A DNA stretch of 39,337 nt from a virus, in IMG/VR virus record IMGVR_UViG_3300030107_005022, positions 1-39,337 of that record. The stretch is one strand, 5' to 3'. Shown piece after piece: positions 1-39,337 of the stretch; the stretch's first letter is position 1, and every line of letters starts with the position of its first letter. The position numbers and the translations under genes are program-made. Under the pieces are notes generated by a model that saw only the letters and a program-made list of their open reading frames with translations, was not told the origin of the DNA and searched no databases.

Positions 1-54
1 GCCGTTGGTGTAATAGGTTCAGCTAGAATCGTATGGTTTAAGATTAAAAAGTGA
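1..54 (+). CDS. 3' end of an unidentified CDS (partial)
   Basis: The window opens inside a reading frame whose last 17 residues are AVGVIGSARIVWFKIKK, followed by TGA at 52-54. The tail is hydrophobic and then basic, as at the end of a membrane protein, but the fragment is too short to identify. The next gene starts with GTG at 51, giving a GTGA stop/start overlap. That overlap is the main reason to believe this frame is coding. Confidence 0.5.
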   Translation, partial: AVGVIGSARIVWFKIKK

Positions 55-158
55 ATTGGAAACAAAAATTTATTGAAGGCATATTAATACTTCTAGTGTT
101 AGTTATACTTAGAGGTGTCTTTAAAGGGACTAAGGAAGAAGATGACGATAGAGATTGA
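51..158 (+). CDS. Small single-pass membrane protein (35 aa)
   Basis: A 35-residue frame begins with GTG at 51, overlapping the previous stop as GTGA, and ends with TGA at 156-158. It has a short polar N-terminus (MNWKQKF), a hydrophobic run of about 15 residues (roughly residues 8-22, rich in I, L and V), and a charged acidic C-terminus (KEEDDDRD). This is the layout of a one-span inner-membrane miniprotein with short flanks. The coupling to its upstream neighbour and the overlap with the ATG at 142 fit the tight packing here. Its role is unknown; a small holin-like or accessory lysis protein is possible given the holin-like gene at 2200, but nothing in the sequence proves it. Confidence 0.5.
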   Translation: MNWKQKFIEGILILLVLVILRGVFKGTKEEDDDRD

Positions 159-525
159 GAAACAAAAATACAAAGGTAAAAGAGTAAAAAGCCCTAAAGG
201 TGGATTAACAGCTGCTGGTAGAAAATACTTCAAAAGAAAAGAAGGTTCTAACCTAAAACCCGGAGTCAAGGGTAAAGCTGATACTCCTACGAAAAAGCGT
301 AGGAAGGGTAGTTTCTTAGCTCGACATTATGGTGGCCCAGCTAAACCTTTAAAAGACAAGAAAGGTAGACCAACACGACATGCATTACAAGCTAGGGCTT
401 GGGGAGAAGCAGCTCCTTCAAGTCAATCTGCTGCTAAGGCTCTAGGAGCTAAAGGCAGAAGAATGCTTGATGCATACCAACGATCAAAGAATGTAAAGAA
501 ATTCGTAAAGTTTGTAAATGACTGA
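142..525 (+). CDS. Small basic phage protein, DUF6321-like
   Basis: This is a 127-residue, strongly basic protein. I chose ATG 142 over an upstream in-frame GTG at 115 because a GGA core lies just before it and the shorter form overlaps the preceding miniprotein by only 17 nt. Its core contains KSPKGGLTAAGRKYFKR, then LKPGVKG, a KKRRKGSFLARHYG stretch and KGRPTRHALQARAWG. From memory this resembles the uncharacterised DUF6321-type small basic proteins of marine phages; the name is recalled, not searched. The composition suggests nucleic-acid binding or a minor virion protein. The stop overlaps the next ATG (ATGACTGA), so the two are probably translationally coupled. Confidence 0.7.
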   Translation: MTIEIEKQKYKGKRVKSPKGGLTAAGRKYFKRKEGSNLKPGVKGKADTPTKKRRKGSFLARHYGGPAKPLKDKKGRPTRHALQARAWGEAAPSSQSAAKALGAKGRRMLDAYQRSKNVKKFVKFVND

Positions 526-781
526 TTTAGTTATAAAATATTATTATGAGTGTTGTCCTTCTTGTACAAATTACAGGGATACAGCTTTTAAGACCAGCGA
601 AGAAATAAAACATGCCCATCCTAACTACAGCAGAATTGTAGAGCTAGATTTGGTGAATGATGAATTCGCAGTTGAAAGGTATTCCAATTACAGTACAGGT
701 TCTGACAAAGAAGTTATCTTCTCCAAGAATTCAGCAGGTAGGTTACCTAATGAAGGAGAGATACTGACATTACTAGAATAA
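518..781 (+). CDS. Thioredoxin/glutaredoxin-like small protein
   Basis: An 87-residue protein starting at ATG 518, overlapping the previous stop by 8 nt. The N-terminus reads as a beta strand (DLVIKYYYE) followed immediately by a C13-P-S-C16 motif and a helix, the arrangement of the thioredoxin-fold active site. The C-terminal half (VELDLVNDE, then a strand and KNSAGRLPNEGEI) could complete a minimal thioredoxin/glutaredoxin fold. Known family members transfer electrons through the CxxC disulfide; phage versions can support ribonucleotide reduction or disulfide control. No reductase gene is in this window. Divergence is high, and the cis-proline loop seems altered, so the exact activity is uncertain. 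Confidence 0.6.
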   Translation: MTDLVIKYYYECCPSCTNYRDTAFKTSEEIKHAHPNYSRIVELDLVNDEFAVERYSNYSTGSDKEVIFSKNSAGRLPNEGEILTLLE

Positions 782-848
782 TAAAATTTCCGGGGGTCGG
801 CCATTTCAGCATAGTTGGTTTTAGAAATTATATACATAGGAGAAGAAA

Positions 849-1343
849 GTGACAAGCAATTTTATAGATGAGAAAGAGAAAACAGCTTTAGCAGATTTAG
901 ATTATTCATTAGGATTGATAAAGAATAATAAAGAAGTTTGCTGGAGAAAAGTTAAGAATGAACAAGGAGTAGAAGAAGAGCAGTTAAATCCTGTAACAGC
1001 AATGTTAATCATGGCTACTCAGTTGGTAGGCATAGATAAAATAACAGAAAAGACTTTAAAAGAGTTTTTAACACGATTAAAGATGATGGAAGCGATTGGA
1101 AATGTTTTAATTGTAGACCCTGAAGGACAAGTCAGGAATCATAACGAACATGAATTAAAGCTTCACATGGGTTTAAGTACTACAGCCCATCGATTAGACA
1201 AGAGAAAATTCAGGAATCGAATTTCTAATTGGGTAGAAACTAGAGCTCAAGAGATAAAAGATTCAGAATCTGCTAGTATAATAAATCAGGAGGAAAATAA
1301 TGCAGATACGGAAACAGGGGACTCACCCAAAAAGAATAACTAA
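849..1343 (+). CDS. Conserved-looking hypothetical protein
   Basis: A 164-residue soluble protein starting at GTG 849; AGGAG at 838-842 with a 6-nt gap supports this start. It looks mostly helical, with an acidic C-terminal tail (residues about 140-164) that overlaps the following HNH gene by 44 nt. I recognise no catalytic motif or domain. The segment around residues 50-95 is the most hydrophobic and regular (helices beginning near TAMLIMATQ and TLKEFLTRL) and is probably the folded core. It is the first gene after a 67-nt gap, so transcription could begin just upstream. Function unknown. Confidence 0.7.
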   Translation: MTSNFIDEKEKTALADLDYSLGLIKNNKEVCWRKVKNEQGVEEEQLNPVTAMLIMATQLVGIDKITEKTLKEFLTRLKMMEAIGNVLIVDPEGQVRNHNEHELKLHMGLSTTAHRLDKRKFRNRISNWVETRAQEIKDSESASIINQEENNADTETGDSPKKNN

Positions 1344-1734
1344 ATATGACGTACAACAGAGAATAGCTAAAAAACGAGATGTTTTTGATTATTTAGGTAG
1401 AAATCCTAAAGAGGATATGCAAACCGATAAACTAAAAATTCGGTTAATTAGAGAAGGCATGTTAAAACCTAAATGTGATGATTGTGATAGAGATCAATGG
1501 AGAGATGAGACTATTACTCTTGAATTAGATCATATAGATGGAAATAAAGAAAACAACTCTTTAGCAAATCTTCGGCTGCTTTGCCCCAATTGTCACTCTC
1601 AAACTCCTGAATATAGAAGTAGAGTAGGACAAACCCAAGAAGACAGAGACCAAAGAAGTAAAGATTACAGACAAAATATGGATCAGATAATAGCTGATGG
1701 AATAAAATTAAGAGAGAAACGATTAGGAGAATAA
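1300..1734 (+). CDS. HNH endonuclease
   Basis: A 144-residue protein with a clear HNH nuclease core. It contains a C59-x2-C62 pair, then LELDHIDGNKENN (D77, H78, N82), LANLRLLCPNCHSQT (N90, C95, C98, H99). The four cysteines fit the structural zinc site of this family, and the His/Asn residues form the metal-bound beta-beta-alpha active site that nicks or cuts DNA. The start ATG 1300 follows a strong AGGAGG (1289-1294), inside the end of the upstream gene. Phage HNH proteins are either free-standing homing nucleases or helpers of terminase packaging. Its position among small accessory genes does not decide between them. An AGTATAAT box at 1275-1282 lies just upstream. Confidence 0.9.
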   Translation: MQIRKQGTHPKRITKYDVQQRIAKKRDVFDYLGRNPKEDMQTDKLKIRLIREGMLKPKCDDCDRDQWRDETITLELDHIDGNKENNSLANLRLLCPNCHSQTPEYRSRVGQTQEDRDQRSKDYRQNMDQIIADGIKLREKRLGE

Positions 1735-1735
1735 A

Positions 1736-2203
1736 ATGGATTTTAAAAACATGAAGGTATCAATCGGTATTGTCATAACCATTATAGCTCAAGCTTTTGG
1801 AATAATTTGGTATGTAGCCCAATTAGATAGTACTGTAGGAAATTTAAATACAACTGTATATGCTCTTGAAGAGCAAGCTACTAGTGTAGATATTGCAGTT
1901 TTAAACTCAGATGTAGATAATCTTAAAGAAGAACTTTTAGATTTAAAACGTATGATCGAAATACTTTCTGAAGAACTAAAAGATAAAGAATTTGATAGTT
2001 CTCATTTAGAAAGATCGATAGAACATCTAGAAGAAGAATATATTAAATTAGAAGACGAAGTAGATGCTTTGGAAGCTAAGGATTTAGTAATAGAAAACGA
2101 GATGAGAACTATAATGTCGGATCACTCAAGTTTTGGAGACATTCTAAAAGATTTGGGCAAGGGTGGTTATGCAGACAATAGACATTATGGGGACTATAAA
2201 TGA
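1736..2203 (+). CDS. Membrane-anchored coiled-coil protein (paralogue 1)
   Basis: A 155-residue protein with one N-terminal membrane segment at about residues 8-28 (VSIGIVITIIAQAFGIIWYV), followed by a long acidic heptad-like coiled coil (roughly 30-125) and a short polar tail. The first 36 residues match the start of the protein at 2494-3204 (shared IWY[VI]AQLDS), so the two are paralogues. The topology, an inner-membrane anchor with a coiled coil projecting outward, resembles phage inner-membrane spanins. The neighbouring holin-like gene, with an ATGA overlap, fits a lysis cassette. No outer-membrane lipoprotein partner is visible, so spanin is only one reading; a superinfection or envelope function is possible. 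Confidence 0.75.
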   Translation: MDFKNMKVSIGIVITIIAQAFGIIWYVAQLDSTVGNLNTTVYALEEQATSVDIAVLNSDVDNLKEELLDLKRMIEILSEELKDKEFDSSHLERSIEHLEEEYIKLEDEVDALEAKDLVIENEMRTIMSDHSSFGDILKDLGKGGYADNRHYGDYK

Positions 2204-2484
2204 GTGCCATACATAAATGGAGATGGACAGCTTTAATCGTATATTTAATTATTTGTGTATATGATTTTATGGTAGTTCCTATTTATTATGGGGTAGCTAG
2301 AATGGGATTAGATTTAGCTGATTATATGAGTCATTTGCAAGAGATTGAAGACCCATTAGTACAAATGGAGTATTTAAAGAAACTTGTATCACAACACGAA
2401 CCATTTACTCTGAAAGGTGGTGGACTATTCCACTTGTCATTCGGAGCTTTATTAACAGGAAGCGTGTTCGGAAAAGAGAAATAG
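2200..2484 (+). CDS. Putative holin-like membrane protein
   Basis: A 94-residue protein with two hydrophobic segments: residues about 10-30 (containing ALIVYLIICVYDFMVVPIYY) and a C-terminal one around FHLSFGALLTGSVFG (75-91). The pattern of an N-terminal WRW, a DF...P motif in the first membrane segment and a small-residue-rich C-terminal helix ending in charged residues resembles putative holins of marine phages as I remember them. Holins permeabilise the inner membrane at the end of infection. It starts with an ATGA overlap after one coiled-coil protein and is followed by a paralogue of that protein, forming a three-gene set. I see no endolysin beside it. Confidence 0.6.
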   Translation: MSAIHKWRWTALIVYLIICVYDFMVVPIYYGVARMGLDLADYMSHLQEIEDPLVQMEYLKKLVSQHEPFTLKGGGLFHLSFGALLTGSVFGKEK

Positions 2485-2493
2485 GAGCTTATA

Positions 2494-3204
2494 TTGAAAT
2501 TTATTAAAGACACTAAAATAACTGTAGGAATGGCAATGGCCGTGATTATGCAGGCTAGTGGTGTTATTTGGTATATCGCCCAGCTTGACTCTAATGTAAC
2601 TAGCTTACAAAATAATATACAGGTTCAAGCAGGACAAATCAATACTTTAAATGTTCAAATTAGTCAATTATCAAAAGATTTTAATATATCTTTAAATTCT
2701 GAGATCGATAAACTACAAGACGATCAAAGTTATACTAAAGAAAAAGTGTCTTCAATTGAAACAAAAGTGTCTAGTTTAACTGACAATGGGATTAAAGATG
2801 ACATATCTTTTGTAAAAGAGAGAGTGGCTTACTTAGAAGCTACTTCAAATGATGTTATGGAATTAGAACATAAATTGGCAACTGTAAAAGATGACATCAC
2901 TAATATCAGCAATCTTATGTTAAACATCGAAAATACTTTAAACGATATAGAACCAAACGATTATAAATATGAACTTGATAATTTAGAGTATGAATTGAAA
3001 TCTGATCTCTCAGAGTTAGACTCTTCTATTGATTCTGTGGAGAGTAAAATAACTGAAATAGAAATATCTATTTTAAACCTTGTAAGAAATAATGATTTCG
3101 TATACACTACTATGGTAAGTCAAAATGAATTAAATCAATTGAAAGATGAGATCAATCTCTTAAAGGAAAGAGTTACTTGGCTTGAAGCAACACCAAATTA
3201 TTAA
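2494..3204 (+). CDS. Membrane-anchored coiled-coil protein (paralogue 2)
   Basis: A 236-residue protein starting at TTG 2494; AGGAG at 2483-2487 with a 6-nt gap supports this unusual start codon, and there is no nearby ATG. Residues 8-27 form a membrane segment (GMAMAVIMQASGVIWYI), closely similar to the protein at 1736. The rest is an extended coiled coil with two similar peptides, VKERVAYLEA (about residue 110) and LKERVTWLEA (at the C-terminus), suggesting internal duplication. It lacks enzymatic motifs. By topology it may be a spanin-like or envelope-spanning protein. A longer coiled coil than its paralogue would reach further from the membrane. Confidence 0.75.
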   Translation: MKFIKDTKITVGMAMAVIMQASGVIWYIAQLDSNVTSLQNNIQVQAGQINTLNVQISQLSKDFNISLNSEIDKLQDDQSYTKEKVSSIETKVSSLTDNGIKDDISFVKERVAYLEATSNDVMELEHKLATVKDDITNISNLMLNIENTLNDIEPNDYKYELDNLEYELKSDLSELDSSIDSVESKITEIEISILNLVRNNDFVYTTMVSQNELNQLKDEINLLKERVTWLEATPNY

Positions 3205-3214
3205 AGGATAGAGG

Positions 3215-3484
3215 ATGAAAGCAGAAGATATAAAAGAACATTTAGCTGAGTTGAATGAAGAAGCTATACTATACGATGATTATGACGAGGCTTTAATAGG
3301 GATAGGACATAGAAATGGTTCCGGTGCTATAGCAGCTTATGACCTAGATAAAGTTTTTAAAGAACTTGAGAAGATGTTAGGGCCTGATTGTTCAGAAGAA
3401 GATGTTATTGAATATTTTGATTTTAACGTAATGGGTACATGGGCCGGAGAATATACACCCATATTTATAGAGGTGATGAAATGA
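3215..3484 (+). CDS. Conserved phage hypothetical protein
   Basis: An 89-residue acidic protein. AGGAT lies shortly before ATG 3215. The central part (EALIGIGHRNGSGAIAAYDL) followed by EYFDFNVMGTWAGEYTPIF matches, from memory, a small family widespread in phages. In those relatives a strand-turn-strand segment ends in a YDxxK motif, and a later 'FxFNVxGxWxGExTPxF' signature follows. No function is known to me. Its stop overlaps the next start as ATGA, so the next small gene is likely co-translated. Confidence 0.7.
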   Translation: MKAEDIKEHLAELNEEAILYDDYDEALIGIGHRNGSGAIAAYDLDKVFKELEKMLGPDCSEEDVIEYFDFNVMGTWAGEYTPIFIEVMK

Positions 3485-3645
3485 AGACAGAAATTCCTTT
3501 AAAACCATGTAAATTTATAGTATCTGTTGAGTTTGAAGCTCATGAAAAACTCTCAGATGAAGAAGTAAAACAAGTTTTATTTGACAAATTAAGTACAAAA
3601 ACTAGAGTATTTAAAGAAGTTGAAGTTTTATGGCGAGTTGAATAA
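3481..3645 (+). CDS. Small hypothetical protein (54 aa)
   Basis: A 54-residue frame from ATG 3481 to TAA 3645. An upstream in-frame ATG at 3439 exists, but the ATGA overlap with the preceding stop makes 3481 the likely start. The protein has alternating strand and helix character (FIVSVEFEAH, then LSDEEVKQVLFDKL, then a final strand EVEVLWRVE), as in a small alpha/beta fold. No family recognised. The stop overlaps the next ATG (TAATG), continuing the run of coupled small genes. Confidence 0.6.
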   Translation: MKTEIPLKPCKFIVSVEFEAHEKLSDEEVKQVLFDKLSTKTRVFKEVEVLWRVE

Positions 3646-3827
3646 TGCCTAGATATTCTTATCATTGTAAAGAATGTGATATAACTTTTGAAAAAAGAGA
3701 GAGTTATAACAGTAATGACACAATAGATTGTGAAAAATGTAATAAGATATCTGCAGTTAGACAATTTAGTCCACCTTTGATAATTTTTAAAGGAGATGGT
3801 TGGTATGTTAACAGAAAAGATAAATAA
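3645..3827 (+). CDS. FmdB-type zinc ribbon protein
   Basis: A 60-residue protein with two CxxC knuckles: C8-x2-C11 (YHCKECDITFEK) and C29-x2-C32 (IDCEKCNK). It ends in the motif PPLIIFKGDGWYVNRKDK. This is the layout of the FmdB/putative regulatory zinc-ribbon family, whose members carry two CxxC pairs and a GxGWY-like tail. The cysteines should bind one zinc ion. The molecular function of FmdB-like proteins in phages is not established; transcriptional regulation is a family-level guess. It is the last gene before the 197-nt non-coding region. Confidence 0.85.
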   Translation: MPRYSYHCKECDITFEKRESYNSNDTIDCEKCNKISAVRQFSPPLIIFKGDGWYVNRKDK

Positions 3828-3828
3828 A

Positions 3829-3855
3829 TTGTCAAGTTATGTAATATATAATATA
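3829..3855 (+). repeat. Inverted repeat, left arm
   Basis: The left arm begins TTGTCAAGTTATGTAATA and pairs with 3939-3965. By hand alignment 25 of 27 positions match, with mismatches at arm positions 8 and 10. The arms are separated by 83 nt. Confidence 0.85.
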
Positions 3856-3869
3856 TATAGTATAGTAAT

Positions 3870-3899
3870 AAAGAATATAGTACTAAAGAGTATAGTACT
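3870..3899 (+). repeat. Two 15-bp direct repeats (iteron-like)
   Basis: AAAGAATATAGTACT (3870-3884) is followed directly by AAAGAGTATAGTACT (3885-3899), 14 of 15 identical, with a weaker third unit at 3900-3914. Each of the first two units ends in the palindromic hexamer AGTACT. They lie in the loop of the large inverted repeat. Confidence 0.75.
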
Positions 3900-3938
3900 A
3901 TTAGAGTATATAATAGTATTAGTACTTTATATATTATT

Positions 3939-3965
3939 TATATTATATATTACATGAGTTGACAA
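3939..3965 (+). repeat. Inverted repeat, right arm
   Basis: The right arm ends TACATGAGTTGACAA and is the reverse complement of 3829-3855 at 25 of 27 positions. The arm contains a perfect TTGACA hexamer, so a promoter and the repeat may overlap. Confidence 0.85.
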
Positions 3966-3994
3966 ATTAAAAATTCTTTAAAGTTTAGTATAAT
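3959..3994 (+). promoter_or_regulatory. Promoter-like elements upstream of the thermonuclease gene
   Basis: TTGACA (3959-3964) and TATAAT (3989-3994) are both consensus hexamers, but 24 nt separate them, too far for standard sigma-70. The TATAAT box has a weaker TTAAAA at 3967-3972 with a 16-nt spacer. The box is in the context TTTAGTATAATAAT, which recurs upstream of other genes here. The GTG start at 4025 lies 30 nt downstream. Confidence 0.45.
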
Positions 3995-4024
3995 AATATA
4001 GAACCATAAGTTAAGGAGAATATA

Positions 4025-4381
4025 GTGTTTGAATATAAAGCGAATTTAGTTAAAGTTGTTGATGGAGATACCATTGATGTTGATTTAGATTTAGGTTTTG
4101 GAGTTTGGCTAAAGAAACAAAGAGTTAGACTTTATGGAATAAATACTCCGGAAAGCCGGACAAGAGACTTAGAAGAGAAAAAAAGGGGTTTAGCTGCTAA
4201 GGATAGAGTTGTAGAGCTTATAGAGAATTGTGAAGAATTAAGCATAAAAACTATAATAAACAAAAAAGCTAGAGGAAAATATGGAAGAATTCTAGCTGAT
4301 ATCTTGGCTGATGGAATTAATGTCAATCAACTCCTAGTTTCTGAAGGTCATGCTGTCGAATACTTTGGAGGGAAAAGATGA
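4025..4381 (+). CDS. Staphylococcal-nuclease-like thermonuclease
   Basis: A 118-residue protein with the SNase fold signature. VVDGDTIDVD (D13, D15) is followed by RVRLYGINTPES, with R35 and E43, and later KARGKYGRILADI with R88. These correspond to the catalytic Arg, Glu and Arg of staphylococcal nuclease and to acidic calcium-site residues. The family cleaves DNA and RNA to 3'-phosphate products using calcium. There is no signal peptide, so it should act in the host cytoplasm, for instance in host DNA breakdown or nucleic-acid turnover. Start is GTG 4025, supported by AAGGAG at 4013-4018. It ends with an ATGA overlap into the membrane protein at 4378 and is the first gene after the AT-rich control region. 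Confidence 0.9.
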   Translation: MFEYKANLVKVVDGDTIDVDLDLGFGVWLKKQRVRLYGINTPESRTRDLEEKKRGLAAKDRVVELIENCEELSIKTIINKKARGKYGRILADILADGINVNQLLVSEGHAVEYFGGKR

Positions 4382-5700
4382 TCAACAAAATTAAAAATAA
4401 AATAAAGAGCCTAACTTTTAAAAGTGTCTTAAAAGGTGTAGGTAAACTTTTTTTAAATACATTCACTATAGCTACGCTGAGTATAGGTACTATGGGATTA
4501 TTTTTATCCTATATAAATCCAACTGCGTATATAGCTCAACAATTTCCAAATTTACAAATGGGAGCTTACACACTTGAAACCTTATTTGCTGATGTCAAAT
4601 ATTGGCAATCATTAGGGTATATAGCATGGTCTATATCAGGTGGAACAATAGCTTTAGGATTAGCTATGCATATAAGAAGCTTAGGTAAAGTGATTAGAGC
4701 AATTAAAGCTAGCCCAAGAGCAATAATTAACTTCCCTATGAATACTTACAAAAAAGTAAGAGCAGGGAGAGATTGGTTACTAACTAAAATAAATTATCTT
4801 AACGAAGAATCAGCTAAATGGAGAACAGCTTTTAATATAGCTAAATCACCTTATAGCTTACTCAGATCATTAGGCTTTAGTCCACAAATGGCTGTAGGTC
4901 TTCTTTTTGCAGGTAGTTCAGTAGGTGGTGGTGTAATTGTTAATGAAACTGTATTAAAAGATAGAACTTTTGAGAATGGAGATGCAGGATACTACAACAG
5001 TAACAATGCTACAGGAAATATTAATATTCCTGATGAAACCTTAGAACAAGCTTTAGAAAGACAAGATTCTGACAACACGCTTAGAATTATTGTAGGAACT
5101 TTACCAATCCAAGAAGTATCAATTCAAAATGTGAGTATAGGTACTGCTTATAACTCATCAACTTTGCCACAAGGTAAAAGTGAAGCAATCCTTGTAGAAG
5201 GGACAAACTCAGGTGGTGTTTCGACTTATTTAGAAGTTGGAGAATTAATATTTGAAAAGAATAGGTGTAAACAGCTAATCGTGGAAAACGTCACAAGTCA
5301 TACTATCGAGATCATTGGCAACCTATCAGATGGACAGAGTATCACTCAAAGTGCTGGAACCGGCCTTCGGAGAGCTATAATAGGGGGACATTTCCAAAGC
5401 AAGTCGCTAAAAACTGATTATGGTTTGTATGACCGAATTCATTTGTCAGCCGACACTAACAATGTCAATGGAAAAATTGGCAAGTTAGTAATGTCTAACA
5501 TAGTGAGTAAGGGAGGAACCTGTAACCTTAAAAGAATTAAAGCTGATACTATTAGAATTAATCACAATAGGATAGGAGCAGGTGACGGATTCGCAGCAAA
5601 AGATTTCAAAATCGAATCTTCGGTAAATGCCGTTCATTGGATTGTTGACGATAATGCAGAATTATTAACATCAGAACCTGCGAGCTTGCCTACAGAATAA
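4378..5700 (+). CDS. Multi-membrane-segment protein with beta-rich C-terminal domain
   Basis: A 440-residue protein I cannot assign to a family. Hydrophobic segments lie around residues 25-47 (LFLNTFTIATLSIGTMGLF), 78-98 (GYIAWSISGGTIALGLAM) and 172-190 (AVGLLFAGSSVGGGVIV), interspersed with basic stretches. From about residue 230 the character changes to a repetitive, strand-rich segment (for example EAILVEGTN, then KQLIVENVTSHTIEIIGNL and AIIGGHF) that resembles a small parallel beta-helix, and it ends in a polar tail. This could be a virion-associated or ejected membrane protein, or a membrane-anchored surface protein. It is translationally coupled to the thermonuclease and precedes probable virion genes. 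Confidence 0.65.
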   Translation: MINKIKNKIKSLTFKSVLKGVGKLFLNTFTIATLSIGTMGLFLSYINPTAYIAQQFPNLQMGAYTLETLFADVKYWQSLGYIAWSISGGTIALGLAMHIRSLGKVIRAIKASPRAIINFPMNTYKKVRAGRDWLLTKINYLNEESAKWRTAFNIAKSPYSLLRSLGFSPQMAVGLLFAGSSVGGGVIVNETVLKDRTFENGDAGYYNSNNATGNINIPDETLEQALERQDSDNTLRIIVGTLPIQEVSIQNVSIGTAYNSSTLPQGKSEAILVEGTNSGGVSTYLEVGELIFEKNRCKQLIVENVTSHTIEIIGNLSDGQSITQSAGTGLRRAIIGGHFQSKSLKTDYGLYDRIHLSADTNNVNGKIGKLVMSNIVSKGGTCNLKRIKADTIRINHNRIGAGDGFAAKDFKIESSVNAVHWIVDDNAELLTSEPASLPTE

Positions 5701-5721
5701 TAAATGAGGATAGAAAAATAG

Positions 5722-8700
5722 ATGACTACAAAAGAATTCGTAGAGAAATATAAGAAAGTCTATGAGTCTCTTATAAACGATCCGTACACTAAAGAAACGG
5801 ATACTAAAACAAGAGAACAAGTAGCCTCTGAAGAAGCTCAACAAAGAGTAAAACAATCTATGAATAATGAAAAAGCTCTTAGTATGGCAGCTGAACTGTC
5901 TTCTGTTGAAAAATTTACAAGTTTTGTAACTAAACAAGAAGTAGATTTAGACGATATTATCTATGGAACTCCTAGTCGACCTCAATTAAAAAGAATGAAG
6001 AAACCTGTAGAACTATTTGATCTTAAACTAGAAGATTTGGATGTTAAAGAACCACCATCTAATTCTAGTAAAGAAACAATACAAGAATTAAGAACTTTAC
6101 AGGATCAGACTAAAAATGTAGATGACGATCTAAAGAAAACTATAAATAGACAAGATGAAGATGTTGTAACAGATTTTATTGTTTATTGCGATAAAAATAA
6201 TTTAACATATGATAAAGCATTCTTAGACCAAGTAATAAAAGAGACGGCTTCTTATGTAAGCCATTTAAAATATAAATTTAATAGACCTAGACCACGACAA
6301 TTAGGAGAATTAGTAGATATTCCAATTATTCAACAAGAAGGAAAAGCTTCTAATACGCCTTCATATCCATCCGGCCATACTATCCAAGCTAGAGTTATCG
6401 CTTTATTTTTAGGTAGAGAACACCCAAAACATAGAGAAGAACTTCTAAAATTAGCTGAAGAGATTGGGGTAAATAGAATAAGAGGTGGGTTTCACTATAC
6501 TAGCGACCATGAAGCAGGTAGAGTAACTGCTAATAATTTATGGGCAAGCTTGTTAAATAGAATTAGAAGTATGAAAAAAGCTTTTGGCTCTGACCCAATG
6601 ACAGAACTGATAAAAGATTATATGGAATCTAGAAAAGAAAAATGGGGAAATATAACTAAGATAGGTAATTTTGTAACTGAAGAAACTCTACAAAAAGATG
6701 AATTTAGTGACAACATAAAAAACGAACAAGACCATATAAAGAAAGTTAGAGAACTAACAGAAGAATACAAAAAAGATGAAAAACACAGTATTCCAAAACA
6801 AGGACATCTATGGTACGATACAATTAATCAAGAAGTATATTCTGAGCAAGCAATTAATTTTAATGATTTAGATACTAGAGGTAAGATATCAAGCAGCAGA
6901 ATAAGACCTGTAAACTATGAAACAGGAGAATTATTAATATACGATGATTATAGAAAAAATATTGGTGTGAATACCTATGTTGATGGTATTGCACAAAAAC
7001 CTAAAGCAACACCTAAACCTAAGACTAAGAAAAAAACTAAAAAAGTTCCAACAGACAGAACATTATCTTCAAAAGAAACTAAAGAAACGAAGAAAAAGGT
7101 AGTAATACCTGCTGTACATAAACTAACCTCACAAGCTAGGAAACATTTATTGGAAAACTTGGGACAAAAAGCATTTACTAGAAGGTTAAACGCAGGAAAA
7201 TTCGATGATATTAAAAATATAGGCGATGCTAGAAAACATGTAGAAGATAACCCTATTAGACAGACTAAACCTAAAACAGAAACTACTACAGATGAGGCTC
7301 CTACTACAACTGAAACAGATACTACTACGCCTACTACAGCTGAAACAGAAACTAGTACTCCTGAACCTACAACAGATACTACTACAACTGAAACAGGAGA
7401 ACCTGATACCCCTACTACTACAACTGCAACAAAAAAACCTAAAGCGACACCTAAACCTAAAAAAGAAACAGCAGTAGAAGAACCTAAGACTGATGACCCT
7501 ATTCAAGATGCTATAAATGAATTGGGGCCTAGAGTACAAGAATTATATGAAAATTCAGTAGATGAAGAAGATAGAGATGTACATACTTTAGAAAGATGGA
7601 CTAACCATCACCTAAGAAGAAAAAAAGATGCTGACGAATTAGTAAACCATGTTATATCTGAAAATAAGAAGAATAGAAATGCTAAAGCTAAAGAAGAAGC
7701 TGCAGCAAAAGCTCAACAAGAAAAAGAAGCTGAAACTGAAAAAGCAAAAGAAGAGAAGGAAAAAACTGCAAAAGCAGAAGTCGAACAAAAAGAACAAGAT
7801 GACGCTGAAAAACAAAGACAGGATACTATAAGTTCTCATAAACAAAGACTTTCTGACATAGGGGCTTCGGAAAGAGTAGAAGATACCTTTAAAAAACCTA
7901 TTGAAGATATGACTCAAGAAGAATTAAATTTAGCAGAAAGTGAGATAGACTCTGCTGAAAAAGACTTTGTAAAACAAAGAAGTATTGATTTACATAAAGA
8001 TAGACATCTACCTCCTACAAAATCCCATGAAATGTTATCTACCCCTAAAGAGATAAAAGACAAAGATAAAGCAGATTTAAATAAGATAAAAGAATCTTTA
8101 GGATCAGATTATAGAAACAGCACTAAAATGAAACAAAACATGACTTCAGATGCGATGAATTATTTAAAATTACGAGTTAAATATTCCGACAGTTTAGACC
8201 CCAAATCAAAAAGTTATAGTAAGGAATTTGCAGAAGAGATGAATCAATGGCAAAATTCACTAGAAATAATATCTAACGAGGGAAAAAGACTAGGCGAAAG
8301 AAGCTTAAAAAGAAAAGCAGCTGGTAAACTTATAGGAAGAGCTTTCAGAGGAAATTGGCTACCTGAAGAAGTAACACTTGAACTAGGAAGAGATGTGATA
8401 AGACTCATGGCAAAGCATAAGAAAGAAGATGGAACAATAGATAAAAAAGCTTTACACGCTGAACTAGAAGAAAAACATCAATCTTTTAGAGAACGAGAAA
8501 AACTTTCTACTTCAGCATTTGAAGCCTCTGTATCAGATGAAGATTCCTTATCAGGAGAAGAGTCTGTATCAGGACAAGATAAACCTTCAAAAGAAGACGT
8601 TAAACTAATAGGTCAAACTCGACCATCTCCTAAAACAGGAATTCCACAGATATATGTACCCGGAAAAGGAGAAGGTTGGACAAACATTAGAACAAAAAAG

Positions 8701-8964
8701 AAGGGGCAGCTTGTAGATGAACAAGGATTAGAAGCTAAAGCGAGACAAAAAATTCAAGCTTATGCAACTAAACATAATATAAAGCTTCCAAAATTAAAAA
8801 AACCTAAACAAACAGAACCTAAAGGTAAGGGAAAAACAGCGACAGAAAGACTAAAGAACTTTTTAGAGGGTGATGGTAAAGGTTCAGCCTTAGCTAGAGT
8901 TGCAGCAGCAGGAATAGGAGCCGTAGCACAAGTAGCTAGAGCCCCTGAAGAAAAAAAGGAGTAA
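5722..8964 (+). CDS. Large protein with a PAP2/haloperoxidase-type phosphatase domain
   Basis: A 1080-residue protein. Residues about 140-280 carry all three PAP2/vanadium-haloperoxidase signature motifs in order: K183-x6-R190-P191, P216-S-G-H219, and R252-x5-H258-x3-D262 (within IRGGFHYTSDHEAG). In this family the second-motif and third-motif histidines and the arginines bind phosphate or vanadate, and H258 would be the nucleophile. Members hydrolyse lipid or soluble phosphate esters. The rest is not enzymatic: PKATPKPK-flanked Thr/Glu-rich low complexity (about 427-580), an Ala/Lys/Glu coiled coil (about 650-715) and a basic C-terminus. Size and neighbours suggest a virion component. The start is ATG 5722 with GAGGA 11 nt before it, a rather long gap. 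Confidence 0.75.
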   Translation: MTTKEFVEKYKKVYESLINDPYTKETDTKTREQVASEEAQQRVKQSMNNEKALSMAAELSSVEKFTSFVTKQEVDLDDIIYGTPSRPQLKRMKKPVELFDLKLEDLDVKEPPSNSSKETIQELRTLQDQTKNVDDDLKKTINRQDEDVVTDFIVYCDKNNLTYDKAFLDQVIKETASYVSHLKYKFNRPRPRQLGELVDIPIIQQEGKASNTPSYPSGHTIQARVIALFLGREHPKHREELLKLAEEIGVNRIRGGFHYTSDHEAGRVTANNLWASLLNRIRSMKKAFGSDPMTELIKDYMESRKEKWGNITKIGNFVTEETLQKDEFSDNIKNEQDHIKKVRELTEEYKKDEKHSIPKQGHLWYDTINQEVYSEQAINFNDLDTRGKISSSRIRPVNYETGELLIYDDYRKNIGVNTYVDGIAQKPKATPKPKTKKKTKKVPTDRTLSSKETKETKKKVVIPAVHKLTSQARKHLLENLGQKAFTRRLNAGKFDDIKNIGDARKHVEDNPIRQTKPKTETTTDEAPTTTETDTTTPTTAETETSTPEPTTDTTTTETGEPDTPTTTTATKKPKATPKPKKETAVEEPKTDDPIQDAINELGPRVQELYENSVDEEDRDVHTLERWTNHHLRRKKDADELVNHVISENKKNRNAKAKEEAAAKAQQEKEAETEKAKEEKEKTAKAEVEQKEQDDAEKQRQDTISSHKQRLSDIGASERVEDTFKKPIEDMTQEELNLAESEIDSAEKDFVKQRSIDLHKDRHLPPTKSHEMLSTPKEIKDKDKADLNKIKESLGSDYRNSTKMKQNMTSDAMNYLKLRVKYSDSLDPKSKSYSKEFAEEMNQWQNSLEIISNEGKRLGERSLKRKAAGKLIGRAFRGNWLPEEVTLELGRDVIRLMAKHKKEDGTIDKKALHAELEEKHQSFREREKLSTSAFEASVSDEDSLSGEESVSGQDKPSKEDVKLIGQTRPSPKTGIPQIYVPGKGEGWTNIRTKKKGQLVDEQGLEAKARQKIQAYATKHNIKLPKLKKPKQTEPKGKGKTATERLKNFLEGDGKGSALARVAAAGIGAVAQVARAPEEKKE
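7276..7440 (+). repeat. Thr/Glu-rich coding microsatellite
   Basis: Imperfect ACT/ACA triplets interrupted by GAAACA encode roughly 55 residues made mostly of Thr, Glu and Pro. The block is flanked on both sides by the peptide PKATPKPK (near nt 7003 and nt 7438). It is a likely flexible linker and a place where length can vary by slippage. Confidence 0.7.
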
Positions 8965-8967
8965 CTT

Positions 8968-8978
8968 TAGTATAATAT
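8968..8978 (+). promoter_or_regulatory. AGTATAAT promoter-like box
   Basis: TTAGTATAATA lies in the 30-nt gap after the PAP2-domain gene, 18 nt before ATG 8995. It shares GTAAC-TTTAGTATAAT character with boxes upstream of the genes at 4025, 18005 and 19827. No good -35 hexamer is visible. Confidence 0.4.
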
Positions 8979-8994
8979 ATTAGAGAGGATTTTT

Positions 8995-9918
8995 ATGGAT
9001 ACATTAAATAAAAGCATATTAACTTTAACCAACCTATTAAAACAAGGTCGGTATAAAAAAGGCGATAGAAAAAAAGATAGACAAGCTAATTACAACTATC
9101 CTAGAACAAACCCACCCGGTGGAACATATAATAAATGGGATGTTTGGGCTTATGCTAACTACGATGGTAGATTTAGTGGGAATCAACACAAAAAAAACCC
9201 CCAATGGAAAAAAGCTGCTCAGGCAGTATGGGCAAAATTTAACAGCTCAGGAAAAGATACAGCATATGAGAGAGAGACAGGTAAGTCAGATAAAGATGCG
9301 AAAGGGGGAACAAAAAAATTAGGTGGTACAGGCAAGAAACAAGCTCAAAATAGTGCAAAAGCTGCTGGAACTATATACACTCCTAAAGCAAATAAAACTT
9401 ATAGACAAACTATGAAAAAAGCCGTACCTGAAAATAATCCTACAGGAGCTCAGAAAAGAGCTTCCGAAAGAAAAATTTTAAATGCAATGAGAAGAAAATC
9501 TACAGATATGAATTCTTATGACGAATTAAAAGGATTTTGGAAAGATAATTCCGATACTTATACAAAAAGAAAACCTGTTGCTTTAAATGTTAAAAAAGAC
9601 CATGCTTTAGTACCTCCAAGACAAGGAAATGTATGGGATGCTGTAAAACATAGATGGGTAAGCCCTGATAATTATGGAAAAAATGTTACTGATGTTCAAG
9701 GAAAAGCCTACAGAGCAAGAGCTGGTGGGGCCGGTGGACAAGGTAAAAAATCAGTCGGTGGACATGGAGGAGGAGTACAGAGAAGAATTACAGCAGGTAG
9801 AAAACACAGACATTTCTCCGATACAGGAGCTAGAACTGCTCATGAAACTATAAGAACTAAAGCAGGTAAAACCCAAAGAACAGCTAGAAAAGCTAGAAGA
9901 TTTAAGACCAAAGGATAA
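8995..9918 (+). CDS. Very basic hypothetical protein, possible virion protein
   Basis: A 307-residue protein unusually rich in Lys, Arg, Gly and Asn. Residues about 30-75 hold an aromatic-rich segment (KWDVWAYANYDGRF); the middle has KKLGGTGKKQAQNSAKAAG-type basic low complexity. The C-terminal third includes GNVWDAVKHRWVSPDNYG and a GGAGGQGKKSVGGHGGG stretch followed by repeated basic helices. The start follows GAGAGGA before ATG 8995. No family recognised. The charge suggests contact with DNA, as in a minor head or ejected protein. Its position between the PAP2-domain protein and a coiled-coil protein suggests all three belong to one structural set. Confidence 0.65.
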   Translation: MDTLNKSILTLTNLLKQGRYKKGDRKKDRQANYNYPRTNPPGGTYNKWDVWAYANYDGRFSGNQHKKNPQWKKAAQAVWAKFNSSGKDTAYERETGKSDKDAKGGTKKLGGTGKKQAQNSAKAAGTIYTPKANKTYRQTMKKAVPENNPTGAQKRASERKILNAMRRKSTDMNSYDELKGFWKDNSDTYTKRKPVALNVKKDHALVPPRQGNVWDAVKHRWVSPDNYGKNVTDVQGKAYRARAGGAGGQGKKSVGGHGGGVQRRITAGRKHRHFSDTGARTAHETIRTKAGKTQRTARKARRFKTKG

Positions 9919-9920
9919 AA

Positions 9921-10925
9921 ATGAAGATAAATAATTTTTTTAATAAGAGAAAGCCAAAAAAATTGGCTTCTTCTAAGATTGTTTTAAATAACGAATATGA
10001 AGAGAGTAAGCTTAAAGAAGAAGTTACCTCTGCAAAAAAAGCTCTTAATCAATATAAAGAGACAGACAAATTAAACGAACAATTAACAAATAGAAACAAT
10101 TCTTTAGTAGAAGCCAATAAAGATTATGTCGAAGAAAATGAAAAATTTAGGGCTGAAGTTATAGATTTAAAAGCTAAATTAGAAGAAGCCCATCTAACCA
10201 ACGCTAGAATCCCTGAATTAGAAGAAAAATTAAATGAAACAACAGGACAATTAAATACAGCCAAAGCAAAAGAAAGAGATTTAAATTTAGCTCAGATAAA
10301 ATTAATTTCAGAAAAAAATGCTTTAGGTACTCAAGCAACAGAATTTGGAAAAGAGAACAAAATTTTTAAAGAAGATAATAAAAATTTAAAAAACGATCAT
10401 GATTCCATGAAAAATGATTATGATTTAATGAAAAAAGACTTATCTGAACACAAAAGTTTTACTCGTAAATTAAGTATACTATATAAAGAGGGGGTAAAAA
10501 AACTAGACTCTTTTGCCCAACAAAAAGATTTTTGGGAAAAGAAAGCTGAAGAAAGAGAAAAGCAATTAAAAGAAGCAAAAAGATTAGAGAAAGAGTTAAG
10601 AACTTGGGTTTCTGATTTGGAAATTTCAGAAGGAGATAAGAATTCTAAATTTAAAAATTCTTCAAAGAAGGTAACTGTGTTACAAAATATAATAAAAAAT
10701 ATGGAGAATAATATTGATGGTTTAACAGATGAATTAGAGTTTACTACTGAACTTCTAAAAGAACTGAAAATAAGAGCCAGCAAACCTTCGTACATGTCTG
10801 AAAGCATGATAGCTAGAACAGAAGGTTTTAAAATACCTTTTGCTCACGAAGCAGAACCAAGAAAATATTTAGGTAATTCAAAACAAACTTTATTTAAGTT
10901 TAAAAGTAAGGAGACAGTAAAATGA
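9921..10925 (+). CDS. Long coiled-coil protein, possible scaffold or virion protein
   Basis: A 334-residue protein with a basic N-terminus (KKRKPKK-like in the first 15 residues) and predicted coiled coil from about residue 25 to 275. The heptads are rich in Glu, Lys and Leu, with lysine- and asparagine-rich breaks around 140-175. The C-terminal 60 residues are different (SMIARTEGFKIPFAHEAEPR) and could be a binding tail. Such proteins include scaffolds and fibre-like structural proteins, but no diagnostic motif is present. It ends inside the ATGA overlap with the gene at 10922, which has its AAGGAG inside this gene's 3' end. Confidence 0.65.
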   Translation: MKINNFFNKRKPKKLASSKIVLNNEYEESKLKEEVTSAKKALNQYKETDKLNEQLTNRNNSLVEANKDYVEENEKFRAEVIDLKAKLEEAHLTNARIPELEEKLNETTGQLNTAKAKERDLNLAQIKLISEKNALGTQATEFGKENKIFKEDNKNLKNDHDSMKNDYDLMKKDLSEHKSFTRKLSILYKEGVKKLDSFAQQKDFWEKKAEEREKQLKEAKRLEKELRTWVSDLEISEGDKNSKFKNSSKKVTVLQNIIKNMENNIDGLTDELEFTTELLKELKIRASKPSYMSESMIARTEGFKIPFAHEAEPRKYLGNSKQTLFKFKSKETVK

Positions 10926-11245
10926 CAACAAGACCTTGGCGACAAGAAATAGAACTGCTTCAAAACTATCCTAAACATAAAACATTTACTTTTACAACTA
11001 GTGGTAGTTCTGCTGAAGATGCAGTAACTCTAGCAGGAGTAATGGAAGAATGTAATAAAGTATCCTTTGTGGTTGAATCTGCAGATGCGTATATAGCTTT
11101 TGACGAAACTGCTACTTCAAGCTCAATGTTAATTCCACAAAACGAAGGATATTTTGATGATGGGATATGGTTTGGAACAAAAATTAGCATTATACGAGCA
11201 GGTGGAACTAATGCTAGAATTAGAGGAATTATTTGGGGGAGATAA
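10922..11245 (+). CDS. Small beta-rich probable structural protein
   Basis: A 107-residue protein composed mainly of predicted strands: KTFTFTTSG, KVSFVVESADAYIAFD, SMLIPQNEGYF and TKISIIRAGGTNARIRGIIWG. The pattern 'SADAYIAFD... SMLIPxNEGY... ISIIRAGG... RIRGIIWGR' is familiar to me from marine phage virion-associated hypotheticals, where it looks like a small jelly-roll domain. It may be a decoration, neck or fibre-attachment protein. Start ATG 10922 overlaps the previous stop, with AAGGAG at 10908-10913; the stop is directly followed by the ATG of the giant fibre gene at 11246, which suggests linked assembly. Confidence 0.65.
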   Translation: MTTRPWRQEIELLQNYPKHKTFTFTTSGSSAEDAVTLAGVMEECNKVSFVVESADAYIAFDETATSSSMLIPQNEGYFDDGIWFGTKISIIRAGGTNARIRGIIWGR

Positions 11246-14200
11246 ATGCCTAAAATAAGGAGAACAGGTGGTCTAACAAGGGGAAACCTTTTTGATACAA
11301 ACATCAAGGCTACTTCTATAGACGAAGACATTTTTAGTGATCAGGAACTATTAGATGAAACTGCAAACGATAGTGATTTAGTCTTAGTTCTTGATGTATC
11401 TGAAACACCTGATAAAATTAAATATATAACTAGAAATAATCTTATAGGTGAAGGGCTTGTAACGATTAATAATAACACAGATAACTTTATAGTAACTGCA
11501 ACAGGCTCTGATTTAAATGGTGAAGCTAATTTAACCTTTGATGGTACTATACTTGTTAATGATGGTGGAGAAATAAATCTAGATATATCTTCAGGAGACC
11601 CACATATGAGTTTTCAAATTGGGGGTTCCGATAAATTTACTCTAGGTGTAGACGATTCCGATAGCGATAAATTTAAAATAGACTCAGGAAGTACTGTAGG
11701 GGCTTCTACTTTAGTTACTTTAGATAGTTCAGGTAATTTAATTGTAGCAGGAGATTTAACTGTATCAGGTGATGATCTTACTATGGGAACAAACACTAGT
11801 GGTTATGTTCTTGTAGCTGATGGTACAAACTATAACCCTGTAGCAATTAGTGGAGATATAACATTAGCTTCAAATGGAGCAGTAGCTATAGGATCAGGTG
11901 TGATTGTAGATGCAGATGTAAATGCAAGTGCTGCAATAGCTGTATCTAAAACAGCTTTGACAGCTGGAACTAATATTTCTTTATCAACAAATACTTTAAA
12001 TGTTGATGATGCTTTTCTTGTAAATGATGGGGATGATGCTACTACAGGTACAATAACCTCAGCAGGATTAATAGTAGATGGGAATAAAAATGTAACTCCG
12101 GGTGATGGAGCATTTATGCATTTAGATACAGCAACTGTTACTGATACTAATACTTCAGGTTCAGGAACTGCTGCAAAATATACGCATGTAAATATAGAAG
12201 CTCCAACTTTAGCAGCTACTAATTCATCAGTAACTACAAGTGATGCAGCTACTTTATATATTAATGCAGCAACAACGGCTGGTTCAAACCAAACTATTAC
12301 AAGAAATTGGGCTATGTGGGTCGATGCAGGAAATGCAAGATTTGATGGCTCTATATATTCAGGAACTACACATGCAATAGATTCTAGTGGCTTAGTACAA
12401 GTCGCTAACCAATCAAATATCACAGGAGTTGGTACAATTAGTTCAGGAACTTGGCAAGGAACAGCGATAGCTTCAGCTTATATAGCAGGAGATGCTATTA
12501 CAGGAGCTAAGATTGCAGACGATGCAATAGATAGCGAACATTATACAGATGGTTCAATAGACACAGCTCATATAGCAGCTAGTCAAGTAACACATGCCAA
12601 ACTAGCAGATGATATAGTTTCAGGTCAAGACGAGATTACTTCAGGATTTGCTGCAGCTGACGAGTTAATGTATTCAGATGATGGAACTATTAAAAGAGTT
12701 GGTTTAGATACATTAGCTACAAAATTATTTTCGGTTGCTAGTGCTGGGACAGTAGCTCAAGCAAGCGATCATATGCTTTTCTTAGATGGGGGAGCAACAG
12801 GAGACGTTATCGTTGAAAGTATAGATGATTTTCTTTCTGCAATAGCTGGTTCAGGTATATCCGTATCAAGTTCTCAGCTTACTTCTGCATCAGGAGCTGT
12901 AACAGCCTTGAACAATGCTACTGCAAATGAATTAGTAACAGTAGGAGCAACAACAACTGAACTTGACGCAGAGACAGCCCTAACATTTGATGGTTCAGAT
13001 TTAAAATTACTTGAAGCTGTAAACAATGGAAATCCATCTGTTTCAGTAGGTGGAGCCGATGCAGAAAGATTAATAATACAATCAGTATTTGATTCAGGAG
13101 CACAAACCTTAGATTATGTAGAATTTGCTACAGCAGCAGCTTCATCTTCATCAAACAAAGGAAAATTTGTATTTGATGTAGATGGTACAGATATTTTAGA
13201 TATTGATGACTCAGGAATAAATCTTGCGTCAGGCAAAACTTTTAGAATTAATGGAAGTGAAATATCTTCTGCTGTAATTACAGCATTAAATAATGCTACT
13301 GCAAACGAACTTGTTACTATAGGATCAACTACTACAGAGTTGGATGCCGAAGCTAATTTAACGTATGCTAGTGATGTTTTAACTACAACATCATCTTCAG
13401 CTAATTTACCAAGATTAGATATTATAAATACTCATGCTGATGCAACAGCAGGTATGATAAAATTCGTTAAAGACCCGGGCTCAGGACAAGGAGCAGATAA
13501 TGATATAATGGGTACGATTACTTGGTATGGAACTGATGCAGGTAATAATGCAGCAGAAGAATTAGCAAGAATGGAAGCCTATGTCATAGAAGCAGATCAT
13601 GGCTCTGAGGCAGGGGGAATTAAATTTTATGTAGCTGAAAACGATGCTACAATGACAGCAGGATTACAAGTTCTTGGAGTTAAAGATGCTGATGGCGAGA
13701 TAGATGTAACTATAGGGGCCGGTGCAGCTTCAACCACAACAATAGCTGGTACACTAACAATGGGTAGTACAAACTTTGTTAATAATTCAGGAGTAATTCA
13801 AGTAGCTTCACAAACCAATATTACAGGTGTCGGTACTATAGGTACAGGTACTTGGGAAGCAACAGATATAGCAGTTGCTCATGGTGGTACAGGAGCTTCA
13901 TCTCTAACAGCTAATGCTGTTTTAACAGGAAATGGAACTTCGGCTATTCAGGCAGAATCCGATCTTTTATTTGCAAGCAATAAATTAATACCTACAGCTT
14001 CAGCTCACGATGCAGCAGGTACAGCTTTAACTGTATCAGCAGGAGCAACTACAGCAGGTACAAGTAATAACCAAGCTGGTGGAGCCCTTACTTTTGAAGG
14101 TGGTCAAGGAAAAGGTTCAGGAGCAGGTGGAGATATAGTATTTAAAACTGCAAACGCTTCAGGCTCAGGAAGTTCCTTAAACTCTCTTGCAACAGCTTTA

Positions 14201-15454
14201 ACACTTAGTGACGATCTTTCATCCACATTTGTTGGAGATATGAATGTAATTAGAGATGCAAATAATGCTGATGTAAAATTAACATTAGGTACTTCTGCAG
14301 CTGAATCACTTATAATCCAAGTATTAAATGGTAGCTCTAATAAAACAGCAGAAGAAGTACATTTCTCAACAGCTACAGCGTCAGCTACAGGAAATCATGG
14401 AAAGATGGTATTTGATGTTGACGGAACCGATATAGCAACAATAGATGATGGTGGTATCGACCTAGCTTCAGGAAAAACTTTTGCAATTAATGGGACAGAT
14501 ATAGTCTCTAGTCCAATTACTGCTTTAAATAGTGCGACTGCTAACGAATTAGTTACAGTAGGAAGCACTACAACTGAACTTGATGCTGAAGCAAACCTTA
14601 CTTTTGCTAGTGATGTTCTAACTCTAGCCTCATCTACGGCTGATTTACCTAGAATAGATATTACTAATACCCACGCAGGAGGAACTGCAGGTAAAATAAG
14701 ATTTAATAAAGATAGTGCTTCAGGAGCAGATGACGATGTTATGGGTACTATTGAGTGGTTTGGTACAGACGATTCAGATAATACTCATGAATTACTAGCT
14801 TCTATGGAAGCTTATATAATAGAAGCTGATCATGGTTCAGAAGCAGCAGGAATTAAATTTAAAGTTGCTGAAAATGACGCAACTATAACTTCAGGATTAG
14901 AAATTTTAGGTGTCAAAGATGCTGACGGAGAAATTGATGTTAATATTGGAGCAGGAGCTGCTTCAACTACAACAATTAAAGGTACTCTGACTATGGGTAG
15001 TACAGCAGCTATGACTAATGCTGGACTAGTTTCAGTAGCTAATCAGTCTAATATTACAGGATTAGGAACTATTTCTTCAGGAGTATGGAATGGTACTGCA
15101 ATAACCCACGCATATATAAACGATGATATAGTTTCAGGACAAGATGAAATAACAACAGGGTTTGCAGCAGCAGACGAATTAATGTACTCTGATGGGGGTA
15201 CTATAAAGAGAGTAGGACTTGATACTATGGCTACCAAATTATTCTCAGTAGCGTCTGCAGGTACAGTAGCACAGGCTAGTGACCATATGTTATTCTTAGA
15301 TGGTGGGGCTACAGGAGATGTAATAGTAGAATCAATAGATGATTTCTTATCAGCAATAGCAGGTAGTGGTATATCTGTATCAAGTTCACAATTAACAGCT
15401 AGTGGTGGGGTATCGCAAGCAACAGCAACAGCCCTTTCAATAATATTTTATTAA
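11246..15454 (+). CDS. Giant repetitive fibre protein
   Basis: A 1402-residue Ala/Thr/Ser/Gly/Asp-rich protein. It contains typical phage-fibre repeats: NQSNITGVGTISSGTWQGTA and its variants occur at least three times, and HGGTGASSLTANAVLTGNG occurs once. Longer modules are duplicated: a 92-residue unit (nt 12608-12883 and 15122-15397), and a longer one beginning TALNNATANELVT, complete at about 13270-13860 and 14510-15090. The N-terminal 70 residues (RTGGLTRGNLFD to KYITRNNLIGEG) look like an attachment domain. It probably forms a trimeric side or tail fibre. There is no S74-type chaperone end; the protein stops soon after the second 92-residue module with ALSIIFY. Confidence 0.85.
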   Translation: MPKIRRTGGLTRGNLFDTNIKATSIDEDIFSDQELLDETANDSDLVLVLDVSETPDKIKYITRNNLIGEGLVTINNNTDNFIVTATGSDLNGEANLTFDGTILVNDGGEINLDISSGDPHMSFQIGGSDKFTLGVDDSDSDKFKIDSGSTVGASTLVTLDSSGNLIVAGDLTVSGDDLTMGTNTSGYVLVADGTNYNPVAISGDITLASNGAVAIGSGVIVDADVNASAAIAVSKTALTAGTNISLSTNTLNVDDAFLVNDGDDATTGTITSAGLIVDGNKNVTPGDGAFMHLDTATVTDTNTSGSGTAAKYTHVNIEAPTLAATNSSVTTSDAATLYINAATTAGSNQTITRNWAMWVDAGNARFDGSIYSGTTHAIDSSGLVQVANQSNITGVGTISSGTWQGTAIASAYIAGDAITGAKIADDAIDSEHYTDGSIDTAHIAASQVTHAKLADDIVSGQDEITSGFAAADELMYSDDGTIKRVGLDTLATKLFSVASAGTVAQASDHMLFLDGGATGDVIVESIDDFLSAIAGSGISVSSSQLTSASGAVTALNNATANELVTVGATTTELDAETALTFDGSDLKLLEAVNNGNPSVSVGGADAERLIIQSVFDSGAQTLDYVEFATAAASSSSNKGKFVFDVDGTDILDIDDSGINLASGKTFRINGSEISSAVITALNNATANELVTIGSTTTELDAEANLTYASDVLTTTSSSANLPRLDIINTHADATAGMIKFVKDPGSGQGADNDIMGTITWYGTDAGNNAAEELARMEAYVIEADHGSEAGGIKFYVAENDATMTAGLQVLGVKDADGEIDVTIGAGAASTTTIAGTLTMGSTNFVNNSGVIQVASQTNITGVGTIGTGTWEATDIAVAHGGTGASSLTANAVLTGNGTSAIQAESDLLFASNKLIPTASAHDAAGTALTVSAGATTAGTSNNQAGGALTFEGGQGKGSGAGGDIVFKTANASGSGSSLNSLATALTLSDDLSSTFVGDMNVIRDANNADVKLTLGTSAAESLIIQVLNGSSNKTAEEVHFSTATASATGNHGKMVFDVDGTDIATIDDGGIDLASGKTFAINGTDIVSSPITALNSATANELVTVGSTTTELDAEANLTFASDVLTLASSTADLPRIDITNTHAGGTAGKIRFNKDSASGADDDVMGTIEWFGTDDSDNTHELLASMEAYIIEADHGSEAAGIKFKVAENDATITSGLEILGVKDADGEIDVNIGAGAASTTTIKGTLTMGSTAAMTNAGLVSVANQSNITGLGTISSGVWNGTAITHAYINDDIVSGQDEITTGFAAADELMYSDGGTIKRVGLDTMATKLFSVASAGTVAQASDHMLFLDGGATGDVIVESIDDFLSAIAGSGISVSSSQLTASGGVSQATATALSIIFY
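12608..12883 (+). repeat. Fibre module A, copy 1
   Basis: This encodes 92 residues from DDIVSGQDEIT to VSSSQLT. It is 89/92 identical in protein to copy 2 at 15122-15397, while 53 of 92 codons differ by hand count. Confidence 0.9.
15122..15397 (+). repeat. Fibre module A, copy 2
   Basis: Second copy of the 92-residue module, close to the C-terminus of the fibre. The only amino-acid differences from copy 1 are Ser/Thr, Asp/Gly and Leu/Met. Confidence 0.9.
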
Positions 15455-15466
15455 TAGGAGAATAAT

Positions 15467-15862
15467 ATGGCAAATCCAAATATAGCAGCAGCAGCCTCAA
15501 TCCATTTTCAAAATGGTGGGTGGTCGTTAAATTCAAACAGTACAGGTACGGCAATAATCTTAACTGTAGCATCAGAATATGCATTAAAAATAAATTCACT
15601 TTATGTTTGTAATACACAAGCAACAGACGAAACAGTTACTATTACTTTTGGAAGTATAGGAGCATTAACAGGAGCAGCCCATAATAATGACTCAAGTGCT
15701 ACTCCAAGTTTAGTAAGTGGATTAACTATTCCTGCAAACACTACTGTTCAAATTATAGACAATCCAATTTACATGGTTGAAAGTGATACTATGTCAGCAT
15801 TTGGTGGAACAGATGATGATGACTTAAAAGTATTTGCATCGTGGGAAGCCTTTATTGATTAA
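15467..15862 (+). CDS. Beta-rich virion-associated protein
   Basis: A 131-residue protein, mostly strands and turns, with an Ala-rich N-terminus (ANPNIAAAASIHF) and the segments TAIILTVASEYALKINSLYV, TVTITFGSI and NTTVQIIDNPIYMVESDT. This is the pattern of a small beta-sandwich such as phage decoration, neck or fibre-cap proteins. A TAGGAG precedes ATG 15467. Placement between the giant fibre and the receptor-binding-type gene supports a structural role, perhaps linking fibre and tip. No catalytic residues are visible and no named family is recognised. Confidence 0.65.
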   Translation: MANPNIAAAASIHFQNGGWSLNSNSTGTAIILTVASEYALKINSLYVCNTQATDETVTITFGSIGALTGAAHNNDSSATPSLVSGLTIPANTTVQIIDNPIYMVESDTMSAFGGTDDDDLKVFASWEAFID

Positions 15863-15870
15863 GGAGTAAT

Positions 15871-17028
15871 ATGAATTATTTAGGAACACACCCATTAGAA
15901 GGAGCTACTCTTGTTTCATCTACTGATATAACTAGTAACACGGCTAGCGTATCTTTAACAGGTATTTTTGACCCTGAAGTTATGTACTTTATTCACGCTA
16001 TAGATTACAGACCTAAAAATAACCAACGAACTTTAATGTATCGTTGGTTAGATGATAGTGGAGCTATATCTTTTACTAACATGCAAGAAAGTGGTTTGTA
16101 TGGAGGTAGTGGAGGAGCAGGTAGTTCAGGTGGAGTATATTCAACAAACAGAACAGGTGGGTATACAAACTTTGGAAGTGGTACAGGTAACGGAAGTGAT
16201 GAACATGGCATGGGAGAAATGTGGTGTGTACCTAATACGGCTAATGAAAAATTAGCTTTTTGTTCTTTCTCTTTGCATGGTGGAGCAGATGAAAGTTATT
16301 GGGGTTATTTTGTACAAGCCTCAAGATTAAATTCTTCAGCTACTAGAGCAACAGGTATTGAGTTTGTGTGTGATAATAATTCAGGTGGTCATCAAATTAA
16401 CAATGTATCTATACGAGTATATAAACTAGGAACAAAAATTAATCCCTTACGATCTTTAAAGCGAAGGCATACAGATAATTGGGTTAAGTCTAATTACATT
16501 GGAGGAGTTGTCAAGGGACAAGGTTGGACTAAAGTAGCACAAATGACAGCAGCAGACGGAGATTCTGCATTAGATTTTACAGATGTTTTTACTAGTGATT
16601 ACAAAAGATATGTAATTACAGGAACAGATTGCAGACCTTCAACAGATAGTAAGAATTTAATATTTCAATACAGAGATGCTAGTGGTTTAAATTCAAGTAC
16701 TTATGTAAGTACTTTTCACAGTTCAGATGCTAATGGAAGTACAGGACAAGGTCATGCAGATGACCAAACTGTTGGATTAATTTTAAATAATGTAGGAACT
16801 AACGGAAATGAAGCAGGACATTTTACATGTTTTCTTGACCCTATAACCAGCCTTACTCCTAAACATTTGATGTACAGAAGCGTAGCTCAAATGGCAGATA
16901 CAACTACAAGATATATTACAGGACAAGTAGCTTACAATGATGCAACTGTTATGACCGGAATTAAATGGTATTGGAGTAGTGGGAATTGGGAGAGTGGAAC
17001 TATAAAAATATATGGAGTAGATAACTAA
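15871..17028 (+). CDS. Two-domain tail tip/receptor-binding-type protein
   Basis: A 385-residue protein made of two similar domains in tandem. Domain 1 has the segment MYFIHAIDYRPKNNQ (about residues 36-50) and ends in VSIRVYKLGTK; domain 2 has KRYVITGTDCRPSTDSK (about 241-257) and ends in GTIKIYGVDN. Both have a Gly/Ser-rich loop in the middle. Repeated beta domains ending in an I-x-x-Y-G strand are common in phage host-recognition proteins and lectin-like tips. The next gene is a third, shorter version of the same design. This is an inference from repeat structure and position, not from a recognised catalytic or binding motif. Confidence 0.65.
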   Translation: MNYLGTHPLEGATLVSSTDITSNTASVSLTGIFDPEVMYFIHAIDYRPKNNQRTLMYRWLDDSGAISFTNMQESGLYGGSGGAGSSGGVYSTNRTGGYTNFGSGTGNGSDEHGMGEMWCVPNTANEKLAFCSFSLHGGADESYWGYFVQASRLNSSATRATGIEFVCDNNSGGHQINNVSIRVYKLGTKINPLRSLKRRHTDNWVKSNYIGGVVKGQGWTKVAQMTAADGDSALDFTDVFTSDYKRYVITGTDCRPSTDSKNLIFQYRDASGLNSSTYVSTFHSSDANGSTGQGHADDQTVGLILNNVGTNGNEAGHFTCFLDPITSLTPKHLMYRSVAQMADTTTRYITGQVAYNDATVMTGIKWYWSSGNWESGTIKIYGVDN

Positions 17029-17594
17029 TGGGATATTATGGTAAAAGTAACGCAGCTAATCCTGCATTAATAGCAGCTACAGAAGTATCTTCTGCTACGG
17101 CTTCGGTTACATTTGACCGAGTGTTTAAAGGAGAAACTAATCATTACAAATTAGTGATTGTAGACTTAACTGTAGATAATGCAGACTGTGATGTCAGAAC
17201 TTTAAGAAGATTAAATGGTAGTGATGTTACTACTGAAATGGACACAATGGGAATAGCAAATGAAATGCAGGCTAGTGGAGCTAGTGGTAATTTTACTAAT
17301 GCAACAACAGCAGGATTAAATCAATTTGACAGAAATGAAACAGGTAGTGATTCTACAAGACACACCTTGTCAGCAATAGCAGATTATTTTCCTAATGTAG
17401 CAAATATGCCTTCAATGTTTCATCAATCAGTAAGCATAGGGGCAGGTTCTAATTCAATAGGAAGTGCAGGTAATGGTTTTTGGTTTGAAAGATCAAATCA
17501 ACTAATAGGCTCTACTGCTTTTGATGGTATTAGAATCCACACAAGTGAGGGGAATATAGCAAGTGGAAAATTTTATATATATGCAATGGTATAA
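17028..17594 (+). CDS. Single-domain tail tip/receptor-binding-type protein
   Basis: A 188-residue protein starting at ATG 17028, which shares its A with the previous TAA (TAATG). It resembles one domain of the preceding protein: SSATASVTFDRVFKGETNHY parallels TSNTASVSLTGIFDPEVMY, followed by a strand with YKLVIVDLTV, a Gly/Ser/Asn-rich middle and a final FDGIRIHTSEG...FYIYAMV strand pair. It may work with the two-domain protein to make a composite receptor-binding tip, or arise from gene duplication that gives alternative specificities. Confidence 0.65.
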   Translation: MGYYGKSNAANPALIAATEVSSATASVTFDRVFKGETNHYKLVIVDLTVDNADCDVRTLRRLNGSDVTTEMDTMGIANEMQASGASGNFTNATTAGLNQFDRNETGSDSTRHTLSAIADYFPNVANMPSMFHQSVSIGAGSNSIGSAGNGFWFERSNQLIGSTAFDGIRIHTSEGNIASGKFYIYAMV

Positions 17595-17604
17595 GGAGTA
17601 AATT

Positions 17605-17931
17605 ATGGCAACAAAAGCAGAACATGTAACACAGTTTAAATCAGATAATGCAGAGCTTTATAAGAATGTTAATGGGGCAAGAATAAAACTAAGTGACTCA
17701 GAGTATGATGCTCAGATAGATGAGTGGGCAACTAATGCAGCAGCACAAGATGTTAAAAATACTGTGATTGCAGATGGTGGAAGTCATGCAGATTACAAAG
17801 CAATAAGAAAAGATGCTTATATTTCTGCATTAGGAGATGCTTACGATCAGCTAGATTATATTTACCACAATGGTCTTGATGCTTGGAAGGTAGAGATCAA
17901 AAAGGTAAAAGACAAATATACAAAACCATGA
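17605..17931 (+). CDS. Tail fibre-associated protein with helical C-terminal domain
   Basis: A 108-residue protein. The C-terminal part, RKDAYISALGDAYDQLDYIYHNGLDAWKVEIKKVKDKYTKP, reads in the pattern 'Y..LGDQLD..Y..G...W...I..VK.KYPKP', which I recall at the ends of many phage fibre-region proteins. The N-terminal half (LKLSDSEYDAQIDEW-like) resembles domains of tail-fibre accessory proteins. It is not a known enzyme. It follows the receptor-binding-type genes after a 10-nt gap with AAGGAG, and its stop overlaps the ATG of a tiny membrane peptide (ATGA). Confidence 0.7.
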   Translation: MATKAEHVTQFKSDNAELYKNVNGARIKLSDSEYDAQIDEWATNAAAQDVKNTVIADGGSHADYKAIRKDAYISALGDAYDQLDYIYHNGLDAWKVEIKKVKDKYTKP

Positions 17932-18005
17932 TAAAAGTATTGATAATTATCGTACTTTTAAGTATAATAATAAGAAGGATATATAAAAGTTCAGAGGAGT
18001 TATAA
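17928..18005 (+). CDS. Small membrane peptide (25 aa)
   Basis: A 25-residue frame beginning at ATG 17928, overlapping the previous stop by 4 nt (ATGA) and ending TAA 18003-18005, which overlaps the next ATG (TAATG). The peptide is MIKVLIIIVLLSIIIRRIYK followed by SSEEL: a hydrophobic span of about 14 residues, then a basic and polar tail. Being coupled at both ends and having membrane-like composition are good evidence that it is translated. The same DNA matches a promoter, so it may have a double role or be fortuitous. Function unknown. Confidence 0.5.
   Translation: MIKVLIIIVLLSIIIRRIYKSSEEL
17940..17968 (+). promoter_or_regulatory. Sigma-70-like promoter (TTGATA-N17-TATAAT)
   Basis: TTGATA at 17940-17945 and TATAAT at 17963-17968 are separated by exactly 17 nt. 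The -10 box is in the recurrent AGTATAATAAT context. It would transcribe the coiled-coil gene at 18005 and the head-tail/tail genes beyond it. It overlaps the coding frame of the 25-residue membrane peptide. Confidence 0.55.
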
Positions 18006-18223
18006 TGACAACTATTAATCCTGAAGAAGATATAAAGAATCTTCAAGCAAAAGCAACAGTTTTACTAGACAATTTAAAAGCATTAGATAGTCAAAGACAA
18101 CAAACTATTACAGACATTCAACAGTTGAATGGAGCAATAGCATATTTAAGAGCAAAACAAGAAGAAGAAGCTGAAGAAACAGAAGAGGAAAAGCCTGAAA
18201 CAGAAGAAAAATCCAACGATTAA
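18005..18223 (+). CDS. Small coiled-coil protein with acidic tail
   Basis: A 72-residue protein. Residues about 7-52 form a predicted coiled coil (LQAKATVLLDNLKALDSQRQ), and the last 20 residues are almost all acidic (EEEAEETEEE). This layout is common for small phage proteins placed between fibre and connector genes, but I recognise no function. A good GAGGAG site precedes ATG 18005. It may be a chaperone-like or structural accessory protein. Confidence 0.65.
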   Translation: MTTINPEEDIKNLQAKATVLLDNLKALDSQRQQTITDIQQLNGAIAYLRAKQEEEAEETEEEKPETEEKSND

Positions 18224-18233
18224 AGGAATTTAA

Positions 18234-19355
18234 ATGGCAACCTTAGCTAAATCAGATTTTGATAAAGTATTCACTTACGATGGAAGTGCTTATACTGATG
18301 TTACTTTAGAATCTCAATCACCAGCAGGAACATCTTTTACCATTTTAGGTGGAACTTCCCATTTTTTATATATGGGAGATTCCATTAAGTTTGATATGGC
18401 AACTTTTGATGTAGATACTGCAGGAAGTTTGGGAACTTTAAAGTGGGAATACCACAATGGCTCTGATTGGACAGAGTTTACACCCTCATCAGCTAGATAT
18501 CAACTAGACCCAAACGATAATGAAGGGTCTCAATATGATTTTTCTAAGGATGGAGCAGAGATTTTTCCAAGTAATGTATTATCTGCTGATTGGTCTACAG
18601 TTTCTGTGAATGGGCAAAGTAAATATTGGGTTAGATGTTCTTCTCCAACTAGTGTTGACTCTTCCCCAACAATGAAAAGAATACAAATGAGGTCATATCA
18701 AGCCTATTGTACTACAAAAGACGTATTTCAATTACTACAATTAGGGAATATAACAGGAACAAGTAACTTTACATCCTCTACTACCCCTAGTTTAAATACT
18801 GTAGAGAGCTATATTATGGAAGCTCAGTCAAGAATTGACTATGTAACAAGAAAATCATGGAGACCAAACGTAATTTGGAACGAATACCATGAATTTAACT
18901 TAAATGGGTTCAAATTAGACCGATTTCCTGTTTATAAAGTCAATGAATTAGAAGTTTGGAGTGGTGGAGATTGGACTTCCAAGACTCAAGGGCGAAAAAA
19001 CGATTATTTTTTCGTTCCTGACACAGGAATGGTACATTTTTCTCGATATTTCTTACTTCCAGCTAGATTTACGTCTTATAATGCTCCTGTTTGGAGATGG
19101 GGAGGTGGAGAATTCACCATGCCTATTAAAGTTTCGTATTTATATGGTGAAAATATAGCTACAGACACTAGAGAAGGGGCTGCTGTTACTGATATATGTA
19201 AAAAAATGGCAGCAATAGATGTACTTACTACTACAGACTTCGGAGGACTAGCAGTAAGTGGTATGGATAGAGTACAAATGAGTGAAAAGATAAATGTATA
19301 CGAAAGAGAAATAGCAGATACATTAGACAGTCTAAAAGCATTTGAGGTATTTTAA
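18234..19355 (+). CDS. Head-tail adaptor (gp6-like connector) with N-terminal beta domain
   Basis: A 373-residue protein in two parts. Residues 1-155 look like an all-beta module (SDFDKVFTYDGSAYTDVTLE, then WEYHNGSDWTEF and KYWVRCSSP) of the kind used in adhesive phage domains. From about residue 158 (YCTTKDVFQLLQLGNITG) there is a helical domain with VESYIMEAQSRIDYVTRKSW and a closing helix DICKKMAAIDVLTT. That is the pattern of HK97 gp6-like connector proteins, which form the ring under the portal. It starts the morphogenesis run that continues with the tail terminator and tube. The large N-terminal extension is unusual for this family. Confidence 0.75.
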   Translation: MATLAKSDFDKVFTYDGSAYTDVTLESQSPAGTSFTILGGTSHFLYMGDSIKFDMATFDVDTAGSLGTLKWEYHNGSDWTEFTPSSARYQLDPNDNEGSQYDFSKDGAEIFPSNVLSADWSTVSVNGQSKYWVRCSSPTSVDSSPTMKRIQMRSYQAYCTTKDVFQLLQLGNITGTSNFTSSTTPSLNTVESYIMEAQSRIDYVTRKSWRPNVIWNEYHEFNLNGFKLDRFPVYKVNELEVWSGGDWTSKTQGRKNDYFFVPDTGMVHFSRYFLLPARFTSYNAPVWRWGGGEFTMPIKVSYLYGENIATDTREGAAVTDICKKMAAIDVLTTTDFGGLAVSGMDRVQMSEKINVYEREIADTLDSLKAFEVF

Positions 19356-19795
19356 TGGCAACTGAACCATTACCGATAAATGAATTTATAACCGACTTAG
19401 AAGGTCAATGGACAGCTTCTAATGTGTCTAAACCTGCATTTATAGAAGTAACAGGGGCTAATGAACCTATAAGATTTAACTTAAATGTTAATGATCATAT
19501 AATCGGTAGAGCAGGAAGTCCAGCTGTTCAAGAAACTCCTATAGGAAATTGGACTTATGGAAATAGAGTATATAATCTAGAACTAGAAGTCCATACTTTA
19601 AATAGTAGACAGAGATTATATGATTTAATGAGGGAAATTAGAAGGATTTGCCATGCTAGAGCTAGCAGTTTAACTAATTTTCAAAGAATACAGTTTATGG
19701 ATTTTACAGAACTTACTGCAGAACAAGTAAATTTATGGAGTGGTACTGTTAATTTACAGTTACAAAACTATGCAGTTACGTTAGAAACAACGTAA
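19355..19795 (+). CDS. Probable tail terminator/completion protein
   Basis: A 146-residue alpha/beta protein located between the head-tail adaptor and the tail tube. It starts with a TAATG overlap. Segments NRVYNLELEVHTLNSRQRLYDLMREIRRI and a final paired strand (WSGTVNLQLQNYAVTLETT) give the strand-helix-strand arrangement typical of tail terminators, which cap the tube and meet the head. Identification rests on position and general shape; it has no diagnostic motif that I can quote. A minor tail protein is the alternative. Confidence 0.55.
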   Translation: MATEPLPINEFITDLEGQWTASNVSKPAFIEVTGANEPIRFNLNVNDHIIGRAGSPAVQETPIGNWTYGNRVYNLELEVHTLNSRQRLYDLMREIRRICHARASSLTNFQRIQFMDFTELTAEQVNLWSGTVNLQLQNYAVTLETT

Positions 19796-19813
19796 ATTAC
19801 AGTATAATAATAC
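19780..19813 (+). promoter_or_regulatory. AGTATAATAAT promoter-like box before the tail tube gene
   Basis: ACAGTATAATAATA spans 19799-19812, with TATAAT at 19803-19808. A weak TTAGAA at 19781-19786 gives a 16-nt spacer. The box lies 18 nt before ATG 19827, with AGGAGG in between. A tail tube gene needs high expression, so an internal promoter here is plausible. Confidence 0.4.
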
Positions 19814-19826
19814 AGGAGGAAATAAA

Positions 19827-21572
19827 ATGGCAATATACAGAGCAGATCAAGCAATTGTGACTTTTGCTGCTGAAGCAGCCCAAGGTGGTATACCTGAAGG
19901 GGCTAGTGCAGTTACTGATGGTACAGGAGATACTTTACTAAATATGTCTAGTGGATTACCTGCAGGGTCACGAAGTATAACAGTTGATTCAACAAGTGGT
20001 ATAACTGCAGGAGAATTTATTCAAATTGGACCGGATATCGAAAGCGAAACAAATATTTATAGAAATGCTGAAGTAAGAAGAGTGGAATTTGTAGAAGGTA
20101 CAACAGATGGTACATTACATTTAGATACTCCTACAGCATTTTTTCATGTTGATAACTCTAAAGTACAAGTTGTAACAGCAGTTACAGATACTGATGATGA
20201 TAAAATTATGACTTTTATTCCCGGTGTATATGAAACTGTAGATGTTCCTGATCCTGAAATGACTATAGAACCTAGATATCTTTTAGGAACCTCTTCAAAT
20301 AGAAATTATTATACTCAATATAAAAGTTCACAATCATATAGTGGAGGTATAGGATCATTTACATTATTAAATGGTTGGCCATTAAGATTTCCAATAGGAA
20401 AAATAACTTCTATACCTGATTCAGGAACAACTCTTACGGCAAGAACCGATTTAAATGGGAACCATAAAAAAGGAGATATGTGGATAAATGTAGATAGTGC
20501 TACAAATTTAGCTGCAGGAGACTTGATTACGATTGATTATGAAGCTACTCCAACTTCAACAAGCGTTTGTGAAGTAAGAAGACTTGTAGCTGTAAGTGGT
20601 ACTACTCGTTTTAAATTAAATTATCCTTTACAATTTGACCACACAGCAGGCTCTTCTAGTAATCAGATTAGAGAGATAGCTTCTACTCCATCTTTTTATC
20701 AACACGATATTTGGGAAACAGTAGATTTAGATTCTATATCTTGGAATGTGTTGTTAAGAGATAGCTCAGGAACAGAAGCAAACGATCTTATTAGAAGATA
20801 TTTTGGGGGCAAAGTAGGAAGTACTTCTATTTCAGCTTCTGAAGAAGGAATGTTAACTATGAGTTGGGATGGTATAACCTTTTTAGGAATGAACCACAAC
20901 CAAGCAGACCATTCAGGATTAGGAGAAGACTATGTTTCTAGTCAGGCAATGCCCGGTTTTGGTCTAATGCAGACAATAGATGATGCGAATATGACAGGAG
21001 CAATAGCCGATACTGATTCTTCTCGTGCTTTAAGAGATAGAGGTTATCCAACAACTAATCCTTATTTCTTTAGTAATGGTACTGTTTCTTTATTTGGAAC
21101 AGATTTCGCAAGAGTAAGAGACTTTAATATAAGTATTGACAATGCTGTAGAATCTAGATACTATATAAGTACTAGACATGGAAAATTACAAAGAGGGCCG
21201 AGTGAAACTAGAGAAGGACAAAGAAGTTATAATATGTCAGCTACCTTAGCCTTGCCTGATAGTACTGCTGCAACTGCAGATACGGCTACGCTATTTAAAG
21301 AGTTACTTCTAGAAGGAGATTATGGTACAAATGCAAGCCCTTCAAACAAAGGATTTAATATATCCTTAACTTTTACTAGAGCAACTAATGATAGTATAAC
21401 TATAAGTATTCCAGCAGATGGGGTGGCAAACGCAGGAGGAAATGGATCAGGAGCCTTTCTAACATCAGCTACTCACAATGTAGGTGGAAGTGGAGCTCTT
21501 GAAGTAGATGCTAGCATGATTTTTAGAAATATGAAGATTCAGATAAAGGATAGTGTACCCCTTTATCCATAA
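19827..21572 (+). CDS. Major tail tube protein with inserted beta domains
   Basis: A 581-residue protein directly after the putative terminator and before the tail-assembly chaperone, the usual place of the tail tube gene. The segment RYLLGTSSNRNYYTQYKSSQ with later WPLRFPIGKI matches tube-type motifs of marine phages from memory. It carries two adhesive-type beta insertions, near residues 45-100 (SRSITVDSTSGITAGEFIQI) and 210-275 (KGDMWINVDSATNLAAGDLI), similar to those in the hub protein at 24056. These would decorate the outside of the tail. The AGGAGG site is strong. It is far longer than a minimal tube protein (150-250 residues), mostly because of the insertions. Confidence 0.75.
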   Translation: MAIYRADQAIVTFAAEAAQGGIPEGASAVTDGTGDTLLNMSSGLPAGSRSITVDSTSGITAGEFIQIGPDIESETNIYRNAEVRRVEFVEGTTDGTLHLDTPTAFFHVDNSKVQVVTAVTDTDDDKIMTFIPGVYETVDVPDPEMTIEPRYLLGTSSNRNYYTQYKSSQSYSGGIGSFTLLNGWPLRFPIGKITSIPDSGTTLTARTDLNGNHKKGDMWINVDSATNLAAGDLITIDYEATPTSTSVCEVRRLVAVSGTTRFKLNYPLQFDHTAGSSSNQIREIASTPSFYQHDIWETVDLDSISWNVLLRDSSGTEANDLIRRYFGGKVGSTSISASEEGMLTMSWDGITFLGMNHNQADHSGLGEDYVSSQAMPGFGLMQTIDDANMTGAIADTDSSRALRDRGYPTTNPYFFSNGTVSLFGTDFARVRDFNISIDNAVESRYYISTRHGKLQRGPSETREGQRSYNMSATLALPDSTAATADTATLFKELLLEGDYGTNASPSNKGFNISLTFTRATNDSITISIPADGVANAGGNGSGAFLTSATHNVGGSGALEVDASMIFRNMKIQIKDSVPLYP

Positions 21573-21581
21573 GGAGAAAGA

Positions 21582-21962
21582 ATGACAAGTGAAGTTAAAC
21601 CTGCTTTTGATTATCAAAAGTATGTAGTAAGTACAGATTTAATAACTAAAACAGTAAAGATAGAAGAAACAGGAGAAGAATTTGAAGTCAAGATAAAAAA
21701 TCTATCTTGGAGTAAAAAGAATCAAATCGTTTCAAAATATGTTAAATGGTCTTCAGAGGGAGTTTCTTCTTTTGATACTGAAGGATATATGAGAGAAGTT
21801 TTGAAAGAAATTCTAGTTCAAGCTCCGTGGGGCAATACAACAGAAACCTTTTTAATTTCTATAGATAGTAGATTAGGAGCTGCCTTAGAAAAAGTAGTTC
21901 CAGCAGCTTTTGAAGACTCTAAAATTCCTGAAGATAAAAAAAAAGAATCGAGTGGAACCTAA
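21582..21962 (+). CDS. Tail assembly chaperone, short (G-type) form
   Basis: A 126-residue protein between tail tube and tape measure, the position of lambda-G-type chaperones. It begins with a short strand-rich segment (KTVKIEETGEEFEVKIKN), followed by helices (LSWSKKNQIVSKYV and YMREVLKEILVQAPWG), and ends KDKKKESSGT-like after a run of nine A residues. About every tailed phage with this organisation makes a longer form by ribosomal frameshifting, and a continuous -1 frame is present here (next entry). The chaperone coats the tape measure and recruits tube subunits. Confidence 0.8.
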   Translation: MTSEVKPAFDYQKYVVSTDLITKTVKIEETGEEFEVKIKNLSWSKKNQIVSKYVKWSSEGVSSFDTEGYMREVLKEILVQAPWGNTTETFLISIDSRLGAALEKVVPAAFEDSKIPEDKKKESSGT

Positions 21963-22153
21963 AAGCTAGAAAAAATAGTTTAGATGAAACTGTTTTTCTA
22001 ACTCATTGGATGACTAAAATAAAACTTTTAAGTCTAGGAATAGATTACGACAGGATTGATACACTTTCTTCAGAAGAAGTAGAATCTTTACTTTTAGTAG
22101 ATGAGATTATAAGAAATAGAGAGAATGAGGAAGCTCTTAAAAATAGTTTTTAA
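21582..22153 (+). CDS. Tail assembly chaperone, frameshifted (GT-type) form
   Basis: If ribosomes slip back one base on the A-run, the product reads through the TAA at 21960-21962 and continues to TAA 22151-22153: codons up to 21944, then from 21944 in the -1 frame. The extension is 69 residues beginning RIEWNLKARKNS and including VFLTHWMTKIKLLSLGIDYD; the total is 190 residues. It fills an otherwise empty 200-nt gap before the tape measure, has no start codon with a ribosome site of its own, and has the helical character expected of the T domain that binds tape measure. Confidence 0.8.
21938..21944 (+). other. Slippery heptamer A AAA AAA for -1 frameshifting
   Basis: Nine A residues (21936-21944) lie in the zero frame as AAA AAA AAA before GAA. 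The heptamer A-AAA-AAA followed by G permits both tRNA-Lys to slip back one base. This is the expected position for the G/GT frameshift. Confidence 0.75.
21971..21997 (+). other. Possible stimulatory hairpin downstream of the slippery site
   Basis: AAAAATAGTTT (21971-21981) and AAACTGTTTTT (21987-21997) can pair with a 5-nt loop, giving 11 bp including one G-U. It starts 26 nt after the slip site, farther than usual, and is A-U rich, so its effect is uncertain. Confidence 0.4.
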
Positions 22154-22164
22154 AAGGAATATAA

Positions 22165-23349
22165 ATGTCAGAATCAACTTTTACCATAATAAATAAAAAC
22201 ATAGCAGCTATGGCATCGGCAGGAGTGCCGGGCCAACAGCAAATCGATGCAGTTTTAGCTACGATTGATAAAAGACTTAAATCAATACAGGATAATATAC
22301 AGCCTAGAAATTTTTTGAAGAAAATTACAAGACCCATTCAAAATTTAGGTAAAAACATGTTTAAAGGATTCTTTGGAGGCTTTACAATTGGGTCTTTAAT
22401 AAAACAATCCCAAGTTTTTACTGCTACGGCAGGATCGTTCTTCCAAATTATAGGAGCTATGATTGATACTATTCTTGCTCCTTTAGCCCCATCTCTATCT
22501 AAAGTTATTACTGCTTCTGCAGATGTAGGTATAAAAGCAGCTAGAGGTGTAGCTAAAATATCCGGAGCAGTTATAGGCCCTATTCTAGATCAAATACCGA
22601 AAATTATAGAAGGAATCGCTTACATGGTACCTAAAACGCTTGAATTCTTATTTAATGTTGGGAAGTTTATTAAAGACTTAATATCGCAAGGCAGTATAAC
22701 AGGAGTTATAATATTTGCTATTAGAAAGCTTTGGGAGGGATTACAGTATGCAGGAACTAAAGTTTATGAGGCTGTATTAGTGCCTCTATGGGATAAATTT
22801 AAAGCGTGGTGGAACAGAACCCTGCCGAGTGCTTTTGGAGGAGGAAAAGAAGAACCAATTAAACATGCTGAACGTGCTATGCAAGCAACTCAGGATATTG
22901 CAGACTTCTCAACAACTGATTATACACATAAGGGAGTAACATATAAGGCTACAAAAGTAAAATCTGCTTTTATAAAAGAACCGGCTACTGCAGCAGAGAA
23001 GGTAGCTAATTTAATGACAGGAGCTGCTTTAGTAAAAGATATATACTCAGGTTATCATAGAGGTGGAGAGGGGTCATTCGGAGCAGGAAGTATATTTGAT
23101 GAAAAAGGAGGAGGAGCAGTAGGAATGAAACAGGCTGTGAGAAAAATAACCGATGCAGTCAATAATCCTTCTGCATTTAAAGCCGAGCTTGCTGGTATCG
23201 TGACTGACAAACAATTTAAAGATATGATGAACATTGCTGCAGGACAACAATACGCAGATGATGATATAACTAGAACTAAAATGCTAGCAGAAGGTAGCCG
23301 TAATAAATTCGGTTTTGGTGGTGGAGACAACTTTTATTTTCCCAATTAA
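22165..23349 (+). CDS. Tail tape measure protein
   Basis: A 394-residue protein right after the frameshifted chaperone. It has a helical N-terminus with MASAGVPGQQQIDAVLATI, a long hydrophobic middle (about residues 70-215) rich in Ala, Gly, Ile and Leu with possible membrane segments, and a Trp-rich part (KLWEGLQYAG to KFKAWWNR). Tape measures set tail length, roughly 1.5 Å per residue, implying a tail of about 60 nm; they also help DNA cross the inner membrane. The C-terminal 120 residues (KHAERAMQATQDIAD to YADDDITRT) look different and may be a processed or tip-associated part. Short for the family but correctly placed. Confidence 0.8.
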   Translation: MSESTFTIINKNIAAMASAGVPGQQQIDAVLATIDKRLKSIQDNIQPRNFLKKITRPIQNLGKNMFKGFFGGFTIGSLIKQSQVFTATAGSFFQIIGAMIDTILAPLAPSLSKVITASADVGIKAARGVAKISGAVIGPILDQIPKIIEGIAYMVPKTLEFLFNVGKFIKDLISQGSITGVIIFAIRKLWEGLQYAGTKVYEAVLVPLWDKFKAWWNRTLPSAFGGGKEEPIKHAERAMQATQDIADFSTTDYTHKGVTYKATKVKSAFIKEPATAAEKVANLMTGAALVKDIYSGYHRGGEGSFGAGSIFDEKGGGAVGMKQAVRKITDAVNNPSAFKAELAGIVTDKQFKDMMNIAAGQQYADDDITRTKMLAEGSRNKFGFGGGDNFYFPN

Positions 23350-23375
23350 ATAATTGAATCAAAGGAATATTATTA

Positions 23376-24056
23376 ATGAGTTTAAGTATATTATTAAGAG
23401 ATGGAAATCATGCTGGAAGTGAGAATTCAGCTACTAACAGATTTGCTTTACAAGCAGATAGGTTTTCAGTTACTATGACAAAAACCCCTATACAAATACC
23501 CATACCTCAAAGTAGACCTGAAATAATAGACTTAGGAGTAGTAAGACCTAATATATCTATTTCAGGAGTAATAGATACAGTAGGCTTACCTAGTTCAGCA
23601 GATGCAACGACTAACCATATGCAAGAATTAACATATACTTTGTATAATACTCAAAATACTACGAATTTTTCTGAGCAAAAATATTATATCCCATATAAAA
23701 ATGTTTTAGAAGATTTTGTATTTTATGTACATTTTTCTTCTTCAGACACCCCTATACAAATAGAAGTATTGGGACAAGACCCAGCTGCAGGTTATTATCA
23801 CACCACGCCTACAGGATCAAACCATACAGGTGGAGCTGTATATAATGTAGCTATTCAAAACGCTTCTTTTAATTTATCAGCAGGTAAAGAGAACAGATAT
23901 GATTACTCACTCTCTTTTGTAGCAACAACAAGGTTAGACCAACACTCAAGTGCTTCTGCGATAACTTACGACCAAACTAATTATTCTTATACTAGAGGGG
24001 TTAATAATGAAGGAATATCAGGTGGTCGTGGTGGTGGAGGATTAGCAGATATATAA
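23376..24056 (+). CDS. Distal tail protein
   Basis: A 226-residue protein between tape measure and hub, the usual place for the distal tail (Dit-like) ring. The beta-rich N-terminal part contains FALQADRFSVTMTKTPIQIP and a SRPEIIDLGVVRPNISISGV segment typical of the domain that closes the end of the tube. The later part has a strand-loop-strand region (NVLEDFVFYVHFSSSDTPIQ) and a C-terminal Gly-rich tail. It ends with a TAATG overlap onto the hub gene, fitting equal and coordinated production. Confidence 0.75.
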   Translation: MSLSILLRDGNHAGSENSATNRFALQADRFSVTMTKTPIQIPIPQSRPEIIDLGVVRPNISISGVIDTVGLPSSADATTNHMQELTYTLYNTQNTTNFSEQKYYIPYKNVLEDFVFYVHFSSSDTPIQIEVLGQDPAAGYYHTTPTGSNHTGGAVYNVAIQNASFNLSAGKENRYDYSLSFVATTRLDQHSSASAITYDQTNYSYTRGVNNEGISGGRGGGGLADI

Positions 24057-27000
24057 TGGCACAGATAACTAAATTTCAATATTGGGATGGCTCTAGATGG
24101 AAAAGACCCCTTAGAGAAGGCCAAGAAGCTTATTTAGGGTGTATTATAACAGATTTAATTGGACAACCTAGAACAGCTGTAGTAAGAGTACAAGATACTC
24201 CTACTAATCCTTACTCATCAACAGTAGACAGTAGAAAAGGTTATTTTAATGGTGTTTTTACTGAATTTACAGATATAAAAATAACTGATATAGAAACACA
24301 TTCAATATTATTTGCAGGTAAAATATATAATGTTGAAGAAACAGCAAGTGAAACAACAGGTACAGAGTTAATAATTACTTGTATAGATGCTTTACAACAA
24401 CTTCAAGATTTCCAAACAGATTCTTGGAGACATACAGCCGATAATTTAGAAGGGTTTTCAGATAATTTAACTAAAAGATCAGATGTAATAACTAGAGGAA
24501 TTAGAAACTCAGGAATTATAGACATTGAAGATTCAATAAATAGTGATCATGAGTTCATAAAAAATTCTAGTGCTAAATTCACTAAGTCTCCCACCTTAAT
24601 GGGATCAACATCTAAAATAGATTTAACTAAAGATGGAAGATCATTAATTAATTCTATAGCTAAATTAGCTGCTTCAGAACCACATTCTCATACTACAGCC
24701 CTAACAGCTGGAATTAATACATCTGTAGCTACTATTGTAGTAGAAGATACTTCAGGATTTCCGACAGCAGGAAAAATATTAATAGGAACAGAAATAATTG
24801 AATATACAGGTCTTACATTAGGTACAAGTTTTACAGGTTGTGTAAGAGGCTCTAATAATACTACAGCAGCTTCACATAGTGATAATGATGTAGTTAAATC
24901 GTTATTTGAAGGAAGTCATGGATTTAATTATTATGCAGACCCTAATGTAAAAACAGCACAACAAAATGTCCCTGCTCCAGCTCAAACATTAAATTATTTT
25001 CAAAAATTTACTAGACCTTCTTCTGATTCAGGTGGAGCTCCATTAAAAGCTAAGGGGCTTACTGTAGCTTATACAGCTGATTCAGGATATAGAGCTACGG
25101 AGCATAACAGTCAAAATCAAAATATAAAAGCGAAAGTATCAGGAAGTATTGCTTATAACGATACTACTATTGAATTAGATAATGCTCTTACTTTTCCAAG
25201 CGATGGAGGTGTGATTTATATAGATAGTGAATATATTGAATATGGCTCACATAACAAAGCTGTACCTACAATACTATCTGATTGTGTAAGAGGTTCAGGG
25301 GCAGATTCTATGCCTAAAACAGCTTCAGGTTCTTTATTAGCTGAAGCTTTAGACGATTCAGAAACAGGGATAGATGTAGATGATGGGACTGATTTTGCAC
25401 AAGGAAATGTAATACAAGTTAAAGATGAAAGAATGTTTGTAACAGGAATTTCTTCAAATACTTTGACTGTAACTAGAGCATATGATGGTACAACAGCTGT
25501 AACTCATGATGATAATACAGTAGTTTATATAGTAGGAACTACAGCAGCTGCTCATTTAAGTGATAAAACTGCTTACTATGTATCAAAAGCAAAAGCTTTA
25601 ATGTATCCTAGCTTCTCTTTTACAGAAAAGAATACTGATTTATTCACAGAAGGAGTTGTATATTATCCTGAAACCGGTCTTGGAGATGATTCTATTCCAT
25701 CAGGATATACAAAACATAAAACATTTGAATTATTGTATGCAAGAGAAATTAGTGGTGAATATCATTGGAGAGATTTATTGTTTGAGGGAGATGAGTTTAT
25801 AAGTGCAGGAGGTATTTTATTAGCTGAAGCTTTAGATGATAGTGAAACAGACGTAACTGTAGATAGAGGAGATGCTTTTCAAGTAGGAGATGTCATTAAA
25901 ATAGATAATGAAGAAATGTTAGTGACTAATATCGGAGGAGGAAATGTACTAACTGTAGTAAGAAACTATAATGGTACTACTGCTGCAAGCCATTCAGATA
26001 ATGCTACAATTACTATAAAGAAAACTTCTGAGTTTTTAAAACTGTCTTATGATAATGGAAATAATTTTATTGGAGTAAAAAAATGGGAAATCATCCAACC
26101 CCCTGATTCAGCAGGAGTTGGAGGATATTTAGGATCGGCTACAAACGAGATATGTAGAGTACAACATCAAACAAGTATAACAGCAGCAACCAATGGATAT
26201 GTATTAATTTCAGATTTACCTAGAGTTTCAACTACTTTAAATACTGCTTTAACAGCAGGGGCTAGTTCGGTAGTATTAAAAGATGCTACTTTATATGATG
26301 GAGATGATTTTCCAAACTTACATTGCATGTTAAGAATAGGAAAAGAAGATATAATTGTAAGCTCTTTAAGTACTAGAACATATACAGTAGCTAAAAGGGG
26401 AGCTAATGGTACTACTGCAACTGAACATGCAGCAGGCTCTAGAGTAGATTTAATATTCTTCCCACCTATAGAACAACAATTAAATGAAGCTCTAGATAAT
26501 AGTGAAACTACTATAACTTTAGATGATGCTAGTGATTTACCAAGTGCAGGTGGGGCAATTCTGATAGACAACGAAATCATAACTTATACAGGAATAAGTA
26601 GTGAGAATTTAACAGGTTGTACAAGAGGAGTAGGTTCTACAGTAGCAGCGACTCATGATGATAATACTAAAGTATATTTATTAACTCAAATGGTAGGAAA
26701 TACTTCAGGAATAACCTCTTATATAAAACCTAAAGAAGGGAGACTAAGAGAAAAATATGGAATGCCTAGAGTAAAAAGAGTTAGATTAACAGGTATAAAT
26801 AATAAAAAGGATATAAGAGAAGCAATTACAGCTTCTTTAATTAATAGTCATCAAACAAATGGTCTTAATGGGCTTTTTGCTATAACTAAATATCCCTATT
26901 CAACTATAGTAGGAAAAACTAGCAATCTTTCTACAGGACATGGAGCAGATATAGCCTTATTATCTAATTCAGCACATTATATAGACCCTAGAAAATGGGG

Positions 27001-28381
27001 TATAAAAACAGGAATGGCTATAGAAAAATATGAAGATATCAATTTTACTAAAGATCCGGCCCAAACTACAGTAAGAACTGCTATATCATCTTCAACTGCT
27101 ATGACAGGATCAGGCACAATAGATGCTAATACAACTGCAAACTTCCCATCTTCAGGAACTATTGAGATAGGAAACGAATTATTTGATTATAGTGGTAAAA
27201 CATCAAATACTTTTACAGGAGTACAAAGAAATGAAGCCCATACTTATACTATAGATGAAGATCATGCAGCAGGAGTCGTAATAAAAGAAGTATGGCCTCA
27301 TGCATATATTTCAGATGTATTAGATGATAGAACAGATAAAACAGCAAGTGCTTCAGGAACTATTCAAGGAATTCAAATAAATGGGAGAACAACTGAAGAG
27401 TGGGCAGATGATACAACATTAGCTGCAGGACAGTTTGTAAAAGTACATGTACCAATTAGAGCAGGAGATATAGTAAGAATAGACAATGATATAGCAAACA
27501 TAGACCATGATCATTTGGTTTCTAGTCTAACTTTTACAGATTTAAATAGTGTTTTAAGAACAGAGTTTGAAACTATTAAAAAAGAAACTGCAAGTATAAT
27601 GAAATATCCTAGTACAGCTGAACTTTTAAGTAATGAAATTGTTGAAAGAAGTATTTATCATACTAAACGAAATAGATCACAACAAAAATTTGCTTTAGGA
27701 AAAGATACTAATGAACCTATGCATATTTCAAATATGGCTCCATCAGGATCATTATTAAATGGGGCGATATCAAATACTACAGATACAACAGTTACTGTAG
27801 ATAATGGAGCCCATTTCTCTACAGGACAAGTATTATGTGTTTCTAATGCTACAGCTAGCGAACATATGGTAGTAACAAATGTTTCAAGCCATGACCTTAC
27901 AGTAGCAAGAGGTTTTAATGGAGGTTCAGCCCATGCAGATGATGTAGCTGTTTTTGTTCAAAGATCAAAAGAAGTCCGTTGGGGGTATAGTTCAAGTCAA
28001 CCACATAAAGAACAACCAGCAGCTTCTAGAACATTGATATTAGATACAGGCGAAGAATATGTAATTAGAGCAGGTTCAAGCAAAGACTCAGATATGTTAA
28101 ACGCTGATATGGGATTAAATAGTCATTATATATTATATTGGAATGATGAACATCCAAATGAATTTCAAATACAAACTATAATAGATTGGACATCTACAGA
28201 CTTCCCTCAAGATTCAGTAGTGATAGCTATTATAAAGGGAGGAGCATCAAATCAAGATCAGGCTAATGGAGGAGATGTAGCTGAAGTACATACTTTTGCA
28301 ACAAATCAGATGATCCCCACTACTTACAATATTAAATTTGTTGATGCAGACACAGAACATTCACATCTATTTCATTTCTAA
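24056..28381 (+). CDS. Tail hub/tip protein with eight beta-module repeats
   Basis: A 1441-residue protein. The first 130 residues (FQYWDGSRWKRPLREGQEAY, then IKITDIETHSILFAGKIYNV and TELIITCIDALQQL) resemble hub or baseplate domains of long-tailed phages. After that come eight copies of a module of about 65 residues, each with a motif such as EALDDSETGIDVDDGTDF, a G-x-I-x-I-x-x-E strand and a final 'R..NGTTAA.H.D...V' strand. Copies begin near nt 24700, 25135, 25335, 25815, 26235, 26475, 27080 and 27750. They alternate with other segments, so the repeats are inserted into the hub scaffold. This should sit at the tail tip and probably binds host surface sugars. Confidence 0.75.
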   Translation: MAQITKFQYWDGSRWKRPLREGQEAYLGCIITDLIGQPRTAVVRVQDTPTNPYSSTVDSRKGYFNGVFTEFTDIKITDIETHSILFAGKIYNVEETASETTGTELIITCIDALQQLQDFQTDSWRHTADNLEGFSDNLTKRSDVITRGIRNSGIIDIEDSINSDHEFIKNSSAKFTKSPTLMGSTSKIDLTKDGRSLINSIAKLAASEPHSHTTALTAGINTSVATIVVEDTSGFPTAGKILIGTEIIEYTGLTLGTSFTGCVRGSNNTTAASHSDNDVVKSLFEGSHGFNYYADPNVKTAQQNVPAPAQTLNYFQKFTRPSSDSGGAPLKAKGLTVAYTADSGYRATEHNSQNQNIKAKVSGSIAYNDTTIELDNALTFPSDGGVIYIDSEYIEYGSHNKAVPTILSDCVRGSGADSMPKTASGSLLAEALDDSETGIDVDDGTDFAQGNVIQVKDERMFVTGISSNTLTVTRAYDGTTAVTHDDNTVVYIVGTTAAAHLSDKTAYYVSKAKALMYPSFSFTEKNTDLFTEGVVYYPETGLGDDSIPSGYTKHKTFELLYAREISGEYHWRDLLFEGDEFISAGGILLAEALDDSETDVTVDRGDAFQVGDVIKIDNEEMLVTNIGGGNVLTVVRNYNGTTAASHSDNATITIKKTSEFLKLSYDNGNNFIGVKKWEIIQPPDSAGVGGYLGSATNEICRVQHQTSITAATNGYVLISDLPRVSTTLNTALTAGASSVVLKDATLYDGDDFPNLHCMLRIGKEDIIVSSLSTRTYTVAKRGANGTTATEHAAGSRVDLIFFPPIEQQLNEALDNSETTITLDDASDLPSAGGAILIDNEIITYTGISSENLTGCTRGVGSTVAATHDDNTKVYLLTQMVGNTSGITSYIKPKEGRLREKYGMPRVKRVRLTGINNKKDIREAITASLINSHQTNGLNGLFAITKYPYSTIVGKTSNLSTGHGADIALLSNSAHYIDPRKWGIKTGMAIEKYEDINFTKDPAQTTVRTAISSSTAMTGSGTIDANTTANFPSSGTIEIGNELFDYSGKTSNTFTGVQRNEAHTYTIDEDHAAGVVIKEVWPHAYISDVLDDRTDKTASASGTIQGIQINGRTTEEWADDTTLAAGQFVKVHVPIRAGDIVRIDNDIANIDHDHLVSSLTFTDLNSVLRTEFETIKKETASIMKYPSTAELLSNEIVERSIYHTKRNRSQQKFALGKDTNEPMHISNMAPSGSLLNGAISNTTDTTVTVDNGAHFSTGQVLCVSNATASEHMVVTNVSSHDLTVARGFNGGSAHADDVAVFVQRSKEVRWGYSSSQPHKEQPAASRTLILDTGEEYVIRAGSSKDSDMLNADMGLNSHYILYWNDEHPNEFQIQTIIDWTSTDFPQDSVVIAIIKGGASNQDQANGGDVAEVHTFATNQMIPTTYNIKFVDADTEHSHLFHF

Positions 28382-28387
28382 TTGATT

Positions 28388-28822
28388 ATGCCTGCAAAAA
28401 TACCCACAAAAACTAAAGTTATACGTTTTAAAACGAAAAATCCTTTTATGCGTACTAGTGAGATAGCCAAAAAAATGGGGTACACAAGAAGTTATGTACA
28501 TAAAGTTTTAAAACAACATGAAATGAACACTAGAATTCCAAGTTTGTTAAGAAGTAGACCTGTATATTGCGTTCAATGTAAAAAATTAGCTAAAATAATT
28601 AAAAGAGGTTATCGTTATGATGCGAAAAAAGCAACGAAAACCTTCTGTTCTACTACTTGTAGAACAAATTATTATGAGATAGAATTAACATGTATTTATT
28701 GCGAAGAACCTTTTATAAAATTAAGGTCTCAAATAAAACAAGCTTACAAATCAGGCTCGAAAGGCATATTTTGTAGAAAAATCTGTGAAGTAAGATATAA
28801 AAAGTTTAAAGGTAAAGGTTAA
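28388..28822 (+). CDS. HTH and double zinc-finger regulator-like protein
   Basis: A 144-residue basic protein. Residues about 20-42 (MRTSEIAKKMGYTRSYVHKV) form a helix-turn-helix, then two cysteine-rich segments follow: CVQC...FCSTTC and CIYC...FCRKIC. Each has a CxxC pair and a CxxxC pair, fitting one zinc apiece. The design suggests DNA binding, as in phage transcription regulators. An in-frame TTG at 28382 is possible, but neither start has a visible ribosome site, so translation may be coupled to the hub gene ending at 28381. It directly precedes the sigma factor gene, which suggests joint control of transcription. Confidence 0.65.
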   Translation: MPAKIPTKTKVIRFKTKNPFMRTSEIAKKMGYTRSYVHKVLKQHEMNTRIPSLLRSRPVYCVQCKKLAKIIKRGYRYDAKKATKTFCSTTCRTNYYEIELTCIYCEEPFIKLRSQIKQAYKSGSKGIFCRKICEVRYKKFKGKG

Positions 28823-28823
28823 A

Positions 28824-29357
28824 ATGGAAATTACAGATACATTAGTTGAACAATGGGAACCTAAAATACATAGAATCTTAGCGACTACTTCAATTCAAGG
28901 TATGGATAAAGAAGATTTAGTACAAGAATTGAGAATAGTGATTGTAAAAGCAGCTAAAAAATTCAATCCCAACAAAAAAACTTCTTTCCATACTTACTTA
29001 CATACAGCTATGATAAATACTATAAGAACTTTTATATCTCAAGCTCAGAAAAAAATACATGCTACTAGTATGGATAAGTTAATTATGTATAGTGAATCAG
29101 AGTATGTACCTTTTAAAATTTCTAAAGCTTTAGAAGACATAAGAGCTTCAGCCTTTATAGACGAGATTGAGATATTTGATATTCTAGATAATTTAAAGTT
29201 AACTGAAAAAGAAAAAAAGTACATAGAATTAAGATTTGAAGATTTAACAATGGTAGAAATTAGTGAGGATTTAGAAGAATCGGCTTATAGAGTTAGAAAT
29301 AAAATTAGAAAGAAATTTGAAAACTTATACAAGGAGAAGATTGAACATGCCTCTTAA
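28824..29357 (+). CDS. Sigma-70-family RNA polymerase sigma factor
   Basis: A 177-residue protein with the two core sigma regions. Region 2 is at about residues 27-72 (GMDKEDLVQELRIVIVKAAK, then TSFHTYLHTAMINTIRTF), the pattern that binds core polymerase and the -10 element. Region 4 is about 118-170 (LTEKEKKYIELRFEDLTMVE followed by SAYRVRNKIRKKFE), a helix-turn-helix for the -35 element. It is short, lacking regions 1 and 3. It is likely to direct host RNA polymerase to phage promoters, perhaps the AGTATAAT boxes seen in this window, and it supports a bacterial host. Confidence 0.88.
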   Translation: MEITDTLVEQWEPKIHRILATTSIQGMDKEDLVQELRIVIVKAAKKFNPNKKTSFHTYLHTAMINTIRTFISQAQKKIHATSMDKLIMYSESEYVPFKISKALEDIRASAFIDEIEIFDILDNLKLTEKEKKYIELRFEDLTMVEISEDLEESAYRVRNKIRKKFENLYKEKIEHAS

Positions 29358-29580
29358 AAACAGAAAGGGAAGTGGGGGGTTTTACAAAAAAGAAGAAGCA
29401 GAAAAAAGAATATATACTATTATAGGCTACAATAAAAAAACAAATAAAACATGGGAACAGGAAAAAACTACAAGTTTTAAAATAGCTAAAGAATATGTTG
29501 ACAACAATACAAAAGATGATGTAGAATACTATGTATATTTAAAAAATAATAGTAATAGAATAATATACCCAATAGGATAA
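29347..29580 (+). CDS. Small basic hypothetical protein (77 aa)
   Basis: Residues MPLKNRKGSGGFYKKEEAEK start this protein. I chose ATG 29347 because AAGGAG at 29331-29336 precedes it by 10 nt and it overlaps the sigma gene by only 11 nt; an in-frame TTG at 29341 is an alternative. The body has strand-rich charged segments (RIYTIIGYNKKTNKTWEQEK and DDVEYYVYLKNN). This looks like a small compact basic fold. It is unrecognised, and its position suggests co-regulation with the sigma factor. The stop lies 2 nt before the helicase gene. Confidence 0.65.
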   Translation: MPLKNRKGSGGFYKKEEAEKRIYTIIGYNKKTNKTWEQEKTTSFKIAKEYVDNNTKDDVEYYVYLKNNSNRIIYPIG

Positions 29581-29582
29581 CA

Positions 29583-30866
29583 ATGGAAAATAACGAGTTT
29601 ATAGAATCAGGTTTAATTTTTAATTTAAATAGTAAAGTAGCTTTAAGAAAATTTAAATATTCTTCTTCAGATTTTGCTAAACACGGCAAAGTATTTAAAT
29701 GGTTAAACACATATGTAGATGAAAATGGAGAATTTCCTCCCCACTCTTTATTACAAGAGAATTTCCCTGAACTTAATCCGGAAGCTGCAGACAATAACCT
29801 AGACTATTTAATTGGAGTCTTTAAAAATCAAGTTACTTTTAGAGGAGCTGTCAAAGCCTTTCAAAATAACAAAGAGTTATTACAAGAAAACCCTAAAAAA
29901 GCTATATCTCAAATAAGTTCTTTATTAGATGATGTTATGATTCATGGAGATGACGATATAGTAGAGTATGATAAAGGTAGCGATGAGAGATTTAAAGAGT
30001 GGATTAAAAGAAAAGAAGAGAAAGAAAACACGAAAAATGGTCTAAGAGGGGTAAAAACTCCTTTTAGTATGTTAAATAAGATGGGAGTAGGGTGGTTACC
30101 CGGAGAATTGATAGCGTTTTATGCTCGACCAACTGTAGGAAAAACTTGGATGTGTGTAGATATAGCAGCTACAGCAGTTAAAGAAGGGATTAAAACTTTA
30201 TTAATCTCTACTGAAATGCCTGTAGAAGCTATAAGTTTAAGATTAGATGTTGTATTAGGACATAAAATGGGGTATACCTTTTCCCACACAGGTTTAAGAA
30301 CAGGTGGAGAGATAGAAGAAGACCACTATAAAGAGTTTTTATCTAAGCAAGATTCTAAAAACCTATTAATATGTGATCATATAGAAGGAGAATCTAGTAT
30401 ATCTTTAGAAGGTATAGCTAGTTTAATTAGAAAATACACTCCTGAATTGGTGGTTTTAGATGGAATATATCTTGTAACTACTAAAAGTGGGAGTAAGAAA
30501 CAAATGTGGGAGCAATCTCATTCTTTGTTTTATGGAATTAAAAACCTTTCATTATCCTTTAATATTCCAATAGTTGTTTCTACTCAAGCTACTAGAGAAG
30601 CAGCCGATACTGCAGCATTTCCAAGACCTGAACATGTAGCTTTTGGCGATGCTTTAATTAGAGCTGCAGATGTAGCCATTGCGATGAGAAAACCTGAATC
30701 AGGAATATCTGAGATAAGTTTATCAAGTCAACAAGAAGATAGAAAACGAGACATTAAATTTCAAAAGTATAGAGATGGTGAATTACCATCCTATCAAGTA
30801 AGTTTAAAATGGGATGTGGACAAAGGTATAATTGAAGAGTATAATAAATATGAGAATGATTATTAA
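29583..30866 (+). CDS. DnaB-like replicative helicase
   Basis: A 427-residue protein with the RecA-fold core of DnaB-family helicases. The Walker A is A181-RPTVGKT-188 in the context GELIAFYARPTVGKTWM; it departs from the common G-x(4)-GKT by starting with Ala. Next are TLLISTEMPVEAISLRL (H1a-like), LVVLDGIYL (Walker B, D293) and STQATREAADTA. The N-terminal 150 residues form a helical domain that in the family contacts primase. The enzyme should unwind DNA 5'-3' at the phage fork. The primase at 31063 is two genes downstream. Confidence 0.85.
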   Translation: MENNEFIESGLIFNLNSKVALRKFKYSSSDFAKHGKVFKWLNTYVDENGEFPPHSLLQENFPELNPEAADNNLDYLIGVFKNQVTFRGAVKAFQNNKELLQENPKKAISQISSLLDDVMIHGDDDIVEYDKGSDERFKEWIKRKEEKENTKNGLRGVKTPFSMLNKMGVGWLPGELIAFYARPTVGKTWMCVDIAATAVKEGIKTLLISTEMPVEAISLRLDVVLGHKMGYTFSHTGLRTGGEIEEDHYKEFLSKQDSKNLLICDHIEGESSISLEGIASLIRKYTPELVVLDGIYLVTTKSGSKKQMWEQSHSLFYGIKNLSLSFNIPIVVSTQATREAADTAAFPRPEHVAFGDALIRAADVAIAMRKPESGISEISLSSQQEDRKRDIKFQKYRDGELPSYQVSLKWDVDKGIIEEYNKYENDY

Positions 30867-30887
30867 AGAGAAGTTAAAGGAGTAAAT

Positions 30888-31058
30888 ATGCTTAGAATGA
30901 TTTTTAAGTACAGAAGTATTCTTCCGGAGCTCTTAGATTTAGTAGAAGTATCAGTTGCAAGTATGCAGGATGGTAAAATTTCTTCTAAAGAAAGAAGTGC
31001 TTTAATGAAGAAGTTTTGGGCTTTAGTAAAAGCTTTAGAAACATCAGCTAAGAAATAA
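30888..31058 (+). CDS. Small helical hypothetical protein (56 aa)
   Basis: This 56-residue frame fills most of the gap between helicase and primase. It starts at ATG 30888 with AAAGGAG (30876-30882) 5 nt before, a strong ribosome site, and ends TAA 31056-31058. The protein, MLRMIFKYRSILPELLDLVE onwards, is helical, with a second helix (KKFWALVKALETSAKK). It has no known family. The good start signals and correct codon use support that it is real. Confidence 0.7.
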   Translation: MLRMIFKYRSILPELLDLVEVSVASMQDGKISSKERSALMKKFWALVKALETSAKK

Positions 31059-31062
31059 GTAA

Positions 31063-31902
31063 ATGGCTGATTGGACATCAACATTATTGAATATAGGAAT
31101 AAATGTTCCTCTAGATAGAGATCAGTTCTCAATTCTATGCCCTTTTCATGATGATCAAAGGTCTTCTTGTTCTATCAATGTAGAAAAAGAAGCTTGGATT
31201 TGTTTCGCAGGTTGTGGATCAGGTTCATTAAAGACCTTTGCAGAGAAGTTAGGATATAATGTTGACATTGAATATGATGTAAATTTATTTGATGAGTTCT
31301 ATGAACCTGAAGAAGAAGGAGAGTTACAAGAAGTTTCTCTACCTGAAGATTTTATATCGGAATCCTATCCAAATTGGATATTCGATAGAGGATTTGACGA
31401 GGAAACCTTATTCAAATGGGGATGTGGAACGAATAAATATAATGATTTAATCATACCTATATATGATAATAGAAGTAGATTAGTAGGTTGGGTTACTAGA
31501 AGAGTTAATGCAACTCCTAAATATCTATATTCGTATGGGTTAAAGAAATCTTTAGTTTTATTCGGTTCAAATAGAATTAAAAGTACTGATTATGTTTGTA
31601 TTACCGAAGGTATTTTAGATGCCATGTGGTTAGACAAGCATGAACATCCTTCAGTAGCCATACTAGGAGCTCATTTATCTAGAAAGCAGGCAGACTTATT
31701 AGTAAATTTGCCTACACAAGAACTAGTTCTTTGTTTAGATAGTGATGAAACAGGTAAAAAAGCTACTGATTATGCCTTGACAACGCTTTCTGAGGATGTT
31801 ATAGTATCATTAATAGATTTACCAAAGCAGTTTAAAGATGTTCAAGAAATAAAAAACAAAGTAACATTAAATACAATTATTAATAAAAGAAATTTTTGGT
31901 AA
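31063..31902 (+). CDS. DnaG-type primase
   Basis: A 279-residue protein with an N-terminal CHC2-like zinc site, C26-PF-H29 and C47/C51 (WICFAGCGSGSLKTF), then a linker and a TOPRIM core: VCITEGILDAMWLD (E182) and LCLDSDETGKKATD (D226, D228). The family makes RNA primers for lagging-strand synthesis using magnesium bound by the TOPRIM acidic residues. It is much shorter than bacterial DnaG (about 580 residues), so it lacks a helicase-binding C-terminal domain; interaction with the DnaB-like helicase at 29583 is inferred from its neighbourhood. Confidence 0.88.
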   Translation: MADWTSTLLNIGINVPLDRDQFSILCPFHDDQRSSCSINVEKEAWICFAGCGSGSLKTFAEKLGYNVDIEYDVNLFDEFYEPEEEGELQEVSLPEDFISESYPNWIFDRGFDEETLFKWGCGTNKYNDLIIPIYDNRSRLVGWVTRRVNATPKYLYSYGLKKSLVLFGSNRIKSTDYVCITEGILDAMWLDKHEHPSVAILGAHLSRKQADLLVNLPTQELVLCLDSDETGKKATDYALTTLSEDVIVSLIDLPKQFKDVQEIKNKVTLNTIINKRNFW

Positions 31903-31917
31903 AAATAGGAGACAAAT

Positions 31918-32595
31918 ATGAGTGGAATAGCACGAATACAATCAAGAATACAAGAAAGATTACAAACCCAAAACGTAGACACAAAAGAATACTTTTTAAG
32001 AGCTGGAGACCAAGTTTTTCTCTCTGCAGCAGGAGATGGTAAAGAAGGAGACCCTTTCGTTTCTGAAATACAGATGCTGACTTGGAGAGAAGGTAACAGA
32101 TTTAAAAGCGTTTTAATAACAGAAAACGATGATGTCGATAAAATTAGAGTGGCTTTAAATGTGCCTGAAGATTCTAGAGTTCAAAAGAAATTTGCAATGT
32201 GGACATACATATATGAAGCTTTGCATGTAGAAAAAAGAGTAGATAGTTGGACAGCATTAGAAGGCCCTAGTGGTAAAACCCTATATAAAGAAGAACTTAA
32301 TGATTTTAGAATAATGTCCTTGCCTTTTGGAAGAGGTGGATATCTTTGGAATCAATTAGTAGATATCTTTGAAGAATGGGGAAGCCTTAATAAAGGTGTA
32401 ATACGAATAAAAAGAGATGGAACAGGATTAGATACTACTTATAGTATAGCAGCTTCTACTAGAGAACTTAGCAATCCTGATAAAGATACTTCAGAATTAG
32501 TATCTGTAGACGAATATTTTAAAAATAGATATTCTGCAGATATTGGAACTGATTCTTCAGGTAAAAAATCTGAGGATTTAAGCCTGTTTGAATGA
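31918..32595 (+). CDS. Probable phage single-stranded DNA-binding protein
   Basis: A 225-residue protein located between primase and polymerase, overlapping the polymerase start by 4 nt (ATGA). The N-terminal half has YFLRAGDQVFLSAAGDGKEG and the middle has DFRIMSLPFGRGGYLWNQLV, followed by IRIKRDGTGLDTTYSIAAST, a strand-rich segment like an OB-type core. The C-terminus ends in an acidic/hydrophobic peptide, DLSLFE. The shape and position suggest an ssDNA-binding protein that protects replication intermediates. This is inference from position and composition; there is no definitive motif. Confidence 0.55.
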   Translation: MSGIARIQSRIQERLQTQNVDTKEYFLRAGDQVFLSAAGDGKEGDPFVSEIQMLTWREGNRFKSVLITENDDVDKIRVALNVPEDSRVQKKFAMWTYIYEALHVEKRVDSWTALEGPSGKTLYKEELNDFRIMSLPFGRGGYLWNQLVDIFEEWGSLNKGVIRIKRDGTGLDTTYSIAASTRELSNPDKDTSELVSVDEYFKNRYSADIGTDSSGKKSEDLSLFE

Positions 32596-34640
32596 TAGTA
32601 AATACAGAAAATTATCAAGAAGTTATTGATAAAATTCTCCCAAAGAAATCATGGATAGTAGATGTCGAAACCAATGGTTTAGACCCATTTCACGTTAACC
32701 GATTATGTGGAATAGGAATAGGAACAGAGGAAGGAGATACTTATTACTTTCCCTTTCGACATCAACAGGGTGGGAATCTAATTATCAAGAAATATTTGAA
32801 ACCTTTAATAGAGGTTATGAGTCAGAGAGAGACTCTAATCGGATATAACATTAAATTCGATTTAAAATTTCTAGAATTGGAAGGATTAGATACCGACAAT
32901 ATTAAACTAGTTGATGTCTTAGTAATGGTACGTTTAACTGAACCTACTACTATTCGTGATTTAGATTTAACTTCTACAATATTTAGAAGTTATGGGGAAA
33001 AAGCAGCTTCATACGACATAGAAACCAAGAAGATTTTAAAGTCTAATAAATGGCACAAGGATTTTTCTTTAGCTCCTGTAGATATACTAGGGGAATATTG
33101 CGAGCAAGATGTGAAATGGACTGCTAAATTACATGAAGATAGAATGCTAGATATAAAAGAAACTGATCAAATAGAATTATTTGAAGCACAATGTGAATTA
33201 ACAAGAGTATTAAATCACATGGAAAGAACAGGTATTCCAATTGATCTAAAGTATGCAAAAGATTTGATAGATAAATTAGAAGCTAGAAAACAAGAGGTAG
33301 AAAAACAAGTTAAAGTTTTACTAGACGATCCTGAAATAAATATAGGGAGTACTAAACAGCTAGGAGAAGCTCTTAATAAAAGAGGAATTAAATCCCCTGT
33401 AAAGACTCCTAAAGGAAAACAGTCTTGGAGTGAAGAAGCTTTAGCTAGGATAAACAATCCTATTGCTGGGTTAGTAAGACAGTATAGAACTTTGGAAAAA
33501 TTAAAGAGTACTTATGTAGAATCTTTAATAGAACCCTATGAAATTCCTATTCTACATTCTTCTTTCTGTAATTGGGGCACTTTAACAGGCAGACTATCGT
33601 CTAGAGACCCTAACCTACAAAACATACCTAGAAATCATTTCAAATTATCTAATAGAAAGTTTGATACTGACGAAAGACAAGATATCATAAAAAGAATAAA
33701 TGCTTCTCTGACTTCTAAGGGAGGAGAACCTATTGAAAATTTAGATGATGAAGTATTAGATACTTGGGGATTTATAGGAGATGAGTCTTTTGACGAAACA
33801 GATACTAAAGAAATATCTATTAGAAGGTTATTTGTACCTAGAAAAGACTACACTTTAGTTTCTTTTGATTACTCTCAAATGGAAGTAAGGGTATTTTTAA
33901 GCTATTTGAAAAATCCAAAATTTGACGACTTACTAAAGAAAGGAGATTTAGATTTTCATTCCGAAGCAGCTAAGTTAGCTTTTAATATCTCAGAGAACCA
34001 TGTAGATTTTAAAACTTATAGACAAGCTGCTAAAGCTATTACCTTTGGAATTATATATGGAATAGGAAATAAAAAATTAGCTACACAATTAGGGGCTACA
34101 GTAGAAGAAGCAAAGAAATATAAAAAAGATTATTTTAAGAATATTGAAGGTTCAAGAGACTTTATTAATGGTGTAATGCAAGCAGTTTTAGATAGAGGAT
34201 ATTTATATAATAAGTATAAAAGGTTTTATGCTATTGAATCAAAATATGCTTACAAAGGAGTAAACTATTTAGTTCAAGGCACTAGTGCTGATATTTTAAG
34301 CGAGAGGATGATAGAAGTACATAAATATTTACAAGATACGCAAAGTAATATACTATTACAAGTACATGACGAGATTATATGTGAAATTCATAATGATGAG
34401 GTAAACACTATAACATACGAAATTAAAAATTTATTAGAAAACAATACTTTAGATATCCCATTAAAAGTAGATGTTGAGGTTTGTGAGCCTTCTTGGGCTT
34501 CAAAAAGAGATGTAACTTTTGTGAAACAAGGAGATTCTCATTGGGTTTTGGGAGGAAAGGTAGATTTATCAGATTTACCTTCTAGAAAAGAACCTGAAAA
34601 AATTGAAGATCATATCGATTGGGATACAGTAGGAGTTTAA
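32592..34640 (+). CDS. DNA polymerase I family with 3'-5' exonuclease
   Basis: A 682-residue family A polymerase with proofreading domain. Exo I is IVDVETNGL (D24, E26), Exo II YNIKFD (N86, D90) and Exo III YCEQD (D173). Polymerase motifs: TGRLSSRDPNLQNIP (332-346), motif A SFDYSQMEVR (D426), motif B RQAAKAITFGIIYG (R477, K481, F485, Y489) and motif C VHDE (D593). There is no 5'-nuclease domain. F485 corresponds to E. coli Phe762. Between NLQNIP and motif A is an insertion of about 45-50 residues. The C-terminus ends IDWDTVGV. It is the phage replicase. Confidence 0.95.
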   Translation: MIVNTENYQEVIDKILPKKSWIVDVETNGLDPFHVNRLCGIGIGTEEGDTYYFPFRHQQGGNLIIKKYLKPLIEVMSQRETLIGYNIKFDLKFLELEGLDTDNIKLVDVLVMVRLTEPTTIRDLDLTSTIFRSYGEKAASYDIETKKILKSNKWHKDFSLAPVDILGEYCEQDVKWTAKLHEDRMLDIKETDQIELFEAQCELTRVLNHMERTGIPIDLKYAKDLIDKLEARKQEVEKQVKVLLDDPEINIGSTKQLGEALNKRGIKSPVKTPKGKQSWSEEALARINNPIAGLVRQYRTLEKLKSTYVESLIEPYEIPILHSSFCNWGTLTGRLSSRDPNLQNIPRNHFKLSNRKFDTDERQDIIKRINASLTSKGGEPIENLDDEVLDTWGFIGDESFDETDTKEISIRRLFVPRKDYTLVSFDYSQMEVRVFLSYLKNPKFDDLLKKGDLDFHSEAAKLAFNISENHVDFKTYRQAAKAITFGIIYGIGNKKLATQLGATVEEAKKYKKDYFKNIEGSRDFINGVMQAVLDRGYLYNKYKRFYAIESKYAYKGVNYLVQGTSADILSERMIEVHKYLQDTQSNILLQVHDEIICEIHNDEVNTITYEIKNLLENNTLDIPLKVDVEVCEPSWASKRDVTFVKQGDSHWVLGGKVDLSDLPSRKEPEKIEDHIDWDTVGV

Positions 34641-34642
34641 AT

Positions 34643-35236
34643 ATGATAAAATTACCTATGGAATTACCTTTTACAGAAGAGATGATATTAAAAGCAGAAA
34701 AACGAGCTAAAGAAATGGGGGCAATAAACAACTCTATTCTTGAGGGCGAAGGGAACAAAGCAGGATTTTTATCCGAAGAAGTCTTTTTAAAATACTTTTC
34801 AGATAGTACATTAGTTTCACAGTCAGAAGAACAGAGATATAAATTTGATATTATGCTTAAAGGTTTAAAATATGAACTTAAAACTATGCAAAGGACAGTT
34901 CCAGCCTCATTATCACACGAATGTTCTGTAGCTGAAACAAGTACGCATCAAGCCATGAAAGGGGGAGCAGATATGTATGTATTTTTCAGCATAGAATTTG
35001 AGGATCAAGATAAAAAGGAAAACTTTGTTCCAAAAACTGTTTGGTTAATGGGATGCATATCTACAAAAAAGTTTTACGAGAAAGCAAAATTTTTGGGAAA
35101 AGGTACTATAGACCTTGAAAATAATCATAAAGTATCACAAAATAAATATAATATCCAAGCGTGGAGATTAAAACATTTAATAAAAAACGAGTTTCAAACT
35201 AACGATGGAATTGATTGGGACTCAGTAAAGGAGTAA
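34643..35236 (+). CDS. PD-(D/E)XK-like nuclease-fold protein
   Basis: A 197-residue protein starting at ATG 34643, 7 nt after AGGAG (34631-34635). An upstream in-frame ATG exists at 34619 but lies inside the polymerase gene. Motifs NKAGFLSEEVFLKYF then KFDIMLKGLKYELKTMQRT give D69-x8-E78-x-K80, the spacing of the PD-(D/E)XK active site. The neighbours (polymerase, RecA) fit a role in replication-linked DNA processing. The sequence ends IDWDSVKE, close to the polymerase C-terminus IDWDTVGV. A structural rather than enzymatic role is possible. Confidence 0.6.
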   Translation: MIKLPMELPFTEEMILKAEKRAKEMGAINNSILEGEGNKAGFLSEEVFLKYFSDSTLVSQSEEQRYKFDIMLKGLKYELKTMQRTVPASLSHECSVAETSTHQAMKGGADMYVFFSIEFEDQDKKENFVPKTVWLMGCISTKKFYEKAKFLGKGTIDLENNHKVSQNKYNIQAWRLKHLIKNEFQTNDGIDWDSVKE

Positions 35237-35238
35237 AA

Positions 35239-35460
35239 ATGGCAAAAATAGATATACACTTAGGATTTACATTCAGAGTTGGAGATGTAAATAGTAATCA
35301 ATATAGTAGAGTCGATGTTACAATTGGCGATGTTGATACTGATTCACCTATAGAAGACCAACTAGATAAAAGTAAAGAGACTGTAGACAAAGTTTGGGAA
35401 GAGGTAAGAAAACAAGTAGACAGTAAAATAGACGAGATTCTAGACGAGACGACAAAATAA
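35239..35460 (+). CDS. Small hypothetical protein (73 aa)
   Basis: Start ATG 35239 follows AAAGGAG (within the 3' end of the preceding gene). The N-terminal half is strand-rich (KIDIHLGFTFRVGDV, then YSRVDVTIGDVD); the C-terminal half is a helix with acidic and basic residues (LDKSKETVDKVWEEVRKQVD). It is not a known family. The stop overlaps the next ATG (TAATG), which links it to the MazG-like gene. Confidence 0.65.
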   Translation: MAKIDIHLGFTFRVGDVNSNQYSRVDVTIGDVDTDSPIEDQLDKSKETVDKVWEEVRKQVDSKIDEILDETTK

Positions 35461-35732
35461 TGTTTGATCCTAAAGAAACAGAAATTACAAGAGCAGAAGT
35501 TTTACACTCACTTTTAGCAGAGAGAGAAAGACAAGATGCCCTATGGGGAGATCAAACTAAAAACTCAGATACTAAGTGGTTAAACATCACTTCTAGAATA
35601 GTACATAAAATGTATGATATTGTTGATGAGGAAGATTCCCAAGATATTTTATATTCAGAAGTTATACAAGGGGCTTCTTTATTAATGGCTTGGGCTGAAT
35701 ATTTAAGAAGAAAGAATTCAAAAGAGGAATAA
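35460..35732 (+). CDS. Degenerate MazG-like protein
   Basis: A 90-residue protein resembling small phage NTP-pyrophosphatase-like (MazG-type) proteins. It has the family's N-terminal signature LLAERERQDALWGDQ and a C-terminal helix IQGASLLMAWAEYLRR. In related proteins the central helix carries an EExxE metal-binding motif; here the corresponding segment is RIVHKMYDIVDEEDSQ, so the catalytic glutamates seem altered or moved. It is either a diverged nucleotide hydrolase or a non-enzymatic derivative. It sits just before RecA. Confidence 0.55.
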   Translation: MFDPKETEITRAEVLHSLLAERERQDALWGDQTKNSDTKWLNITSRIVHKMYDIVDEEDSQDILYSEVIQGASLLMAWAEYLRRKNSKEE

Positions 35733-35733
35733 A

Positions 35734-36684
35734 ATGGATAATGATAAACTATTTGAACGATTACAGAAAGCAAATCCTAAAGTAGAATTAAAAATAGGAG
35801 ACGATGATGTATTTAATTATGAAAGAATCTCTTTTGGAGTACCTAAACTAGATAAATTAGTAGGTGGAGGAATACCAAAGAAGAGATTTAGTATGTTATT
35901 AGGACAAACTAATGTTGGAAAGTCTTTTTTAGCTTCACAGTTAGTAGCCAATGTTCAAAAAGATGGGGGAACAGCAGTATGGATTGATACTGAACAATCT
36001 TTTGATCCTATATGGAATGAGAAAAATGGGGTTGATACGAGTAAAATTATAGTTCTACAACCTGCAAATGGGGAAGAAGGACTTAATTTAGCTAGTTCAG
36101 CTTTGCAGGAAGGAGTAGATATCGTAGTAATAGATAGTTTTGCTGGTTTGGTTCCTGCAGCAGTTCAAGATGAAGAGTTTGGATATAATCCAATGGCTTG
36201 GCAAGCAAGGTTTCTAAACTCAGCTTTACCTAAACTATTAACACATTTAAAACATGGGTCAGCTTTAGTAGCAATAAACCAATTGAGAAGTAATGTAGGA
36301 AGAGTAACCTATAATAATATGCCCGGTGGGATAGGACAGCAGTTCTATTCTCATTTACAATTAGAAGTCAGAAGATCAGCTTGGATAGAAGAAGGCAAAG
36401 ATAAAATAGGATTTGAAATGGAGATAAGATTAAAGAAAACTAAGCAGGGTGGAGACGATTGGGATTCAATTGTCTTACCTTATAAAGTGGGTGGAGGAAT
36501 TGATTTAATAGAAGTTACTATTAACGAAGCTTTAGAAAAAGGTCTAATAAAACAATCAGGGGCTTGGTACTCTTATAACGATCAGAGAATTCAAGGTAAA
36601 AATAGAGTAAGGCAATACTTTGTAGATAATCCAAATATGTACGAACAATTAACTAAAGAAGTAAGTAGTGACATATTACCATAA
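35734..36684 (+). CDS. RecA-like recombinase
   Basis: A 316-residue protein with Walker A G57-QTNVGKS-64, catalytic Glu in WIDTEQSFDP (E87), Walker B IVVIDSFAG (D134), and the L2/signature region INQLRSNVGR followed by PGG. The C-terminal part, GGGIDLIEVTINEALEKGLI then SGAWYSYNDQRIQG, matches the end of the bacterial RecA core. RecA forms filaments on ssDNA and exchanges strands. No bacterial-style long acidic C-terminal tail is present. It likely works with the nucleases downstream in phage recombination-dependent replication and repair. Confidence 0.93.
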   Translation: MDNDKLFERLQKANPKVELKIGDDDVFNYERISFGVPKLDKLVGGGIPKKRFSMLLGQTNVGKSFLASQLVANVQKDGGTAVWIDTEQSFDPIWNEKNGVDTSKIIVLQPANGEEGLNLASSALQEGVDIVVIDSFAGLVPAAVQDEEFGYNPMAWQARFLNSALPKLLTHLKHGSALVAINQLRSNVGRVTYNNMPGGIGQQFYSHLQLEVRRSAWIEEGKDKIGFEMEIRLKKTKQGGDDWDSIVLPYKVGGGIDLIEVTINEALEKGLIKQSGAWYSYNDQRIQGKNRVRQYFVDNPNMYEQLTKEVSSDILP

Positions 36685-36997
36685 AGATTATACTCCACAA
36701 GAGAAAACCTTTGCTAAATGTATACAAGAATTTGGACTTCGCTACGAGACTCAATACTCTTTTCCACCCTATACAGTTGATTTTTATATACCTGAAGTTA
36801 GATTAGTAATCGAGGCAGATGGAATGTTTGGACATTTAAAGAAAGCAGATGCTAAAAGAGATGCTAATCTACTAGAAGATTATAGTAATGATATACGAAA
36901 GGTGTTTCATATATCAGAAACGAGCAAAAAGAAAATAATACCTTTAATAGAACAAGTTTTAAATGAAATTGAGGAGGAAGATAGTGGCAGGAATTAG
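36668..36997 (+). CDS. DUF559/Vsr-like endonuclease-fold protein
   Basis: A 109-residue protein starting at GTG 36668 inside the end of recA (17-nt overlap); no other start lies near, and the ribosome site is weak (GAAG). The sequence TPQEKTFAKCIQEFG then YTVDFYIPEVRLVIEADG with D38, E49 and D51, and RDANLLEDYSNDIRKVFHI, has the DUF559/Vsr-like restriction-endonuclease fold. Vsr-type proteins cleave at DNA mismatches or specific sites. Its placement between RecA and a Cas4-like nuclease suggests a recombination or DNA-processing role, but target specificity is unknown. Confidence 0.75.
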   Translation: MTYYHKDYTPQEKTFAKCIQEFGLRYETQYSFPPYTVDFYIPEVRLVIEADGMFGHLKKADAKRDANLLEDYSNDIRKVFHISETSKKKIIPLIEQVLNEIEEEDSGRN

Positions 36998-37646
36998 ACA
37001 AATAGGAGCTACAAGAAGAAGGACATCTAATCAAGATAGATGGCTTTTAAAATCAATGGATAATTTATTATCCTCAGATAAGGTTTTTGGTAAAAAGGGA
37101 GTATTTTACCCTTCTATAATATCTAATCCATGTGATAGATATGTATTTTTATCTTATAATGGGTTATTACCAGCTCAATCAATAGCAGGAAATCTGCAGA
37201 GAATATTTGATAATGGGAATTATTTAGAATATAGAATAAATAAATACTTTGAAAAGTTAGGAATAGTAAAAAGAAGGGAAGTCCCACTCAAATTAGAAAC
37301 TCCAAACATATCAGGAAGACTAGACTTTATTATAACCCATCCTGAATATCATGAAGTTATATTAGAATTAAAATCTATTAATACTAGAAACTTTGATTTG
37401 TTAAAACTAGCCCCAAAAGAAGATCATATGATTCAAATACAAATATATTTAAATTTAGCAGCTTATGATCACGGAATTGTTTTATATGAGAATAAAAATG
37501 ATCAAAGATTAAAGGCTTTTCAGGTTGAAAAAGATGTTAAAATGTGGGATAATATATTAGAAAGATTATTTAAAATAATGGGCATGACAAGAATACCTGA
37601 AAAATGTACAGGTGAATCTTACTGTCAATGTAAACTAGTAAAATGA
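36984..37646 (+). CDS. Cas4/RecB-like nuclease with possible Fe-S cluster
   Basis: A 220-residue protein starting at GTG 36984, with GAGGAGG (36971-36977) 6 nt before it. Motifs GRLDFII (D114), VILELKSINT (E128, K130) and HMIQIQIYL (Q152) are the PD-(D/E)XK nuclease motifs of the RecB/Cas4 family. A cysteine near the N-terminus (C50 in SNPCDRYVFL) plus C208, C214 and C216 at the C-terminus fit the one-plus-three pattern that holds a 4Fe-4S cluster in Cas4 and AddB. The function is probably DNA end resection for RecA. There is no CRISPR array in the window, so a CRISPR role is unlikely. Confidence 0.8.
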   Translation: MAGIRQIGATRRRTSNQDRWLLKSMDNLLSSDKVFGKKGVFYPSIISNPCDRYVFLSYNGLLPAQSIAGNLQRIFDNGNYLEYRINKYFEKLGIVKRREVPLKLETPNISGRLDFIITHPEYHEVILELKSINTRNFDLLKLAPKEDHMIQIQIYLNLAAYDHGIVLYENKNDQRLKAFQVEKDVKMWDNILERLFKIMGMTRIPEKCTGESYCQCKLVK

Positions 37647-37656
37647 GGAGAAGTAA

Positions 37657-38172
37657 ATGTCACCTATAAGAACTTTAGGAAATATAAGTAAATACGTTTC
37701 AAGTTTACCTATCCCTAAGTTAGATTTTGAAGAGGTTTTTAGTGAAATAAAAGACGGAGATGAAAGACCTAAACTTAAAGTAGCTGATGTAATAGAGCTT
37801 AGTGATAAAGAACTAGAAAAAATTTTTTATTATTATGGAGCAGGGAAAGCCTTTTTAGAGGTGGAACTATCTGACATAGAATCTAAAAAAGCTTTAATAG
37901 AAGATATATATAATGATTCTTTTGCTACTATATCATATAAAATAGTAGATAAAAGAGCAAAAGAAGGACTAACAAAACTTAATAAAGAAGGTTTAGAAGG
38001 GGCAGCCCTCTCTGAATCCGAAGAACTTAGAAAATATAAAGAACAAATGAGAGAAGCAATAGGAAGACAGATAGTAATAAAAGGTGAGTTAGACTCTTAT
38101 ACTTCCCTGTTTCTCACAATATCTAGGATTATTACACTAAGAACAAGCGATAAAAAGGAGTATAATAGATAA
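37657..38172 (+). CDS. Helical hypothetical protein
   Basis: A 171-residue protein starting at ATG 37657 after GAGGAG. It is mostly charged helix (SDKELEKIFYYYGAGKAFLE, then KALIEDIYNDSFATISYKIV), with an Arg/Lys-rich end. No family is recognised, and no catalytic motif is seen. It follows the Cas4-like gene after 10 nt and precedes the RuvC-like gene, so it may be a partner in recombination, or a structural small protein. Confidence 0.65.
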   Translation: MSPIRTLGNISKYVSSLPIPKLDFEEVFSEIKDGDERPKLKVADVIELSDKELEKIFYYYGAGKAFLEVELSDIESKKALIEDIYNDSFATISYKIVDKRAKEGLTKLNKEGLEGAALSESEELRKYKEQMREAIGRQIVIKGELDSYTSLFLTISRIITLRTSDKKEYNR

Positions 38173-38378
38173 TGGATGTTTCAGAATTTATACATGAATG
38201 GGATGATTACGCAGTAAATGATCTAATAAAAGACTTATCTAAAACTGTAAGTGGTATGAAATATGCTGCTTATAAAGAAGATGCTGATTTAATGTTAGAC
38301 ATTCTTTCAGAAGCACAAATGTGTTTAGATGCGTTAGAGTCTGTAATGTTAGATAAACCTAATACCAATCAAGAATGA
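38172..38378 (+). CDS. Small helical hypothetical protein (68 aa)
   Basis: An acidic helical protein starting at ATG 38172 in a TAATG overlap. A GGAG (38157-38160) precedes it. Residues HEWDDYAVNDLIKDLSKTV and a second helix (ADLMLDILSEAQMCLDALES) suggest a helical hairpin. Unknown function. Its stop overlaps the start of the RuvC-like gene by 4 nt (ATGA), so translational coupling is likely. Confidence 0.65.
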   Translation: MDVSEFIHEWDDYAVNDLIKDLSKTVSGMKYAAYKEDADLMLDILSEAQMCLDALESVMLDKPNTNQE

Positions 38379-38893
38379 AAAATTTTATAGGAATTGATTG
38401 TTCAAGTAAAGCTATACATTCTGTATGGTTAGGTAATGGTGGGTCTATACTAAAACAAGAAAAGTGGGAACATAAAGGAAAGGATTTTGAAGAAAGATTT
38501 CTTAATTTTATGTCAGACTTTGACGCTTATTTAAGTACAATAAACAAAGAGGCAGAAGCAGCTGTAGAAGCAGCTATCTTTATTCAAAATCCTAAATCTA
38601 CTATAGCATTAGCTTCAGTAGTAGGATGTGTAAAATATCTTTGCTATAAGTATGGAATTAATTGTATTCCAATAGACAATACTAAATGGAAAAAAGATAT
38701 TATAGGAAAAGGAAATGCCTCTAAAATAGAAATAAAAGCTTTCGCTGAGAAACATTGGGGAGAGACTTTTGAAGAACAGGATTTTGCAGATGCAGCCTGT
38801 ATAGCATTATGGATAAAAAGAAAATTCGAGTCGGAGAAAACTGATGAACAAGAAAAGCAAAAAGACGAAAAAAGAAGATTTACCAAAGGATAG
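38375..38893 (+). CDS. RuvC-like Holliday junction resolvase
   Basis: A 172-residue protein with the RNase H-like fold of RuvC: D8 in FIGIDCSSKAI, E65 in EAAVEAAIF, and acidic D136/D139 in EEQDFADAACIALW. The segment KGNASKIEIKAFAEKHWG is typical of RuvC family members. These proteins cut four-way junctions formed by recombination and can prepare concatemers for packaging. The C-terminal 20 residues are lysine- and glutamate-rich. The ATGA coupling with the upstream small gene, and RecA nearby, support the recombination assignment. Confidence 0.85.
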   Translation: MKNFIGIDCSSKAIHSVWLGNGGSILKQEKWEHKGKDFEERFLNFMSDFDAYLSTINKEAEAAVEAAIFIQNPKSTIALASVVGCVKYLCYKYGINCIPIDNTKWKKDIIGKGNASKIEIKAFAEKHWGETFEEQDFADAACIALWIKRKFESEKTDEQEKQKDEKRRFTKG

Positions 38894-39308
38894 TTTACCT
38901 GAAGGGGTTACACAAGAAGACTTATTTAAAGAATATGGAAAATTAGTTTGGTGTGATTTCAACGATTGTTTTTGGAATTCAAGACCTAAAGGATTAAAAA
39001 GAACTGTGGGAAGTGTTTTAAATAATAGATATTATAGACCTTTAGGAACTAAAGATGAATCTTGGGTTGGAATTTGTGGAAGACCTAACGAAATAGCAAT
39101 TAGATTTCAAAGAAGAATGACAAAAGGAGGAGCTAAACAAGAGTCTCCAATCTGTTTCGTACCTGCTAAAAATGGTAAAACAGGCCACATGGATTTCTCA
39201 AAACTATTACAATCTGATGGAACACCTTTTGGTGGAAGTTTGAATTCTCAAGCTGTACACCCTGAAGAACATTTAAATTACGATATGTATGAAGATCAGA
39301 GGCCTTAA
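38844..39308 (+). CDS. Hypothetical protein with conserved-looking core
   Basis: A 154-residue protein overlapping the RuvC-like gene by 50 nt, with GGAG at 38833-38836 preceding ATG 38844. After a lysine-rich start (MNKKSKKTKKEDL), residues about 35-100 are a folded-looking region with KLVWCDFNDCFWNS and a KRTVGSVLNNRYYRPLG segment, then WVGICGRPNEIAIRF. C37 and C42 could be a metal or redox pair, but no full motif is present. The Asp/Gly-rich C-terminus is probably disordered. Unknown function. Confidence 0.65.
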   Translation: MNKKSKKTKKEDLPKDSLPEGVTQEDLFKEYGKLVWCDFNDCFWNSRPKGLKRTVGSVLNNRYYRPLGTKDESWVGICGRPNEIAIRFQRRMTKGGAKQESPICFVPAKNGKTGHMDFSKLLQSDGTPFGGSLNSQAVHPEEHLNYDMYEDQRP

Positions 39309-39309
39309 T

Positions 39310-39337
39310 ATGCCAAAAGTATTACCTAAAAAAATGA
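39310..39337 (+). CDS. 5' end of an unidentified CDS (partial)
   Basis: After the stop at 39306-39308, ATG 39310 opens a frame reading MPKVLPKKM to the window end. Gene density makes it likely to be real, but nine residues cannot be identified. There is no clear ribosome site. Confidence 0.4.

Follow-up and report, generated by a model that had tools for sequence, protein, structure and literature searches.

What does the AT-rich stretch at positions 3828 to 4024 of this phage genome do, lying between two recognizable genes and holding a long inverted repeat? The window that we analyzed is the whole stretch of 39,337 nucleotides, bases 1 to 39337 of a 61,189-base virus record. The + strand carries all of the major genes of the phage; those in the window encode a DnaB-like helicase, a primase, a family-A DNA polymerase, a UvsX-like recombinase, a Cas4-like exonuclease, and a Holliday junction resolvase, and the remainder of the record holds terminase, ribonucleotide reductase, portal, head protein, and protease genes. 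A run of ten Ns (39338 to 39347 of the record) marks an assembly gap immediately beyond the window end. Within the window, large degenerate repeats of approximately 300 nt, mutually 70 to 76% identical, occupy positions 12588 to 15390 inside a 1402-aa ORF, the product of which is probably a repeat-built structural protein. Megablast gave no match to a cultured phage, none being close, and a distant DNA search for cultured relatives returned chance matches only.

The AT-rich stretch begins directly after a gene for a 60-aa FmdB-like zinc-ribbon protein (3645 to 3827, + strand; Zn_ribbon_8, E 1.6e-9; FmdB-like PHROG, E 1e-6) and ends directly before a thermonuclease (SNase) gene (4025 to 4381, + strand; SNase, E 3.9e-11), which has a GTG start and the Shine-Dalgarno (SD) sequence AAGGAG at 4013 to 4018. 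The end of the SNase gene is overlapped by the gene for a 440-aa protein (4378 to 5700, + strand), which is presumably cotranscribed with it. A sequence-only reading had described the region between these genes as long non-coding DNA and as a candidate replication origin or master control site. We instead consider it reasonably probable that the region is a transcription-unit boundary, in which the FmdB-like gene is followed by a small membrane-protein gene lying in a sense-strand RNA hairpin and then by the promoter of the SNase gene.

The compositional and repeat features reported earlier were readily confirmed. The GC content of positions 3828 to 4024 is 16.8%, and the lowest-GC 140-nt stretch of the whole 61-kb record falls here. 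The core arms of the inverted repeat (3829 to 3855 and 3939 to 3965) could be read directly as 25/27 matches separated by 83 nt, and the repeat proved to be longer still, growing without gaps to 35/40 (left arm, 3825 to 3864; right arm, 3930 to 3969; both given on the + strand) and then to 42/53. The right arm holds a TTGACA at 3959 to 3964, and the outer arm, TTGTCAAnTnATGTAATATA, differs very little between the two halves. The palindrome starts exactly at the stop codon of the FmdB-like gene, whose TAA at 3825 to 3827 makes up the outermost bases of the left arm, and finishes at the -35 hexamer of the SNase promoter. Its score of 26.0 compares with a maximum of 18.5 in 1,000 dinucleotide shuffles of the region. 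No stronger inverted repeat occurs in this phage or in 13 related records (two of them covered for the first 20 kb only), where all others scored 17 or less, and among 1.4 Mb of further loci a score above 18 was reached only in the tandem-repeat tracts of two contigs. The inverted-repeat pattern is real and not a product of chance.

A replication origin, with an AT-rich segment for unwinding and with its inverted and direct repeats as initiator binding sites, would fit the extreme GC content, the strong inverted repeat, and the two adjacent 15-mers noted previously, which are indeed present on the + strand at 3870 to 3884 (AAAGAATATAGTACT) and 3885 to 3899 (AAAGAGTATAGTACT) and agree at 14/15 positions. 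Each 15-mer, however, is five codons long and in frame with a small ORF described below, and an array of at least three direct repeats is absent; the 15-mers are two in-frame five-codon repeats and not an iteron array. GC skew rises monotonically, with no extremum or change at the site, which is weak evidence given that all major genes point one way. The replication genes (29.6 to 36.7 kb) are approximately 25 kb distant, such a repeat is absent from relatives that share these genes, and no initiator gene was recognized among the families searched, which covered part of the ORFs. We therefore regard an origin at this site as extremely improbable. A protelomerase (hairpin telomere) site was likewise rejected, since the palindrome is not near-perfect at its very center, where the innermost 19 columns hold just 6 Watson-Crick pairs.

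Neither the repeat nor the same type of hairpin was found elsewhere in this genome or in the 13 related records scanned. None of the AT-rich spots inspected in relatives carries the repeat; G035 and G030 have spacers of 9% GC, with weak folds (z of approximately -0.6 and -2.7). The G035 spacer (L200:16967-17080, - strand) contains TTGACAAG, an TAGTATAATA promoter, and AT palindromes, and its fold is not unusual. Contigs with approximately 85 to 92% DNA identity span only approximately 18 to 56 kb of the record, outside the accessory region that holds the AT-rich stretch, and IMG/VR scans with the SNase, DNA polymerase, 440-aa, 1080-aa, 89-aa, and 53-aa proteins and the arm sequence as queries found no syntenic relative of the 1- to 5-kb region. 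Absence from relatives, together with arms of a terminal style and AAT flanks that may border TGTCAA...TTGACA on both sides, might point to a mobile miniature inverted-repeat element, or to template switching that duplicated a local segment in inverted form, with no present function. Against this, no second copy of an arm was present in the window, even when three mismatches were allowed, and no arm with a partner arm was found across IMG/VR or GTDB genomes, the GTDB scan giving a single, partnerless match. Because the symmetry continues beyond the ends that such an element would have, the repeated flanks carry no independent weight. Either source of the repeat is improbable.

Most of the stretch that had been called non-coding is crossed by a 53-aa ORF (3796 to 3957, + strand), which traverses the palindrome and leaves approximately 67 nt (3958 to 4024) that are clearly non-coding. 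This putative gene for a small hydrophobic (membrane) protein has an SD sequence, AAAGGAG, at 3789 to 3795 and starts either at the ATG at 3796 (53 aa) or at the ATG at 3805 (50 aa), which sits 9 nt behind AAAGGAG; it ends with a TGA stop at 3957, and its translation from the second ATG is MLTEKINKLSSYVIYNIYSIVIKNIVLKSIVLLEYIIVLVLYILFILYIT. Its frame contains no stops across the 42 codons past the FmdB stop, compared to 11 in the +1 frame. It stayed open in 14/5,000 dinucleotide shuffles (approximately 0.3%) and in 36/10,000 shuffles that preserved the palindrome; any forward frame was open in 45/5,000 shuffles, and any of the six frames in 328/5,000. The hydropathy of the product, 2.83 over 19 aa, is the highest among the SD-led small ORFs found, and codon position 2 is 62% T, as is typical of membrane segments. 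The SD sequence and ATG overlap the conserved FKGxGWY codons of the FmdB-like gene (compared with G025) and are weaker evidence for the ORF because of this coincidence. Synonymous codon usage did not separate the ORF from shuffles, and no homologue was found in profile or protein searches, IMG/VR included, nor a syntenic relative among the genomes searched.

Other small gaps of the genome also contain tiny hydrophobic ORFs (17928 to 18005 and 58043 to 58168 in record coordinates). The first of these (+ strand), MIKVLIIIVLLSIIIRRIYKSSEEL, overlaps the next start codon, and a similar peptide is kept in the relative L187. In G025, G027, G030, and L163 to L165, the SNase or 440-aa gene is likewise immediately preceded by a small hydrophobic ORF; these ORFs give positional support only, no sequence likeness being seen between them, and among 62 different regions upstream of distant SNase genes a small hydrophobic ORF was not usual. 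In L163, L164, and L165, a conserved spacer (approximately L164:5674-5775) precedes the small gene that lies before the 440-aa homologue; it carries the short complementary segments TCCAAAC...GTTTGGA and GGCACTA...TAGTGCC and is possibly a structured leader. On balance, the evidence tips somewhat towards the ORF at 3796 to 3957 being translated as a membrane-protein gene.

The arms extend beyond the stop codon of the small ORF, and we compared the palindrome to what the encoded protein would require. When synonymous codons were resampled or codons were shuffled, the observed palindrome score was never reached (0/400 each), and when the ORF's own synonyms were permuted, it was reached in 1/400. 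The palindrome thus exceeds what the protein sequence requires and is not explained by the ORF. The region folds unusually strongly both as RNA (z of -6.6 to -7.9) and as DNA (z of -6.6). The folding energy is -47.3 kcal/mol for the sense RNA (z of -7.9) and -36.2 kcal/mol for the antisense RNA, and the sense fold is the stronger because G-T mismatches turn into wobble pairs on that strand. The symmetry axis has five mismatches of the transition type, each of them G-U on the sense strand and none G-U on the antisense strand, a 5:0 asymmetry that, as small-number evidence, leans towards a role at the RNA level. The sense RNA can form a long, almost unbroken A-U stem of 34 pairs that spans the small ORF from approximately codon 9 to beyond its stop. 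No U-tract follows the stem and no intrinsic terminator was called at 3825 to 3990; lacking a U-tract, the stem is not a classical terminator. An Rfam search of the region gave no match. If the inverted repeat acts at all, it most likely does so as RNA.

The region could be a wholly non-coding boundary element, in which a long hairpin terminates the upstream message, protects it, or is excised from it, with the ORF as a by-product of AT-rich repeats. Such an element would account for a palindrome that runs exactly from the FmdB stop codon to the -35 of the SNase promoter and for a nucleotide pattern, above the synonymous-codon null, that protein alone does not explain, and the embedding of the ORF's SD and ATG in conserved FmdB codons and its uninformative codon usage are consistent with it as well. 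The rarity with which the frame stays open by chance in so A+T-rich a stretch, the presence of tiny hydrophobic ORFs in other gaps, and the missing U-tract argue the other way, and we consider a purely non-coding boundary rather unlikely. At the other extreme, the sequence might serve two uses at once, coding for a membrane-active peptide while the 34-pair A-U hairpin of its own message would govern the translation or decay of that peptide, by analogy with type I toxin messages; we think this very improbable.

The earlier proposal of a control site held up in part. A candidate promoter of the phage's common class, TTAAAA-16 nt-TATAAT within TAGTATAATAATATA, lies at 3967 to 3994 (+ strand) at the outer edge of the right arm, and the SNase gene is the first gene downstream of it. 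The promoter hexamers had been placed differently before: the TTGACA is in the arm, as stated, but it was rejected as a working -35 at 24 nt from TATAAT, whereas the TTAAAA at 3967 gives a spacing of 16. Scored with a promoter matrix derived from 32 sites found in relatives, which were chosen as TAGTATAAT before an SD and start codon, the 3967 to 3994 site came 3rd among 122,266 positions across the record. The sites behind the matrix had been selected by their TAGTATAAT core; the upstream half of the 3967 to 3994 site, taken alone, also had a positive score (4.6 bits). In both G025 and G027 the SNase gene is preceded by a matching promoter, with AAATTCTnnAAA ahead of AGTATAATA, and the conserved pattern is AAATTCTnnAAA...AGTATAATArTAnA. 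At the distant SNase loci (the same 62 upstream regions), the promoter is mostly absent. We conclude that 3967 to 3994 is well supported as a predicted phage-class promoter for the thermonuclease gene. The designation "master" is unsupported because the genome has several promoters of this class. Further AGTATAATA-class candidates lie directly before genes at 8969 and 19801 of the window and at 43757, 48582, and 49326 of the 61-kb record, and relatives retain several of them before the same genes; the AGTATAATA in the 17928 to 18005 ORF is a promoter look-alike within coding sequence.

Since the outer arm abuts this promoter in nearly the same form that it has in the other half, the two arms could be putative repressor binding sites, making the repeat an operator that controls the SNase promoter. 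However, the rest of the window has no further copy of the arm sequence, even with three mismatches allowed, and the SNase promoters of G025 and G027 are without it, and we give an operator little credence. A sigma-70-like factor is encoded at 28824 to 29357 (+ strand; Sigma70_r2, weak r4), and a sigma-like factor is encoded in 13/13 related records searched as well as in this phage. The TAGTATAATA promoter class recurs across the related phages, which together with the sigma factor suggests a phage-specific regulon, and we infer from the sequences that the class may be the target of the phage's own sigma-like factor.

The boundary between two transcription units that we favor would thus be arranged as follows. 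The upstream unit would end with the FmdB-like gene and then the probable small membrane-protein gene, with its stop at 3957, and the inverted repeat would be transcribed as part of this unit. When ribosomes do not melt it, the hairpin could shape the 3' end of the upstream message, through its stability or through cleavage by a double-strand-specific nuclease. The promoter at 3967 to 3994 would start a new unit comprising the thermonuclease and the 440-aa protein. The candidate origin thereby drops from the list, and in its place stand a promoter that can be tested and a small gene that was probably overlooked. A promoter motif common to a phage group whose searched members all encode a sigma-like factor offers a concrete, testable link, and the hairpin, if functional, would be an unusual case of a nearly all-stem message that also codes.

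Compared to known systems, the region resembles iteron-type replication origins in being AT-rich and repeat bearing but is without an iteron array, a recognized initiator gene, or a skew change. The small ORF is like the small single-span membrane proteins of phages in its 50-aa length, its hydrophobic C-terminal span, and its embedding between genes with overlap; unlike them, it is without a detectable homologue, and its mRNA has an unusually strong hairpin. T7-type intercistronic RNase III hairpins are long intergenic double-stranded RNAs between transcription blocks, as the hairpin here would be, whereas the present stem is almost purely A-U, occurs once, and overlaps a probable ORF. The promoter at 3967 to 3994 shows no material difference, at the level of sequence, from the sigma-70-like promoters of the TAGTATAATA class in related phages, sharing with them a TATAAT placed 16 to 17 nt from a TTRGAA/TTAAAA-like upstream hexamer and directly before an SD sequence and gene.
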